Shown: positions 1 through 64,000 of the stretch, in pieces
How positions within the stretch are numbered: position 1 is the first letter of the stretch
How the letters are laid out: each line of letters starts with the position of its first letter
Source of the DNA: Raineyella sp. LH-20
Lineage (GTDB): Bacteria > Actinomycetota > Actinomycetes > Propionibacteriales > Propionibacteriaceae
DNA length: 64,000 nt
Direction of reading: 5' to 3'
NCBI RefSeq assembly: GCF_033110965.1
Contig: NZ_CP137003.1
Coordinates: forward strand, 3,224,001-3,288,000
The notes under the pieces: generated by a model
Database searches by the model: none
What the model was told of the DNA's origin: nothing
The model's input: only the letters and a program-made list of their open reading frames with translations
Made by a program: the position numbers and the translations under genes

Positions 1-334
1 ATTCCGAAAATCCGTTCCGACTTCCCCGGAAGGGTCTGCCCGAATAAATTCCGAAACACCTGGAATCGCTTATCCGGAAAAGTTCTCCTGAACATTTCCC
101 GAGAAAAGCAACTCCCCCACCATAGAGAGGAGCTTCGCCGGAGTCAAATCCGGCTGACGTCCCCCTGGCTGTCTCCGAGCCTCATCGGCGGACCGATCAG
201 GCTCAACAGCGCAGACCCCACTCCGTCCAGAGGATCAGAGTGGAAGGTGAAGGCCCCGGTCCCGGCCCCTCATACGAGGGCCCGTTCCCAACAGGGCTCG
301 ATGAACACTACCCGCACAGAACAAGAACGTCAAA
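1..334. other. non-coding edge region
   Basis: There is no credible gene here. The region holds the leftward promoter at 119-147 and, towards position 1, repeated TCCGGAA/TTCCGAA-like words in an AT-richer leader. The short plus-strand ORF at 240-470 runs antisense into tyrS and has no family resemblance. Confidence 0.6.
119..147 (-). promoter_or_regulatory. putative leftward sigma70-type promoter
   Basis: On the minus strand a -35 TTGACT (142-147) and a -10 TATGGT (119-124) are separated by exactly 17 bp. The DNA downstream (1-118) is clearly richer in A/T than the rest of the window and shows no ORF. The promoter points out of the window, so its target is not visible. A strong promoter followed by an untranslated AT-richer leader after tyrS is compatible with a stable-RNA operon, but that is inference. 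Confidence 0.55.
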
Positions 335-368
335 CCGGCGGTGGGTGACCTGGGTCACCCACCGCCGG
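335..368 (-). terminator. tyrS terminator hairpin
   Basis: A perfect 16-bp inverted repeat (335-350 and 353-368) with a 2-nt loop begins 14 nt after the tyrS stop codon. On the minus strand it is followed by TTTGACGTTCTTGTTCT, a weak, interrupted T-tract. It probably ends the arg-tyrS transcript. Confidence 0.75.
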
Positions 369-381
369 TCGGGATCTCGGC

Positions 382-1650
382 TCAGCCGCGTTGCACCTCG
401 ACCCCACCGATGGTCTTCTTTCCTCGTCGGGCGACGACGTACGACCCGTGCAGCAGATCGGCAGAGGTGAGACGGGCCTCGGCGTCGGTCACCTTGATGT
501 TGTTGATGTAGGCGCCGCCCTCGTTGATCGCACGACGCGCCGCGGACTTCGAGCCGACCACACCGGCGGTCTCCAGGACGTCCACGACGGTGGGCAGATC
601 CGCCCCGGTGGACAGCGGCGTCAGGGAGATGTCACTGAGGACGGCCTTGAGCGTGCGGGCGTCCAGGTCGGCAAGATCGGAGCGGCCGAACACGGCCTCG
701 GCGGCAGCGACCGCCTTGCGGGTCTCCGCCTCGCCGTGCACCAGCGTCGTGACGTCGTCGGCCAGCGCGTGCTGGGCGGCTCGCTTCCACGGCTCGTTGT
801 GCAGGCTCTCCTCCAGCGCGGCGATCTCCTCCGCACTGCGGGCGGTGAACACCTTCACGTAGTCGATCACCTTCTCGTCCTCCGCGTTCAGGAAGAACTG
901 GTGGAACGAGTACGGACTGAGCATGTCGGCGTCCAGCCAGATCGCCCCACCTTCCGACTTGCCGAACTTCGACCCGTCGGCCTTGGTGATCAGCGGCGTC
1001 GACATGGCGTGCACGTGCGCCCCGTCCGAACGGCGGATCAACTCCACCCCGGCGGTGAGGTTGCCCCACTGGTCGTTGCCGCCGGTCTGCATCGTGATGC
1101 CGTACGTACGGTGCAGGTGTCGGTAGTCCATCGACTGGAGCAGGACGTAGGAGAACTCGGTGTAGGAGATCCCCGACTCCAGCCGCGACCGGACCACCTC
1201 TCGGGCCAGCATCCGGTTGACCGGGAAGTGCTTGCCGATGTCGCGGAGGAACTCGATGACGTTCATCGTCGAGGTCCAGTCGTAGTTGTTCACCACCCTC
1301 GCCGCGTGCGGTCCCTCGAAGTCCAGGAACCGGCTGACCTGGGCCCGGATCTTCTCCGTCCACTCCCGTACGGTCTCCTCCGGGTTCATCACCCGCTCCC
1401 CCACCTGCCGGGGGTCACCGATCATGCCGGTGGCCCCGCCGACGAGGAGGAACGGGTTGTGGCCGGCCTCCTGCAGGCGCTTGGCCAGGATGATCTGGAC
1501 GAGGTTGCCGATGTGGATCGAGGGCGCGCTCGGATCGAAGCCGACATAGAAGTTGACGGGCCCGGCCTCCAGGTGGTCCCGCAGGGCCTCCTCCTCGGTC
1601 GTCTGGGCCACCAGGCCCCGCCACTTCAGCTGATCCAGGACGTTGTTCAC
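382..1650 (-). CDS. tyrS: tyrosyl-tRNA synthetase
   Basis: Charges tRNA-Tyr with tyrosine in the cytoplasm. With the chosen GTG start the protein is 422 residues, normal for the bacterial TyrS1 type. The class I signatures are visible as HIGN (residues 46-49) and KFGKS (about 228-232). The tyrosine/tRNA-binding region TGGNDQWGN lies between them, and an S4-like RNA-binding domain occupies the C-terminal ~70 residues. The frame is open upstream to 1758, but GTG at 1650 (protein beginning with VNNVLDQLKWRG) lies 10 nt after the argH stop and matches the usual TyrS N-terminus. It is the last gene of the arg cluster, so it is probably co-transcribed with it. Confidence 0.95.
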   Translation of the reverse strand: MNNVLDQLKWRGLVAQTTEEEALRDHLEAGPVNFYVGFDPSAPSIHIGNLVQIILAKRLQEAGHNPFLLVGGATGMIGDPRQVGERVMNPEETVREWTEKIRAQVSRFLDFEGPHAARVVNNYDWTSTMNVIEFLRDIGKHFPVNRMLAREVVRSRLESGISYTEFSYVLLQSMDYRHLHRTYGITMQTGGNDQWGNLTAGVELIRRSDGAHVHAMSTPLITKADGSKFGKSEGGAIWLDADMLSPYSFHQFFLNAEDEKVIDYVKVFTARSAEEIAALEESLHNEPWKRAAQHALADDVTTLVHGEAETRKAVAAAEAVFGRSDLADLDARTLKAVLSDISLTPLSTGADLPTVVDVLETAGVVGSKSAARRAINEGGAYINNIKVTDAEARLTSADLLHGSYVVARRGKKTIGGVEVQRG

Positions 1651-1660
1651 GGGGGCCACC

Positions 1661-3612
<1,952 letters not shown>

Positions 3613-3657
3613 CGGGGCACCTCGACGATCAGCAGGGCACGGATGGCGGGACGTGCT

Positions 3658-5891
<2,234 letters not shown>

Positions 5892-5899
<8 letters not shown>

Positions 5900-6797
5900 C
5901 GATGTTCTCCTTGTCCGCGACGACCATGGTGCCCATGCCCGCATTGGTGAAGATCTCCAGCAGCAACGCGTGCGGCACCCGGCCGTCGATCACCGTCGCC
6001 CGGTTCAGGCCACCGCGGACCGCCCGCAGACAGGCCTCCATCTTCGGGACCATCCCCGAGGCGAGCCCGGGCAGCATCTCCTCCAACTCGGAGGCGGTGA
6101 TCTCGGTGATGATGTCCTCGCTGTCGGGCCAGTCACGGTAGAGGCCCTCGACGTCGGTGAGCATCACCAGCTTGTCCGCCTTGAGCGCGACGGCCAGTGC
6201 CGAGGCCGCGGTGTCGGCGTTGACGTTGAGCACCTGCCCGTTGTCGTCCGGCGCGACCGTCGCGACCACCGGGATGCGTCCGGCGTCGATCAGGTCCTGG
6301 ATCGCGCGGGGACGGACGTGCACGACGTCGCCGACCAGACCGAGGTCGACGGCCTCCCCGTCGACGCTGGCCGTGCGCCGCTCGGCCCGGAACAGCCCGG
6401 CGTCCTCCCCGGAGGACCCGACGGCCAGCGGCCCGTGCTGGTTGACCAGTCCGATCAACTCGCGGCCGACCTGGCCCATCAGCACCATCCGGACGACCTC
6501 CATCGTCTCCGGCGTGGTCACCCGGAAGCCGCCGCGGAACTCCGAGGGGATGTCCAACCGCTTGAGCATCGCCGAGATCTGCGGACCACCGCCGTGCACG
6601 ACGACCGGGTGGACGCCGCAACGGCGCAGGAAGACGATGTCCTCGGCGAAGGCCCGCTGGAGGTCCTCGTTGATCATCGCGTTGCCGCCGTACTTGATCA
6701 CGATGGTCCGGCCGGTGTAGCGATCAATCCACGGCAGCGCCTCGATCAGGATGGACGCCTTGTCGGTCAGCGTCAGCGCCTCGACCGCCTCACTCAT
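5892..6797 (-). CDS. argB: acetylglutamate kinase
   Basis: Phosphorylates N-acetylglutamate, usually the feedback-controlled step in actinobacteria. It is 301 residues from ATG 6797. Amino acid kinase motifs are [10 protein letters not shown] (phosphate loop), [11 protein letters not shown] (substrate binding) and [22 protein letters not shown] (ATP binding). The N-terminal extension before [15 protein letters not shown] resembles the arginine-sensitive type with an N-terminal helix. ORFs opening further upstream would include a 3 x 18-bp repeat and were rejected. Confidence 0.95.
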
Positions 6798-6851
6798 CAC
6801 AGCCCCGTTCCTCGGCACAGGCTCGTTCCTCGGCACAGGCTCGTTCCTCGA
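6798..6851. repeat. 3 x 18-bp tandem repeat between argJ and argB
   Basis: Three direct copies (6798-6815, 6816-6833, 6834-6851) of a unit reading cacaggctcgttcctcgg on the plus strand; copy 1 differs at two positions and copy 3 at one. It fills most of the 78-nt argJ-argB spacer and ends at the argB start codon. Confidence 0.85.
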
Positions 6852-6875
6852 CGACGTCGGTCGGCACGGACGCGC

Positions 6876-8027
6876 TCACGAGGAGTACTCCGCGTTCTCC
6901 TTGACGTAGTCGTACGTCAGGTCGTTGGTCCACACGGTCGCCTCGGTGTCGCCGGCATGCAGATCCACCAGCACGTCCACCGCCCTCGGGTGCAGGTCGA
7001 CCAGCTCGCGGGGCTCGCCGATCGCGCCGCCGCGGCAGACCATCACCCCGTTGAAGGCCACGTCCACCTGGTCCGGCTCGTACGCCGCGCTCGTCGTGCC
7101 GAGGGCGGAGAGCACCCGGCCCCAGTTCGGGTCGTTGCCGAAGATGGCGCACTTGAAGAGGTTGGAGCCGGTGATCGAGCGGGCCACCTGGACGGCGTCG
7201 GCCTCGGAGGCGGCGTTGACGACCCGGACGGCGATGTCGTGGCTGGCGCCCTCGGCGTCGCCGATCAGCTGCTGGCCCAGGTCGTGGCAGACCTCGGTGA
7301 GTGCGGCCCGGAAGGCTGCGGCATCGGGGGTGATGCCGGAAGCGCCGGAGGCGAGGGCCACCACGGTGTCGTTGGTGGACATGCAGCCGTCGGAGTCGAG
7401 GCGGTCGAAGGTCAGCCGGGTCGCCTCGCGGAGCGCGGGCTGCAGCTGCTCGGCCGGGACGACGGCGTCGGTGGTGATCACCACGAGCATGGTGGCCAGT
7501 CCTGGGGCGAGCATCCCGGCGCCCTTGGCCATCCCGCCGACGGTCCAGCCGTCGACCGTACGGGCGGCCTGCTTGGGCCGGGTGTCGGTGGTCATGATCG
7601 CCTCGGCCGCGGCCAGGCCGCCGTCGGTGGACAGTCCTTCCGCCGCAGTCGCCACACCGTCGAGCACGGCGTCCATCGGGAGCCGTACGCCGATCAGGCC
7701 GGTGGAGCACACCACGACGTCGCCGGCGGAGACGCCGAGCGCCTCGCCGACCTGCTCAGCGGTGCGGTGGGTGTCGGCGAAGCCGTCGGAGCCGGTGCAG
7801 GCGTTGGCACCGCCGGAGTTGAGCACGACCGCGTCGATCCGGCCGTCGGCGATCGCCTGGCGCGACCAGGTGACCGGGGCGGCGCAGATCCGGTTGGAGG
7901 TGAACACGCCGGCCGCGTCGAAACGGGGGCCGTTGTTGCGGACCAGAGCGAGGTCCTTGCGGCCGGAGGCCTTGATCCCGGCGGCGATGCCGGTGGCAGT
8001 GAATCCCTGGGCGGCGGTGACACTCAC
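6876..8027 (-). CDS. argJ: bifunctional ornithine acetyltransferase / N-acetylglutamate synthase
   Basis: Recycles the acetyl group from N-acetylornithine to glutamate (cyclic arginine pathway); many members also use acetyl-CoA. It is 383 residues. The autocatalytic cleavage site is clear at ATML (178-181), with Thr179 becoming the N-terminal nucleophile of the beta chain. The GTG start overlaps the argC stop as GTGA. A DMY-type C-terminus ([12 protein letters not shown]) is present, so the protein looks complete. Confidence 0.96.
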
Positions 8028-9052
8028 GGGGCGACTCCGATCAGTGGGAGGCCGGTGGTCTCGGGCAGACCGCAGGCCAGGTTCATGGACTGGATGGCAC
8101 CGCCGGCGGTGCCCTTGGTGAGGTTGTCGATCGCCGACACGGCGACCAGCCGGCCGGCCGCCTCGTCGACGGTGACGTTGACGTGCACCACGTTGGAACC
8201 GACGATCGCGGCGGTGGCGGGCCAGGTGTTCTTCGGCAGCACGTGCACGAACGGTTCGTCGGCGTAGGCAGCGACGTACGCGTCGTACGCCTCGTCGGCG
8301 GAGACGCCGTGGATCGGTGCGGTGACCGTGGACAGGATGCCGCGCGGCATCGGCACCAGCAGCGGCGTGAACGACAGGCTGGGGTGGGTCGCGCCGAGGC
8401 GGGCCATGTTCTGCAGGATCTCCGGGGTGTGCCGGTGGACGCCGCCGACACCGTACGCGCTGGTGGAGCCCATCACCTCGGAGCCGAGCAGGTGCGGCTT
8501 GGCGGACTTGCCGGCCCCCGACGTGCCGGACGCCGACACCACGACGACGTCGTGGCCGTCGACCAGGCCGGCGGTCAGCGCCGGAAGGATGGCGAGGGTG
8601 GCGCCGGTCGGGTAGCAGCCGGGCACCGCGATCCGCGTGGTCGCGGCGAGCACCTCGCGCTGGCCGGGGAGCTCCGGCAGGCCGTACGGCCAGGTGCCGG
8701 CATGCGGGGTGCCGTAGAACGTCTCCCAGGCGAGCGGATCCTCCAAACGGAAGTCCGCGCCGCAGTCGACCACCACGGTGCCGGGGTCGAGCTGGGCGGC
8801 CACCGCGCCGGACGTGCCGTGCGGCAGCGCGAGGAAGACGACGTCATGGCCGCGGAGCGCGTCGACGGTGGTGTCCTCGATCCGTCGGTCGGCGAGCGGG
8901 GTGAGGTGACGCTGGTGCTCGCCCAGCGTCGAACCGGCCGACGAACCGGCCGTGAGGGTCCCGATCTCGACGTCGGGATGGCCGAGCAGCAGGCGGAGGA
9001 CCTCCCCGCCGGCGTACCCGGTGCACCCGGCTACAGCTACGCGCAATGACAT
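8024..9052 (-). CDS. argC: N-acetyl-gamma-glutamyl-phosphate reductase
   Basis: NADPH-dependent reduction of acetylglutamyl phosphate; first gene of the arginine operon. It is 342 residues from ATG 9052. The N-terminal nucleotide-binding loop is GCTGYAGGE (9-17) and the catalytic cysteine lies in [12 protein letters not shown] (Cys146). ATG 9058, two codons upstream, is an alternative. A CATAGT box ends 7 nt before ATG 9052 with no Shine-Dalgarno sequence, so the mRNA may be leaderless. The open frame continues to 9304 through a palindrome, which is not coding. Confidence 0.95.
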
Positions 9053-9090
9053 GCGCATAACTATGCCACAACATGAATGAATATGCAGCT
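9053..9090 (-). promoter_or_regulatory. candidate ArgR operator/promoter of argC
   Basis: A perfect inverted repeat GCATA-AC-TATGC (9055-9066) touches the argC start, and an AT-rich stretch with TGAATGAATATGCA (9073-9086) follows immediately upstream. Both resemble the TGCATA/TGAAT half-sites of known ARG boxes. The CATAGT (9062-9067 region on the minus strand) could be the -10 of a leaderless transcript. Operator function is inference from position and similarity. Confidence 0.5.
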
Positions 9091-9130
9091 GGTTGGAGGG
9101 ATTCAGCAGGCAGCAGGCCGGAGTGCTCCG

Positions 9131-9200
9131 CAGACCGTACCCGTCGTGTTCATTCCCGCACGGGCGACCGAGTGGGAATGAACACGACGGGTACGGTCTG
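9131..9200. repeat. 27-bp perfect inverted repeat (long hairpin)
   Basis: Arms 9131-9157 and 9174-9200 are perfect reverse complements over 27 bp around a 16-nt loop (9158-9173). The element lies between the end of the pheST transcript and the argC promoter. No T-tract follows on either strand, and it is longer than the terminators in this window, so it may be a repetitive extragenic palindrome instead of a simple terminator. Confidence 0.85.
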
Positions 9201-9276
9201 GATGCGGGGGCCGGCAGTCCCCGGGCAGAGACGATGGCTTGCCGGCCTCGGGCGGTGAGCAGCGGCCGTTGTCGGC

Positions 9277-9324
9277 CAGCGGGAGCGGCCGTCAGCGGGA
9301 GCAACGATCAGCGGGAGCGACGAT
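9277..9324. repeat. 3 x 16-bp tandem repeat ending at a stop codon
   Basis: Units 9277-9292, 9293-9308 and 9309-9324 share CAGCGGGAGC followed by a variable 6-mer. On the minus strand they start at the TGA of the 107-residue membrane protein gene, so TGATC or TGACG recurs every 16 bp downstream of that stop. Confidence 0.8.
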
Positions 9325-9647
9325 CAGTAGCGCGCAGCGACGGCTCGGCGTCGTGCGACATGGGCCAACCAGCCCATCACGATCGCCAGGGCCGCGTTGA
9401 CCACCAGGTAGACCACCCCGAAGGGCGAGGACCCAGCCGTCAGGTTGACGACCAGCGGACCGACGGCGACCAGGGCCGCCGCGGCGTACGCCCCGGACAC
9501 GCTGCGTGCCAGGACGTACGCCACGACGCCGACCGCCGCCGCCCAGAAGACCAGCGCCGCCCACAGGCTGAAGGAGAAGCTCCCCACCGCCAGCAGCAGT
9601 GCGTAGAGCCCGTAGACGGCCCAAGCGACCCTGATGGCGACGGTCAT
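9324..9647 (-). CDS. small membrane protein of unknown function
   Basis: 107 residues, almost entirely hydrophobic, with three to four predicted membrane segments (about 5-25, 27-47, 52-72 and 78-97) and a basic C-terminus HVARRRAVAARY. It starts 22 nt after pheT and is probably on the pheST transcript. I do not recognise a family. A 16-bp tandem repeat begins at its stop codon. Confidence 0.7.
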   Translation of the reverse strand: MTVAIRVAWAVYGLYALLLAVGSFSFSLWAALVFWAAAVGVVAYVLARSVSGAYAAAALVAVGPLVVNLTAGSSPFGVVYLVVNAALAIVMGWLAHVARRRAVAARY

Positions 9648-9669
9648 CGACCGGCCCTGATCGCGGGGC

Positions 9670-12174
9670 TCATGCCCGCTGCACCGCCCCCAGCTCGGTG
9701 GCCACGGCCGCGACCGCGGCGTCCCGGGCGGCGATCGCCTCCTTGTCCTTCAGGGTGCGGTCGGCGGCACGGAAGCGCAGGGCGTACGCCAAGGACTTCT
9801 TGCCGGCCGGGATCTGCTCGCCCTCGTAGACGTCGAACAGCCGCACCGACTCCAGCAGCTCGCCGGCGCCGCGCACCAGCGCGGCCTCGACCGCGGCCGC
9901 GGGGACCGTGCTGTCGACGATCAGGGCGACATCCTCCTTGGCCACCGGATGGGTGGAGATCGCGGTGACCGAGCCGCCGGTGGGGGCGAGCTCGATCAGC
10001 AGGTCGAGGTCCAGCTCGGCGGCACAGGTGCGAGCCGGCAGACCGAAGGCCTCGCAGACCGTCGGGTGCAGTTCACCGGCGTGTCCCACCACCTGCCCGT
10101 CCACCGAGAGCTCGGCGCACCGCCCGGGGTGCCACGGGGCGAGGGCGACAGCCGTCCGGGTCAGCCTGAGCCCCAGCGTCCCGGCGGCGGTCTCGGCGAA
10201 GTGCACCGCGTGCACCCAACCGACCGGTTCGCCCTGGCCCGCCCATCCGGCAGGCCGCCAGGTGCCGGCCAGGACGCAGGCGAGATGGCGGGGCTGCACG
10301 GGAAGAGCAGCGGTCAGCCGGGCGATCTCCGCCTCGCTGGGCCGCTGAGCGACCGACAGTCGCGGCGCGGCGGGCCGGTCGGCTCCGCGGAAGACCTCAC
10401 CCTGCTCGTACAGGGCCAGGTCGTCGAGGCCGCGGGAGGTGTTGCGCGCAACAGCGCCGAACAGCCCCGGGAGCAGCGTGGAGCGCATCGCCGGCTGGAC
10501 GTCGGACAGCGGGTTGGCGAGCCGGACCAGGTCGCGGCGCGGGTCGTCGGCGGGCACGCCCATCTTGTCCAGGTCAGTGTCGGCGAGGAACGGGAAGCTC
10601 AGCACCTCGGTGTAGCCGGCGGTCGGCAGCGCGGTGTCCAGGGCACGCCTGGCCCGCTGCGAGGCGGTGAACCCGCGCCCGGACGGAGCCGGTGGCAGGA
10701 CGCCCTCGATGGTGTCCAGGCCGACCTTGCGGCCGACCTCCTCGACATAGTCGTACGGGTCGACAAGGTCGGGGCGCCAGGTCGGCGGGGTGAGGGTGAG
10801 ACGGTCACCGTCCCGCTCGACCCGGGTGCCACCACCCTGCAGGTAGCGGATGGTCGCCTCCTCGGACACGTCGGTGCCGAGGATCCGGGCGGGCAGGTCG
10901 AGGTCGATGGTCTGCACCGGCGCCGCCGGCACCGCGCCGACGATCGTCTCGGCGGTGTCGAGGGTGGCCCCACCGAACTCGACGAGCAGGGCGGCGGCCC
11001 GGTGGGCGGCGGCGTACGTCGCGTTCGGGTCGACACCGCGCTCGTTGCGGCGGGCGGCCTCGGAGGCCAGGCCGTGGCGACGCGAGGTGCGGGCCATCGA
11101 CAGCATGTCGAAGTGGGCCGACTCGAGGATGATCTCGGTCGTCGTCTCGCGCAGCTCGGTGTGCTCCCCGCCCATCACGCCGGCCAGGCCGATCGGCCCG
11201 GAACCGTCGGTGATCAGCAGGTCGGCCGGGTCGAGGGTGCGCTGCACCCCGTCCAGGGTGGTCATCGTCTCGCCGGGCTGCGCCCGACGGACCACGATGC
11301 CGCCGCTGAGGGCGGCCGCGTCGTACGCGTGCAGCGGCTGGCCGGTCTCCAGCATCACGTAGTTGGTGACGTCGACGCCGAGCGAGATCGGACGCATCCC
11401 GCTCAGGGCCAGCCGGCGCTGCATCCAGCGCGGGCTCGGGGCCGCCGGGTCGAAGCCGGTGAGCCGCAGCGCCACGAAGACCGGGCAGCCGTCCGCGTCC
11501 TCGACGGTGACCGGGAAGCCCGCGTCGCTGGGGGCAGGCACATCGCGATCGATCACGTCGGTGAACGCCGCACCGGTCGCCTCGGCCGCCTCGCGGGCCA
11601 GGCCGCGGATCGACAGACAGTAGCCCATGTCGGGGGTGACGGCGATGTCGAGGACGTCCTCACGCAGGTGCAGCAACGGCTTGGCATCCTGGCCGACGAC
11701 CAACGGGCGCCCCTCGTCGTCGGTGGCGCCGAGCACGATGATCCCGTGACCGCCGTCGTCACCGAGGCCGAGCTCGGCGGACGAACAGATCATCCCGTCG
11801 GAGAGGTGACCGTACGTCTTGCGGGAAGCGATGGCGAAGTCGCCGGGCAGCACGGCACCGGGCAGCGCGACGACGACCAGATCGCCGGCGACGAAGTTGT
11901 GCGCGCCGCAGATGATGCCGCGGTTGCCGGTCTCCGGGTCGTTGTGCTCGCCGACGTCGACATGACACCAGTTGATGACCTTGCCGTTCTTCTGCGGGGT
12001 CTTCTCCAGGTCGAGGACCCGACCGACCACCACCGGACCGGTGACGTCGGCGCCGGCCGACTCCACCTGCTCGACCTCGTGGCCGTACGTGATGAGTTCC
12101 TCGGCGAGCTCGCGGGCCTCGAGGGCCTCGGGCAGTGCGACGTACTCGCGCAGCCAGGACAGCGGGGCCTTCAT
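9670..12174 (-). CDS. pheT: phenylalanyl-tRNA synthetase beta subunit
   Basis: Structural and editing subunit of the (alpha-beta)2 PheRS; 834 residues from ATG 12174, usual for PheT. The N-terminal part carries the tRNA-binding OB-fold domain (about 40-150). B3/B4 editing and B5 domains follow, then the catalytic-like core, and a C-terminal anticodon-binding FDX-ACB domain beginning near SVTAISTHPVAKEDVAL. The frame is open upstream to 12822 through pheS, but the ATG overlapping the pheS stop (ATGA) gives the canonical N-terminus MKAPLSWLREYV. Confidence 0.96.
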   Translation of the reverse strand: MKAPLSWLREYVALPEALEARELAEELITYGHEVEQVESAGADVTGPVVVGRVLDLEKTPQKNGKVINWCHVDVGEHNDPETGNRGIICGAHNFVAGDLVVVALPGAVLPGDFAIASRKTYGHLSDGMICSSAELGLGDDGGHGIIVLGATDDEGRPLVVGQDAKPLLHLREDVLDIAVTPDMGYCLSIRGLAREAAEATGAAFTDVIDRDVPAPSDAGFPVTVEDADGCPVFVALRLTGFDPAAPSPRWMQRRLALSGMRPISLGVDVTNYVMLETGQPLHAYDAAALSGGIVVRRAQPGETMTTLDGVQRTLDPADLLITDGSGPIGLAGVMGGEHTELRETTTEIILESAHFDMLSMARTSRRHGLASEAARRNERGVDPNATYAAAHRAAALLVEFGGATLDTAETIVGAVPAAPVQTIDLDLPARILGTDVSEEATIRYLQGGGTRVERDGDRLTLTPPTWRPDLVDPYDYVEEVGRKVGLDTIEGVLPPAPSGRGFTASQRARRALDTALPTAGYTEVLSFPFLADTDLDKMGVPADDPRRDLVRLANPLSDVQPAMRSTLLPGLFGAVARNTSRGLDDLALYEQGEVFRGADRPAAPRLSVAQRPSEAEIARLTAALPVQPRHLACVLAGTWRPAGWAGQGEPVGWVHAVHFAETAAGTLGLRLTRTAVALAPWHPGRCAELSVDGQVVGHAGELHPTVCEAFGLPARTCAAELDLDLLIELAPTGGSVTAISTHPVAKEDVALIVDSTVPAAAVEAALVRGAGELLESVRLFDVYEGEQIPAGKKSLAYALRFRAADRTLKDKEAIAARDAAVAAVATELGAVQRA

Positions 12175-13280
12175 CGGGCACCTCCCAGGAGAGAACGGCT
12201 GAAGCGGATGTCGCCCTCGATCATGTCGCGCATGTCGGCGGCGTCGTTGCGGAACATCAGGGTCCGCTCGATCCCCATGCCGAAGGCGAAGCCGGAGTAG
12301 ACATCGGGATCGACCCCGGCCGCACGCAGCACCCGCGGGTTGACGACCCCGCAGCCGCCCCACTCGATCCAGCCCTCGGAATTGCAGGTCCGGCAGGGTC
12401 GCTCCGGGTTGCCCACAGACTCGCCGTGGCAGACGAAGCACTCCAGGTCGACCTCGGCGCTCGGCTCGGTGAAGGGGAAGTAGTTGGGACGCATCCGGGT
12501 CTTCACGTCGCCGAACATCGCCCGGGCGAAGTGCTCCAGGGTGCCGCGCAGGTGGGCGAAGGTGATGCCCTTGTCGACACACAGGCCCTCGACCTGGTGG
12601 AAGACGGGCACGTGGGTCGCGTCCAGTTCGTCGGCCCGGTAGACCTTGCCTGGGCAGATGACGTAGATGGGGGGTTCCCGGTCGAGCATCGTACGCACCT
12701 GCACCGGCGAGGTGTGGGTGCGCAGCAGGGTGTTGTTCTCCACCGGCGCCAGGTAGAGGGTGTCCTGCATCTGGCGGGCGGGATGGTCGGCGTGCAGGTT
12801 GAGGGCGTCGAAGTTGGTCCACTCGGCCTCGGCCTCGGGTCCCTCGGCGATCTCCCAGCCCATCGCCACGAAGACCTCGGCGATCCGGTCCATCAGGCCG
12901 GTGATCGGGTGCACCGCACCGGCGGGGGCCAGCTCGACGGGCAGCGTGACGTCGACCCGCTCCTCGGTGAGGACCCGTTCCAGTTCGGCGGCGCGGACGA
13001 CCTCTTCGCGGGCCTTGAGGGCCTTGTTGACCTCACCACGGGCCTTGCCGATGCGCTGACCGGCTTCCTTGCGGGCCTGCGGCGGGAGCGCACCGATCTC
13101 GCGATTGGCGAGAGCGAGAGGCGAACGGTCTCCGGTGTGGGCGATGCGCGCGGCCTTGAGATCGGCGACGGTCACCGCCCCGGCAAACGCCGCCGTGGCC
13201 TCGGCAACCATCTGCTCGAGCGCCTCCGACTGCAGCGGCGTCGTTTCCACCGGGTCATAGTTCGTGTTCGGCCCTGACAT
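12171..13280 (-). CDS. pheS: phenylalanyl-tRNA synthetase alpha subunit
   Basis: Catalytic class II subunit of PheRS; 369 residues. An N-terminal coiled-coil tRNA-binding region (about 20-100) is followed by the class II core with motif 2 (RTHTSPVQVRTM) and motif 3 (FGMGIERTLMF). A four-cysteine pair pattern is present (FVCHG...CRTCN). ATG 13280 is preceded by GAGGGGAG; longer starts up to 13403 would read through the promoter region. It is divergent from bioA and coupled to pheT by ATGA. Confidence 0.96.
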   Translation of the reverse strand: MSGPNTNYDPVETTPLQSEALEQMVAEATAAFAGAVTVADLKAARIAHTGDRSPLALANREIGALPPQARKEAGQRIGKARGEVNKALKAREEVVRAAELERVLTEERVDVTLPVELAPAGAVHPITGLMDRIAEVFVAMGWEIAEGPEAEAEWTNFDALNLHADHPARQMQDTLYLAPVENNTLLRTHTSPVQVRTMLDREPPIYVICPGKVYRADELDATHVPVFHQVEGLCVDKGITFAHLRGTLEHFARAMFGDVKTRMRPNYFPFTEPSAEVDLECFVCHGESVGNPERPCRTCNSEGWIEWGGCGVVNPRVLRAAGVDPDVYSGFAFGMGIERTLMFRNDAADMRDMIEGDIRFSRSLLGGAR

Positions 13281-13332
13281 GGGCTCCCCTCGCGTTCCGT
13301 ACGGTCTCGGCACCGTGCCGATACCCCGGCCA

Positions 13333-13338
13333 AGTCTA
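13333..13338 (-). promoter_or_regulatory. candidate pheS -10 box
   Basis: TAGACT on the minus strand about 55 nt upstream of the pheS ATG would leave a short leader containing the small dyad CGGCACGGTGCCG. No convincing -35 and no phenylalanine attenuator or T-box was found. Confidence 0.4.
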
Positions 13339-13396
13339 GAAGCCAGGGACATCGGCGGCGAACCGGTGGGACCCACCCGGGGCAAGACCGACGACA

Positions 13397-13430
13397 TGAA
13401 CACTGTTCAAGACGACCTGAACAGTGTTCA
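13397..13430. promoter_or_regulatory. twin BioQ-like operators
   Basis: Two perfect 13-bp palindromes, TGAACACTGTTCA (13397-13409) and TGAACAGTGTTCA (13418-13430), are spaced 21 bp start to start, two helical turns apart. The pattern TGAAC-N3-GTTCA resembles sites known for BioQ, the TetR-family biotin regulator of corynebacteria and mycobacteria. They sit 44 nt before bioA and about 117 nt before pheS. Assignment to BioQ is by similarity and position. Confidence 0.8.
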
Positions 13431-13446
13431 ATCACGGTGTTACGGT
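13418..13446 (+). promoter_or_regulatory. bioA promoter overlapping operator 2
   Basis: A -35 TGAACA (13418-13423) and a -10 TACGGT (13441-13446) are separated by 17 bp. The -35 is the first half of the second operator, so a bound repressor would exclude RNA polymerase. Confidence 0.55.
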
Positions 13447-13473
13447 GACGCCGTCCTACGTCCGAGGAGCCCG

Positions 13474-14847
13474 ATGTCCCTGTCGCCGACCACCGCCACC
13501 GCAGTCCGTCCCAGCACCTGTCCGCCGCCACCTGCCGACGACCTGATCCGGCGCGACCGGGCCCGGCTCTGGCATCCGTACGCCTCCACCACCGCCCCCG
13601 GACCGCTGCAGGCGGTCACGGATGCCGAAGGCGTCCGTCTCACGCTGACGGACGAGGCGGGCGTCTCCCGCCGTGTCATCGACGGCATGAGTTCCTGGTG
13701 GTGCATGATCCACGGCTACCGCCATCCGGTGCTCGACGCGGCGGTGCACGAGCAGGCCGCGCGGTTCACCCACGTGATGTTCGGCGGCCTCACCCATGCG
13801 CCGGCGGTGCAGCTGGCCGAGTCGCTCGCGGACCTGGCACCCGGCGACCTCGACCGGGTGTTCCTCGCCGACTCCGGGTCGGTGACGGTGGAAGTGGCCC
13901 TCAAGATGGCCCGGCAGTACCAGATCAGCCGCACGCAGGCGGTGGGCGGCCGACTCACCCGCACCCGGTTCGCCGCCCTGGAGGGCGGCTACCACGGCGA
14001 CACCCTGGGGGCGATGAGCGTGTGCGACCCGGTGACCGGCATGCATGCCGCATTCGCGGACTCCCTGCCCCGAGAGCTCTTCCTCCCCCGCCCGCCCCGC
14101 CTCGGCGCGGCGCCCGAGGCCGTGGCGGTCTGGGCCGACCGGGTGCGGACCGTGCTGCACGACCACCGGGACGTCCTGGCCGGTGTGATCTGCGAACCGG
14201 TCCTGCAGGGCGCCGGCGGCATGTGGTCGTACGATCCGGAGGCCTTGCGGGTGCTCCGCGAGGTCACCCACGCGTACGACCTGGTCCTCGTCGTCGACGA
14301 GATCGCCACCGGCTTCGGGCGCACCGGCCCGCTCTTCGCCTCCGAAGGGGCCGGGATCGTGCCCGACGTGCTGTGCGTGGGCAAGGCGATGACCGGCGGC
14401 TACCTGACCCAGGCGGCCGTGCTGACCAGCGACCGATTCGCCCGGGCGGTCAGCGCCGGTCCACAACGCGCACTGATGCACGGCCCGACCTTCATGGCCA
14501 ACCCGCTGGCCAGCGCGGTGGCTCTGGCCAGTCTCGAGCTGATCCGGGCGGGCGCCTGGCGGGCCCAGGTGCCCCGGATCGAGCAGCGCCTGGCGGCGGG
14601 CCTCGCGCACCTCACCGACTCCCCGATCGTCACCGACGTCCGGGTCCTGGGCGCCACCGCCGCCGTCGAGCTCGACCATCCGGTCGACCCGTGGATCGCC
14701 GCCCGGGCCGCCCTCGACGCCGGGGTCTGGCTGCGGCCCTTCGGCCGCCTCGTCTACACCATGCCGCCCTACATCGTCACCGACGACGACATCGCCACCA
14801 TCACGGCCGCCATCGCCGCGGTCGTCCACGCCGAGGAGGCACGATGA
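13474..14847 (+). CDS. bioA: adenosylmethionine-8-amino-7-oxononanoate aminotransferase
   Basis: Converts KAPA to DAPA, the third step of biotin synthesis, with S-adenosylmethionine as usual amino donor. It is a PLP enzyme of 457 residues. Seen are RLWHPYAST, GMSSWWCMIHGYRHP (typical of BioA), GGYHGDTLGAMSVCDP, the cofactor aspartate in VVDEIATGFGRTG, and the PLP lysine in VGKAMTGGYLTQA (Lys304). ATG 13474 has GAGGAG 4 nt upstream; the frame opens earlier but that would cover the operators. No bioF, bioB or bioY lies nearby. The stop overlaps bioD as ATGA. Confidence 0.96.
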   Translation: MSLSPTTATAVRPSTCPPPPADDLIRRDRARLWHPYASTTAPGPLQAVTDAEGVRLTLTDEAGVSRRVIDGMSSWWCMIHGYRHPVLDAAVHEQAARFTHVMFGGLTHAPAVQLAESLADLAPGDLDRVFLADSGSVTVEVALKMARQYQISRTQAVGGRLTRTRFAALEGGYHGDTLGAMSVCDPVTGMHAAFADSLPRELFLPRPPRLGAAPEAVAVWADRVRTVLHDHRDVLAGVICEPVLQGAGGMWSYDPEALRVLREVTHAYDLVLVVDEIATGFGRTGPLFASEGAGIVPDVLCVGKAMTGGYLTQAAVLTSDRFARAVSAGPQRALMHGPTFMANPLASAVALASLELIRAGAWRAQVPRIEQRLAAGLAHLTDSPIVTDVRVLGATAAVELDHPVDPWIAARAALDAGVWLRPFGRLVYTMPPYIVTDDDIATITAAIAAVVHAEEAR

Positions 14848-15536
14848 TCATCCTCGAACCGGGCGTCACCATCGTCACCGGGACGGGAACCGATGTCGGC
14901 AAGACCATCGTCACCGCGGCCCTGGCGGCGACGCTGGAGGCTGCCGGCCGGCATCCGGTCCTGGTCAAACCCGCCCAGACGGGTCTGGTCGCGGGCGCGC
15001 CGGGTGACGTCCACGAGGCTGCCCGACTCGCCGGCATCCCTGCCGATCGCCGCCACGAGTTCGTACGCCTCCCGGAGCCGCTCGCTCCCACCACTGCGGC
15101 CCGCCGCGCCGGCATCACCCCACCGACCGTCGCGGAGCATGCCACCGCCATCGCCGCACTGGCCGAGCAGCACCCGACCGTCCTGGTCGAGGGCGCCGGT
15201 GGGCTGCGGGTAGGACTCGACGCCGCGGGCGACGGCCTGGTCGAGCTCGCCGCCGCCCTCGGCGCACGGGGGCACCGGCCACGCTTCGTGGTCGTCGCCC
15301 GGCCCGACCTCGGCACCCTCAACGTCGTACGCCTCACCTGTGACGCCATCCGCGACAACGGCGGCACCGTCGCCGGCGTGGTGATCGGCTCCTGGCCCGA
15401 CGAACCCGACCTCGCGATGACCTGCAACCGTGCTGAGCTCGCGGCGGCGGCCGGCGCTCCGCTGCTGGCGGTCCTACCCGCCGGCCTCGGGGCCTGCACG
15501 CGCGTCGACTTCCTCGAAAGGGTCTCCCGTGCTTGA
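14844..15536 (+). CDS. bioD: dethiobiotin synthetase
   Basis: ATP-dependent ring closure of DAPA to dethiobiotin; 230 residues. The P-loop is GTGTDVGKT (13-21), followed by VLVKPAQTGL (substrate lysine region) and VEGAGGLRVGL. The start ATG overlaps the bioA stop, and the C-terminal VDFLERVSRA overlaps the GTG start of the downstream permease, so all three genes form one translationally coupled operon. Confidence 0.95.
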   Translation: MIILEPGVTIVTGTGTDVGKTIVTAALAATLEAAGRHPVLVKPAQTGLVAGAPGDVHEAARLAGIPADRRHEFVRLPEPLAPTTAARRAGITPPTVAEHATAIAALAEQHPTVLVEGAGGLRVGLDAAGDGLVELAAALGARGHRPRFVVVARPDLGTLNVVRLTCDAIRDNGGTVAGVVIGSWPDEPDLAMTCNRAELAAAAGAPLLAVLPAGLGACTRVDFLERVSRA

Positions 15537-16899
15537 CACCACCCCCGGTCCCGTGTCGTCCGAGCAGGACGACGCCGCACTCCTGCGTCTCGGATACCGG
15601 CCCTCACTGGGGCGCAGCCTCGGCATCGGCGCCATCCTCACCTACGGCCTGTTGTTCTTCGTCCCGATGGCCCCGGTCGCCGTGTTCGGCTACGTCGCGA
15701 CGATGTCGCACGGTGCGCCGGTCCTGGTCTACCTGGTGGCCGCCCTGGTGATGGGCCTGTCGGCGATCAGCTTCCGCGAGATGGCCCGGCGATTCCCGGT
15801 CGCCGGGTCAGTCTACGGCTACACCCGGCTGTCCACCGGTCGCCACCTCGGCTTCGTGGCGGGCTGGCTGGTGCTGCTGGACTACCTGCTGATGCCGGCC
15901 ACCCTGGTCGTACTCGCCGCGGTGGCACTCGAGAAGGTGCTGCCCGGCGTCCCGGTGTGGGCCATCGTGGTGGGCTTCATCCTGGTCTCGATGGGGCTCA
16001 ACCTCGCCGGCATCACCGTCACGACGCGTGCCGGCGTGGTGCTCCTCGCCGTCCAGTTGGTGGTCCTCCTCGTCTTCGGGGCGTACGTGGTGCGGGCGCT
16101 GGCCGCCGGGCACGCCGAGCCGGCCCTCGCCGCCGTCTGGCACCCCGGTGTCGACGTCGGCGCGGTCCTCGGGGCCGTCTCGATGGCAGCCCTGAGCTAT
16201 CTGGGCTTCGACGCGGTGAACACGCTCAACGAGGAGGCCCGCGGCGGCGGCCGCACGGTCGGGCTGGCCACCGTCATCCTGCTGGTCACCATCACCGTGC
16301 TGTTCTGTGCGGAGGTGTGGGCGGCGGCCCTGGTCACGCCAGTCGCCGACCTGGCGGAGACCGACGTGGCCCGTGCCTTCTACCTGGCGGTGGAATCCGT
16401 GGCACCCGGCTGGTTCAGCACGGTGTTCACCCTGACCAGCGCGGTGCTGGCGATCTTCTCCTGCCTGGTGGTGGCCCATGCATCGACCGCCCGGCTGCTC
16501 TTCGCCATGGCGCGGGACGGGGTGCTGCCCTCGGCCCTGGCCCGCACCGACCGGCGCGGAGGGCCGTACGTCGCTGTGCTGGTGGTGTCGGCGGTCGCAC
16601 TGGGCCTCGGGCTGGCCCTCGCCGGCCGGTCCGCGCTGGCGACCTCCCTGGTCACCTTCGGCGCCCTGGGGTCCTACGTCCTGCTGCACGTCTCGGTGAT
16701 CGTCCGATGCTGGTGTCAGGAGCGGAGCGGCCGCTGGCTCACCCATCTCGCGGTGCCCCTGCTCGGCGCCGCCGCACTGCTGGCGGTGCTGTCACGGACC
16801 GCTCCGTTGACCCGTACGGTCGGCCTGCTCTGGCTGGCCGCGGGCGGGATCGGCTACGCACTGTCACTACTGCTCCGCTCGAAGGCTGCTCGTGGCTGA
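15529..16899 (+). CDS. APC-family permease in the biotin operon
   Basis: Inner-membrane amino acid/polyamine-type transporter, 456 residues with about 12 hydrophobic segments. APC features are visible: PMAPVAVFGYV in TM1, FREMARRFPVAGSVYGYTR after TM2 and YLGFDAVNTLNEEARGG in the TM6-loop region. GTG 15529 overlaps the bioD stop by 8 nt and has GAAAGGG upstream; the ATG at 15430 lies inside bioD. The context points to a biotin-precursor substrate. KAPA and DAPA are amino-acid-like, and yeast Bio5, which carries them, also belongs to the wider APC group. A SAM or lysine transporter feeding BioA is an alternative. The substrate is inference. Confidence 0.85.
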   Translation: MLDTTPGPVSSEQDDAALLRLGYRPSLGRSLGIGAILTYGLLFFVPMAPVAVFGYVATMSHGAPVLVYLVAALVMGLSAISFREMARRFPVAGSVYGYTRLSTGRHLGFVAGWLVLLDYLLMPATLVVLAAVALEKVLPGVPVWAIVVGFILVSMGLNLAGITVTTRAGVVLLAVQLVVLLVFGAYVVRALAAGHAEPALAAVWHPGVDVGAVLGAVSMAALSYLGFDAVNTLNEEARGGGRTVGLATVILLVTITVLFCAEVWAAALVTPVADLAETDVARAFYLAVESVAPGWFSTVFTLTSAVLAIFSCLVVAHASTARLLFAMARDGVLPSALARTDRRGGPYVAVLVVSAVALGLGLALAGRSALATSLVTFGALGSYVLLHVSVIVRCWCQERSGRWLTHLAVPLLGAAALLAVLSRTAPLTRTVGLLWLAAGGIGYALSLLLRSKAARG

Positions 16900-17027
16900 C
16901 CTCCGCACCGACCCTGCCGCTCGGGCCGGCGATCCCCCCGACACCCTGCGGCACGGTGACGCCCGACGCGGTTTGTCTGCGACCTCTGCCGCCACTACGG
17001 TCGAGGTGACTATCCCCAGGAGGCGAC

Positions 17028-17828
17028 ATGGGTCAGGACGACCAGCCGACGCAGGCCTTCGGTGAGCCCGGTCGCTCCCCCGGATCGCCCACCGGCGGCG
17101 GCCCGACGCGCCGGAGCGGCGACGAACAGCAGACGCACGTGTTCGGCGGCTCCGACCAGGCCACCCGCGCCTTCCCCGGTCCGGCCGCACCGAGTGGGAC
17201 CGGCCCGGCCCGAGCGTACGACGCAGGCCAGGGCGGACCGTCGTACGGCGCCGGGGAGACACCCACCGCTCAGTACGGCGCCGATGCCACCCGGGCCGCT
17301 TCCGCCGCGGACGAAGCCGACACGGGTCGGCTGCCGAGCTACCACGAGGGTGTCGACGACCAGCCGTACCGGGAGGTGCGGCACAGCTTCTACGACGCGG
17401 ACTACGTGGCCCGACAGCAGGCCCAGGCCTACAACGCCCAGCCGTACGGTTCGCCGTCCTCCATCCCCCAGCCGGGTCAGCAGCCTCCGGGGGAACCACC
17501 GGTCGCCCCGCCGGCCCCCGAGGACGAGCGGCGGGGCCGGGGTCGGGCGCGGCTGATGCTGGCGCTGGGCATCGTCATCGGTCTGGTGGTGATGGGCATC
17601 GCGGCAGCCGTCCGGGACGCCACCCGCACTCCGGAGCCGGTCCCCACCGTGACGGCCACGGCCACCGTCACCGCGACCAGCACGGTCACGGTGACCCGCA
17701 GCCCGGTGATCAGCGTGCCGACCCGGTTGCCGAGCGTCTCCGCGCCGGTCCAGCTGCCGAGCACCTTCCCGAGCTTCCAGTTCCCACGGATCCCCGGTCT
17801 CAACGGCGGCGACAACGGCAACGGCTGA
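17028..17828 (+). CDS. membrane-anchored protein with disordered Thr-rich N-terminus
   Basis: 266 residues, no recognised family. Residues 1-170 are Gly/Pro/Gln/Tyr-rich and probably disordered, with repeated T-x-x-F words (TQAF, THVF, TRAF). A single membrane segment follows at about 177-195 (LMLALGIVIGLVVMGIAAAV). The outside part is Thr/Val-rich (PTVTATATVTATSTVTVT) and then Pro/Ser-rich. AGGAGG 5 nt before ATG supports the start. Such N-termini resemble Ser/Thr-kinase substrates that dock FHA domains, but that is speculation. Confidence 0.75.
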   Translation: MGQDDQPTQAFGEPGRSPGSPTGGGPTRRSGDEQQTHVFGGSDQATRAFPGPAAPSGTGPARAYDAGQGGPSYGAGETPTAQYGADATRAASAADEADTGRLPSYHEGVDDQPYREVRHSFYDADYVARQQAQAYNAQPYGSPSSIPQPGQQPPGEPPVAPPAPEDERRGRGRARLMLALGIVIGLVVMGIAAAVRDATRTPEPVPTVTATATVTATSTVTVTRSPVISVPTRLPSVSAPVQLPSTFPSFQFPRIPGLNGGDNGNG

Positions 17829-17836
17829 CACAGACG

Positions 17837-17879
17837 ACCGATCGCCCCGCCCCGACAATGTCGGAACGGGGCGATCGGT
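17837..17879. terminator. bidirectional terminator hairpin
   Basis: 13-bp perfect arms (17837-17849 and 17867-17879) with a 17-nt loop between the convergent genes ending at 17828 and 17904. No U-tract on either side. Confidence 0.75.
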
Positions 17880-17903
17880 GCGTTCGCGAGCGTACGGCGG
17901 CCG

Positions 17904-18731
17904 TCAGGCCCCGGCGCGCTGGGCAGAGGCGGTGCTCCACAGGCAGACCGCGGCGGCGGTGGCCAGGTTGAGGCTCTCGGCCCGGCCCCAGATCGGCACC
18001 CCCACTACGGCGTCGGCCAGTGCGGCGTCCTCGGTCGGCAGCCCCCACGCCTCGTTGCCCATCACCCAGGCCGTCGGGCGGGCGAGCCGGCCGGTGGCCG
18101 CGTAGTCCTGCAGGTCGGCGCCGCCGCCGTCGGCGGCGAGCACCTGCAGCCCGGTGTCCCGCAGCCTCCCGGTGACCTCGTCGAGGCCGACGCCGGTGAC
18201 GATCGGCAGGTGGAAGACCGATCCGACGCTGGCGCGGACAACTTTGGGGTTGGTCCATTCGACCGAGCCCTTGGTGCAGACGACGGCCTCGGCACCGAAG
18301 GCGTCGGCGACCCGGACGACGGCGCCGAGGTTGCCGGGATCACGGATCTGGGCGCAGACCAGCACCAGCCGGGGCGCCGCGGACACGACGTCGTCGAGGG
18401 TCGCCTCCGGCGTTGTCACCTGGGCGACGATCCCCTGCGGGGTGACCGTGTCACTCACGGTCGCGATCAACCGGGAACCCACCTCGTACACCGGGATGTG
18501 GTGGTCGAGCGCCAGATCGAGCAGGTCGGCATGCCGACCTGCCAGGTCACGGTCGACCCAGACGGCGACGGTGGCGCCGTACGTCACGGCTTCGCGCACC
18601 GCCTGGCGGCCCTCCGCGAGGAACTCACCGTCCTCCTCGCGATGCTTGCGGGTGGTGAGACGACGGACCGACCGGACCCGGGCGCCCGAGGGCTCCTGGG
18701 GTCCGGCCGGTCCGTTCTGCGCCGGCGTCAT
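17904..18731 (-). CDS. TrmH/SpoU-family rRNA methyltransferase
   Basis: 275 residues. SAM-dependent 2'-O-ribose methyltransferase of the SPOUT trefoil-knot class, with an N-terminal L30e-like RNA-binding part (SVRRLTTRKHREEDGEFLAEG) and the three SpoU motifs: AQIRDPGNLGAVVRVADAFG (1), VMGNEAWGL (2) and GRAESLNLATAAAVCLW (3). It lies next to rplT/rpmI/infC, the usual actinobacterial position. It acts on 23S rRNA or tRNA; the exact target cannot be told from sequence. Confidence 0.92.
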   Translation of the reverse strand: MTPAQNGPAGPQEPSGARVRSVRRLTTRKHREEDGEFLAEGRQAVREAVTYGATVAVWVDRDLAGRHADLLDLALDHHIPVYEVGSRLIATVSDTVTPQGIVAQVTTPEATLDDVVSAAPRLVLVCAQIRDPGNLGAVVRVADAFGAEAVVCTKGSVEWTNPKVVRASVGSVFHLPIVTGVGLDEVTGRLRDTGLQVLAADGGGADLQDYAATGRLARPTAWVMGNEAWGLPTEDAALADAVVGVPIWGRAESLNLATAAAVCLWSTASAQRAGA

Positions 18732-18762
18732 CCGACGGCCGGGATCATCGCGGCCGCGGACA

Positions 18763-19149
18763 TCAGGCGGCGACGGTCTCCGCGGCCTCGACGGCCGGCT
18801 GGTTGTCCTTGGCGAGCTGGACCAGCTTGGCGAACGCCGGGGCGTCGCTGACGGCCAGCTCGGCGAGCATCTTGCGGTCCACCTCGATGCCGGCGTTCTT
18901 CAGACCGGAGATGAAGCGGTTGTAGGTCATCCCCTCGGCGCGGGCCGCGGCGTTGATGCGCTGGATCCACAGCTTGCGGAAGTCGCCCTTCTTGGCGCGA
19001 CGGTCGCGGAAGCTGTAGACGCCGGAGTGGAGCAGTTGCTCCTTGGCCTTGCGGTACGAGCGGGAGCGCTGGCCGCGGTAACCGGACGCGCGGTCCAGGA
19101 CCTCACGACGCTTCTTCTGCGCGTTCACAGAACGCTTGACGCGTGCCAT
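18763..19149 (-). CDS. rplT: 50S ribosomal protein L20
   Basis: 128 residues. Starts [20 protein letters not shown] and carries the [13 protein letters not shown] and [12 protein letters not shown] blocks typical of L20. It binds 23S rRNA early in 50S assembly. The last ~12 residues ([13 protein letters not shown]) are a common actinobacterial tail. Third gene of the infC-rpmI-rplT operon. Confidence 0.98.
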
Positions 19150-19191
19150 GGTGGTATCTCCTTCAGTTCAAAAAGTCAGGGTGGGGGATGC

Positions 19192-19386
19192 TCACTTGCC
19201 GAGCAGCTTCAGGGCCTTCTTGGCATCGCCCGTCGGCAGGATGGCATCGCCGGTCAGGCGGCGGGTGCGCTTGGAGGGCTTGTGCTCGTTGAGGTGCATC
19301 TTCCCGGCCCGGCGGTGCTTGACCTTGCCGGAACCCGTCAGCTTGAACCGCTTCTTAGCACCGGAGTGCGTCTTCATCTTCGGCAT
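19192..19386 (-). CDS. rpmI: 50S ribosomal protein L35
   Basis: 64 residues, complete L35: MPKMKTHSGAKKRFKLTGSG, then KHRRAGKMHLNEHK and KSKR-like basic motifs. Lies 32 nt after infC and 42 nt before rplT. Confidence 0.98.
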   Translation of the reverse strand: MPKMKTHSGAKKRFKLTGSGKVKHRRAGKMHLNEHKPSKRTRRLTGDAILPTGDAKKALKLLGK

Positions 19387-19418
19387 CGTTGTGCTCCGTT
19401 TCTATCGCCCTGTGGCGA

Positions 19419-20105
19419 TCACAGGTCGATATCGGGGTCCATGTTGTCGGCCGGACCCTTCTTCTTCTTTTTCTGGCCTTCCTCGGCCCGCGCACGCGAG
19501 GCGGCCTGCTCCTCGCGCTCGAGTTCCACGTCGGCCGCACGCTCGGCGGCCTTCCGTTCCTTGTCCTTCTCGTGCTCGACGCGCGCCTGCGTCTTCTTGC
19601 GCGTCGGGGCCAGGATCATCAGCATGTTCCGCCCCTCCTGCTTCGGAGGGAACTCGATGGTGCCGAACTCCTCGACGTCCTCGGCCAGCCGGCGGAGCAG
19701 GTTGAACCCGAGCTCCGGTCGGCTCTGCTCGCGACCGCGGAACATGATGGTGATCTTGACCTTGTCGCCACCCTTGAGGAAGCGGACCACGTGACCCTTC
19801 TTGGTCTCGTAGTCGTGGTCGTCGATCTTCGGTCGAAGCTTCATCTCCTTGACGAGGGCGTTCGACTGATTGCGACGGTTCTCGCGCTCCTTCTGAGCGT
19901 TCTCGTACTTGAACTTGCCGTAGTCCATGAGCTTGACCACGGGCGGCTTGGCCTGGGCGGCCACCTCGACGAGATCGAGCTCCGACTCGCGGGCCAATCG
20001 CATGGCATCTTCGATGCGTACGATCCCCACCTGCTCTCCGTTCGGTCCGACCAGGCGGACCTCCGGGACACGGATGCGCTCATTGATGCGCGGTTCAGTG
20101 CTGAT
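19419..20105 (-). CDS. infC: translation initiation factor IF-3 with ATC start codon
   Basis: Binds the 30S subunit, prevents premature 50S joining and proofreads start codons. With ATC (20105-20103) as start it is 228 residues. N-terminal domain [20 protein letters not shown], linker around [11 protein letters not shown]-terminal domain with KMKLRP-like [13 protein letters not shown] and [15 protein letters not shown] charged C-terminal extension of about 50 residues ends [19 protein letters not shown], as in other actinobacteria. GGAGG lies 4 nt before ATC, and no ATG or GTG in frame gives a sensible N-terminus. Rare start codons are characteristic of infC and underlie autoregulation by IF-3. 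Confidence 0.95.
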
Positions 20106-20357
20106 GCTTCCTCCAAATTCGCGGTGCTCGCAGGGTTTCGACCCGGGGATACGACGAAGGCCCCGCATCGCGGGGCCCTGAAGGAACGCGTGGCATCGCG
20201 ACGCCCACACCCGGAACGGTGGGTGATGGCTCCGCGTCCACACGACCTACCCGACGACCGGTGCCCGATCCAGGGGATCGAAAGCGTCGTACGGGTGGGA
20301 GATCAGGTCCCCACTTGTGGATCCGGCAGGCAGCCGAATCGGTCGGCGTCCAGTGTA
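20106..20357 (-). promoter_or_regulatory. infC leader with attenuator-like hairpin
   Basis: A -10 TACACT (20352-20357) with a possible -35 TTAGGG 18 bp upstream (20376-20381) predicts a leader of roughly 240 nt. A stable hairpin of 8 bp with 3-nt loop (20159-20177, GGCCCCGC/GCGGGGCC) lies about 55 nt before the infC start. There is no clear U-tract. The position fits control of the infC-rpmI-rplT operon by L20 or transcription attenuation, which is inference. Confidence 0.5.
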
Positions 20358-20390
20358 GCGAAGGGCTGGACGAATCCCTAATCGCAGTGG

Positions 20391-21053
20391 TCAGTGCCGG
20401 TGATCATCGCCGTGCGGGTGATCGTGTCCGTGACCATGCTCGTGCGGGTGCTCGTGTCCGTGATGCCCATGATCGTGCGGGTGCTCGTGTCCGTGATGCC
20501 CATGATCGTGGTGGTGTCCGGAGTCCGTCTCCTCGGCGGACTCGTCCCGGGTGGCCAGCCAGCCGAAGCCGTCCTCCAGCCGGACCAACCGACGGCCGCG
20601 GCCGAGGTTGGTGAGCAGCGGCTCCTCGAGCGCCATCGGCACCGGACCCTGCAGGTCGATCAGCAGGGTGCCGGCCCCGGACATCACCGCCGCCTCGGCG
20701 ACCCGGTCGAGGGTCGCCGGGATCGGGCGCGCCTGCGGGTTCCAGGCGGCCAGCGAGTCCACCCCGGTGAACGCCAGCATCGCCTTGGCGCCGTCCGCCT
20801 GCTGCAGCAGGACCGCCGACATCTCCGCATGCCGGTCGGGATCGGGGCCGTCCGGGTGCAGGTTCTCCCCGGCGGAGACGATCGGGATGAGCAACCGCGA
20901 CAGGCACAGGTCGACGACCGCCTGCAGGTAGGCCTCCTGGTCGCCACTGCCGGCGGCGGCCATCACGTCGCGCAGCCCCTGGGGTGCCGACCCGTCGTCC
21001 TCGGCGAACTGCTGGTTCGTGTCGCCGAGCAGGTGGTCGTGATGTGCGGTCAT
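20391..21053 (-). CDS. SseB-like protein with histidine-rich tail
   Basis: 220 residues. The first ~170 resemble SseB-family proteins (PIVSAGENLHPDGPD, then AMLAFTGVDSLAAWNPQARPI and ALEEPLL). The last ~45 residues consist almost only of His, Gly, Asp, Glu and Pro (words GHHGHEHPHDH and GHHGHEHPHEH), encoded by an imperfect 33-bp tandem repeat (about 20425-20500). Such tails bind Ni, Zn or Co; a metal storage or delivery role is inference. A TACGCT box (21062-21067) stands 8 nt before the ATG. Divergent from the gene at 21108. Confidence 0.75.
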   Translation of the reverse strand: MTAHHDHLLGDTNQQFAEDDGSAPQGLRDVMAAAGSGDQEAYLQAVVDLCLSRLLIPIVSAGENLHPDGPDPDRHAEMSAVLLQQADGAKAMLAFTGVDSLAAWNPQARPIPATLDRVAEAAVMSGAGTLLIDLQGPVPMALEEPLLTNLGRGRRLVRLEDGFGWLATRDESAEETDSGHHHDHGHHGHEHPHDHGHHGHEHPHEHGHGHDHPHGDDHRH

Positions 21054-21094
21054 GGTGCCCAAGCGTAGAGGATCCGCCCTCCCCGACCATCGCC

Positions 21095-21100
21095 TAGCCT
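21095..21100 (+). promoter_or_regulatory. leaderless -10 box of the 21108 gene
   Basis: TAGCCT ends 7 nt before the GTG at 21108; no Shine-Dalgarno sequence. Confidence 0.5.
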
Positions 21101-21107
21101 GGACGAC

Positions 21108-21713
21108 GTGACAGACGCCCGCAGACCGCGCCGACCCGGGTCCCTCTCGCCCGCCGCCATGGAGGCACTCGGCGGACGGACCGACCCGATCGAGGCACTG
21201 CATGCCGCGCACGAGTCCGCCGCGGTCCTGCTGCACGCCGGGCGGGCCTCGGGCGACCCGGCGGTGACCGAGCGTCTGGTGGCCCTGGTCGACGACATCG
21301 GGCTGGACACCCTTGCCGACCTGTGGGCTCGGCGCCCGGCCCGTACGCTCCCCGGTGCCCTGTGGCGGCTCTACGTGGTGCACACCTGGGTGCTCACCGA
21401 TCCGTACGGAGCGGCCCGCGAGTACGCGGCCGGCATCCGGTTCACCGAGCCCAACCATGCGGTCGCCGGGGCCGGCGATCCGACCGGCCCCGACGAGGTG
21501 CGCCGGGTGACCGACGAGATCCTTCGCGGCGTCTTCGACGGCGACTTCGCCATCGCCCTGGAACGCGCCGCGGCCTTCTGCCACGTCGTCTCCTCCGGCC
21601 GCGCCGACGTGTCGTCCGGGCCCGAGGCCGCGGTCCAGGCGGCCCGGATGCAGACGATGGCGGAGGACCTGGCCGCCTGCGCCCGGCTGTGGCGCTCCGG
21701 CGAACTGCACTGA
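21108..21713 (+). CDS. conserved actinobacterial protein of unknown function
   Basis: 201 residues, mostly helical, rich in Ala, Arg and Asp, no membrane segment or signal peptide. A characteristic stretch is LWRLYVVHTWVLTDPYGAAR around residues 84-103, followed by a region with AAFCHVVSSGR. It starts with GTG 21108, 7 nt after a TAGCCT box. It is divergent to the SseB-like gene; the pair is likely functionally linked only by neighbourhood. I cannot name the family. Confidence 0.7.
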   Translation: MTDARRPRRPGSLSPAAMEALGGRTDPIEALHAAHESAAVLLHAGRASGDPAVTERLVALVDDIGLDTLADLWARRPARTLPGALWRLYVVHTWVLTDPYGAAREYAAGIRFTEPNHAVAGAGDPTGPDEVRRVTDEILRGVFDGDFAIALERAAAFCHVVSSGRADVSSGPEAAVQAARMQTMAEDLAACARLWRSGELH

Positions 21714-21973
21714 GCCGCTTCGTCACGTTCCGAGGGCGACGGTCCGGACCCCGGAACGCGTCGCTCCCTCCCGTCGCGTACGCTCCGCAGACTCGCCGGG
21801 CACGCCCCGGACCGGATGGTCCCCGGTTTGGGATCGCCTGCCGGGGCGACCTATCCTTTTGCACGCGTCGGGCCGTGGTAGCCCCGGGCCTCAACTTCTG
21901 CCGCTGCGAGCGGCCACTCGCCGAGAGGCGCTCCCGGTCCGACGCACTGCTTCACCGGTCCGACGCGCCCCCG
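21714..21973. other. intergenic region between convergent genes
   Basis: 260 nt between the stop at 21713 and the repeat behind hsp20. No ORF with family support and no clear hairpin; the right end carries degenerate copies of gtccgacgc that lead into the 16-bp repeat. Confidence 0.5.
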
Positions 21974-22005
21974 GTCCGATCAGCCGCGGGCCCGATCAGC
22001 CGCGG
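21974..22005. repeat. 2 x 16-bp tandem repeat spanning the hsp20 stop codon
   Basis: Units 21974-21989 and 21990-22005 differ at one base (gtccgatcagccgcgg / gcccgatcagccgcgg). The TGA of hsp20 (21996-21998) is inside the second unit, and a second TGA occurs 16 bp further downstream on the minus strand. Confidence 0.8.
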
Positions 22006-22415
22006 GTCACCGGCACCTTCCGGCCGCCTGGTGACGGTTCCTCCCCCACCGGCACCCGGATCTCCAGCACACCGTCGGTGTAGCTCGCGGTGACGTCGGC
22101 CTCCGTGGCCCCTTCCGGCAGGGTGATGGTCCGGTTGAACGCGCCGTAGCGGAACTCCGAGCGGTAGGAGTCCTTCGCCTTCTGCTCCGTACGTTCCTCC
22201 CGATGGGCCCGGATCTGCAGCTTGCCACCCTCGACCGAGATGGTGACGTCCTTGTCGGGGTCCAGCCCCGGAGCCTCGGCCCGGATCACCAGGGTCTTGT
22301 CGTCGAGGTACTCCTCGACCCGCAGCAGCGCCTCTTCCTCCTCGGTCTCGAAGAACCGCTCGACCAGATCCTGCAGATCGGGCCAGGCCGGCCGAGGACG
22401 TCGCACGAGCGCCAT
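21996..22415 (-). CDS. Hsp20/alpha-crystallin small heat-shock protein
   Basis: ATP-independent holdase, 139 residues. The alpha-crystallin domain spans about 30-125: LVIRAEAPGLDPDKDVTISV, LQIRAHREERTEQK, YGAFNRTITLPEGA and the conserved end DGVLEIRVPV. The C-terminal I-x-I/V anchor is reduced to RKVPVTRG. ATG 22415 has GAAGGGAG upstream. No HAIR/HspR-type box was seen in front of it. Confidence 0.93.
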   Translation of the reverse strand: MALVRRPRPAWPDLQDLVERFFETEEEEALLRVEEYLDDKTLVIRAEAPGLDPDKDVTISVEGGKLQIRAHREERTEQKAKDSYRSEFRYGAFNRTITLPEGATEADVTASYTDGVLEIRVPVGEEPSPGGRKVPVTRG

Positions 22416-22613
22416 GATGAACTCCCTTCCGCGCCGTCGCGGACGGCGCCGTTGCCGTTGTAGGGTCTGTCCGCACAGGCCCCGATTCCAGCGTCGGCCC
22501 GCTCCCGGCGACGGTCAAGCGATTCCGGGAACGGACCGACCCGACCGGCGGGATCACCCTGGTCGGAGCCGGCGGGCCCGCCCTCGGGTCGCGGCGCCGT
22601 CGTACCCCGCGGG

Positions 22614-22619
22614 TAGGCT
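22614..22619 (+). promoter_or_regulatory. leaderless -10 box of the 22626 gene
   Basis: TAGGCT ends 6 nt before ATG 22626; no Shine-Dalgarno sequence. Confidence 0.55.
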
Positions 22620-22625
22620 GACGTC

Positions 22626-23159
22626 ATGAATCCCACGGACATCCTGCTCTCTGCGACCCTCACGCTGGTCCTGATCGGGCTCGTGTACGCGTTGGTCAGC
22701 TGGCGTGCCGGCTACGGCGCCGGCCGCATCCTGGAAGGCCTCGGCCTCGTCGCGCTCAGCGTCGGTCTCTTCCTCTCCGGCCTGATGAAGCTGGCGTACG
22801 ACCTCATCGCCGCGCTGATCGGCTGGGGCATGGCGCTGGTGTGGACTCCTCTGGTGGCCACCGGGATCGCCGCCCTCGTCCTTGCTGTGGTGCTCTGGCT
22901 CGTGTCCGGGGCGCTGAACCGCCGCGGTGTCGGGGTGCGGACCAAGGAGGCCATCCAGGCCCGGCGCGAGGAGCGCAGGGCCGCCCGGGCGGCCAAGGGT
23001 AGGCCGGGCGCTACGCCGGCGCGAAGCGCCTCCGGCGGCACGCCGGCCTCCACCAGCCGTTCCACCGCGGCGACGGGCGCCGCGCCGACCGCCGAGAAGA
23101 AGTCCGGCGACGAGTTCGACGAGATCGAGGACATCCTTCGCAAGCGGGGGATCAGCTGA
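22626..23159 (+). CDS. membrane protein with conserved acidic C-terminus
   Basis: 177 residues. Three hydrophobic segments (about 5-25, 38-58, 68-92), then a basic stretch RREERRAARAAKGR and an Ala/Ser/Thr-rich linker. It ends in DEFDEIEDILRKRGIS, a motif recurring at the C-terminus of related actinobacterial membrane proteins. Function unknown. Its stop overlaps the next gene's ATG by one base, so it is co-translated with the HAD phosphatase. Confidence 0.75.
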   Translation: MNPTDILLSATLTLVLIGLVYALVSWRAGYGAGRILEGLGLVALSVGLFLSGLMKLAYDLIAALIGWGMALVWTPLVATGIAALVLAVVLWLVSGALNRRGVGVRTKEAIQARREERRAARAAKGRPGATPARSASGGTPASTSRSTAATGAAPTAEKKSGDEFDEIEDILRKRGIS

Positions 23160-23986
23160 TGCCGGCCCGATTCTCCTGGTCGCCCCGGCTGGTGGCTTTC
23201 GACGTCGACGGGACGCTGCTCTCGTCCGACCATGACATCCTCGACAGCACCCGGGAGGCCATCGACCAGGTGCGTGCGGCCGGCGCCACCGTGATGATCG
23301 CCTCCGGCCGACCGATCGCCGGGATCCGGTTCCAGGTCGCCCGGCTGGGTCTGCCGACCGACGGCCTGGTCCTCTCCGGCTGCAACGGTGCCGTGATCGA
23401 GGATGCGACGACCGGTGAGGTGATGGCCTCCTGGCCCGTCCCCGCCCCGGTGGCGGCCCGGATGTACCGCGGGCTGCGTGGACTGCCGGTCGCCACCCTC
23501 GTGCCGGTCGGCGGGGACGTCTTCATCGAGGAGGCCGACGGCTACATGGTGCACGTCGAGGCCCACGCCAACGGCACCCGTGAGGTGCTGGTCGACGACC
23601 TCGCCACCGCCGCCCCGACCCCGCCGAAGATCCTCGTCTCGGCCCCGTACGACGTGCTGGTCGAGCACCGAGCGACGATCGACGCCCTCGGTGGTGTCGA
23701 TGTCGAGACCTGCTTCTCCTCCACCTACTACTACGAGGTGAACGCGGCCGGAGTGAGCAAGGGGGCCGCCCTCGCCGCCTTCTGTGCCGCCGAGGGCATC
23801 CCGCTGGACCGGACGGTCGCGTTCGGCGACAACGAGAACGACATCTCCATGATCCGCGCCGCCGGGGTGGGCGTCGCGATGGGCAACGCTATCGACGCCC
23901 TCAAGGCGGTCGCCGACGTGGTGACGGCCAGTAACGACGACCACGGCATCGCGCAGGTGCTGGGCGGGATGACCGTCCCGGCCTGA
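23159..23986 (+). CDS. HAD-superfamily Cof-type hydrolase
   Basis: 275 residues, Cof/YidA subfamily (type IIB cap) of haloacid-dehalogenase phosphatases, acting on small phosphorylated metabolites. Motif I is FDVDGTLL (catalytic Asp), motif II is MIASGRP, the lysine motif is in SKGAAL, and motif IV is FGDNENDISMI. The substrate cannot be told from sequence. Translationally coupled to the upstream membrane protein gene. Confidence 0.92.
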   Translation: MPARFSWSPRLVAFDVDGTLLSSDHDILDSTREAIDQVRAAGATVMIASGRPIAGIRFQVARLGLPTDGLVLSGCNGAVIEDATTGEVMASWPVPAPVAARMYRGLRGLPVATLVPVGGDVFIEEADGYMVHVEAHANGTREVLVDDLATAAPTPPKILVSAPYDVLVEHRATIDALGGVDVETCFSSTYYYEVNAAGVSKGAALAAFCAAEGIPLDRTVAFGDNENDISMIRAAGVGVAMGNAIDALKAVADVVTASNDDHGIAQVLGGMTVPA

Positions 23987-24001
23987 GCCCGCCGGCCGGG
24001 T

Positions 24002-24041
24002 CGGCCGCCCGGCGTACGGAGCGGCCGCCTGGCGCATGGAG
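24002..24041. repeat. 2 x 20-bp imperfect tandem repeat after the HAD gene
   Basis: cggccgcccggcgtacggag (24002-24021) and a copy differing at three positions (24022-24041). Confidence 0.6.
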
Positions 24042-24074
24042 CGTCGACCACGGCCTGCCGCCGGACGGGCCGGT

Positions 24075-24142
24075 CAGGGACGGTGCCTGATCAGAGACGG
24101 TGGCTGATCAGGGACGGTGGCTGATCAGGGACGGTGGCTGAT
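24075..24142. repeat. 4 x 17-bp tandem repeat spanning a stop codon
   Basis: Units 24075-24091, 24092-24108, 24109-24125 and 24126-24142 read cagggacggtggctgat with one or two changes in the outer copies. The unit at 24126-24142 encodes the last residues (ISHRP) and part of the stop of the PH-domain gene; the other three repeat that sequence downstream. Because 17 is not a multiple of 3, the repeated TGA falls in every frame. Confidence 0.85.
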
Positions 24143-24574
24143 CCACAGCTCCTGCAGTCGGGCGGCGTTGAGTCGGGCGCGGTCGCCGTCCGGCGCCTGG
24201 ATGGCCATCACCATCCGGCGCTGGGCGTCGCCGTCGCGATCCCGCCGGAAGGTGAAGACGTACACCCAGGGGTCGCCCTCCTCGAACCGGATGTCGGAGA
24301 TCTCGTGCCAGGCGTACCGGTGCCGGATCACCCCGGTGGTGATCGTCACCCCCTCCTCGGTCGCCACGACCGACGAGAGCCCCAGTCCGAGCACGAAGAC
24401 GACGATGACGAGCAGAGTGACGAGGATGAGCGCGAGCTCGGGCCAGGTCGCCTGTTGTCGAAGTTCCGGGTCCAGGAGGAACCAGGTCACCAGCGGGCTG
24501 CCCAGCATCAGCGCCGAGACCACGATGGCCGCAGCCAGCATGGCCCGCGACCGGACCCGGAGCAGCACCGGCAT
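24125..24574 (-). CDS. PH-domain-containing membrane protein
   Basis: 149 residues: two membrane segments (about 13-35 and 46-70), then a bacterial PH-like domain of about 75 residues (TEEGVTITTGVIRHRYAWHE, ISDIRFEEGDPWVYVFTF). This architecture often follows hisG in actinobacteria; function unknown. ATG 24574 is chosen because the longer frame to 24649 would overlap the hisG end. The last codons are tandemly repeated downstream. Confidence 0.8.
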   Translation of the reverse strand: MPVLLRVRSRAMLAAAIVVSALMLGSPLVTWFLLDPELRQQATWPELALILVTLLVIVVFVLGLGLSSVVATEEGVTITTGVIRHRYAWHEISDIRFEEGDPWVYVFTFRRDRDGDAQRRMVMAIQAPDGDRARLNAARLQELWISHRP

Positions 24575-24591
24575 GGTGGCGGCTCCCCGCC

Positions 24592-25452
24592 TCAGAGGCG
24601 GCACGCCGCCAGGTCGGTGACCAGGATGGCCCGGGCGCCCAGGTCCCACAGGTCGTCCATCACCAAGTGGGCGTCGGCGGCCGGCACCATCGCGCGGACC
24701 GCAAACCAGCCCTTGCGGGCCAGCTCGGAGACCGTCGGGGACTCGAAACCGGGCGTCAGTGCGAGCGCCGCCTCCAGCTTGTCCTCGGAGACGTCGTAGT
24801 CCATCAGGACGTACGCCCGGGCCACCAGCACGCCCTCGATCCGCTGCACGAAGTGGTCGAGGCCCTCTGGGACGTCGCCGTTGCGCTGCACGAGGATGGC
24901 CTCGGACTGCATGATCGGCTCGCCGAAGACCGCCAGGCCGGCACGCTTGAGGGTGGATCCGGTCTCCACCACGTCGGCGATCGCGTCGGCGACGCCGAGG
25001 CGAATGGCGTTCTCCACCGCACCGTCGAGGCTGATCAGCCGGGCCGACATCGACCGCTCGTCCAGCCAGGTCTGCACCAGACCGGGGTAGGAGGTGGCGA
25101 TCCGCTTGCCGTCGAGCTCCTCGACGGTCATCCGCTCCTCGCTGGGGGCGGCGAAGCGGAACCGGGTCCCGCCAAAGCCGAGGGCCTTGATCTCGGTCGC
25201 CGCGGCACCGGAATCGAGCAGCATGTCGCGCCCGGTGAAGCCGATGTCGAGGGTGCCCTCTCCGACGTAGATGGCGATGTCACGGGGCCGCAGGTAGTAG
25301 AACTCGACCCGGTTGGCCTCGTCGACCACCATGAGTTCCTTGGACTCGGTGCGCTGCCGGTAGCCGGCCTCGCGCAGCATCTGCATCGATGCCTCCGACA
25401 GGGATCCCTTGTTCGGGACGGCGACCTTGAGGAACGGACGTTCAGAGTTCAC
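24592..25452 (-). CDS. hisG: ATP phosphoribosyltransferase (long form)
   Basis: First and feedback-regulated step of histidine synthesis. 286 residues, the long HisG type with a C-terminal ACT-like histidine-binding domain (about 210-286), so no HisZ is needed. Visible are LKVAVPNKGSLSEASMQMLR and the PRPP-binding region VVETGSTLKRAGLAVFG. The GTG start lies 6 nt after a TAGGGT box without Shine-Dalgarno, suggesting leaderless mRNA. It follows hisE by about 65 nt, the usual actinobacterial pairing. Confidence 0.95.
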   Translation of the reverse strand: MNSERPFLKVAVPNKGSLSEASMQMLREAGYRQRTESKELMVVDEANRVEFYYLRPRDIAIYVGEGTLDIGFTGRDMLLDSGAAATEIKALGFGGTRFRFAAPSEERMTVEELDGKRIATSYPGLVQTWLDERSMSARLISLDGAVENAIRLGVADAIADVVETGSTLKRAGLAVFGEPIMQSEAILVQRNGDVPEGLDHFVQRIEGVLVARAYVLMDYDVSEDKLEAALALTPGFESPTVSELARKGWFAVRAMVPAADAHLVMDDLWDLGARAILVTDLAACRL

Positions 25453-25458
25453 GGCCCC

Positions 25459-25464
25459 ACCCTA
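25459..25464 (-). promoter_or_regulatory. leaderless -10 box of hisG
   Basis: TAGGGT on the minus strand, 6 nt before the GTG at 25452. Confidence 0.55.
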
Positions 25465-25517
25465 ATGGGGGCGCCGCGGCCCGCCCAACCCGGAAGCGTG
25501 GGCGGAACGACCGGCGC

Positions 25518-25781
25518 TCACAGCTTGCGGTAGACGTCCTCGAGCGTCAGGCCGGTGGCGATCATCATCACCTGGGCGTGGTAGAGCAGCTGGGAGATCT
25601 CCAGCGCGGTGGCGTCCTTGCCCTCGTACTCGGCCGCCATCCAGACCTCGCCGGCCTCCTCGATGATCTTCTTGCCGATCTGGTGCACACCGGCATCGAG
25701 CTCGGCGACGGTGCCGGAGCCGTCCGGGCGGTTGACCGCCTTGTCCTGCAGTTCGGCGAATAGGCTCTCGAAGGTCTTCAC
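25518..25781 (-). CDS. hisE: phosphoribosyl-ATP pyrophosphohydrolase (HisE), internal start
   Basis: Second step of histidine synthesis: hydrolyses PR-ATP to PR-AMP. From GTG 25781 it is 87 residues, exactly a stand-alone His[44 protein letters not shown] and the C-terminal TLEDVYRKL. The MazG-like metal-binding EEAGE motif is intact. The same frame is open upstream through all of mshC with no stop between them, so HisE could also be made as the C-terminus of a fusion. A TAGTCT box 7 nt before the GTG argues that a separate leaderless hisE mRNA exists. Confidence 0.9.
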
Positions 25782-27077
25782 GCGATCGAGACTAGCCGAC
25801 GTACGCTGCGGACCCCCGCCGACGCCAACAGCGACACCGAGCAGGGCGTCCGCGGCCAGCAGCAGCAGACCGGGCGCCGAAGCGTCGGTCCCCTCGCCCG
25901 CCAGCGCCGCCGCGGCCCAGGCGTCGACCGCGGCCAGCGCGGCGGGGGCGTCCAGGTCGTCGCGCAGGGCGGCCCGGACGGCGGCCACCGCGGCGGCGCC
26001 GTCCGGGCCGGCCGGTGCGGCGAAGGCCCTCCGCCAGGTGTCCAGCCGGTCGATCGCTGCGAGCAGGCCCGCATCGGTCCAGGACCAGTCGGCGCGGTAG
26101 TGGTGAGCGAGGATCGCCAGCCGGATCGCCATCGGGTCGACCCCGGCGGCGGTCAGCCGGGAGACCAACACGAGGTTGCCCCGCGACTTCGACATCTTCT
26201 CGCCGTCCAGACCGACCATGCCGGCGTGCACGTACGCCCGGGCGTAGCGGTGGCCGGTGGCGGCGCGGCCCTCGGCGGCGCTCATCTCGTGGTGCGGGAA
26301 GGCCAGGTCGGAACCGCCGCCCTGGACGTCGAACGTCTCGCCGAGGTAGTGCTGGGCGATCACCGAGCACTCGATGTGCCAGCCCGGCCGGCCGGCACCG
26401 AGGCGGCTGTCCCAGGAGGGCTCGCCGTCGCGGGCCATCCGCCAGACCAGGCAGTCGAACGGGTCGGCCTTGCCGGGCCGATCGGGGTCACCGCCGCGCT
26501 CGGCGAAGATTCCGCGCGCCTCGTCCTCGGACAGGTGTGAGATGGCGCCGTAGTGCGGCACCTGACGGGAGCGGAAGTACCAGTCGGCGGCCTCGACGCC
26601 CGGCGCCCCGGGGTCGAGCCGGTAGACCAGGCCGCGCTCGCCGAGCGCCTCCACCGCGTCCACGACGAGCGGGATCGCCTCGACCGCACCGATGTAGTGG
26701 CGCGGCGGGAGCACCCGCAGCGCCTCCATGTCGGACCGGAAGAGGTCGGTCTGGTCGACGGCCAGCGCGGTCCAGTCCACGCCGGTCGCCTGGGCCCGCT
26801 CCAGCAGGGGGTCGTCGATGTCGGTGACGTTCTGCACGTAGTGGACGTCGAGGCCGCGGTCATGCCAGGTCCGGTTCAGCAGGTCGAAGGCGACATACGT
26901 AGCCGCGTGGCCCATGTGCGTCGCGTCGTACGGGGTGATGCCGCAGACGTACATCCGGGCCTCGCCCGACTCCGGCCCCACCGGCAACAGACCGCCGGTG
27001 GCGGTGTCATGGACACGGACGGGCGCACTCCCGTCACCGGGGACCGACTGCAGGGCGGGGGAGCTCCAGGCACGCAT
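25518..27077 (-). CDS. mshC: mycothiol cysteine ligase MshC, reading frame continuous with HisE
   Basis: MshC joins cysteine to GlcN-Ins in mycothiol synthesis. The frame encodes 519 residues: MshC about 1-415, a Gly-rich linker of about 17 (416-432) and a complete HisE (433-519). Class I motifs are HMGH (54-57) and KMSKS (294-298); zinc/substrate residues lie in [10 protein letters not shown] (Cys45), HIECSV (Cys237) and PHHEMS (262-263). Compared with CysS it lacks the long C-terminal domain, as MshC should. MshC normally ends near LLGV, reached here at 412-415 without a stop. ATG 27077 is 7 nt after TAAAGT, a leaderless start. Fusion, read-through or a one-base error near 25800 are the alternatives; a shifted frame would stop at a TGA overlapping the hisE GTG. 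Confidence 0.85.
25789..25794 (-). promoter_or_regulatory. leaderless -10 box of hisE inside the mshC frame
   Basis: TAGTCT on the minus strand, 7 nt before GTG 25781. It encodes part of the linker (ASL) in the mshC-hisE reading frame. Confidence 0.55.
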
Positions 27078-27084
27078 GGACGGG

Positions 27085-27090
27085 ACTTTA
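27085..27090 (-). promoter_or_regulatory. leaderless -10 box of mshC
   Basis: TAAAGT on the minus strand, 7 nt before ATG 27077; no Shine-Dalgarno sequence. Confidence 0.55.
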
Positions 27091-27879
27091 CAGCGGCGGC
27101 CAAGGGATCGACGGCCAGGTGTCCTGCGGACCGGGAAGGGCCCCGGCGGCCAGCAACGCCTCGGCGCGGACCACCACCGCAGCGATCTCGGCACCGGTGA
27201 GCAGCCCGTCGAGCACCTCGCCGGCGACCGTACGTGTCCGTTCCAGCAGCGCCGTCTCCTCGCGGTCCAGGCAGGCACCGGCCCAGCCCCACAGCACCGT
27301 ACGGAGCTTGGGCTCGACGTGGAAGCACAGACCGTGGTCGCAACCGAGCACGCTCCCCTGGCTGGGCAGCAGGTGGACGCGCTTGCGGTCGGCGTTGTTG
27401 CTCACCGCGTCGAACAGCGCCAGCCGACGCAGCCTGGGGTCGTCGCGGTGCACCAGGGTGACGTCGCGTCCGTACGCGTCGACGGCGTCGACGACGCCGA
27501 GCCAGCCCGGCGGGATCCGGTCGGCCGGCGCGAGCCCGACCAGGTCCTCGAGGTCCTCGTCGATCTCCACCCAGGTCTGCACCGCTCCCTCCCCGGCCGA
27601 GGAACGGACCAGTCGGGTGGTCGGGACGACGTCGAAGCCGGCTGCCGCGGACAGCGCGTACGCCGCAGCCTCGCGCGCCGCCAGGGTGCCGTCGGGAAAG
27701 TCCCAGAGCGGCCGCTCCCCCGCCACCGGCTTCCAGACGCAACGGACCGGCGCCTCCCCGACGCCGACGGCGTCGACCTCGGCCAGGTAGGTGGCGTTGG
27801 ACGCCGTACGGATCCGGCCGAGCACCCGCAGGGTCGGTGTGGGTCTGTCGAACAGCGTTGTGGCGAGGGCGGGGTGCAT
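27088..27879 (-). CDS. SCO1664-family protein, kinase-like fold
   Basis: 263 residues, conserved in actinobacteria next to mshC and DUF3090. The pattern is that of a degenerate PI3/4-kinase-like phosphotransferase: NATYLAEV...[30 protein letters not shown] (glycine loop, lysine, glutamate), then [16 protein letters not shown] (catalytic loop with DxxxNNxD) and [10 protein letters not shown] (metal-binding Asp). Substrate unknown. RBS AAGGACGGA precedes the ATG. Family name from recognition of the motif set. Confidence 0.8.
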
Positions 27880-27978
27880 CAGGTCCGTCCTTGCCGACCG
27901 GAGGCCCGGCCATCCTCGACGCGGCGCACCGTGGATCGGCGTCGCGGCCGGCGACGTGGTGGAGCGCCGACCGCTCGG

Positions 27979-28551
27979 TCAGTCCAGCGGATTGAGGTAC
28001 CCGTTGGCGCGGGGGCAGACATGACCGTCAGGGTCCATCGGTTGGCGGCAGAAGGGGCACACCGGCCGGCCCGCGGCGATGACCGCCTGGGCACGAGCGA
28101 CGAACTGCCGGGCGTACGCGGGGGTGAGGCCGATGATGCAGACGGTCCCCTCCTCGAGCTCGGCGCTGTCGATCTCCGCGAAGCCGGTGATGGCGTCCTC
28201 GACGTCGTCGGAGAACAGTTCCAGCACCACCTTGTCGTGGCGGCTGTCCCAGGCCAGGCTCATCGGCCCGATCCGGAAGTCCTCGGTGATCGGTGCGTCC
28301 AGCGGCCGGGTGTCCGCCGCACCGGCGACCGGCGGCGGGATGATGATGCTGCTGAGGGACCGGGCGGAGACCTCGTCGAGCAGGTGGGCGATCTGGTTGG
28401 CCAGCACCTCGACCTGCTGCTTCTCGCACACCAGCGAGGAGAGCCGGCTCTCCTCACGCACCTGGAGGAAGAACGTACGGTCCCCGGGCTCGCCGACGGT
28501 CCCGGCGACGAAGCGATCGGGATGGTCGTAACGGAGGGTGAACGCGGTCAC
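27979..28551 (-). CDS. DUF3090 family protein
   Basis: 190 residues, actinobacterial family of unknown function. Typical words are DHPDRFVAGTVGEPGDRTFFLQ and VCEKQQVEVLANQIAHLLDE. The C-terminus has a zinc-ribbon-like CPFCRQPMDPDGHVCPR. The GTG start is 6 nt after TAGGCT, and that box overlaps the stop codon of the upstream phosphatase gene. Forms a conserved block with the phosphatase, the SCO1664-like gene and mshC. Confidence 0.88.
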   Translation of the reverse strand: MTAFTLRYDHPDRFVAGTVGEPGDRTFFLQVREESRLSSLVCEKQQVEVLANQIAHLLDEVSARSLSSIIIPPPVAGAADTRPLDAPITEDFRIGPMSLAWDSRHDKVVLELFSDDVEDAITGFAEIDSAELEEGTVCIIGLTPAYARQFVARAQAVIAAGRPVCPFCRQPMDPDGHVCPRANGYLNPLD

Positions 28552-28557
28552 AACGCC

Positions 28558-28563
28558 AGCCTA
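28558..28563 (-). promoter_or_regulatory. leaderless -10 box of the DUF3090 gene
   Basis: TAGGCT on the minus strand, 6 nt before GTG 28551; its TAG is also the stop codon of the phosphatase gene. Confidence 0.55.
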
Positions 28564-29430
28564 CGTCGAGGATCGCTCGCCGGCGCGCGCCTCGGATCCG
28601 ACGTCGGCGGCGGCCCCGTCGCCCCGCGACCCGGCGGCCCCGTCGCCCCGCGACCCGGCGGCCCCGTCGCCCCGCGCCCCCGGGGCTCCGTCACGCCCCA
28701 GCCCCGCCGATCTGTCGCGGCTCGTCGCCGCGGCTGCGTCACGGTCTGTCTCCGCCGCGGGTCCGGCGCCGCCGCCGACCGCGGCGTCGTCGCTCGGCCG
28801 TGGCCCGGCGGGCAGCAGGTCGCGGATCGGACCGGCGGTGCTGTTGAGGGTCAGGACGTACGGGCGGGCCGGGGTGTAGCGGATGATGCTCACCGAGGCC
28901 GGGTTGACCACCAGGCGCTGGAACTGGTCGAGGTGCAGGCCGAGGGCGTCGGCGAGGACGGCCTTGATGATGTCGCCGTGGCTCACCGCGACCCACGCCG
29001 CCTCGGCGCCGCTTTCGTCGGCGATCCGGTCCTGCCGGGCCCGGACCGCGGCGACGGCGCGTTGGGCCATCGCCACCATCGACTCCCCGCCCGGGAACCG
29101 GGCGGCCGACGGGTGCGCCTGCACGATCCGCCACAGCTCCTCGCGGGCGAGCTCGGCGAGCGTACGGCCGCTCCACTCCCCGTAGTCGACCTCGGCCAGC
29201 GCCTCGTCGACGACGATATCGGCGACCCCCAGGGCCTGGGCGGTCTCCAGGCATCGCTCCATCGGCGAGGACACGGTGGCCGCCAGAGACACCCCGGCCA
29301 GGCGTCGGCCGGCGGCCCGGGCCTGTTCCCGGCCGGTCTCGTCGAGGCGGACCCCCGGCGTACGGCCGGCCAGGATGCCGGTGGCATTGGCGGTCGTCCG
29401 GCCGTGCCGCACCAGGAGGAGGATGGTCAT
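28561..29430 (-). CDS. histidine phosphatase family protein
   Basis: 289 residues. The phosphoglycerate-mutase-like core (1-210) has the phospho-histidine motif LLVRHGRTTANATGIL, SSPMERCLETA, the acidic EVDYGEWSG and the second catalytic VAVSHGDIIKAVLADAL. The last ~75 residues are low-complexity Gly/Ala/Asp/Arg (words GDGAAGSR) encoded by a 24-bp tandem repeat, not part of the fold. Role in the conserved mshC block is unknown. ATG is 6 nt after TACGCT. Confidence 0.88.
   Translation of the reverse strand: MTILLLVRHGRTTANATGILAGRTPGVRLDETGREQARAAGRRLAGVSLAATVSSPMERCLETAQALGVADIVVDEALAEVDYGEWSGRTLAELAREELWRIVQAHPSAARFPGGESMVAMAQRAVAAVRARQDRIADESGAEAAWVAVSHGDIIKAVLADALGLHLDQFQRLVVNPASVSIIRYTPARPYVLTLNSTAGPIRDLLPAGPRPSDDAAVGGGAGPAAETDRDAAAATSRDRSAGLGRDGAPGARGDGAAGSRGDGAAGSRGDGAAADVGSEARAGERSST
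28613..28684. repeat. 24-bp tandem repeat in the 3' part of the phosphatase gene
   Basis: Two exact copies (28613-28636, 28637-28660) and a diverged third (28661-28684). The unit is 24 bp, a multiple of three, so it repeats eight residues in frame. Confidence 0.85.
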
Positions 29431-29436
29431 GGGGCC

Positions 29437-29442
29437 AGCGTA
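29437..29442 (-). promoter_or_regulatory. leaderless -10 box of the histidine phosphatase gene
   Basis: TACGCT on the minus strand, 6 nt before ATG 29430. Confidence 0.5.
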
Positions 29443-29445
29443 CGG

Positions 29446-29955
29446 TCAGCTGTAGCGGCCGTACCGGTGTCCGAGCGGCTCGACGTCCCCGGCGAGTTCC
29501 AGTTCCTCGATCGTCGCCCGGATCAGCAGCCCCCAGCCCGCGTGCGGCGGCGCGGCGTCGACGAGGCGTACGCCCACCCAGGCCGCCGCGCCGTCGAGTC
29601 GCGGACCGTACGGGCCCGCCGTCCAGTCACCGGTGCGGAACGGGCCGCCCGGTGACGGGGCGACCCTGGCGAACGCGTCGGCGATCCGGCCCTGGCCGTG
29701 GGCGAGGACATTCACCGTCGCGGTGCCGGTGGCGCGGCAGAGGTCCCACCAGTCGCAGTCCTCGTCGACCAACGCCACGAGTTCGGCAGGGTCACCCTCG
29801 CCGACGAGGACCGAGGAGATCGTCCAGCCGTCGCGGCGGCCCGCCCCGGCGCTGGTCCACACCGTCACCGGTGCCGGCAGGTGGCCGCGCAGCCGGCGGA
29901 CCGGGTCGCGCAGTTCCCGCGGAGTCGCGAACGGGTCCTCGTTGTGGATGCTCAT
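29446..29955 (-). CDS. flavin reductase-like domain protein
   Basis: 169 residues resembling the FMN-binding split-barrel flavin reductase family: RRLRGHLPAPVTVWTSAG, DGWTISSVLVGEGDPAELVALV and TATVNVLAHGQGRIADAFARV. The C-terminal YGRYS is typical of the family. Likely binds FMN or reduces flavins with NAD(P)H; partner unknown. The ATG is 6 nt after AACACT. Confidence 0.8.
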   Translation of the reverse strand: MSIHNEDPFATPRELRDPVRRLRGHLPAPVTVWTSAGAGRRDGWTISSVLVGEGDPAELVALVDEDCDWWDLCRATGTATVNVLAHGQGRIADAFARVAPSPGGPFRTGDWTAGPYGPRLDGAAAWVGVRLVDAAPPHAGWGLLIRATIEELELAGDVEPLGHRYGRYS

Positions 29956-29961
29956 GGGCCC

Positions 29962-29967
29962 AGTGTT
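29962..29967 (-). promoter_or_regulatory. possible leaderless -10 box of the flavin reductase gene
   Basis: AACACT on the minus strand, 6 nt before ATG 29955; a weak match, but the same hexamer and spacing occur before the methyltransferase at 31695. Confidence 0.4.
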
Positions 29968-30082
29968 CCCCAGGACCCACGCGGGTGGATGCTGCGGCGA
30001 CCAGGTGTGGAAGCTGCGGCGACGCGGGACCGCAGCGGTCCCGCCACCAGACCGGCCGACACCCCGCGGGACCGACCCGGAT

Positions 30083-30088
30083 TAGAGT
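30083..30088 (+). promoter_or_regulatory. leaderless -10 box of the aldo/keto reductase gene
   Basis: TAGAGT, 7 nt before ATG 30096. Confidence 0.55.
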
Positions 30089-30095
30089 CACGCGC

Positions 30096-31094
30096 ATGGA
30101 ACAGCGACGCGTCGGCTCCTCGGGCCTGCAGGTCTCCCGGCTCGGTCTCGGCACCCTCACCTGGGGGCGGGACACGTCCCCGCAGGTGGCGTACGACCTG
30201 ATGGCGACCTACGTCGACGCGGGCGGCACGCTGATCGACACCGCTGCGGCGTACGGCGCCGGCGACGCCGAGGAGATCCTCGGCGCGTTGATGGCCCGGG
30301 AGTTCGACCGGGAGGACCTCGTCATCGCCACCAAGGCGGGCTTCGGTGTCCGCGACGGGGAACGGGCCGTCGACACCTCGGCGCGGGCGATGCTGGCCGA
30401 CCTGGACGCCTCGCTGGAACGCCTCGGCACCGACTGGATCGACCTGTGGCAGGTGCATGCCTGGGGCCAGGCACCGATCGAGGAGACCCTGGCGGCGATG
30501 GACCACGCGGTGGCCTCGGGCCGGGTGCGCTACCTCGGCCTGTCCAACTTCGTCGGCTGGCAGACCGCCCAGGCGGCGTCGTGGCAGCGGGCGATCACCA
30601 CCCGGACGCCGATCGCGTCCACCCAGGTGGAGTACTCGTTGATGACCCGCCGCGCGGAGGTGGAGATCCTGCCGGCCGTACGGGCGATGGGGATGGGCTT
30701 CCTGGCCTGGTCGCCGCTGGGCCGGGGGGTGCTCACCGGCAAGTACCGTCGCGGCATCCCGAAGGACTCGCGGGCGGCCGCCGAGCACTTCGCGTGGTTC
30801 GTCGACCCGTACCTGCAACCGCGGTCGCGGGCGATCGTGGACGCGGTGGCCCGGGCGGCCGACGGGCTGGGGATGGCACCGTTGGAAGTGGCGCTGCTGT
30901 GGGTGCGCGATGCACCGGGGGTGACCGCGTCGCTGCTGGGGGCGCGCACCGCTGAGCAGCTCGAGCAGTGCCTGGCGATCGAGGAGATGTCCCTGCCGGC
31001 GGAGATCGCCGCCGCCCTGGACGACGTCTCAGGCGGGCCGATGCCGTCCCGCGACGGCGCCGGCCGACCGGCCGAGCCGCCGATGCACGAGTGA
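30096..31094 (+). CDS. aldo/keto reductase
   Basis: NADPH-dependent oxidoreductase of the AKR superfamily, 332 residues. Conserved features: SRLGLGTLTWGRD, the catalytic tetrad residues in LIDTAAAYGAGDAEE (Asp, Tyr), VIATKAGFG (Lys) and WQVHAWG (His), and the cofactor region SLLGARTAEQLEQCL. It resembles the AKR11/12 group; the substrate is unknown. The open frame begins at 29652, but the preceding part lies antisense to the flavin reductase, and ATG 30096 is 7 nt after TAGAGT. Confidence 0.92.
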   Translation: MEQRRVGSSGLQVSRLGLGTLTWGRDTSPQVAYDLMATYVDAGGTLIDTAAAYGAGDAEEILGALMAREFDREDLVIATKAGFGVRDGERAVDTSARAMLADLDASLERLGTDWIDLWQVHAWGQAPIEETLAAMDHAVASGRVRYLGLSNFVGWQTAQAASWQRAITTRTPIASTQVEYSLMTRRAEVEILPAVRAMGMGFLAWSPLGRGVLTGKYRRGIPKDSRAAAEHFAWFVDPYLQPRSRAIVDAVARAADGLGMAPLEVALLWVRDAPGVTASLLGARTAEQLEQCLAIEEMSLPAEIAAALDDVSGGPMPSRDGAGRPAEPPMHE

Positions 31095-31105
31095 GCTCGG
31101 CCCGC

Positions 31106-31342
31106 TCAATCGAGGAAGACCTCCCAGGTGGGACGGACCCGGATGATCCGGCGACGCACCCAGATCTCGCGGCTGCCGTCGCGGTAACGCCGCAGCCGGT
31201 GGAGCTCCCAGCCGCCGCGTTCGGCCTCCTCGGTGAGAAGCTGTCGCAGGGCGTTGCGCGACATCTCACGGCCCACCGAGAAGCGGCGTACGTCGTAGTC
31301 GCTCTCAGGACGCTGGCGGGGCTTGGGTGGCACGTCCCCCAT
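31106..31342 (-). CDS. DUF5703 family protein
   Basis: 78 residues from ATG 31342 (a start at 31375 would give 89). Recognised by DYDVRRFSVGREMSRNALRQ, LLTEEAERGGWELHRLRRYR and WVRRRIIRV. Small basic actinobacterial family, function unknown. Convergent with the aldo/keto reductase gene. No clear promoter; a GGTTCA-N6-TGAACC dyad lies just upstream of the longer start region. Confidence 0.8.
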   Translation of the reverse strand: MGDVPPKPRQRPESDYDVRRFSVGREMSRNALRQLLTEEAERGGWELHRLRRYRDGSREIWVRRRIIRVRPTWEVFLD

Positions 31343-31471
31343 TGTGCCGGGTGGTTCAATCCGGTGAACCGACATCCAACCCCGCGAAAACAGGGCGATT
31401 TGGCGTTCCCCGACCGGCTTGGGTATAGTCCTACATCGCTGCCCGGCACTCCTGGGCCAGCAAGCACACCT

Positions 31472-31557
31472 GTCCGGGTGGCGGAATTGGTAGACGCGCT
31501 AGCTTGAGGTGCTAGTGCCCGCTTTAGGGCATAGGGGTTCAAGTCCCCTCTCGGACA
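31472..31557 (+). tRNA. tRNA-Leu (anticodon GAG)
   Basis: 86-nt class II tRNA. Acceptor GTCCGGG pairs with CTCGGAC (31550-31556), discriminator A at 31557. Anticodon stem CTAGC/GCTAG with loop TTGAGGT; anticodon GAG at 31506-31508. Long variable arm TGCCCGCTTTAGGGCA and T-arm GGGGTTCAAGTCCCC. CCA is not encoded. Confidence 0.97.
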
Positions 31558-31564
31558 CAACATG

Positions 31565-31591
31565 AAGGCCCGTCCCGATGGGACGGGCCTT
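31565..31591 (+). terminator. terminator after tRNA-Leu
   Basis: Perfect 12-bp arms (31565-31576 and 31580-31591) with a 3-nt loop starting 8 nt after the tRNA; followed by TCGGCATTCC. Confidence 0.85.
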
Positions 31592-31659
31592 CGGCATTCC
31601 GCCCCCCGCGACCTCCAGGGACGGATGACCCCGTTGCCCGATCGTCGCCCGGGGAGGTC

Positions 31660-31688
31660 TTGACCACGTCCCGGCCGCGTCGAACACT
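31660..31688 (+). promoter_or_regulatory. promoter of the methyltransferase gene
   Basis: -35 TTGACC (31660-31665), 17-bp spacer, -10 AACACT (31683-31688), then 6 nt to ATG 31695, implying a leaderless message. Confidence 0.5.
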
Positions 31689-31694
31689 TTCCCC

Positions 31695-32525
31695 ATGGAC
31701 GACCCGTCGGTGCAGCGCACCAGGATCAGCGCCCTCTTCGACCGCCTCGCCCCCGTCTACGACCAGGGCCCGATCCCGTGGTTCACCCCGATCGCCGATC
31801 GGCTCGTCGACCTGCTCTCGCCTGCTCCCGGCGCAACGGCCCTCGATGTCGGTGCCGGGCGAGGCGCCGCCACCTTTCCGCTGGCCAGGGCGGTCGGCGA
31901 GACCGGACACGTCGTGGCGGCCGACATCTCGGCGGCGATGATCCGCCTCCTGACGGACTCACTGCAGGCGGCCGGGACCGCGAACGTCCGGACCCTGGTC
32001 GGCGAGGCGACGCCCCGTACGTTGCCTGCCGGGACCTTCGATCTGGTGGCCGCCTCGCTCGTCCTCTTCTTCGATCCCGACCCGGCCGGGACGCTGCGTG
32101 ACTGGCTCGCCCTGCTGCGGCCCGGAGGACGGATCGGCATCAGCACCTTCGGCGCGCAGGACGTGGCGTGGCGGCACGCGGAGGCCGAGATCCTGCGCTA
32201 CGCCCCGACGGTGGCAGACCCTCGGACCTCGGGCGTCGCCGGACCGTTCGCCACCCCGGAATCACTGGGTCTCCTGTTCGGCGAGGCCGGCGCGACCGAG
32301 GTCACCATCTACGAGGAACCGCTCGAGGTCGCCCTGCCCGATGCCGCCGCGTGGCGGGACTGGACGATGACCCTCGGGATGCGCCAGATCTGGGACGCGG
32401 TCCCACCGGACGAGAGCACGGCGGTCGTCGACCGGGTCGGCGCGTTGCTGGAGGCTGATCGCGGCGCCGACGGCCTGCTCCACCTGACCCAGCAGGTCCG
32501 CTACACCATCGCCCGGAAGCCCTGA
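31695..32525 (+). CDS. class I SAM-dependent methyltransferase
   Basis: 276 residues. Motif I ALDVGAGRGAATFPLA, motif II VAADISAAMIRL, and a post-I acidic loop; the N-terminal RISALFDRLAPVYDQGP resembles the UbiE/MenG-like group. The C-terminal part (about 180-276) is not a standard UbiE domain, so it may act on another small molecule. Probably leaderless. Confidence 0.85.
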   Translation: MDDPSVQRTRISALFDRLAPVYDQGPIPWFTPIADRLVDLLSPAPGATALDVGAGRGAATFPLARAVGETGHVVAADISAAMIRLLTDSLQAAGTANVRTLVGEATPRTLPAGTFDLVAASLVLFFDPDPAGTLRDWLALLRPGGRIGISTFGAQDVAWRHAEAEILRYAPTVADPRTSGVAGPFATPESLGLLFGEAGATEVTIYEEPLEVALPDAAAWRDWTMTLGMRQIWDAVPPDESTAVVDRVGALLEADRGADGLLHLTQQVRYTIARKP

Positions 32526-32598
32526 CCCGACCCGCCACGACGCCTCCGGGCGGCGGCACGCCCGGCCACGACGAGTTCATCCTCACCGGTACGTCGAC

Positions 32599-32604
32599 TA
32601 ACCT
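32599..32604 (+). promoter_or_regulatory. leaderless -10 box of the leader ORF
   Basis: TAACCT, 6 nt before ATG 32611. Confidence 0.5.
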
Positions 32605-32610
32605 CGTCCC

Positions 32611-32691
32611 ATGACCTGTGCTCCGCCCGACCCGTACGGCACACCGGCGACGCCGGTGCTGCTCGGAGGTGAAGCAGCGGGGCGCCGATGA
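32611..32691 (+). CDS. 26-residue leader ORF coupled to the GT39-like gene
   Basis: Short ORF MTCAPPDPYG...AAGRR (26 residues) starting 6 nt after a TAACCT box and ending in ATGA, whose ATG is the start of the next gene. The large gene has GGAGG 18 nt before its ATG, too far for normal use, so translation of the short ORF may deliver ribosomes to it. No similarity seen; its product may have no own function. Confidence 0.5.
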   Translation: MTCAPPDPYGTPATPVLLGGEAAGRR

Positions 32692-34328
32692 CACCGCCCC
32701 AGGACCCCACCCCGGCGGCGCGCACCCTGCCGGAGCTGTCCGGCCCCGAGGCCGCCGCGCAGAGTGCCCGTCCGCGCACCGAGCCAGGGACCACCGCCCG
32801 GTCCTCGGCGGACGCCCGACCCGCCGCCGGACCGTCCGCGGTCGCACGCCTGCGCACTGCACTCCGCAGTCGCCATCCGGGCGGCATCCCGCTGTCGCGC
32901 TGGGTGCACCTGGTCGTCGCCGTCCAGGTCGTCGTGATGACGCTCTACAGCGCGGGCTACGGCTACCAGCGCGACGAGCTCTACTTCCGGATGCTGCCGC
33001 CGGCCTGGGGCTACGTCGACCAGCCGCCGTTCACCCCGTTCCTGGTGCGGACGCTCTCGCACCTCAGCGACCACACCTGGTCGATCCGGCTCGCCGCGAC
33101 CCTGGCGACGTGTCTGGCGACGTACGTCCATGTCCTGATCACCCGGGAGTTCGGCGGCGCCCGGCGGGCCCAGGTGATCTCCGCCGCGGCGTACGCCTTC
33201 GCGCTGACGCCGCTCGCGCTGGGGCACAACCTGCTGACCGCCACCATCGACCTGCCGCTGTGGGGGCTGACCGCCCTGTTCATCTGCCGCGCGGTGCTCC
33301 GCGACGACACCCGCTGGTGGATCGCCGCCGGCGCCGTCATCGGGCTCACCACCTACAACCGGTGGCTGATCATCGCCTTCGTGATGGTGCTGCTGGCCGG
33401 CATGCTGCTCGCCGGGCCGCGGCACCAGCTCACCGACCGCCGCACCTGGATCGGCGGCGGGCTGGCGCTGGTCCTGGCGCTGCCGAACCTGTGGTGGCAG
33501 GCGCAGCACGGCTGGCCGCAGCTGACCTTCGGGATGGCGCTCGCCGGGTCGAACAACGCCGACGTCCGCGGCAGCATGTGGAGCCTGTTGCCGATCATCA
33601 TGGGCCCGTTCGTGCTGCCGTTCTGGGTCGCCGGGATCGTCGCGCTGGTCCGCCGGCCGGCCTGGCGCCGGGCCCGGTTCGTGATCCCCGCGCTGGTCAT
33701 CTTCCTGCTCCTGATGGTGCCGGTCGCCGGCCAGGCCTACTACCCGGTGGGCATCGTCTCGGTCCTGTTGGCGATCGGCTGTGTGCCGGTGGCCGGGTGG
33801 GCCACCACCGTCCGGCGACAGCGCGTGGTGGCCGGTCTGCTGGCCGCGAACGCCCTCACCAGCATCGTCTTCGACCTGCCGGTGATGCCGATCGAGAAGA
33901 GCCCCACCCGCTACGTCAACCCGCTGGCGCTGGACGCCAGCTTCTGGCCACGCTACGTGGGCCAGGTCACCGATGCGTACCGTACGTACGCCCCGCAGAG
34001 CCCGGGCGCGACCGTGGTGCTGGCCGGCGACTACGGCGAGGCCGGGGCGATCGACCGGTACGGTCCGGAGATGGGCCTGCCCGCCGTCTACAGCGGCCAC
34101 AACTCCCTGGGCTGGCTGACGCCGCCACCCACCACGGCCACCGCGGCGGTCGCGGTCGGGATCCCGATCACGACGCTGACCGACCACTTCGTGTCGTGCA
34201 CCCAGGTCGGCCGCCTCGACAACGGCCACGCGATCAAGATGTTCCAGCAGGGTCAGCCGATCGTGGTGTGCGACGGCCGCCGCGATCCGTGGCCGGTGAT
34301 CTGGGCGGACCTGGCCGACTGGGGCTGA
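32688..34328 (+). CDS. GT39/ArnT-like membrane glycosyltransferase
   Basis: 546 residues: a disordered N-terminus (1-70) then about 10-11 membrane segments. The family signature YQRDELYFRMLPPAWGYVDQPP is present after TM1 and carries the catalytic acidic residue of polyprenyl-phosphate-sugar transferases (PMT_2 type). TM blocks such as LPIIMGPFVLPFWVAGIVAL follow, and the last ~130 residues are extracytoplasmic (VVLAGDYGEAGAIDRYG). It probably transfers a lipid-linked sugar to a surface acceptor; donor and acceptor unknown. Confidence 0.88.
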   Translation: MTPPQDPTPAARTLPELSGPEAAAQSARPRTEPGTTARSSADARPAAGPSAVARLRTALRSRHPGGIPLSRWVHLVVAVQVVVMTLYSAGYGYQRDELYFRMLPPAWGYVDQPPFTPFLVRTLSHLSDHTWSIRLAATLATCLATYVHVLITREFGGARRAQVISAAAYAFALTPLALGHNLLTATIDLPLWGLTALFICRAVLRDDTRWWIAAGAVIGLTTYNRWLIIAFVMVLLAGMLLAGPRHQLTDRRTWIGGGLALVLALPNLWWQAQHGWPQLTFGMALAGSNNADVRGSMWSLLPIIMGPFVLPFWVAGIVALVRRPAWRRARFVIPALVIFLLLMVPVAGQAYYPVGIVSVLLAIGCVPVAGWATTVRRQRVVAGLLAANALTSIVFDLPVMPIEKSPTRYVNPLALDASFWPRYVGQVTDAYRTYAPQSPGATVVLAGDYGEAGAIDRYGPEMGLPAVYSGHNSLGWLTPPPTTATAAVAVGIPITTLTDHFVSCTQVGRLDNGHAIKMFQQGQPIVVCDGRRDPWPVIWADLADWG

Positions 34329-34372
34329 TTTCCCGGACGGTGACCGGCACCCGGCCGAGGCGTGGCGCCGTA

Positions 34373-34400
34373 CGTCGGTCGTCGGTCGCCGGTCGCCGGT
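34373..34400. repeat. 4 x 7-bp tandem repeat between convergent genes
   Basis: cgtcggt, cgtcggt, cgccggt, cgccggt lie 20 nt downstream of the ligase stop codon (minus strand). Confidence 0.7.
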
Positions 34401-34419
34401 CGCCCAGCGAGCTTCCCGA

Positions 34420-35997
34420 TCAGCCCTCCGCGAGCTTGCGGACGGTGTCCAGCGTGTCCGCCTCGGCAGCCGTCTTGTCCGTGCGGTAGCGCAGCACCCG
34501 GGCAAAGCGGAGCGTGACGCCACCGGGATAACGGACGGAGCGCTGCACCCCGTCGAACGCCACCTCGACGACCTGCTCCGGACGGACCGTGACGACCCAG
34601 CCGTTGTCGTCGACCTTCAGCTCGGTGAACCGCGCCGTCTGCCAGGCGAGCATCTCATCGGTCATCCCTTTGAACGTCTTGCCGAGCATCACGAATTTCG
34701 ACCCGTCGCGGGCACCGAGGTGGATGTTGGAGAGCAGGCCGGACCGGCGACCGCTGCCCCGTTCGACCGCCAGGACGACCAGATCCAGGGTGTGTCGTGG
34801 CTTCACCTTTACCCAGGCCGCGCCGCGACGGCCGGCCGCGTACGGGGCTGACAGGTCCTTGATCACCACCCCCTCGTAGCCGCGCTGCAGCACGGTCGCG
34901 AAGTACTCCTGGACGGCGGCGGGCTCGGCCACCACCGTCCGCGGCACGATCGCCTCCGCCGGCACTGCGGCGGCCAACGCCGCGAACCGTTCACCGGCCG
35001 GTGCGTCGATCAGGTCACGACCGTCGAGATGCAGGACGTCGAAGAAGAAGGCGCTCAGCGGTGCGGTCGGTCCCGGCCCCGCTTGCTCGTCCGGATCCGC
35101 TTGGTCCCCCGGCCCGGCTTGCTCCCCGGGCTCCGCATGCTGACGGGTCATCGTCCGCGACCCCGTCTCCTGGAACGGGCGCGGGCGACCGTCCGGCCCG
35201 AGCAGCAGCGCCTCCCCGTCGAGCACGACGGCGTCCACCGGCAGACCGCGGACGAACCGGACGATCTCGGGGACCCGCTCGGTGATGTCGTCGAGGGACC
35301 GGGTGAAGATCGCGATCTCGTCGCCGGCCCGATGTGCCTGGATCCGGATGCCGTCCAGTTTGGCGTCGACCGCCACCGGCGCACCGGCGAAGCCGTCGAG
35401 GGCGGTGCTCACGTCCGGGGCGGGTGAAGCGAGCATCGGGCGTACGGGGCGCAGCGGCTCCAGTCGGAACGCGGCGAGCGCCGCTTCCCCACCGCCGAGC
35501 GCCGCGGCGGCCACCGGGCCGGAGAAGGCGCTGAACATCGCCGCCCGGCGCACCGTCGCGACCGGCAGCGAGGCCGCCTCGGCGATCGCTTCCAACAGCA
35601 GCGCGTCGAGGGCTCCCTGGCGCAGTTCGCCGATCACCAGGCGGCGCAGGTAGTCCTGTTCGGCGGCGGTGGCGCGCCCGAAGAGCGCGGCGACGTCCCG
35701 ATCGCGAGCCCCGCCCGACCCCGGCCCGGACAGCCCGGACAGCGCCGCCATCGCCGCGTCCACCTCGGCCGGCGTCAACGACGGCGCCGCCGCCGGCTCG
35801 GGAAGGCTGAGCAGCGACCGCCAGCCGACCCCGGTCCGCCGCTGTCGCAGCCGTCCGGACAGGTAGGAGGCGACGATGTCCGCCTCGGTCGCATCCCCTG
35901 ACTCGGCCAGCGCTTCGGCCAGCAGGTGGCGCTTCGCTATCCGCGAGCGGGTCGCGGTGACCGCCGCCGAGGTCTGCACGAGCCGGGTGAGCAGCAT
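34420..35997 (-). CDS. lig: ATP-dependent DNA ligase
   Basis: 525 residues from ATG 35997. N-terminal DNA-binding domain (1-185), adenylation domain with motif I DAKLDGIR (active Lys213), motif III-like DGEALLL, motif IV GYEGVVIKD, motif V AAWVKVKP, and a C-terminal OB domain (YPGGVTLRFARVLRYR). It resembles mycobacterial LigB. There is a Gly/Gln/Asp/Pro-rich insertion of about 25 residues (GEQAGPGDQADPDEQAGPG) before motif IIIa. It is not a LigD: no polymerase or nuclease domain is attached. Confidence 0.93.
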   Translation of the reverse strand: MLLTRLVQTSAAVTATRSRIAKRHLLAEALAESGDATEADIVASYLSGRLRQRRTGVGWRSLLSLPEPAAAPSLTPAEVDAAMAALSGLSGPGSGGARDRDVAALFGRATAAEQDYLRRLVIGELRQGALDALLLEAIAEAASLPVATVRRAAMFSAFSGPVAAAALGGGEAALAAFRLEPLRPVRPMLASPAPDVSTALDGFAGAPVAVDAKLDGIRIQAHRAGDEIAIFTRSLDDITERVPEIVRFVRGLPVDAVVLDGEALLLGPDGRPRPFQETGSRTMTRQHAEPGEQAGPGDQADPDEQAGPGPTAPLSAFFFDVLHLDGRDLIDAPAGERFAALAAAVPAEAIVPRTVVAEPAAVQEYFATVLQRGYEGVVIKDLSAPYAAGRRGAAWVKVKPRHTLDLVVLAVERGSGRRSGLLSNIHLGARDGSKFVMLGKTFKGMTDEMLAWQTARFTELKVDDNGWVVTVRPEQVVEVAFDGVQRSVRYPGGVTLRFARVLRYRTDKTAAEADTLDTVRKLAEG

Positions 35998-36004
35998 GCC
36001 CCGA

Positions 36005-37342
36005 TCATCCCGCCCGGCGCGGGTCGCGTCGACCCCCAGCGGGTGCCGCAGGCGGCGCGTCGATCGCATCCGCGGGTGCACCGCGACGGCGCAACTCCTC
36101 ACGGGCACTGTCGAACCCGCCGATCTCGAGCCCGGCCAGGGTGCTCTCCCCCACCCAGGACGTACGGCCCCGGCGCTCGACGCGCACCGCCATCCGGGCG
36201 GCCAGATGCTCGACGTCGCCCGCAACGTTGCGCTGCTGGCTGGGCAGCGGCACCGGCAGAACGTGGGCCGCGGACGGGTCGCCGGCGCCATCGACGATCA
36301 CCCGCCAGCCGCGGCCACGCCCGTCGAGGTGCCACTGCCCGGGGCCGATATCGGCCCGCACCGGGCTGGTCCCTGGGTTGCCGAACCGCAGCAGCCGGCC
36401 GTCGGGGAGGCGGACGACCAGTGCGGTGACAGTCGTGGACAGCGGACCGGCGACCACCTTCCCGCCGGCGAAGGCCACGCAGGCCGCCGGCTCGGCGAAG
36501 CCCTGGGCCTGGCCCCACCACCAGGCCTCGGGGAAGCCCTCCTTGCCCCAGTTCTTCTCCCCGTACACGGCGGCACCGTCCAGGCGCCAGATCTCGCCGC
36601 CCAGGATCGCTTCACCGGCCGCCCGGCCGCCGAGCAGCCACGGATGCCAGTACTGGTTGAGCCCCGGCAGTAGCTGGAACCCGCTCGACCCTCCCAGCGC
36701 CCGGTGCGCCGGCCAGGTGTCGGCGGGATCGAGCCGGAGATCGAGTCGGGCGTCCGGCCCGAGGTCGACCCGTAGGATGCGGTCGTTCCCGACGAAGAGG
36801 TGATTCCCGGCGGACGGTGGGACCGAGGTGCGGCCGCCGCGTCGGGGCGAGACGGGGGGCAGGGGCGGGTCGGGAGGCGGGGCCGGGTCGGGCACGACTG
36901 AGAGATGCGGGTCCGACCCGGGAGACGCCGCCCCCAGACCGTACGGATCGGCCCAGGCCCCGGGCAGCGCCGCGGTGCGCAGGAAGCCGTTGCTGCCGGC
37001 CAGCGCGACGGTCGCCCACGGGCCGTGGGGACCGCGGTTGACCCCGATCAACGCGATCACGACACGGGACCGTTCGACATCGGTGAACCGCCAGAAGTAG
37101 CCCTCCATCGCGACCCCGTGAGCCCGCCGGAGGTCGCCCCAGGGGAGATCGGCGCCGGTCGCCCGGTAGGCCGCGAGTGTCCGCGCCCGGATCCCTGCCA
37201 GCCACCCCGCCGGCGACCGACCACCGCGGCCGCCCTGATCCGAGAAGCCCGATCGGTCGGCGGACCGGGAGACGTCGGTCGGGTCGCCACGGCCGCGCCG
37301 CTCGTCGGGATCAGGCGTAGCCGAGCTCATGGAGGCGGGCAT
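36005..37342 (-). CDS. tocopherol-cyclase-like protein
   Basis: 445 residues. The core resembles the tocopherol cyclase family (PF14249): MEGYFWRFTDVERSRVVIAL, GNHLFVGNDRI, GLNQYWHPWLLGG, VYGEKNWGKEGFPEAWWWGQ and ACVAFAGGKV. In plants and cyanobacteria this fold cyclises plastoquinol-type precursors; in actinobacteria members have no assigned substrate. A Pro-rich insertion (DPAPPPDPPLPPVSP) splits the N-terminal part. No membrane segment. The start is uncertain (37342, 37330 or downstream) and overlaps the metallopeptidase end. The gene ends 8 nt before the ligase ATG. Confidence 0.75.
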   Translation of the reverse strand: MPASMSSATPDPDERRGRGDPTDVSRSADRSGFSDQGGRGGRSPAGWLAGIRARTLAAYRATGADLPWGDLRRAHGVAMEGYFWRFTDVERSRVVIALIGVNRGPHGPWATVALAGSNGFLRTAALPGAWADPYGLGAASPGSDPHLSVVPDPAPPPDPPLPPVSPRRGGRTSVPPSAGNHLFVGNDRILRVDLGPDARLDLRLDPADTWPAHRALGGSSGFQLLPGLNQYWHPWLLGGRAAGEAILGGEIWRLDGAAVYGEKNWGKEGFPEAWWWGQAQGFAEPAACVAFAGGKVVAGPLSTTVTALVVRLPDGRLLRFGNPGTSPVRADIGPGQWHLDGRGRGWRVIVDGAGDPSAAHVLPVPLPSQQRNVAGDVEHLAARMAVRVERRGRTSWVGESTLAGLEIGGFDSAREELRRRGAPADAIDAPPAAPAGGRRDPRRAG

Positions 37343-37664
37343 CGTCGATCCCGAAGAAGTGGCCGATCTCGTGCACCACGGTGACCCGGACCTGCTCGCG
37401 CAGCTCGGCAGGCGTACGACACATCCGCATCAAGGGGGTGCGGAAGATCAGGATCCGGTCCGGCAGCACCCCCGAGTAGTCGATGCCGCGACGGTCCAGC
37501 GGGACGCCCTGGTAGAGGCCCAGCAGGTGGGGCTCGCCGAGCGGCGGTTCGTCCTCGATCACCAAGATGCAGTTCTCGACGAGGTCGAGCAGCGCCGCCG
37601 GCACCGACTCGACAGCCTCGTCGACGTACCTCTCGAACTCCTCCGCGGAGATGTCGAGCATCAT
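37311..37664 (-). CDS. metallopeptidase family protein (minimal zincin)
   Basis: 117 residues, a small HExxH protein of the PF06262 type: ISAEEFERYVDEAVESVP, then VVHEIGHFFGIDDARLHELG with the zinc-binding histidines and the third ligand downstream. Activity in the family is unproven. ATG 37664 or 37661, with GAGGAGG close upstream. The frame is open far upstream, through a 15-bp minisatellite, but that part has no protein-like features. Confidence 0.88.
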   Translation of the reverse strand: MMLDISAEEFERYVDEAVESVPAALLDLVENCILVIEDEPPLGEPHLLGLYQGVPLDRRGIDYSGVLPDRILIFRTPLMRMCRTPAELREQVRVTVVHEIGHFFGIDDARLHELGYA

Positions 37665-38056
37665 CGCCTCCTCACCGGGTGGTCCATCCGGACGGTGCCG
37701 ATCCAGGCCGTGCCGATCCAGGCCGTGCCGATCCAGGCCGTGCCGATCCAGGCCGTGCCGATCCAGGCCGTGCCGATCCGTCGGATCGAGCGGCCGCCGG
37801 CGTACGGTCGTACGCCGTCTGCGCCCCACCGTACGGAGCCGGTCAATGTCATTATCATCACATCGGTGCGCGGGGATGACACGCGATTGGTACGGCTTCC
37901 CACGAGGTCGTAGCGTGGGCCCAGCACATCCTTCCGGTCCGGTGGAGCCCCGCAGGCACGCGCGAAGGACGCACGGTGTCGTGCACCTGACTGCCCATGT
38001 CGGCGGGTGGCCGGTGGACACCACCCATGTTCGATAGGCAGTCGTGAGGAGCAGTT
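37665..38056. other. intergenic region between metallopeptidase and mqo
   Basis: 392 nt between divergent genes. It holds the 15-bp minisatellite at 37695-37780, a cgtacggtcgtacg dyad near 37801, an AT-rich island gtcaatgtcattatcatcac (37843-37862) that could carry promoter or regulator sites, and GAGGAGC as mqo ribosome binding site. No small gene is supported. Confidence 0.6.
37695..37780. repeat. 15-bp minisatellite, 5 full copies plus one partial
   Basis: Exact units gtgccgatccaggcc at 37695, 37710, 37725, 37740 and 37755, then a truncated sixth. It begins 30 nt upstream of the metallopeptidase start. Because 15 is divisible by three, ORFs on both strands read through it as repeated pentapeptides. 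Confidence 0.95.
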
Positions 38057-39613
38057 GTGGCGTTCCGCAAGCGCAGGCACAATCCAGGCAGGTGGCCGGT
38101 CGAGGCCGAGGAAGTCGATGTCGCACTCATCGGCGGTGGCGTGCTGAGCGCGACCTTCGGACTGATGCTGCACATGCTCCAGCCGGACTGGACCATCATG
38201 GGCTTCGAGCGTCTGCCGAAGGTCGCCAAGGAGTCCTCCAATCCGTGGAACAATGCGGGCACCGGACACTCCGGGCTGTGTGAGCTGAACTACACCAAGG
38301 AAATGCCCGACGGCTCGATGGACAGCTCCAAGCCCATCGACATCAACGAGCAGTTCCAGGTGAGCCGGCAGCTGTGGGCGCACTTTGTGGAGAAGGGCGT
38401 CCTCGGTCACCCGGAGACCTTCATCAACGCCTGCGCGCACATGTCCCTGGTGCACGGCGAGGAGGACATCGACTTCCTCCGTCGACGCTGGGAGGGCCTG
38501 AAGGAGAATCCGCTGTTCTCGGAGATGGAGTTCTCCGACGACCAGGAAAAGATCAAGGAGTGGGCGCCGCTGCTGATCCAGGGGCGTGACCCCCACGAGC
38601 GGGTCGCGGTCACGTACGATCCGACCGGCACCGATGTGAACTTCGGGTCCATCACCCGACAGATCTTCAACTACCTCGAGTACCACGGCGTGTTCGTGGA
38701 GACCTCGAAGGAGATCACCGACCTCAAGCAGAACTCCGACGGTTCGTGGACGCTGCGGGTGGCCGACCACCGCCGCCGCGACGAGGGCCGCGGGGCGGAC
38801 AAGTTCGTCCGCGCCAAGTTCGTCTTCAACGGCGCCGGCGGCTGGGCGCTGAAGATGATGCAGAAGGCCGGGGTGCCCGAGGTCGACGGCTACGCACTGT
38901 TCCCGGTCTCCGGTGCGTTCCTGTCGACCACCGATCCGCAGATCGTCGCCACCCACACGGTGAAGGTCTACGGCAAGGCGAAGGTCGGCGCGCCGCCGAT
39001 GTCCAACCCGCACATGGACGCCCGGATCATCAACACCAACCGGTCGGTCCTCTTCGGGCCGTACGCCGGGGTGGATCCGCGGTTCCTGAAGTTCGGGTCC
39101 TGGCTCGACATGCCGAAGATGATCCGCACCGGCAACATCATGGCCGTGCTCAACGTGGCCAAGGACAACGTGGCGCTGATCCGCCTGCTGTTCAGCATGA
39201 TTTTCATGACCCCGGGTCAGAAGCTGCGCGAGCTGCGCGAGTTCTCGCCGAGCGCCGACATGACCGACTGGCGGATGATCAAGGCCGGTCAGCGCGCCCA
39301 GATCATCAAGACCAACTCCGACGGCCGCGGTGGCAAGCTGGAGTTCGGCACCGAGGTGATCGCCAACGAGGACGGCACCCTGGCCACCGTGCTGGGTGCC
39401 TCCCCGGGCGCGTCGACCGCCGTGCCGATCATGCTCGAGCTGCTGGAGCGCTGCTTCCCCGAGAAGATCGCGGAGTGGACGCCGAAGATCAAGGAAGTCA
39501 TCCCGACCTACGGCAAGCGGCTCTCCGACGATCCGCAGCTGGCGTACGAGACGATGAAGCACACCGCTGACGTGCTGCACATCACCGGCCCGTCCGCGCC
39601 CGCCGCGAAGTGA
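38057..39613 (+). CDS. mqo: malate:quinone oxidoreductase
   Basis: Membrane-associated FAD enzyme oxidising malate to oxaloacetate with electron transfer to quinone; 518 residues. FAD-binding VDVALIGGGVLSATFG near residues 20-35, followed by NPWNNAGTGHSGLCELNYT, a hallmark of MQO. The C-terminal ASPGASTAV...LLERCFP belongs to the same family. GTG 38057 has GAGGAGC 6 nt upstream. With sdhCAB at 50920 it gives two quinone-linked TCA-cycle steps in this window. Confidence 0.96.
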   Translation: MAFRKRRHNPGRWPVEAEEVDVALIGGGVLSATFGLMLHMLQPDWTIMGFERLPKVAKESSNPWNNAGTGHSGLCELNYTKEMPDGSMDSSKPIDINEQFQVSRQLWAHFVEKGVLGHPETFINACAHMSLVHGEEDIDFLRRRWEGLKENPLFSEMEFSDDQEKIKEWAPLLIQGRDPHERVAVTYDPTGTDVNFGSITRQIFNYLEYHGVFVETSKEITDLKQNSDGSWTLRVADHRRRDEGRGADKFVRAKFVFNGAGGWALKMMQKAGVPEVDGYALFPVSGAFLSTTDPQIVATHTVKVYGKAKVGAPPMSNPHMDARIINTNRSVLFGPYAGVDPRFLKFGSWLDMPKMIRTGNIMAVLNVAKDNVALIRLLFSMIFMTPGQKLRELREFSPSADMTDWRMIKAGQRAQIIKTNSDGRGGKLEFGTEVIANEDGTLATVLGASPGASTAVPIMLELLERCFPEKIAEWTPKIKEVIPTYGKRLSDDPQLAYETMKHTADVLHITGPSAPAAK

Positions 39614-39640
39614 CGGCCGCACACCGACAGCACTGAGCAT

Positions 39641-39677
39641 CCAGAGGGCGCCTCCCGTGACGGGAGGCGCCCTCTGG
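39641..39677. terminator. bidirectional terminator after mqo
   Basis: 17-bp perfect arms (39641-39657 and 39661-39677) with loop TGA; no U-tract. Confidence 0.8.
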
Positions 39678-39751
39678 TCATCCTCCGAGGACGGTCACCA
39701 CCGCGGACGGACGCTCCACCGCGGACAGTGGCGCCGGCGGCCGGCGACGGG

Positions 39752-39970
39752 TCAGTCGTCAGCCGGTCCCGCCTCGGTCCAGCCGGGGATCTCCTGCACG
39801 CGGGGTGGGTACAAGATGGATCGCGCCACGTTGTGGAAGCCGTACTCGTCAAGCAGCGTGGCCGCCTGCTTGTCCGTCAGGTCGTACGCATGGGCCAGCA
39901 TGCGGACATGTTCGGTGTAGAAGGCGTGCAACTTGTCGACGCCCTTCACGAACTCGGTCTCGTTCGACAT
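39752..39970 (-). CDS. small protein of unknown function
   Basis: 72 residues, soluble, mixed helical: MSNETEFVKGVDKLHAFYTE, LTDKQAATLLDEYGF, ending GWTEAGPADD. No family recognised. ATG is preceded by GAGGACCGAGG. Convergent with mqo; first of three unknown minus-strand genes, but 257 nt separate it from the next. Confidence 0.6.
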   Translation of the reverse strand: MSNETEFVKGVDKLHAFYTEHVRMLAHAYDLTDKQAATLLDEYGFHNVARSILYPPRVQEIPGWTEAGPADD

Positions 39971-40181
39971 CCTCGGTCCTCTTCCTGGTCACTGTGGCGG
40001 ACGTCATCGCACGTCCCGGGGCAATGGTGCCATCCCACCGGTCGAACGGAGCCGATCCGCCCGCCGGGCCGGCTCCCGCCGGCTCCGCACCTCGATCGGG
40101 ATGCCGTCGACGGCCATCGTCCGGGCGACGCCCGATGCCTCGTGCCCTCCGTCGTGGGGCTCTCGGCCCTTCGGGCAATTC

Positions 40182-40217
40182 CCCCTCCGGACAGGCAATT
40201 GCCTCTCCTCCGGACAC
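40182..40217. repeat. short palindrome flanked by direct repeats
   Basis: The palindrome aggcaattgcct (40193-40204) lies between two copies of ctccggaca (40185-40193, 40208-40216), just downstream of the gene ending at 40228. Possibly a transcription end or RNA structure. Confidence 0.5.
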
Positions 40218-40227
40218 TTGCCGGGTG

Positions 40228-40719
40228 TCAATCGGGCTGGTCGAAGCCGATCACCCGGACCCCGGCAGATCCCGACGCCCACTGCAGCACCACCCGCACG
40301 CCCCGGGGGTCAGACTCGTACGATCCGACGACCACGTGTCCGGCGGTGACGGCACGGGTGAGAGCGACGGTGGTGGCGAGACCGTCCGCGAGAGGCTCCG
40401 AGGTCAGCGGGGCGATCACCAGCACGGTCGAGTCGGCGAAGACCATCCGCCCGACGGAGGACCTGGCAGCCGGTTGCATCGCGCGCAGCGGCACCGCACG
40501 GGCGGACAGCTGCTCGACCATGGCGAGCAACCGGCGGGCGGAGGCCATCTCGTCGGTCTCGGCGTCGACCCGGGCGAACATCTCGTCGAGCTCGCGCTCC
40601 TCGGTAGGGTCCAGACGATCCCGACCGCGGCGAGAGAGGGGTGGGGAGGCGATCACCACGAGCCCGATCACCACCGCCACCCCGATCAGCCAGGGCCACC
40701 AGCTCGCCATGGCCGGCAT
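40228..40719 (-). CDS. membrane-anchored protein of unknown function
   Basis: 163 residues. One N-terminal membrane segment (about 7-25), then a charged linker with DPTEERELDEMFARVDAETDE and a small soluble domain (VLVIAPLTSEPLADGLATTV, GHVVVGSYESDPRGVRVVLQ). No family recognised. It starts 2 nt after the stop of the 86-residue gene, so the two form an operon. Confidence 0.65.
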   Translation of the reverse strand: MPAMASWWPWLIGVAVVIGLVVIASPPLSRRGRDRLDPTEERELDEMFARVDAETDEMASARRLLAMVEQLSARAVPLRAMQPAARSSVGRMVFADSTVLVIAPLTSEPLADGLATTVALTRAVTAGHVVVGSYESDPRGVRVVLQWASGSAGVRVIGFDQPD

Positions 40720-40720
40720 C

Positions 40721-40981
40721 TCAGTCCTGGACCATGGTCGTCAGCAACCGCCGGGACACCTGGCTGAACGGGGCGGCCTCGCCCTCGTCGTCGATGAGCC
40801 GCAGCAGGACCCGCAGCCGCTTGCGGACCTCCGGGCGGCTGGCATGATCAGTGAGATGGGCGACCATCCGTTCGTCGGTGTCGAGCATTGCCGCGGCCTG
40901 GCACAGGTCACGGAAACTCCAGGTCAGGGGATCGGTCGACAACAATCGGTCTCCGGGATGCAGCCATCGGACGTCGCCCAT
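40721..40981 (-). CDS. small soluble protein of unknown function
   Basis: 86 residues: MGDVRWLHPGDRLLSTDPLT, an acidic-basic helix EVRKRLRVLLRLIDDEGE and the end SRRLLTTMVQD. No family recognised. The ATG is 6 nt after TACTCT, so it is probably the leaderless first gene of the pair with 40228-40719. Confidence 0.65.
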   Translation of the reverse strand: MGDVRWLHPGDRLLSTDPLTWSFRDLCQAAAMLDTDERMVAHLTDHASRPEVRKRLRVLLRLIDDEGEAAPFSQVSRRLLTTMVQD

Positions 40982-40987
40982 GCCTGC

Positions 40988-40993
40988 AGAGTA
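40988..40993 (-). promoter_or_regulatory. leaderless -10 box of the 40721-40981 gene
   Basis: TACTCT on the minus strand, 6 nt before ATG 40981. Confidence 0.5.
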
Positions 40994-41195
40994 CCGCCCG
41001 GTGTCCGGGCCACCCGCGCCATGGCTGACCGCCCGACGCGACGCCGAGCGTTCACGCCGAATTCAGGCGATCCCGGTGGCGGCAGCGACCGGCGCGGCGG
41101 TGGGATCAGGAGGTCGGTCCGCGGCCACGACGGCAGTGCCGCAGGCCCCGTACCGGCGACAGCAGGCTCCCGCTCGTCCCACGAAAGGTCCCTCC

Positions 41196-42227
41196 ATGCG
41201 CGTACGCCGCCTCGGCATCGCCCTCAGTGCCGCCGCCCTTCTCGCCGCCTCTCCCCAGGCCTTCGCCGCTCCTGCCACGAATCCTGGCCAGCATCGCGGG
41301 CAGGGGCAGGACTACACCATGGCCGTGATCGGCGACGTGCCGTACGGCCAGGCCCAGATCGCCGCCTTCCCGTCCTGGATCGACCAGATCAACGCCGATC
41401 CCGACGTCCGATTCGTCACCCACGTGGGCGACATCAAGGACGGGTCCAGCCGGTGCGACACCTCGTACTTCGAGCAGATCAAGGCCGACTTCGACCGTTT
41501 CCAGGATCCGCTGGTCTACGTGACCGGTGACAACGAATGGACCGACTGTCACCGTCAGAACAACGGTGGCTACGACCCGCTGGAGCGTCTCGCCACGATC
41601 CGCTCGATCTTCTTCTCCGACCCGGGCCGCACCAACGGCCGCGCGGTGCCGATCGATTCGCAGCGCGCTGCCGGCTTCCCCGAGAACGTGAACTACGAGC
41701 GTGCCGGCCTCGACGTGGCTGCGGTGAACATCATCGGCAGCAACAACGCCACCCTGCCGTGGTCCGGGATCGGCCAGACGACGCCGAACCAGGCACAGCT
41801 CGCCGAGGAGCAGGCCCGCACCGCGAACGCCCTCGCGGTCATCGACACGGCCTTCGCCGACGCCGAGAAGAACCACCACCACGCCGTTGCGGTGATGCTC
41901 CAGGCCGACATGTTCGACCCCACCTACACGCCCACCTGGAAGGACATCTCGGCCTTCCAGCCGCTGGTGCAGCACCTGGTCGACCGTTCCGCCGCGTTCG
42001 AGGGTGAGGTCTACCTCTTCAACGGTGACTCCCACGTCTTCAACTCCGACAAGCCCCTGGCTGCGGGGTCGCGGTGGCTGTCGACGTACGGAGTCACCGG
42101 CACCGCGGACAACCTGACCCGAGTGACCGTGGACGGCTCCACCAACAACAAGGACTGGCTCAAGGTGACCGTGCACCCGTCGGCCGACCACGACGTCCTC
42201 ACCTGGGAGCGCATCGCCTACAGGTGA
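41196..42227 (+). CDS. secreted metallophosphoesterase
   Basis: 343 residues with a Sec signal peptide (RVRRLGIALSAAALLAAS, cleavage probably after AFA at about residue 25). The calcineurin-like core has MAVIGDVPYG (GDxxY), VTHVGDIKDG (GD), YVTGDNEW (GDNE) and FNGDSHVFN (GDSH), giving the two-metal site. The substrate is unknown; such exoproteins often release phosphate from organic compounds. GAAAGG 7 nt before ATG 41196. The frame opens at 40851 but without coding features. Confidence 0.85.
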   Translation: MRVRRLGIALSAAALLAASPQAFAAPATNPGQHRGQGQDYTMAVIGDVPYGQAQIAAFPSWIDQINADPDVRFVTHVGDIKDGSSRCDTSYFEQIKADFDRFQDPLVYVTGDNEWTDCHRQNNGGYDPLERLATIRSIFFSDPGRTNGRAVPIDSQRAAGFPENVNYERAGLDVAAVNIIGSNNATLPWSGIGQTTPNQAQLAEEQARTANALAVIDTAFADAEKNHHHAVAVMLQADMFDPTYTPTWKDISAFQPLVQHLVDRSAAFEGEVYLFNGDSHVFNSDKPLAAGSRWLSTYGVTGTADNLTRVTVDGSTNNKDWLKVTVHPSADHDVLTWERIAYR

Positions 42228-42238
42228 TCGCGCACCAC

Positions 42239-42269
42239 CGGCCCCGTGCAGCAGCGCTGCGCGGGGCCG
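42239..42269. terminator. terminator hairpin between convergent genes
   Basis: Outer arms 42239-42246 and 42262-42269 (CGGCCCCG/CGGGGCCG) with an inner GCAGC/GCTGC stem (48-52, 56-60 of the 42200 block). No U-tract. Confidence 0.7.
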
Positions 42270-42295
42270 ATGTCGTTCCGCGGTGTCTCGACCTT

Positions 42296-42323
42296 TCGAT
42301 CAGCCGATTTCTCGATCAGCCGA
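42296..42323. repeat. two 12-bp copies, 16-bp period, at the metB stop codon
   Basis: tcgatcagccga occurs at 42296-42307 and 42312-42323. The second contains the TGA of metB (42316-42318); the first repeats it 16 bp further downstream. Confidence 0.75.
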
Positions 42324-43464
42324 GGGCGCGTTCCAGGTCGGCGATCAGGTCGTCGACGTCCTCGATGCCCACCGACAACCGCAGCAGGTCGTCCGGGACC
42401 GCGGAGGCGGTGCCCTCCACCGAGGCATGGGTCATCGCCGCCGGGTGCTCCACCAGGGACTCCACACCGCCCAACGACTCGGCGAGCAGGAACACCGAGG
42501 TCGCGGAGGCCACCCGGATCGACTCCTCACGGCCCCCGGCGACGGTGAAGGACACCATCCCGCCGAAGTCACGCATCTGCTGGGCAGCGACGGCGTGGCC
42601 GGGGTGCGACTCGAGGCCCGGGTAGTGCACCCGCGACACCCGCGGATGCCCGTCGAGGAACGCGGCGACCGCCCGAGCATTGGCGCAATGCCGATCCATC
42701 CGGACCGCAAGGGTCTTCATGCCCCGCATCAGCAGCCAGGCGTCGAACGGCGAGGACACGTAGCCGGCGGCGTTCTGGTGGAACGCCAGTTGCTCGGCGA
42801 GTTCCCCGTCATCGACGACGATCGCGCCGCCGACCAGGTCGGAGTGACCGCCAAGGTACTTGGTGGTCGAGTGCACCACGATGTCCGCCCCGAGCGTCAG
42901 CGGGTTCTGCAGGTAGGGGGAGGCGAAGGTGTTGTCGACGCACACCCGCGCGTCGTACGCGTGGGCCAGTGCGCTCACCGCGGCGATGTCGCAGACGTGC
43001 AGCAGCGGGTTGGACGGCGTCTCGACCCAGACCAGCTGACCGCCGGGGGCCGGCCGACGGAGCGCCTCGTCGAGCACACCCGGCTCGCACGGGTCGGCGA
43101 TGACCGTCTCGATCCCCCAGGAGTCGAGCACCCGGGTGAGCAGGCGGGTGGTGCCGCCGTACGCGTCCCGGCCGAGGATGACCCGGCCGGTCGGGCGCAG
43201 CGCCGTACGCAGAACGAGGTCGATCGCCGACATGCCCGACCCGGTGATGTAGCCGTACGTCCCCTGCTCCAGCGCCGCGAGCTGGGTGGCGGCAGCGGTG
43301 CGGGTGGGGTTGCCGGCGCGGGAGTACTCGTACTCGCCACGCATTCGCCCCACACCGTCCTGGACGAACGTCGACGTGAGGTAGAGCGGCGGCACGACGG
43401 CGCCGGTGACCGGATCGGGGGTCTGGCCGGCGCGGATGGCCCGAGTACTGAAGCCGTTTTCCAT
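42316..43464 (-). CDS. metB: cystathionine gamma-synthase-like PLP enzyme
   Basis: Trans-sulfuration enzyme of the Cys/Met metabolism family, 382 residues from ATG 43464. Motifs: STRAIRAGQTPDPVTGAVVP at the N-terminus, the PLP-phosphate loop GSGMSAID, VETPSNPLL, the cofactor Asp in VCVDNTFASPYLQNP, and the PLP lysine in HSTTKYLGGHSDLVGG (Lys202). It could also be a gamma-lyase (the two are not separable here). The ATG lies 6 nt after TACCGT, so translation is probably leaderless. Its terminal sequence is repeated after the stop. Confidence 0.9.
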   Translation of the reverse strand: MENGFSTRAIRAGQTPDPVTGAVVPPLYLTSTFVQDGVGRMRGEYEYSRAGNPTRTAAATQLAALEQGTYGYITGSGMSAIDLVLRTALRPTGRVILGRDAYGGTTRLLTRVLDSWGIETVIADPCEPGVLDEALRRPAPGGQLVWVETPSNPLLHVCDIAAVSALAHAYDARVCVDNTFASPYLQNPLTLGADIVVHSTTKYLGGHSDLVGGAIVVDDGELAEQLAFHQNAAGYVSSPFDAWLLMRGMKTLAVRMDRHCANARAVAAFLDGHPRVSRVHYPGLESHPGHAVAAQQMRDFGGMVSFTVAGGREESIRVASATSVFLLAESLGGVESLVEHPAAMTHASVEGTASAVPDDLLRLSVGIEDVDDLIADLERALG

Positions 43465-43470
43465 GCCGCA

Positions 43471-43476
43471 ACGGTA
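43471..43476 (-). promoter_or_regulatory. leaderless -10 box of metB
   Basis: TACCGT on the minus strand, 6 nt before ATG 43464. Confidence 0.5.
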
Positions 43477-43534
43477 CCCAACCCGGCGAGGCGGACCGCA
43501 GGCGTGGACGCCGACCCGGCTCCCACCAGGGCAG

Positions 43535-43563
43535 TTGGAAAGGAGGGGCCGGCTGACTACTCT
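43535..43563 (+). promoter_or_regulatory. promoter of the small GNAT gene
   Basis: -35 TTGGAA (43535-43540), 17-bp spacer, -10 TACTCT (43558-43563); leader of about 65 nt. Confidence 0.55.
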
Positions 43564-43636
43564 TCCAGTGGAACGCTGCCGCCAGCGCCGACTCGCATAC
43601 GTTTCCATCCCTTTCGAGCGACGGAGCAGTGAATAT

Positions 43637-43909
43637 ATGTCAACATTCCTTCACCAGGTCGAGGACAACCGGTTCGAGGCACAGATCGACGGCCAGGTCG
43701 TCGGGACACTCGCCTACAGCCTGTCCGGCAACAAGATGGTCATCGAACACACCGAGACCATCCGGGATCTCAGGGGCCAGGGCATCGCCCACCAGCTCAC
43801 CCGCTTCGCTTTCGACAACGCCCGCATCCGCGGCATGGTCGTGGACCCCAAGTGTCCCCTGGCCAAGCACTTCGTGGACCTGCACCCGGAGTACACCGAC
43901 GTCCTCTGA
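43637..43909 (+). CDS. small GNAT-fold acetyltransferase (PF14542 type)
   Basis: 90 residues, the shortened YjdJ-like GNAT. RFEAQIDGQVVGTLAYSL is followed by the acetyl-CoA-binding loop LRGQGIAHQLTRFAFDNA and DPKCPLAKHFVDLHPEYTDV. Substrate unknown. GGAG lies about 10 nt before ATG 43637; the upstream open frame to 43406 overlaps metB. Confidence 0.85.
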   Translation: MSTFLHQVEDNRFEAQIDGQVVGTLAYSLSGNKMVIEHTETIRDLRGQGIAHQLTRFAFDNARIRGMVVDPKCPLAKHFVDLHPEYTDVL

Positions 43910-43980
43910 CGTCCTGACCTCCCCTTCCGACCGGCGGCCCCCACCACGGGCTGGCCTTCCGAAAGCCGATTCGTCCCCTG

Positions 43981-44012
43981 CAGTGCCCCGTCGCCTCCGC
44001 GGCGGGGCACTG
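43981..44012. terminator. bidirectional terminator
   Basis: 10-bp arms CAGTGCCCCG/CGGGGCACTG (43981-43990, 44003-44012) with a 12-nt loop between the GNAT and dprA ends; no U-tract. Confidence 0.75.
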
Positions 44013-44027
44013 TTGGCGACCGAGGCC

Positions 44028-45191
44028 TCAGCGTTGGTCCAGGTGCCGGCGGGTCAGCTGCCACAGCCCCGCCTCCCGTTCCCGGACCAGACCTTTCGCC
44101 GCCAGTTCCTCGAGCTCGACCAGGCAACGCGGCACCGGCAGCGCCGCCCGGATCGAGAGTTCGTCCAGCCCCAGCGTCCCTCGCCCGGGCATCGCCTCGA
44201 GCACGAGGAGCTCGGTCTCTCCCAGCCGGTCCACTGTCGTCGCCGGCTCTTCGTGGCCGATCAGGGTGTCCTGGCCGACCGGAGAGAGCAACGCCAGAAT
44301 GTCCTCAGTGCTGGAGACGAGCTCCGCCTCGTGATCACGGATCAGTCGGTTCGGGGTGGTGGACAGCCCGGACGTCACCGAACCGGGGACCGCCATCACC
44401 GGCCGACCACAAGCGGCCGCCCAGGTCACCGTGTTGCGGGCGCCGGAGCGATAGGCCGCCTCCACGATGATCGTCGCCCGCGACAACGCAGCGATCAGTC
44501 GGTTGCGCGTCAGGAAGCGCAGCCGGGTCGGGTGCTCCCCCGGTGGTAGCTCCGACACTAGCACCCCCCGCGCCGCGATCGCCTCGTAGAGGTTGGCGTG
44601 GGCGCTCGGATAGATCTGGTCGACGCCGCACGCCAGGACCGCCGCGGTCACCGCGTCCCCGCCGATCTCCCCCACCGCGAGCGCACCGCGGTGGGCTGCC
44701 GCGTCGATGCCGTACGCCGCCCCGGAGATGATCGGGATCTGCTCCCGCACCAGGTTGTGCGCAAGGTCCAGCGCCACATGCTCGCCGTAGCTCGTCGAGG
44801 CACGGGACCCGACCATCGCCACCGAGGCCCGGGCCACGTCGCTCAGCATTGCCGCCCCCCGCACCCACAGCCCGACCGGGACGCCCATCCGCTCCTGGAC
44901 CGGCTCGCAGCAGGCCAGCGCATCCAACTGCTCGGGCCACTCCGGATCGCCCGGGATCACGAACCGTGCCCCTGACCTCTCGGTCAGCCGGATCGCCGCC
45001 TCCGGATCGAACACTGCGGCCCGCTGCCGCCACCTGCTGTCGGATCCGGGCGATCTCAGCGCTGACCACGCCGCCTCCACCCCGAGCGTCGCCACCGCGC
45101 GCCACATCCGAGGGTCGCCCGGCTCCACGACATGGGCCAGCGAGAATCGCGCCACCCGCTCGGTGGTCCAGTCTGCTGTCCGTGCACTCAT
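44028..45191 (-). CDS. dprA: DNA-processing protein DprA
   Basis: Binds incoming single-stranded DNA and loads RecA during transformation. 387 residues. Rossmann-like DNA-binding fold: VAMVGSRASTSYGEHVALDL, IISGAAYGIDAAAHRGAL, VLACGVDQIYPSAHANLYEAI and LPPGEHPTRLRFLTRNRLIAAL. A C-terminal winged-helix-like part occupies about 305-387. Start ATG overlaps comM by 4 nt. The comM-dprA pair suggests capacity for DNA uptake or a recombination role; no comEA/comEC lies here. Confidence 0.95.
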   Translation of the reverse strand: MSARTADWTTERVARFSLAHVVEPGDPRMWRAVATLGVEAAWSALRSPGSDSRWRQRAAVFDPEAAIRLTERSGARFVIPGDPEWPEQLDALACCEPVQERMGVPVGLWVRGAAMLSDVARASVAMVGSRASTSYGEHVALDLAHNLVREQIPIISGAAYGIDAAAHRGALAVGEIGGDAVTAAVLACGVDQIYPSAHANLYEAIAARGVLVSELPPGEHPTRLRFLTRNRLIAALSRATIIVEAAYRSGARNTVTWAAACGRPVMAVPGSVTSGLSTTPNRLIRDHEAELVSSTEDILALLSPVGQDTLIGHEEPATTVDRLGETELLVLEAMPGRGTLGLDELSIRAALPVPRCLVELEELAAKGLVREREAGLWQLTRRHLDQR

Positions 45192-46954
45192 GACAGGCTC
45201 CCCGGAAGCTGGTCGGTCTCGCCGCGACGCAGCGCCAGGGCCATCCGGAGGTCCGTCTCATCGGGGACGTCGTGTCCGGCCAGGTCGGCCAACGTCCACG
45301 CGATCCGCAGCGTCCGCTCGACCCCTCGATTACTCAGCTCTCCCCGCAGGATCGCGTCGTCGAGTCTCTCCGTGGCTCGGGGCAACGGCAGGTGGTTGCG
45401 GAGGTACGCTCCCGCGACTGCACCATTGGTGGTCCACCCGGTGCCGGCCAGTCGCCGGCGCTGACGCTCCCTGGCCTCCGCGACCCGGGCTGCGATCGCG
45501 GCTGATGATTCGGGCGCCGGCAGCTTGGATCCCAGGCCGAGATAGGCCGAGGGCGGTGGGGACATCATCACGGTGATGTCGACCCGATCGCGCAACGGTC
45601 CCGAGATCCGGCCTCGATAGCGTCGGATGGCGGTGGGCGAGCAATCACACTGCCGACCCGACACCCCGGCGTTCCCGCACGGGCAAGGGTTCAGCGCCAT
45701 CACCAGCTGGAAACGGGCCGGGTAGCGCGCCTCACCGTGGGACCGAGACAGTGACACCTCCCCCGCCTCCAACGGCGTCCGCAGCGCATCCAGCACGACC
45801 GGCGCAAACTCGGCCGCCTCGTCGAGGAAGAGGATCCCCGCGTGTGCCCGCGACACGGCGCCCGGGCGGGCGATCTTGGAGCCCCCGCCCACCATCGCAG
45901 CCACCGAACAGGCATGGTGGGGAGCGGCGAACGGCGGCCGCCGCTCCAGCCCGGCGACCGCCTCGCCGATCAGCGAGGAGACCGCCGCGACCTCCAGTGC
46001 CTCGGCCACCGACAGCGGAGGCAGGATCCCCGGAAGCCGCGACGCGATCAGCGTCTTGCCCACCCCCGGAGGACCACTCAGTAACAGGTGGTGGCGGCCG
46101 GCCGCAGCGACCTCCGCCGCCCAGCGCGCCTGGCCCTGCCCGACGACGTCGGCGAAGTCCGGAGGTTCCTCGTCGGACGGCGGCTTCCCCTCCGGTCCGG
46201 CGCCGTCGAGGGACGCCTCCGCCCCGCCAGCCGCGGCAATCTTCTCGACCGCCACGAGGGCGCGGTCGGTCCGCCGGCCCGCCCTGGTGTCACCGCACAG
46301 GAACGCCACCAGCTCCCGCAGGCTCGCGACGGTATGCACCTCGATGCCCTCGACCAACGCCGCCTCCGGCCCCTGCCCGGCCGGCACCACCACACACCGG
46401 TGTCCCAGGGCGTACGCCGCCACCACCGCGGGCAGCACACCACGGACCCGCCGGACCCGGCCGTCCAGCCCCAGCTCCCCCAGCAGGACGATCCGGGCCA
46501 GCGGCTCGCCCGGCACCACACCGGCCGCCGCCAGGATGGCCGCGACGATGGCGAGATCGTGATGAGAACCCGCCTTGGGGAGACTGGCGGGGGTCAGGTT
46601 GATCGTCAACGAGGTCAGCGGCCAGACCAGACCGGTCGCGGCCACCGCGGCCCGGCAGCGATCCCTCGCCTCGTAGACCGCCGCGTCGGGCAGCCCGACC
46701 AGGGTCGTTCGGGGCAGGCCGGACGCGATCATCGCCTCGACCTCGATCTCCTGCCCGTCCATCCCGAACAGGGCGATCGAGCGGGCGGTGGCGGTACGCG
46801 GCTGCGACGGCGCCCGTCCGGGCGGCAACCCGACGTCCGCCCGCACCGTTTCGCTGACCGCAGGAGGAGCAGGCGGTGCAGTCGGGACAGGCAGCACCGT
46901 CGGGGCAGACCGTGCAGGCAGCGCCGATACCGTCGCACCGCGGCGCCCCGTCAC
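45188..46954 (-). CDS. comM: YifB/ComM family Mg-chelatase-like AAA+ ATPase
   Basis: 588 residues. Branch-migration helicase of transformation/recombination. N-terminal domain begins after a Pro/Ala-rich tail (1-58) at ARSIALFGMDGQEIEVEAMI; DVVGQGQARWAAEVAAAG, Walker A SGPPGVGKTLIASRLPG, Walker B ILFLDEAAEF and the C-terminal SNRGVERTLRIAWTLADL follow. CPCGN...CDC is the conserved Cys motif. It starts with ATGA overlap to yraN and ends with ATGA overlap to dprA, so the three form one operon. Confidence 0.95.
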   Translation of the reverse strand: MTGRRGATVSALPARSAPTVLPVPTAPPAPPAVSETVRADVGLPPGRAPSQPRTATARSIALFGMDGQEIEVEAMIASGLPRTTLVGLPDAAVYEARDRCRAAVAATGLVWPLTSLTINLTPASLPKAGSHHDLAIVAAILAAAGVVPGEPLARIVLLGELGLDGRVRRVRGVLPAVVAAYALGHRCVVVPAGQGPEAALVEGIEVHTVASLRELVAFLCGDTRAGRRTDRALVAVEKIAAAGGAEASLDGAGPEGKPPSDEEPPDFADVVGQGQARWAAEVAAAGRHHLLLSGPPGVGKTLIASRLPGILPPLSVAEALEVAAVSSLIGEAVAGLERRPPFAAPHHACSVAAMVGGGSKIARPGAVSRAHAGILFLDEAAEFAPVVLDALRTPLEAGEVSLSRSHGEARYPARFQLVMALNPCPCGNAGVSGRQCDCSPTAIRRYRGRISGPLRDRVDITVMMSPPPSAYLGLGSKLPAPESSAAIAARVAEARERQRRRLAGTGWTTNGAVAGAYLRNHLPLPRATERLDDAILRGELSNRGVERTLRIAWTLADLAGHDVPDETDLRMALALRRGETDQLPGSLS

Positions 46955-47334
46955 GCCACACCTGCCAGATGGGTGACCTGGGCAGGACGGTCGCCGGTGA
47001 AGACGATGCCGATCGCGTCGAACCGCACCTCGGCATATCGGCGCCCGTGCTGGGCCAGGAAATCCACGGTGACGGCGCGCATCCGGGCGACTTTCAACGG
47101 CGTGATCGCCTCCAGCGGGTCGCCGAAATCCATGCCGACCCGGGTCTTCACCTCACACACGACGAGAACCGGGCCGCCGGGCGAATCCTCCACAGCGAAG
47201 ACGTCGACCTCCCCGGCGCGGCAGCGCCAGTTGCGGGCGATGATCCTCGAGCCGTCCGCCTCGAGGATCGCCACGGCCAGGTCCTCACCGGCCACGGCCA
47301 GGGCGCGCCGCTCCTGCGTACGTTGCTGATCCAT
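46951..47334 (-). CDS. yraN: YraN/UPF0102 nuclease-like protein
   Basis: 127 residues. Endonuclease-like fold related to archaeal Holliday resolvases: GEDLAVAILEADGSRIIARN, CRAGEVDVFAVEDS and VVCEVKTRVG (the E-x-K active-site pair). Often next to comM and rnhB. ATG 47334 has GGAGG 8 nt upstream; a GTG start at 47349 is possible but worse. Confidence 0.93.
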   Translation of the reverse strand: MDQQRTQERRALAVAGEDLAVAILEADGSRIIARNWRCRAGEVDVFAVEDSPGGPVLVVCEVKTRVGMDFGDPLEAITPLKVARMRAVTVDFLAQHGRRYAEVRFDAIGIVFTGDRPAQVTHLAGVA

Positions 47335-47565
47335 GTTCCACACCTCCACGGGGAGGGTGGGGCGGAACGGCCACCCGGCGGCCGTACGGCCCCCGATCTG
47401 TGGACGGTCGTCCGGGCATCACCCGGCCTGTGGACAGCGCCGAAGGCCCGCCGCCCGTCTCAGGACTGCACGCCCGACTCAGCCCGAGGTCACGCCACTG
47501 GGATCACGCAGCTCATCTCCGTGGCCGCAAAGACGTCCGGACCCCGACCCGGCACGGCCCCCTGC
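47335..47565. other. intergenic region between yraN and DUF2469
   Basis: 230 nt with no supported ORF or hairpin. CTGTGGAC recurs near 47398 and 47430, but there is no other structure. Confidence 0.5.
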
Positions 47566-47874
47566 TCAGGGACGAGGCACGCTCAGGTCGGAATGGTCGA
47601 TCTCCTCGATCGACACGTCGCGGAAGGTCAGCACCTTCGCGCTCTTCACGAAACGGGCGGGACGATACATGTCCCACACCCAGGCGTCCGCCATCGAGAC
47701 CTCGTAGTAGACGTCACCGCCCTCGGTACGCACCTTGAGATCCACCGCGTTGCAGAGGTAGAACCGCCGCTCGGTCTCCACGGCATAGGTGAAGATCTCG
47801 ACGACTGCCTTGTACTCCTTGTACAACTGCAGCTCGAGATCGCTCTCGTACTGTTCCAGGTCCTCGGCGCTCAT
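47566..47874 (-). CDS. DUF2469 family protein
   Basis: 102 residues, actinobacterial family (Rv2901c-like): MSAEDLEQYESDLELQLYKE, YKAVVEIFTYAVETERRFYL and YEVSMADAWVWDMYRPARFV. Function unknown. Acidic, no membrane segment. ATGA overlap with rnhB indicates coupling. Confidence 0.95.
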   Translation of the reverse strand: MSAEDLEQYESDLELQLYKEYKAVVEIFTYAVETERRFYLCNAVDLKVRTEGGDVYYEVSMADAWVWDMYRPARFVKSAKVLTFRDVSIEEIDHSDLSVPRP

Positions 47875-48521
47875 CGTGCAGCCAGCCTAGCCGCGCGGAT
47901 CACGTTGTCATAACGCATACGGTGCTGCGGGCAGGGACCGAGTTCCTCGAGGGCCTCCTGGTGTGCCCGGGTCGTGTACCCCTTGTGCTGGGCGAATCCG
48001 TAGCCGGGATATTCCTCATCCATCGCCACCATGATCCGGTCCCGGGTGACCTTCGCGAGCACCGAGGCCGCCGCGACGCAAGCCGCCACGCGGTCCCCTT
48101 TCCACAGCGCCAGGCCGGGGACGCCCAGACCGTCCACCGCGAATCCGTCGGTGAGGCAGTAGTGTGCCGGCACATCCAGCCGCAGCAGAGCACGGCGCAG
48201 GGCCTCCAGGTTCGACGGCTGGATCCCGCGTCGATCGCATTCCGCGGCCGGGATCTCCACGACCGCCCAGGCCACGGCTCGTGCTCGGATGATGTCGTAC
48301 GCCACGTCACGCTGGTGCGGCGTCATCAGCTTCGAGTCCCGCAGCCCGGGGATCTCAGCCCCCTGACCGTCGTCGAGGACCACGGCAGCGGCCACCAAGG
48401 GGCCTGCACAGGCACCGCGGCCGGCCTCGTCCGCCCCGGCGACAGGACCCAGCCCTTCCGCCACCAGTGCCCGTTCGTACGCGTACAGGTCGACGTGCTC
48501 GAGGTCAGCGGACGCGGCCAT
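47871..48521 (-). CDS. rnhB: ribonuclease HII
   Basis: Removes RNA from RNA:DNA hybrids and single ribonucleotides. 216 residues. The catalytic acidic pair is in VAGADEAGRGACAGPLVAAA (Asp31, Glu32), with further conserved SKLMTPHQRD and AAASVLAKVTRDRIM. ATG 48521 shares one base with the lepB stop; the frame to 48650 lies within lepB. Confidence 0.95.
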   Translation of the reverse strand: MAASADLEHVDLYAYERALVAEGLGPVAGADEAGRGACAGPLVAAAVVLDDGQGAEIPGLRDSKLMTPHQRDVAYDIIRARAVAWAVVEIPAAECDRRGIQPSNLEALRRALLRLDVPAHYCLTDGFAVDGLGVPGLALWKGDRVAACVAAASVLAKVTRDRIMVAMDEEYPGYGFAQHKGYTTRAHQEALEELGPCPQHRMRYDNVIRAARLAAR

Positions 48522-49288
48522 CAGCAGGTGACGCCGGCCGGTTCGATCGAAGCCTGGTCCGGAGCCGGTGTGGTGGCCGCAGGGACCTGTGCGAGGTCGG
48601 TCGCCTTCGGCAGGACCTTGGTGCGGTTGAACGGCGCGAAAATGGCCCACCCCACCCCGGCAACATCGGTGAGTGGCACGAACGCATCAGCCCCCAACGG
48701 CTCGCCCGGCACGTCGTCCGCCAGATGGCACCGGGAGTCCGCGCTGGCGTTGCGGTGGTCACCCATGACGAAGATCCGACCAGCGGGCACCACCACCCGG
48801 AACCGGATGTCGGACGGCAGGACCTGCTCCCCGGACTCGGTCCGGTAGAGATACGCCTGCTCATCCACGGACTGCCCGTTGACGGTGAGGTGACCGACCG
48901 CGTCACAACACGCAACGGTGTCGCCCGGCATGCCGATGACGCGTTTGATCAAGTAGTTCTGGGAGGTGTCGGGCAACACACCGACCAGTTCCAGTGCGTG
49001 GCCGACCGGACCGCGCTTGACGACCGGCTCAGGGCCCAACCACCCCGCGGAGTCCCGGAAAACGACGACATCACCCCGATGCACCGGAACGACCTTCTGG
49101 GCAATGACCCGGTCGCCGACGTCCAAAGTGTGCTCCATCGATCCCGAGGGGATCAGAAACATCTGCCCGACGAAATGCTGCAGCACCGAGGACACCAGCA
49201 CCGCGCCCACCAGGATGATCACGGCCTCCTTGACGGTCCGCCAGATCCGATCGCTGAAAGTGGGGGTGTATTCCCGGGGGTTGTCCAC
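48521..49288 (-). CDS. lepB: signal peptidase I
   Basis: Cleaves Sec signal peptides at the outer membrane face. 255 residues with one N-terminal membrane segment (about 20-38). The catalytic serine is in LIPSGSMEHTL (Ser50), the lysine in NYLIKRVIGMPGD (Lys115), and VMGDHRNASADSR is the third conserved box. GTG start with AAGGAAA upstream. The C-terminus has a low-complexity tail (ATTPAPDQASIEPAGVTC). Confidence 0.95.
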   Translation of the reverse strand: MDNPREYTPTFSDRIWRTVKEAVIILVGAVLVSSVLQHFVGQMFLIPSGSMEHTLDVGDRVIAQKVVPVHRGDVVVFRDSAGWLGPEPVVKRGPVGHALELVGVLPDTSQNYLIKRVIGMPGDTVACCDAVGHLTVNGQSVDEQAYLYRTESGEQVLPSDIRFRVVVPAGRIFVMGDHRNASADSRCHLADDVPGEPLGADAFVPLTDVAGVGWAIFAPFNRTKVLPKATDLAQVPAATTPAPDQASIEPAGVTC

Positions 49289-49367
49289 GGTCGTCTGTTT
49301 CCTTTCCCGGGCGCCGACGAGTCATCGCGATCGTACGCCCGGGAAACGACAACAGCGAAAAGGCGCG

Positions 49368-49718
49368 TCAGCGGGTGCGCTTTTCCTTGATCTTGGCGGC
49401 CTTGCCGCGACGGTCGCGCAGGTAATACAGCTTGGCCCGACGCACGTCACCGCGGCGATCGACCTCGATCTTGTCGATGATCGGGCTGTGCACGGGGAAC
49501 GTACGCTCCACGCCCACGCCGAAGCTCACCTTGCGGACCGTGAAGGTCTCCTGCAGGCCACCGCCCGCACGGGCGATCACGACGCCGGCGAAGACCTGGA
49601 CACGGGAACGGTTGCCCTCGACCACCTTCACGTGGACCTTGACGGAGTCACCGGGACGGAAGTCCGGGACGTCGTCGCGGAGGGATGCGGCATCCACCGC
49701 AGCGATCAGCTTGCTCAT
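49368..49718 (-). CDS. rplS: 50S ribosomal protein L19
   Basis: 116 residues from ATG 49718: [60 protein letters not shown] and KAKIKEKR-like basic end. Located at the 30S-50S interface. The frame to 49748 adds a non-family N-terminus. First gene of rplS-lepB-rnhB-DUF2469. Confidence 0.97.
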
Positions 49719-49865
49719 GATGTTGTCCTCGCCGGTGCCACAGGCCACCTCGCAGTCAGGATGAATGACGGCCCCTATGTCACGAACGATCCCCCTGTGG
49801 CAGGAGTCATGAGCGTACGGGCAACAGCTGAGTATTCTGCCACAGACCGACGAGACCCCCCAAAT

Positions 49866-49940
49866 CAGGCCGGTCCGGATCAGGCCGGTCCGGATCAGGC
49901 CGGTCCGGATCAGGCCAGTCCGGATCAGGCCGGTCCGGAT
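49866..49940. repeat. 5 x 15-bp tandem repeat at a stop codon
   Basis: Units caggccggtccggat at 49866, 49881, 49896, 49911 (one base changed) and 49926. On the minus strand they follow the nitrilase TGA (49940-49942), so TGATC recurs every 15 bp in the same frame. Confidence 0.9.
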
Positions 49941-50809
49941 CAGGCCAGTCGGCGCACCGGCTCCAGCTCGGTGACCCGGTTAGCGAGAACAGGCAGTGCG
50001 ACGCGGGTACGGGTCGCCTCCTCGGGGTCGAGGTCGACGATCAGCAGGTCGGGCCCCGCGCCCAGCTCGGCGACGACCGTCCCGGTGGGGTCGACCACCA
50101 TCGAGTGTCCGACACCGCGCGGAGCACCGGTGGCGGTGCCCGGAGCCGTGCCCTCCGGCACCGGCTGACCGCAGGCCAGCACCCAGCTCGTCGAGTCGGC
50201 CGCCCGAGCCCGGCAGGTGAGCCGCCACTGCTCCAGCTTGCCCGGGCCGTCCTGCCAACAGGCGGCCACCACCTGGACGGTCGCGCCGGCTTCAGCGAGC
50301 GCCTTGAACAGCGCGGGGAAGCGTACGTCGTAGCAGATCGACAGCCCGACGAGCGCGCCGCCGCCCACCCGGGCCGGCACACTGACCAGGCACGGGTCGA
50401 TCCCGGGGGCCACGGTGCGGGACTCCTGGAAGCCGAACGCATCGAACAGGTGCAGCTTGTCGTACCCGTCGTGGATCCCTCGCCCGGTGACCAGCAGGGT
50501 GTTGCGGATCCGCGGCGTGGACGTGCCGCTCCCCCGCCCTTCCGGGCGGTCGGGATCCTCCGGGGTGAACATGCCGGCCATCGCGACCAGATCGTGCCGG
50601 TCTGCATGGTCGGCCACCGCCCGCGCCCACGGACCGTCCACCGGCTCGGCGACGTCACGCAGACCCCGCCCGAACGCCTTCATCATCGCCTCGGGGAAGA
50701 CCACCAGATCGGCGTTCTCGTCCGCCGCTCGCGCGGTCCACTCCCCGATGGTCGCGAGATTGTCGACCGGATCCGGGCCGGAGGACACCTGAGCGAGGGC
50801 GATGCGCAT
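49940..50809 (-). CDS. carbon-nitrogen hydrolase (nitrilase superfamily)
   Basis: 289 residues. The catalytic triad is Glu40 (VVFPEAMM), Lys118 ([12 protein letters not shown]) and Cys159 ([10 protein letters not shown]), as in the Nit/omega-amidase branch. [18 protein letters not shown] is typical. It might repair deaminated glutathione-like compounds or hydrolyse omega-amides; substrate unknown. ATG lies 6 nt after TACCGT. Confidence 0.9.
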
Positions 50810-50815
50810 GCCCTC

Positions 50816-50821
50816 ACGGTA
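50816..50821 (-). promoter_or_regulatory. leaderless -10 box of the nitrilase gene
   Basis: TACCGT on the minus strand, 6 nt before ATG 50809. Confidence 0.55.
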
Positions 50822-50826
50822 GACCG

Positions 50827-50864
50827 ACGGGCCCTCGTTCCGCAGCTGCGGAACGAGGGCCCGT
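50827..50864 (-). terminator. sdhCAB terminator, perfect 38-bp palindrome
   Basis: 19+19-bp perfect palindrome without loop (centre CAG/CTG) 55 nt after the sdhB stop. No U-tract follows. Confidence 0.75.
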
Positions 50865-50919
50865 GGTGTGACCGGATCGGATCTGACCAGATCACGGTCG
50901 ACCGAGGTCGATCAGGCGG

Positions 50920-51686
50920 TCAGCCCAGGTGCTTGCCGTCCACCGTCGACAGCGCGCCCCACAGGTCGCGGTTGAGACGGGAGATGAACTGCAGCGGGAT
51001 GCCCTTCGGGCAGACGGCGCTGCACTCACCGATGTTGGTGCAGTTGCCGAAGCCCTCGGCGTCGTGCTGGGCGAGCATCCCGAGCGCACGCGAGCGACGC
51101 TCCGGCTGGCCCTGCGGCAGCGAGCCCAGGTGGGTGATCTTGGCCGCGGTGAAGAGCATCGCCGAGCCGTTCGGGCAGGCGGCGACGCAGGCACCACAAC
51201 CGATGCAGGTGGCCGCGTCGAAGGCGCGGTCGGCATCGGCCTTGGACACCGGGGTGGCGTGCGCGTCCGGGGCGGTGCCGGTCGGGGCGGAGATGTAGCC
51301 ACCGGCCTGGATGATCCGGTCGAACGCGGTGCGGTCGACCACCAGGTCCTTGATCACCGGGAACGCCTTCGCGCGCCACGGCTCGACGTCGATGACATCG
51401 CCGTCCTTGAACTCCCGCATGTGGAGCTGGCAGGTCGTGGTCTGGTAGGTGGTCTGGCCACGCCCGTGCGGGATGCCGTTGATCACGACACCGCACATGC
51501 CGCAGATACCCTCACGGCAGTCGGAGTCGAAGGCCACCGGCTCCTCGCCGTTCTCGGTGAGCTGCTCGTTGAGAACGTCGAGCATCTCGAGGAACGACAT
51601 GTGCTCGTCGATGTCCTGCAGCTTGTAGTCGACCATCTTGCCCGTGGAGCGGGCATCCTTCTGGCGCCATACGCGCAACGTGACGT

Positions 51687-51690
<4 letters not shown>
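50920..51690 (-). CDS. sdhB: succinate dehydrogenase iron-sulfur subunit
   Basis: Electron relay of complex II, 256 residues. Ligands of [2Fe-2S] in [10 protein letters not shown] (Cys58, 63, 66) with Cys87; [4Fe-4S] and [3Fe-4S] ligands in [12 protein letters not shown] (from Cys162) and [17 protein letters not shown] start overlaps the sdhA stop as GTGA. Confidence 0.96.
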
Positions 51691-53690
<2,000 letters not shown>

Positions 53691-53700
53691 GTCGTCCTCC

Positions 53701-54432
53701 TCAGGCCGTCACGGTCGGGATCGCCGGCTGGGTGATCAGGATCCAGGTGACCGGGGCGAGGAAGCCCACCCAGAGCACACCGGCGACGATCCACGCGAGC
53801 GCGTTGAGGTTGCGGCGTGCCGACGGGCCGACGTGCAGACCGATGGTCGTGAAGGCGCTCCAGATGCCGTGGCGCAGGTGCAGCAGCACCGCGGTCAGGG
53901 CGATTAGGTAGGCCAGCCAGACCCACCACTGCTCGAAGGCGAACACGACACGGGCATACGCGGAGGCCTGCATGACCGCATCGGTGCGGAGCGAGGTCGC
54001 GGTGAACTGCAGCAGGTGAGCCACCACGAACACGAAGATGATCACACCGCCCCAGCGCATGGTGCGGGACGCGTAGGTGCGCTGCATGCCACTGCGGTTC
54101 TTGCCCGACTCGTAGCGCTTGCCGACGCCGACGGCCACCAAGGACTTCTTGGTCACCACGATCGCGGAGATGATGTGCAGCGCGACACCGGCGAGCATCA
54201 CGACCCGGACGATCCACAGGAAGCCACGGTGGGCCAGGATCGGCTCGAGCATGGTGCGCAGGTGCTCTGCGTACGTGTCATAGGCTGCCTGGCCCGAGAA
54301 GAGCTTCAGGTTGCCATACATGTGAAAGAGCAGGAAGCCCACCATGAGGAGGCCTGTGATTGCCATCACTGCCTTCCACACCACAGTGGAGCGCGCTGCT
54401 CGCTGCTTGGTTGTGAGAGTTGCTGTCGCCAC
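53701..54432 (-). CDS. sdhC: succinate dehydrogenase cytochrome b subunit
   Basis: Membrane anchor of complex II, 243 residues from GTG 54432. Five hydrophobic segments, with haem-ligand-type histidines ([27 protein letters not shown]), typical of the single large b558-type SdhC. The ATG 54444 is an alternative, but TATGGT, 7 nt before the GTG, looks like a leaderless promoter and includes that ATG. Order sdhC-A-B is normal. Confidence 0.9.
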
Positions 54433-54439
54433 GGCCAAT

Positions 54440-54445
54440 ACCATA
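54440..54445 (-). promoter_or_regulatory. leaderless -10 box of sdhC
   Basis: TATGGT on the minus strand, 7 nt before GTG 54432. Confidence 0.5.
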
Positions 54446-54533
54446 GAGCACCCCACTGACCGGGGTGCGAGGCAGGGCCAAAACTGTGACCTGCCCGCGA
54501 CAACGTGCCGGCGAGAAGGCCCCGGCCGGCCCG

Positions 54534-55280
54534 TCAGTCGGAGCGTACGTCGCTCTCGGCGAGCAGGTCGGGGCGGCGGCGCCGAGTGCGTTCCCGGGAC
54601 TGCTCGCGGCGCCAGTCGTCGACCTTGCCGTGGTCGCCGGACAGCAGCACCGGCGGCACGTCCAGCCCGCGCCAACTGGCCGGCTTGGTATAGACGGGGT
54701 ACTCCAGCAGGCCGTCCTGGCCCTCGGCGTACGATTCCTCCACCAGACTGTCGGGGTTGCCGATCACCCCGGGAATCAGCCGGACCACCGCTTCGATCAT
54801 CGCCAGCACGGCGACCTCTCCGCCGTTGAGCACGTAGTCGCCGAGGCTGACCTCATGGACCGGCATCACCCCGCGGGCGTAGTCCATCACCCGGGCGTCG
54901 ATGCCCTCGTAGCGCCCGCAGGCGAAGAGCAGGTGCGGTGCCCGCGACCACTCCTGGGCCAGGGCCTGGGTGAACGGCACGCCCGACGGGGTCGGGACCA
55001 CCAGCACCGGCGGCGCCTGCGGGTCCACCAGCGCGTCGAACGCCTCGCCCCACGGCTCCGGTTTCATCACCATCCCCGCTCCCCCGCCGTACGGGGTGTC
55101 GTCGACGGTGCGGTGCCGGTCGTGGGTCCAGTCGCGCAGGTCGTGGACCGCGACGCCCAACAGCCCGGACGCCACCGCCTTGCCGACCAGGGACAGGCGC
55201 AGCGGCGCGAAGTAGTCCGGGAAGATCGAAACGATGTCGATCCGCTGGGTGGGGTCACTCTGCACCGGAGGCTCATGCAC
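54534..55280 (-). CDS. trmD: tRNA (guanine-37-N1)-methyltransferase
   Basis: SPOUT enzyme preventing +1 frameshifting. 248 residues from GTG 55280: [46 protein letters not shown] and [14 protein letters not shown] (SAM-binding knot). The GTG overlaps the rimM stop by 8 nt. A basic tail [14 protein letters not shown] is present. Confidence 0.95.
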
Positions 55281-55854
55281 GGTCGGGCCCCTCCCCGGCG
55301 TCCGGCGCGGATCCGGCATCGGTGGTGTCCTCGGCGTCCAGGTCCGTCAGCAGTCCGGGAACGTCGGCGAGGGTCAGCGTCCCGGCGGCCAGATCGACCT
55401 GTGGGACCAGCGCGGCGACGAACGGGACCAGCCGGGTGCCCTCGTCGGTGGCGATCTCCAGCAGGTCCTGCGCCGGCAGGTGGACCACGAAGTCGACCGT
55501 ACCGGCCTGTCGTCCGTCAGCGGTCAGCACCCGCAGGCCGATCAGCTGACGGTCGTAGTAGGAGTCCTCCTCCTCGGGACGTTCGGCAGGGTCGACCTCG
55601 GCGGTGAGCATCCAGCCGCGCGCCGCCTCGGCGGCCGTCCGGTCGGCGAACTCCTCGAACCGCACCAGGAGTCGCCCCTGGTGCCAGTGGTGCGCCGCGA
55701 CGGTCACCACCCGTCCGCTGCCCTCGACGACCAGCCGCTCGCCCGGGGCGAACCGTCGCTCGGGCTCGTCGGTCCGCAGCTCCACGGTCACCTCGCCGCG
55801 GATCCCGTGGGGCTTGCCGATCCGGCCGACCACCACGCTGGTGCTGTCACTCAT
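55273..55854 (-). CDS. rimM: 16S rRNA processing protein RimM
   Basis: 193 residues. Assists 30S head maturation. RimM N domain [23 protein letters not shown]-like C domain from [18 protein letters not shown] to [16 protein letters not shown] 55854 has AGGAAG upstream. An acidic tail is present. Confidence 0.95.
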
Positions 55855-55881
55855 GACTTCCTCTCGAGCCTGGGAAGGGTC

Positions 55882-55915
55882 GTGCCCCGCAGTCGGTCGT
55901 ACGACTGCGGGGCAC
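55882..55915 (-). terminator. hairpin between KH gene and rimM
   Basis: 14-bp perfect arms (55882-55895, 55902-55915) with a 6-nt loop, 30 nt before rimM. May partly terminate after the KH gene or stabilise the processed mRNA. Confidence 0.7.
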
Positions 55916-55943
55916 GGAGGTCGTCCCGGGGACGTCACCGCGA

Positions 55944-56201
55944 TCAGCGGCGGCCGTTCCCGCGGGGTCGGTCGATGTCGGCGAAATCGACCCGGACGGA
56001 CTCACGTCCGGCCAGGGCGCCGACCACGGTCCGCAACGCGGTGGCGGTCCGCCCGCGGCGGCCGATCACCTTGCCGATGTCATCGGGGTGCACGTGCACC
56101 TCCAGCAGGCGACCACGGCGAAGGTTCTTGTCCTTGACGTGGACGTCCTCGGGATGCGGCACGATCCCCCGGACCAGGTGCTCCAGGGCCTCGGCGAGCA
56201 C
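55944..56201 (-). CDS. KH-domain RNA-binding protein
   Basis: 85 residues, YlqC/KhpA-like: VLAEALEHLVRGIVPHPEDV and the GxxG loop in DDIGKVIGRRGRTATALRTV. RNA chaperone-like partner of ribosome assembly genes. GTG 56201 follows the rpsP stop by 2 nt. Confidence 0.93.
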   Translation of the reverse strand: MLAEALEHLVRGIVPHPEDVHVKDKNLRRGRLLEVHVHPDDIGKVIGRRGRTATALRTVVGALAGRESVRVDFADIDRPRGNGRR

Positions 56202-56203
56202 GA

Positions 56204-56650
56204 TCAGGCCTCGGCCTCGTCGGTGGCCTCGGCCTCGGAGGTCTCCTCGGCGGCGGTCTCCTTGGTCTCGGCCTTCTTCGCGGAGAAGGCCTCCACCAGC
56301 GGCTCGCCCTTGGCATCGGCCAGCTGGGCGTTGAAGATCGCAGTCTTGTCCGCGCGCTCCGGCTGCGGGGTCACGCCGGATGGCACCGAGGTGTCGCCGG
56401 TGAACTGCTGCCAGTCGCCGGTGCGCTTCAGCAGCGCCACGACGGCCTCGGTCGGCTGGGCGCCCACGCCGAGCCAGTACTGCGCGCGCTCGGAGTTGAT
56501 CTCGATGATCGAGGGATCGTTCTTCGGGTGGTACTGCCCGATCTCCTCGATGGCGCGACCATCGCGCTTGGAGCGCGAGTCCATGATGACGACGCGGTAG
56601 TGCGGGGTGCGGATCTTGCCGAGCCGCTTCAGTCGAATCTTGACAGCCAC
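56204..56650 (-). CDS. rpsP: 30S ribosomal protein S16
   Basis: 148 residues from GTG 56650. S16 core [58 protein letters not shown], then an acidic Ala/Glu-rich tail ([15 protein letters not shown]) common in actinobacteria. First gene of rpsP-KH-rimM-trmD. Confidence 0.97.
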
Positions 56651-56844
56651 GTGTGTGGATACTCCTGTACGAATGTCCCGGAACGCCCCGGGGATGTCGG
56701 ATGGGACGAGGATCGGCGTGGGGACACCGGCTCCGCGGCCCGGGTGGATCGGTGCGCCACGGCATGAGAGGGACCCGAGCACACAGATGCAACCGTCATT
56801 GTGCCACGGATCGCCGGGCTCGGTGAAATCGAGCGACGCGCGGG

Positions 56845-58077
56845 TCAGGCGTCCCGTTCCCCCGAGTACGGGCGGCCGCGGAGCACGACCAGGCGGGGAT
56901 GGCGGACGGCACCGGCATCGCGGCGGGGATCGGTGTCGTACACCACCACGTCGGCCGACGCACCGAGCTCGACCCCGGGGACCTCCAGCCAGTCCCGGCC
57001 CCGCCAGGACGCCGCACCGAGGGCCCACTCGATGCCACCGACCTTCGCCAGCAGTGCGATCTCCTGGCCGATCAGGCCGTGCGGCAGGCTGCCTCCGGCG
57101 TCGGTGCCGGCATAGATCGGCACCCCGGCGTCCTTCGCTGCGCCGATCGTCGCGAACCGTCGGGCATGCAGGTCGCGCATGTGGGCGGCGTACGTCGGGA
57201 ACTTCGCTTCCCCTCCGGCGGCGATCTGGGGGAAGGTCTCCAGGTTGACCATGGTGGGCACCAGCGCCACCTGGTTCTCCGCCATCAGCTCGACGACGTC
57301 ATCGGTGATGCCGGTGCCGTGCTCGATGCCGTCGATGCCGGCCTCCACCAGGTCGACGACCGACTGCTCGGCGAAACAGTGGGCCGTGACCCGCGCCCCC
57401 AGCTGGTGGGCCCGGGCGATCGCCTCCGCCGCCACCTGCGCCGGCCAGAGCGGGGCGAGGTCGCCGGTGGACCGATCGATCCAGTCCCCCACCAGCTTCA
57501 CCCAGCCGTCGCCGCAAGCCACCTGCTGCTCGACGGCCCCGACCAGATCCTCGGGATCGATCTCCTCGGCGAAGTTGCGGATGTAGCGCTTGGGCCGGGC
57601 GATGTGGCGGCCGGCGCGGATGATCCGCGGCAGGTCCTCCCGGTCGTCCGCCCACCTGGTGTCGGCCGGCGAACCGGCGTCCCGGATCAGCAGCGTTCCG
57701 GCGTCCCGGTCGGTCAGCGCCTGGCGCCGGGAGGTCTCGTGGTCGACCGCACCGTGGGAGTCGAGCCCGACATGGCAGTGGGCGTCCACCAGACCGGGCA
57801 GGATCCAGCAGTCCCGCGCCACGGTCTGCGCGCCCGTCAGCGGCCCCGCCACGAACCGTCCGCCGCTGATCCACAGGTCGACCGGCTCGTCACCGGGCAA
57901 CAGCACGCCGTGCAGGTGCAGGTCGGGGGCGGGCCCGGACAGATCGAGGGCGGGCACCCGACCGTGCGGGTGACTGTGGATGTGCGGGATCCCGCCGTCG
58001 TGCGAGTGGACATGCGGCCGGGGTCCCTGGGGATGGGCCTGGGGCGGCCGGTGGTCGGCAGCGGCGGAATCGGTCAT
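56845..58077 (-). CDS. amidohydrolase with histidine-rich N-terminus
   Basis: 410 residues. Metal-dependent hydrolase: [20 protein letters not shown] (HxH), VKLVGDWID (metal-bridging Lys region), [20 protein letters not shown] and [13 protein letters not shown]. Its first 40 residues hold ten or so His ([20 protein letters not shown]). The gene lies between ffh and rpsP, the same place as the Rv2915c-like amidohydrolase in mycobacteria. Substrate unknown. AGGAGG is 4 nt before ATG. Confidence 0.88.
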
Positions 58078-58162
58078 GGCACCTCCTGGGTGGGTCGGGC
58101 CCCAGTCTGGCGGACCGTACGGCCGCTGTCAGCCGTTCGGCCCCCGGCCGAGCGGCCCGACG

Positions 58163-59761
58163 TCAGGGGCGACGCTGCTGGCGGTCGAACATCTTCTGCA
58201 GGTCCGGCGACAGCTGGAAGTCCTGCATCGCGCGCTCCAGATCGACACCGTCCGGCGCCCCGGCCCCGAACGGCGAGGCCGTGGTCGCCTCGGTCTCGTC
58301 GTGCTCGGCCGGCTGGCCGGAGGCCCGCTTGGCGGGGTTGCCGGAGACCTTGTTCCCCTTCTTCTTCTGCTTCTTCGCCTGCTGCTTGGCCGGCCTGGCC
58401 GCCCCCGGCACGCCGGGCATCCCCGGCATCCCCGGCATCCCGCCCATCGCACCGCCGGCCATCGAGGCCATCATCTTGCGGGCGTCGACGAACCGGTTGA
58501 CCAGGTTGTTGACGTCGCTGACCGCGACGCCGGAGCCCTTGGCGATGCGCGACCGGCGAGAGCCGTTGAGGATGCTGACGTCGGCACGTTCGGCGGGGGT
58601 CATCGAGAGGATGATCGCCTCGACCCGGTCGATCTCCTTCTCGTCGATGTTCTCGATCTGGTCCTTCAGCTGACCCATCCCGGGCAGCATCCCGAACACC
58701 TTCGAGAGCGGGCCCATCCTGCGGACGGCCTTCATCTGGTCGAGGAAGTCCTGCAGACCGAACTCCTTGCCACCCTTCGAGGTGGTCAGCTTCGCCGCGG
58801 CCTTGGCGGACTGCTCGGCGTCGAACGTACGCTCCGCCTGCTCGATCAGCGTCAGTACGTCACCCATGCCGAGGATGCGCGAGGCCATCCGGTCGGGGTG
58901 GAAGACGTCGAAGTCCTCGAGCTTCTCGCCGTTGGAGGCGAACATGATCGGCTTGCCGGTGACCTTGCGGATCGACAGGGCCGCACCACCACGGGCGTCG
59001 CCGTCGAGCTTGGTGAGCACGACACCGTCGAAGCCGACGCCCTCCTGGAAGGCGTTCGCGGTGTTCACCGCGTCCTGGCCGATCATCGCGTCGACGACGA
59101 AGAGCACCTCGTCGGGGCGGACAGCGGTGCGGATGTCGGCGGCCTGCTGCATCATCTCGGCGTCGATGCCCAGCCGACCGGCGGTGTCCACGACCACGAC
59201 GTCGTACAGCTTGCGCTCGGCCTCTGCGATCGAGTCGCGCGCCACCTGCACCGGATCACCCACACCGTTGCCGGGCTGCGGCGCGTAGACATGCACGCCG
59301 GCACGCTCGCCGACCACCTGCAGCTGGTTGACCGCGTTGGGCCGCTGCAGGTCGGCGGCGACGAGGAGCGGGGTGTGTCCCTCGCGCTTGAGCCAGGTCG
59401 CCAGCTTGCCGGCCAGGGTGGTCTTGCCGGCGCCCTGGAGACCGGCCAGCATGATGACGGTCGGCGGTTGCTTGGCGAAACGGACCGTACGGGTCTGCCC
59501 GCCGAGAATCTCGGTCAGTTCCTCGTTGACGATCTTGATGATCTGCTGGGAGGGGTTCAGCGCCTGGGAGACCTCGGCGTTGCGCGCCTTGACCTTGACC
59601 GCATTGACGAATTCCTTGACCACGGCCAGGTTGACGTCCGCCTCCAGCAGCGCGATGCGGATCTCGCGCGCGGTCGCGTCGATGTCGGCGTCGGTCAGCC
59701 GACCTTTGCCGCGCAGGTTCTTGAAGGTCGCGGCCAGGCGGTCCTGCAGGGTGTCGAACAA
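58163..59761 (-). CDS. ffh: signal recognition particle protein
   Basis: GTPase that binds signal sequences and 4.5S RNA. 532 residues from TTG 59761 (FDTLQDRLAATFKNLRGKGR); GTG 59779 would add six residues, but CGAGGA stands before the TTG. N domain 1-90; G1 GLQGAGKT (107-114), DTAGRL, TKLDGDARGG; M domain from about 320 with a Gly/Met-rich loop GGAMGGMPGMPGMP. C-terminal Lys-rich KKQKKKGNK. Confidence 0.96.
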   Translation of the reverse strand: MFDTLQDRLAATFKNLRGKGRLTDADIDATAREIRIALLEADVNLAVVKEFVNAVKVKARNAEVSQALNPSQQIIKIVNEELTEILGGQTRTVRFAKQPPTVIMLAGLQGAGKTTLAGKLATWLKREGHTPLLVAADLQRPNAVNQLQVVGERAGVHVYAPQPGNGVGDPVQVARDSIAEAERKLYDVVVVDTAGRLGIDAEMMQQAADIRTAVRPDEVLFVVDAMIGQDAVNTANAFQEGVGFDGVVLTKLDGDARGGAALSIRKVTGKPIMFASNGEKLEDFDVFHPDRMASRILGMGDVLTLIEQAERTFDAEQSAKAAAKLTTSKGGKEFGLQDFLDQMKAVRRMGPLSKVFGMLPGMGQLKDQIENIDEKEIDRVEAIILSMTPAERADVSILNGSRRSRIAKGSGVAVSDVNNLVNRFVDARKMMASMAGGAMGGMPGMPGMPGVPGAARPAKQQAKKQKKKGNKVSGNPAKRASGQPAEHDETEATTASPFGAGAPDGVDLERAMQDFQLSPDLQKMFDRQQRRP

Positions 59762-59913
59762 GATGGTCCTCGGGTTCACTCAGCGCGGTGGTCGGTGGAG
59801 CCGACCACCGATGTCTCGGTGCTCGGCGGACGCGGCGGTCGGGCAGCACGGGGAACGTACGGACGTACGTCCCGGCGCATCTGACGTCCCAGGATACCCA
59901 CCCCGGACGGGGG

Positions 59914-61218
59914 TCAGGACCGCGCCGGCTCCAGCAGGGCGTCGACGAAGGCAGTGGCGTCGAACGGTGCAAGGTCGTCCATCCCCTCCCCCAGACCGAT
60001 CAGCTTGACCGGGACGCCCAGCTCGCGCTGCACCTGGATGACGATGCCGCCCTTGGCCGAGCCGTCCAGCTTGGTCAGGACGATGCCGGTGATCCCGATC
60101 TCCTGGGCGAACACCCGGGCCTGGGTGAGACCGTTCTGTCCGGTGGTCGCGTCGAGGACCAGCAGCACCTCACTGACCGGCGCCTTCTTCTCGATCACCC
60201 GCTTGATCTTGCCCAGCTCGTCCATCAGGCCGGTCTTGGTGTGCAGACGTCCGGCGGTGTCGACCAGCACCACGTCGACCTCCTGCTCGATGCCCGCACT
60301 GACGGCGTCGAAGGCGACCGATGCCGGGTCGGCACCCTCGGCCCCGCGTACGGTCGGCACGCCGACGCGCCCGCCCCAGGTCTCCAGCTGGTCGGCGGCC
60401 GCGGCCCGGAAGGTGTCGGCAGCACCGAGCAGCACGTCCTTGTCCTCCGCGACGAGCACCCGGGCGAGCTTGCCACAGGTGGTGGTCTTGCCGGTCCCGT
60501 TGACACCGACCACCATCACGACGGCCGGCGTCTCGCCGGCGCGCGCCACCCGCAGCGTACGGTCCAGGGTCGGGTCGACCAGCGCGACGAGCTCCTCGCG
60601 CAGCGCCGAGGCGGCGCCGGCGGGTTCGGCGACGCCCTCGACCCGCAGCCGGGTACGCAGCTTCTCGACCAGCTCGGTGGTCGGGCCGACCCCCATGTCG
60701 GAGGTGAGCAGGGTGTCCTCGAAGTCCTCCCAGGTCTCCTCGTCGAGCTTGTCGCTGGAGAGCAGCATCAGGAGTCCGCGAGCGAGCGCGTTGTTGGAAC
60801 CGGCGAGCCGGGCGCGGAGCCGAGCCATCCGGGTCCGCGGCGGCTCGGGGACCTCGAGCGGGATCTCGACCGGCGGCGTGGTGACCCCGCCCTCGAGGAC
60901 GGTGCCTTCGGCGGTCTCCGCCTCGTCGGGGCCCTCGGCCGGTGCCGCCTCGGGAGCCGTGGGCGCCTCGGCGGTGGATGCCTGCGGGCCGGCGTCCGGG
61001 GCGGCGGGTCGCTCCTCGACGGCCACTCCCCCCTCGGCCCCCCGCTCCGCGGCGGACGGTCCCGGACCGACCTGCGGACGGTCAGAGCCCGGCGGGAGCT
61101 TCCGCTGGGACATCGCGACGGCGACGACACCGGCGATCAGCAGGAGCGCGACGACGATGCTGACGATGATGGGCGTGACGAGCACGCTGGAGATCAGGGG
61201 CACCAACACGTCCCCCAT
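59914..61218 (-). CDS. ftsY: signal recognition particle receptor FtsY
   Basis: Receptor GTPase, 434 residues. N-terminal membrane segment (about 9-36), an acidic Ala/Glu/Pro-rich A-domain (45-125), N domain, and G domain with GVNGTGKTTTCGKLA (around 240), GAADTFRAAAADQL, DTAGRLHTK and TKLDGSAKGG. ffh follows directly on the same strand, 152 nt away. Confidence 0.96.
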   Translation of the reverse strand: MGDVLVPLISSVLVTPIIVSIVVALLLIAGVVAVAMSQRKLPPGSDRPQVGPGPSAAERGAEGGVAVEERPAAPDAGPQASTAEAPTAPEAAPAEGPDEAETAEGTVLEGGVTTPPVEIPLEVPEPPRTRMARLRARLAGSNNALARGLLMLLSSDKLDEETWEDFEDTLLTSDMGVGPTTELVEKLRTRLRVEGVAEPAGAASALREELVALVDPTLDRTLRVARAGETPAVVMVVGVNGTGKTTTCGKLARVLVAEDKDVLLGAADTFRAAAADQLETWGGRVGVPTVRGAEGADPASVAFDAVSAGIEQEVDVVLVDTAGRLHTKTGLMDELGKIKRVIEKKAPVSEVLLVLDATTGQNGLTQARVFAQEIGITGIVLTKLDGSAKGGIVIQVQRELGVPVKLIGLGEGMDDLAPFDATAFVDALLEPARS

Positions 61219-61264
61219 CTTGTCACGAGCGGGCGCGTCGCCCCCCGATCACGCCCGGAGGTGG

Positions 61265-61729
61265 TCAGCCGCCGAAGTCCCCGGTGGACGGCAAGGAGCT
61301 GCGACGTGGGGCCGTCCGCGGATCGCCGGTGGCCCCGTCCGCTCCGGCCGGGCCCGGGGCGGCGCCGCCGGTGGTGGCTGATCCGGTGGGTGGCGCAGTG
61401 GCCGACCCGTTGGGCTGCGCGGTGGCTGACTCGACCTCGGGCGCCGCGGTGCCGTGCCCACCGTCCTGGCCGGGGTCGACCTGACCGTCCTGAGTCGCTC
61501 CGGCACGGCTGAGGCGACGACGGGTGACGGCGCGTTCCAGGCCGACCAGACGGGGCGACGGTTCGGCCTCGCCGTTCAGCTGTCGGGCGGCCCATTCGAG
61601 GCTGCCGGCGATGTCCGGGGCCTTCTCCGAGACCTCGGGCAGGCCGCCGCGCATGCCGACGACCACGACGCCGCCGATCACCACGGCGACGACCAGCGCG
61701 ACGACCACGGAGATGACCACGACTCCCAT
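61265..61729 (-). CDS. membrane-anchored protein of unknown function
   Basis: 154 residues. One N-terminal membrane segment (about 3-25, VVVISVVVALVVAVVIGGVV), then GLPEVSEKAPDIAGSLEWAARQL and a disordered Ser/Thr/Ala/Gly-rich tail. Similar in shape to the FtsY N-terminus, but no family recognised. GGGAGG is 7 nt before ATG 61729. Confidence 0.65.
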   Translation of the reverse strand: MGVVVISVVVALVVAVVIGGVVVVGMRGGLPEVSEKAPDIAGSLEWAARQLNGEAEPSPRLVGLERAVTRRRLSRAGATQDGQVDPGQDGGHGTAAPEVESATAQPNGSATAPPTGSATTGGAAPGPAGADGATGDPRTAPRRSSLPSTGDFGG

Positions 61730-61858
61730 GCCAGTGCCTCCCGTACGGTCAGGATCCGAGCGTCAGGATCCGTGGTGATTCCCCGTCCGACGCCACGTCG
61801 CGCCACGATTTCAGCGCCCTGACAAGCGTCGAGTGTCCCTCAGCGTACCCGGCGGGGG

Positions 61859-62455
61859 TCACTTGGCGGAGTCGCCGGTGGTCTCCTTGGCCCGGACGTT
61901 CTTGGCCCGGACACCGGCGAACACCCACAGTTTGCTGAGGACGAAGTTGAACGGGGTGGCCACCAGGGTGCCGATCAGCGTCGCCCAGTAAAGCAGTGTG
62001 CGGAAGCCGTTCGAGTCGTCGAAGATCTCACGCGGCAGCGCCACCGGCGAGGTCGGGTTGATCAGCAGGGTCTGCACGATGAGGTTCACCACGAAGGCGG
62101 CCACGCCGGCGGCAAGGAACGGGAAGAATCCCCGCAACCAGCCGCCGTGGTGCCGGGACCGGAAGGTCCACATCCGGTTCAACTGGTAGTTCCAGGTGTT
62201 CGCGACGAGGAATGCCACGGTCGCGTACAGGTGGTAGAGGCGGACGTTCCACGGGGTGCCGAACAGGTTGAACAGCGGCGTCTCGTAGTGCGGGTAGATC
62301 TTCTTGCAGACGATCACCACCAGCAGGTTCACCAGCACACCCGATCCGCCCACGACACCGAACTTGAAGAACTGGCGGATGGTGTAGCCGTACTTCGCCC
62401 AGAACGACTTCTGCGGGGCGCTGGTCGTGCGCGGAGCGGGAGGGGTGGTGGTCAC
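61859..62455 (-). CDS. GtrA family membrane protein
   Basis: 198 residues with four membrane segments. FFKFGVVGGSGVLVNLLVVI is the GtrA signature, followed by VANTWNYQLNRMWTF and FVVNLIVQTLL, FNFVLSKLWVF. Family members move polyprenyl-phosphate-linked sugars; no glycosyltransferase gene is adjacent. GTG start. A basic tail is present. Confidence 0.9.
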   Translation of the reverse strand: MTTTPPAPRTTSAPQKSFWAKYGYTIRQFFKFGVVGGSGVLVNLLVVIVCKKIYPHYETPLFNLFGTPWNVRLYHLYATVAFLVANTWNYQLNRMWTFRSRHHGGWLRGFFPFLAAGVAAFVVNLIVQTLLINPTSPVALPREIFDDSNGFRTLLYWATLIGTLVATPFNFVLSKLWVFAGVRAKNVRAKETTGDSAK

Positions 62456-62503
62456 GGTGGTGCAGGCCTATCGATCGACGGAGTGGTGGATCCGGGGCGC
62501 GGG

Positions 62504-62533
62504 GCCGGCGGATCAGGGGTGCCGGGGGATCAG
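62504..62533. repeat. two 13-bp copies, 17-bp period, at the mutM stop codon
   Basis: gccggcggatcag (62504-62516) and gccgggggatcag (62521-62533); the second contains the mutM TGA (62530-62532). Confidence 0.6.
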
Positions 62534-63381
62534 TGACGGTTTCGGGGCTGCCGCTGACAGCGTGGACAGCGGAAGGACGAACGGTTCATGAACGCCTCCC
62601 GGCGGATCGGGGTGCCACAGCGGGGGCATGGCCGGTCCTCCTGTCCGTACGCGTTGAGGGAACGGTCGAAGTAGCCGCTCTCCCCGTTGACATCGACGTA
62701 CAGGGTGTCGAAGGACGTCCCGCCCTGGTCGAGTGCCCGTCCCATGATCGTACGCACCGCCTCGAGGAGGTCACGCGCCCGGGGTGCGGTCAGCACGTCG
62801 GTGGCCTGTGCATAGTGCATCCGGGCCAGCCACAGCGACTCGTCGGCGTAGATGTTGCCGATGCCCGACACCAGGGTCTGGTCGAGCAGGGCGCGCTTGA
62901 CGCCGGTCCGCCGGCGACGGAGCGCCCGGACCACCGCGTCGGCGTCGTACGCCTCCTCGAACGGGTCAGGCGCGATGTGGGCGATCTCGGGCGGTACACC
63001 GTCATCGGCCTCGCTGACCAGCAGTCCGCCGAACATTCGCTGGTCGCAGAATCTCACCTCAGGGCCCTCGTCGGCGAAAGCCAGGCGGACCCGGACGTGG
63101 GCCTGGTCGGGCGCGCCCGGCGCGTCCACCCGGAACTGTCCGCTCATGCCGAGGTGGGCGAGGACAGCCTCCCCCGAGTCGAGCGGGAACCACAGGTACT
63201 TGCCGCGCCGCGCCGGCTCACCGAACGTACGCCCCACCAGCCGGGCCGCGAAATCCGCCGGACCGCCCGGCTGGCGTCGCACCGGACGGGGATGGAGGAC
63301 CTCCACCGCCGCGACCGTACGACCGACGAGGTGCGGCGCAAGACCGCGCCGCACCACCTCGACCTCAGGCAATTCAGGCAT
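62530..63381 (-). CDS. mutM: formamidopyrimidine-DNA glycosylase
   Basis: Removes 8-oxoguanine; 283 residues. N-terminal [13 protein letters not shown] with catalytic Pro/Glu, [15 protein letters not shown], and a C-terminal zinc finger [11 protein letters not shown]...FRCPRCQR. Starts 11 nt after rnc. Confidence 0.96.
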
Positions 63382-63392
63382 CGTCGACCATC

Positions 63393-64000
63393 TCAGGCGG
63401 GGTCGGTGGCCCGGCCCCCCGGAGCGGTGTCGAGCACCGCAGGGGCGGACGCGTCACCGGCCGTGTCGTCTGTCGCGGTGCCGGCGTCAGCGGCCGCGCG
63501 GGCCTCCTGCTCGGCGTGCAGCGCCCGGTAGGCCGTCTCGGCGGCCTCCTGTTCGGCGTACTTCTTCGAACGTCCGGTGCCCGGGCCGAAGAGTCGGTCA
63601 CCGACCCGGACGTGGGCGGTGAACCGCTTGTCATGGTCCGGCCCGGCCGAGGTGACCTCGTACACCAGTGAGTCCGCCCCCACGTCGGCGGCGATCTCCT
63701 GCAACGAGGTCTTCCAGTCGAGCCCCGCCCCCATCGTCGCCGCTTCGCTGATCAGGTCGTCGAGGACGTGATGCACGAACGTACGGGCACCGTCGATGCC
63801 GTACTGGACGTGGATCGCCCCGATGATCGCCTCCATCGCGTCGGCCAACAGCGAGTCCTTGTCCCGGCCACCGGTGGTCAGCTCACCCCGCCCGAGGCGG
63901 AGCAGCCCACCGACGCCCAGCGTCCGCGCCACCCGAGCGAGGGCCTGGGTCGACACGACCGCGGCACGGAGCTTGGCCAGCCGCCCCTCGGCGAGATCGG
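63393..64000 (-). CDS. rnc: ribonuclease III (5' part outside the window)
   Basis: Partial: the frame is open to the window edge, so the N-terminus is missing. At least 202 residues are visible. RNase III domain end [40 protein letters not shown] (catalytic), dsRNA-binding domain with [35 protein letters not shown] low-complexity tail follows. rnc-mutM order is usual. Confidence 0.95.

Follow-up and report, generated by a model that had tools for sequence, protein, structure and literature searches.

Two palindromic boxes, bioA, bioD and a gene for an APC-family permease follow one another in the 64,000-nucleotide stretch of the Raineyella sp. LH-20 genome analyzed here (the window; Table 1). 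Both palindromes are perfect, lie upstream of bioA and have starts 21 bp apart, and the three genes are joined by an ATGA overlap of 4 nt (14844-14847) and by the 8-nt overlap GTGCTTGA (15529-15536), in exact agreement with the initial annotation of this DNA. At no more than one mismatch, the window contains 2 box matches (0.38 expected), and at least 2 matches occurred in 5 of 100 shuffles. In profile searches, the bioA product scores 504.4 bits against TIGR00508 (cut-off, 405), and the bioD product scores 86 bits against TIGR00347, just above the cut-off of 83.3.

The second box had been described as overlapping the −35 element of the bioA promoter. A −35-like TGAACA (13418-13423; 4/6 to TTGACA) is indeed located within it, and a weak −10 element, TACGGT (13441-13446; 3/6), lies 17 nt downstream of TGAACA. 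The bioA promoter predicted from these two elements is plausible.

Table 1. Positions of the boxes and genes of the bioA-bioD-permease operon in the window
Feature	Position	Strand	Evidence and remarks
BioQ-type box 1	13397..13409	.	TGAACACTGTTCA, exact TGAAC-N3-GTTCA match; same box at other host biotin loci
BioQ-type box 2	13418..13430	.	TGAACAGTGTTCA, exact match; overlaps −35-like TGAACA
bioA, 7,8-diaminopelargonate aminotransferase, 457 aa	13474..14847	+	TIGR00508; nearest solved chains are BioA
bioD, dethiobiotin synthase, 230 aa	14844..15536	+	TIGR00347; ATGA overlap with bioA
APC permease, 456 aa, GTG start, candidate KAPA/DAPA importer	15529..16899	+	PF13520; 8-nt overlap with bioD

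BioQ-type boxes and their candidate regulator

In the entire host genome, the perfect box occurs at 6 sites (0 for the reversed control pattern) and the one-mismatch box at 31 (10 for the reversed control). Boxes are also located upstream of bioB/bioQ, of bioY-MN, and of a gene pair encoding an acyl-CoA ligase and a thiolase. A gene for a 185-aa TetR protein is divergent from bioB, with a box in between. The best solved chains for this protein are 5yek, 5xs9, and 5yej (E about 1e−38; next, 3e−22), which the structure listing titles merely as TetR family regulators and which we take to be M. smegmatis BioQ. The position of the TetR gene and the boxes at other biotin loci support the BioQ-like operators proposed earlier.

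Across 15 genomes, the perfect box occurs 65 times (11 for the reversed control), and 51 of these boxes adjoin bioA, bioB/bioQ, bioY, or ligase/thiolase genes. The context of 57 of the 65 was inspected, 6 of these having no biotin link. The perfect box at G000:C1:716867 was not counted as biotin-related; its surroundings are genes of the short-chain dehydrogenase, acyl-CoA dehydrogenase, and Rieske types. TGAAC-N3-GTTCA is given as the BioQ motif in an excerpt of PMC3398298. The assignment of the host boxes to a BioQ-type regulon is supported, and from sequence we predict that this regulon would be derepressed by biotin shortage.

KAPA synthesis and permease linkage in relatives

The host genome, a single contig, holds bioA, bioD, bioB, and bioY-MN. 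In keeping with the initial annotation, profiles and a tree revealed no protein in it that clusters with established BioF proteins. A profile search gave no BioW match. Because the curated BioF cut-off is useless here (passed by 0 of 293 genomes of the order, despite BioF-like genes that directly adjoin bioD), we relied on a tree built from 27 BioF/Kbl-type proteins. The sole BioF-like match in the host, below the cut-off, forms the C-terminal part of a protein of 1060 aa that carries an acyltransferase domain beside a ketosynthase. Its only partners in a 100/100 group are the copies of this protein in two sister genomes that lack bioD; the join of the group with Kbl is weak (90/74), and the tree program flagged long branches. 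Given its group of its own, its place in a 1060-aa acyltransferase protein, and the sisters without bioD, we rejected the domain as a true BioF. KAPA (8-amino-7-oxononanoate) may be made by this acyltransferase/BioF-like protein or by an unknown KAPA synthase, either of which would count against the importer. Within the reach of the profiles and the tree, the host has bioA, bioD, and bioB without KAPA synthesis, as an importer of KAPA or DAPA (7,8-diaminononanoate) presupposes, and salvage of either compound therefore makes sense.

In the survey of 293 order genomes, 10 genomes of the host's family carry bioD, and in 6 of them the permease gene is its immediate downstream neighbor (5 intact, 1 broken). 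The bioA-bioD-permease order was found again in five genomes of another genus, Cutibacterium, which provides the linkage in relatives that the earlier proposal called for. The broken permease is that of Cutibacterium modestum (G149), in which the bioA and bioD frames are still open. At one Cutibacterium locus (L082), both junctions, bioA/bioD and bioD/permease, are 4-nt overlaps. The permease was not found in the bioD-bearing genomes G048, G147, G184, and G203, where bioA and bioD are open as well.

A scan of named genomes gave 6 loci, with bio linkage in three Cutibacterium and in the MAG of one uncultured relative, where the permease directly follows bioD on a contig that begins inside bioD. 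The same scan found a Rhodococcus ruber homologue (42%) without bio linkage; about 3 kb away, that genome encodes a class-III aminotransferase resembling BioA at 28%. A 25% partial match in Chitinophagaceae was excluded from further use. Class-wide, three of 394 came in at E ≤ 1e−84, one being the host's own permease; the other two are 46% homologues in short loci without bioA or bioD.

Coupling to bioA, and the amino acid cargo usual for APC carriers, would suit a permease that brings in the amino donor of BioA (SAM, methionine, or lysine) and no biotin vitamer. We consider this highly improbable: bioA and bioD stay open in G149 and in the four genomes where the permease was not found, and the host BioA is nearest to solved BioA enzymes. 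These enzymes use SAM, which cells make themselves.

The permease had also been tied to the absence of BioF, and the two do not track each other among the relatives. The Cutibacterium permease carriers encode a BioW-BioF-type protein (profile test on one, tree and open frame for the others), so the lack of KAPA synthesis that an importer presupposes does not hold there, and G203 has bioA, bioD, and bioB with Kbl only (no BioF) and no permease. A rule that confines the permease to genomes missing BioF fails. The BioW domain of Cutibacterium, which requires pimelate, would fit uptake of pimelate, and an excerpt of PMC6593275 suggests that secondary vitamin carriers may work in reverse, which would allow export of surplus KAPA or DAPA. 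We give little credence to either role in the host: a cell that has neither BioW nor BioF cannot make use of pimelate, and export makes little sense in such a genome, under derepression by biotin shortage.

Co-regulation with the pathway through the boxes would suit import of dethiobiotin or biotin as well, with the permease doubling BioY, which we judge very unlikely. Three sister genomes with bioB and BioY-MN and no bioD (G188, G196, and G274) have no permease match; these presumed dethiobiotin users therefore manage without the permease. Biotin and dethiobiotin have no free amine, which would make them an unusual cargo for an APC carrier.

Affinities and proposed cargo of the permease

The permease is a member of AA_permease_2 (PF13520, 106 bits), and its matches below cut-off include profiles of branched-chain amino acid and ethanolamine permeases. 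The suggested relationship to yeast Bio5 was not recovered: TIGR00907, presumably the family that covers Bio5, is absent from the permease's 15 profile families at E ≤ 0.001, while PuuP and PlaP themselves match it below cut-off. PuuP (31%, E = 7e−52, 446 columns) and PlaP (27%, 431 columns) are the nearest among four E. coli carriers tested, nearer than any solved chain; a closer match to a polyamine carrier had been named at the outset as evidence against the importer. In the tree, the permease falls outside the PuuP-PlaP pair and does not qualify as an ortholog of either. Intact bio-linked permeases form one clade (100/100) on a long branch of 1.24 changes per column from homologues without bio linkage.

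A structural model built from 5 sequences (pLDDT 67.7, pTM 0.69) has 6f34 as its best PDB match (TM-score, 0.70), and we assign the APC fold with moderate confidence. TM1 is PuuP-like and lacks the GSG motif of AdiC, which is tied to the alpha-amino-acid head of that carrier's cargo; such a TM1 would fit a cargo without this head. The nearness of PuuP and PlaP could also indicate a general PuuP-like polyamine/amine carrier recruited to the biotin operon without a biotin cargo. The operon position, the BioQ boxes, and the separate, long-branched clade argue against this possibility, which we regard as unlikely.

There is a strong case that the permease is tied to biotin metabolism. As to its cargo, we think it rather probable that it imports KAPA/DAPA and descends from a PuuP-like carrier. 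Linkage, regulon, and the missing BioF argue for this inference. The affinity to PuuP, the poor match between permease presence and BioF loss among relatives, and the presence of BioY-MN in the host's box regulon, which the initial annotation had named together with a complete bioF/bioC/bioH pathway as a counterargument, argue against it. BioY-MN might carry vitamers itself, as suggested in the excerpt of PMC6593275.

We propose that low biotin would take the BioQ-like TetR repressor off both boxes, allowing the operon to be transcribed. The permease, as an APC carrier coupled to ions and akin to diamine importers of the PuuP/PlaP type, would import KAPA and/or DAPA shed by neighboring organisms, from which BioA, BioD, and BioB would complete biotin. 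In Cutibacterium, KAPA would come from pimelate via BioW-BioF, and this permease would serve there as a dispensable path for salvage. Decay or absence of the permease in some relatives fits this proposal, because salvage would be optional where KAPA is made. We see about even chances for the broader view that the permease is specialized for KAPA/DAPA import, evolved from a carrier of diamines, became fixed in a BioQ-controlled bioA-bioD operon through translational overlap, and makes the operon an independent bacterial counterpart of yeast BIO3-BIO4-BIO5.

Comparison with known systems and implications

Like the host operon, the yeast biotin cluster brings together an aminotransferase, a dethiobiotin synthetase, and an APC-superfamily permease; Bio5, a member of the cluster, imports KAPA according to excerpts of PMC5039597 and PMC7267198. 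The host permease differs from Bio5 in having no TIGR00907 match and in belonging to a bacterial operon with BioQ-type boxes. The likeness in arrangement is probably convergent. With the E. coli putrescine:H+ symporters PuuP and PlaP, the permease shares 31% and 27% identity and the same TM1 type; however, its neighbors are bioA and bioD, not puu genes, and its clade is separate and long-branched.

For C. glutamicum, an excerpt of PMC3398298 reports that BioF is missing, that growth occurs on aminopelargonic acid derivatives, and that cg2884, a permease gene numbered beside bioA, has raised mRNA under biotin limitation. Predicted BioQ boxes, lack of BioF, and a permease gene by bioA are common to both organisms, but cg2884 is annotated in that excerpt as a putative dipeptide/tripeptide permease, a transporter class other than APC. 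We found no paper on the permease when searching the literature for cg2884 and for biotin genes of C. acnes. The BioYMN biotin transporter belongs to the same regulon as the permease, but it consists of an S-component and an ECF module encoded separately in the host, whereas the permease is of the secondary-carrier type.

Bacteria with bioA, bioD, and bioB and without bioF are thought to depend on uptake of KAPA, DAPA, or dethiobiotin. PMC6593275 counts 68 gut genomes of this kind, and the only entry route offered for them in its excerpt is the broad specificity of BioY and YigM. We found no characterized bacterial KAPA importer in the mainly open-access literature searched. As a candidate bacterial importer of a biotin precursor, the host permease lends itself to testing. 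If the proposal is true, the permease would be the transporter so far lacking for bacteria that complete biotin synthesis without beginning it, and its lock to bioA and bioD would make vitamer cross-feeding directly accessible to genetics, in Cutibacterium as well.

BioQ-type regulon and the bioA-bioD-permease operon

The window spans G000:C1:3224001-3288000 in the genome of Raineyella sp. LH-20 (G000; a single contig of 3.63 Mb). This genome contains six perfect BioQ-type boxes, compared with none for the reversed control pattern (whole-genome count). Five of the six boxes are linked to biotin genes. The TetR gene is divergent from bioB, and the nearest solved chains of its product (5yek/5xs9/5yej, E about 1e-38) are, we presume, mycobacterial BioQ. 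Across 15 genomes of the family, perfect boxes number 65 versus 11 for the reversed controls, and 51 of the 57 boxes with examined surroundings adjoin bioA, bioB/bioQ, bioY or a ligase/thiolase pair, while six do not. By these counts, the predicted BioQ-type regulon is real, as the BioQ-like operators of the initial annotation implied; the bioB gene and candidate bioQ that it proposed to seek share one box. According to the accessible text of PMC3398298, BioQ sites of such form were already predicted in actinobacteria, and bioQ adjoins bioB in Propionibacterium, among others.

Features of the bioA operon (positions within the window) and other biotin-linked boxes of the genome
Feature	Position	Context or assignment
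Boxes 1 and 2	starts 13397, 13418	exact TGAAC-N3-GTTCA, between predicted pheS and bioA
Predicted pheS		minus strand, other side of boxes from bioA; identified by eye from sequence
bioA	13474-14847	TIGR00508
bioD	14844-15536	TIGR00347, barely over its cut-off
Permease gene	15529-16899	AA_permease_2
Box		between bioB and divergent TetR gene
Box		upstream of bioY-(thiolase-like)-bioM-bioN
Box		upstream of acyl-CoA ligase and thiolase pair

The two palindromes and three overlapping genes described initially are confirmed, with overlaps of ATGA (bioA/bioD) and GTGCTTGA (bioD/permease). The proposed overlap of one box with the bioA -35 is plausible: a -35-like TGAACA lies inside box 2; both it and TACGGT, 17 nt further on, are weak hexamers. 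Judged from the sequence, the operon, its boxes and the bioAD linkage of the permease are established.

The sixth perfect box is surrounded by dehydrogenase and Rieske genes. TGAACTTTGTTCA and near matches occur amid short-chain dehydrogenase and Rieske oxygenase genes (G000:C1:716796-716879 and 712725), perhaps as the operator of another regulator.

An acyl-CoA ligase and thiolase under a perfect box (L013:5668-7862; G000:C1:3082667-3084861) resemble YhfT-YhfS of Bacillus/Staphylococcus and are presumably of that type (matches to PRK07638 and PRK06690, neither reaching its cut-off). The pair also occurs in G188, G196 and G274 and, within a bioY-yhfT-yhfS-bioM-bioN operon, in G203; all five genomes are without recognisable BioF, and all five thiolases keep the nucleophilic Cys and have Ala at the second catalytic Cys. 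In the part of PMC11089781 available, yhfS/yhfT are under BirA control. Another thiolase-like protein is encoded between bioY and bioM (L012:6357-7355) in the bioY operons of four genomes of the genus; all four copies have Arg and Ser in place of the two catalytic Cys residues.

An apparently incomplete biotin pathway

bioB is present (profile match, 375 bits), and a profile search for BioW gave no match. The sole BioF-like match, which at 356 bits misses the cut-off, corresponds to the C-terminal domain of a 1060-aa acyltransferase-domain protein with a ketosynthase alongside; these ketosynthase and acyltransferase/BioF-like (alpha-oxoamine synthase) proteins form a small secondary-metabolite-like cluster (L017:9351-14077; G000:C1:2257350-2262076). 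The BioF cut-off itself is uninformative, since not one of the order's 293 genomes passes it. A tree of 27 proteins took in E. coli BioF, Kbl proteins including that of E. coli, and four BioF-like proteins whose genes adjoin bioD; in it, the domain groups exclusively (100/100) with its counterparts from two sister genomes, both without bioD. The genome thus has no recognisable BioF; the initial annotation had already seen no bioF in the window. BioC and BioH act before BioF. Judged by its genes, the bacterium is apparently able to finish biotin but not to start it. This is the 'BioA, BioD, BioB' pathway type; the accessible portion of PMC6593275 proposes that such genomes salvage KAPA, DAPA or dethiobiotin. 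The genome also encodes BioY (assigned by PF02632) with BioM and BioN (assigned by an ECF ATPase match, a weak ECF-T profile match and gene position) under a box, which counts against the initial proposal of KAPA/DAPA import.

Distribution of the permease

Permease homologues (E<=1e-60) occur in 27 of 293 genomes of the order. bioA and bioD lie directly upstream at 6 of the 30 fetched loci, and the other 24 have neither inside about 1.5 kb. Besides Raineyella sp. LH-20, the linked loci belong to five genomes of one genus, by inference Cutibacterium (G023, G062, G065, G071, G149), and a scan of named genomes found the linked permease in C. avidum, C. namnetense and C. modestum. G149, by inference C. 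modestum, has a permease copy after bioD that is split into several pieces, with bioA and bioD still open (L116:5958-7109). An uncultured Propionibacteriaceae locus (L132) has bioD-permease at a contig end (61% in the best segment). Linkage in relatives, which the initial annotation proposed to look for, was therefore found. The four intact Cutibacterium permeases, the MAG copy and the window copy form one clade (100/100) on a long branch, with program warnings on long branches and the unusual letter make-up of the window protein.

Genome searches of three other species of the genus gave no bioD or permease match; all three have boxes at bioB/bioQ, bioY-MN and the ligase/thiolase pair. About 0.7 kb lies between pheS and the gene at 17028 in two of these species, where LH-20 has a 3.6-kb block; the short locus of the third did not yield the latter gene. 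At the pheS site, the bioAD-permease block is thus present or absent as a unit.

The second BioF-like protein of G062 is a 668-aa BioW-BioF fusion (L121:6241-8247; BioF, 345 bits at 293-655; BioW-type PRK01322, 155 bits at 26-262; neither reaches its cut-off). Five further proteins (L122-L126), with frames of 654-750 aa, cluster with it (100/100); their assignment is by tree and open frame, the profile test covering L121. These proteins occur in Cutibacterium genomes that also carry bioA-bioD and that, by their genes, can make KAPA from pimelate. Within the family, the permease follows bioD in 6 of 10 genomes with bioD and is missing from G048, G147, G184 and G203. In G147, bioW (over cut-off) and bioF are separate genes. 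G184 has a box-bioA-bioF-cytochrome P450-bioD operon (L091:6388-10693), whose P450, with profile matches that all stay below cut-off, is a candidate BioI-like enzyme making the pimeloyl chain. G203 has bioA, bioD and bioB, with only Kbl (617 bits, over cut-off). The permease is thus not confined to genomes without BioF, as the Cutibacterium carriers of BioW-BioF show, nor do all such genomes have it, G203 being the exception. The permease could supply the amino donor for BioA, to whose gene it is coupled in the operon; however, it is decayed or absent in genomes with open bioA and bioD. This suggests that BioA is independent of it, which disfavours that role and suggests an optional role in uptake.

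Candidate cargo

Among four E. coli carriers, PuuP is closest (30.9%, E 7e-52), followed by PlaP (27.4%, E 4e-44), with GabP and AdiC far behind. This nearer match to a characterised carrier weighs against the initial proposal; by sequence, the permease is nevertheless not a PuuP orthologue. The best sequence and fold match among solved structures, using a model of pLDDT 67.7, is 6f34, a bacterial cationic amino acid transporter homologue, and NCBIfam matches, including branched-chain amino acid and ethanolamine permeases, are all below cut-off. TM1 of the permease (GLLFFVPMAPVAVFG) is like that of PuuP (GLAYLTPMTVFDTFG) and unlike that of AdiC (GSGVF), whose GSG-type motif holds the alpha-carboxylate. 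A cargo with its amine far from the carboxylate, such as KAPA or DAPA, would therefore be reasonable; DAPA is a diamine, like putrescine.

The permease gave no match to the profile TIGR00907, which we take to be the family of yeast Bio5. As tested, it thus lies outside that family, and the likeness is limited to role and biotin-gene neighbourhood. The S. cerevisiae biotin cluster is reportedly the subject of Phalip 1999. As far as the accessible texts go, the C. albicans genes BIO2-BIO5 are clustered and yeast imports KAPA via Bio5 (PMC5039597, PMC7267198), and C. glutamicum, reported to be without BioF, uses aminopelargonic acid derivatives and raises the mRNA of a permease gene numbered next to bioA under biotin limitation (PMC3398298). 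That gene differs from the permease of LH-20.

On this genomic evidence, the permease very likely functions in biotin metabolism. Import of KAPA/DAPA is the best single reading and somewhat more probable than otherwise; on balance, we would place the permease, as a candidate, in a known class, that of vitamer importers inside biotin operons.
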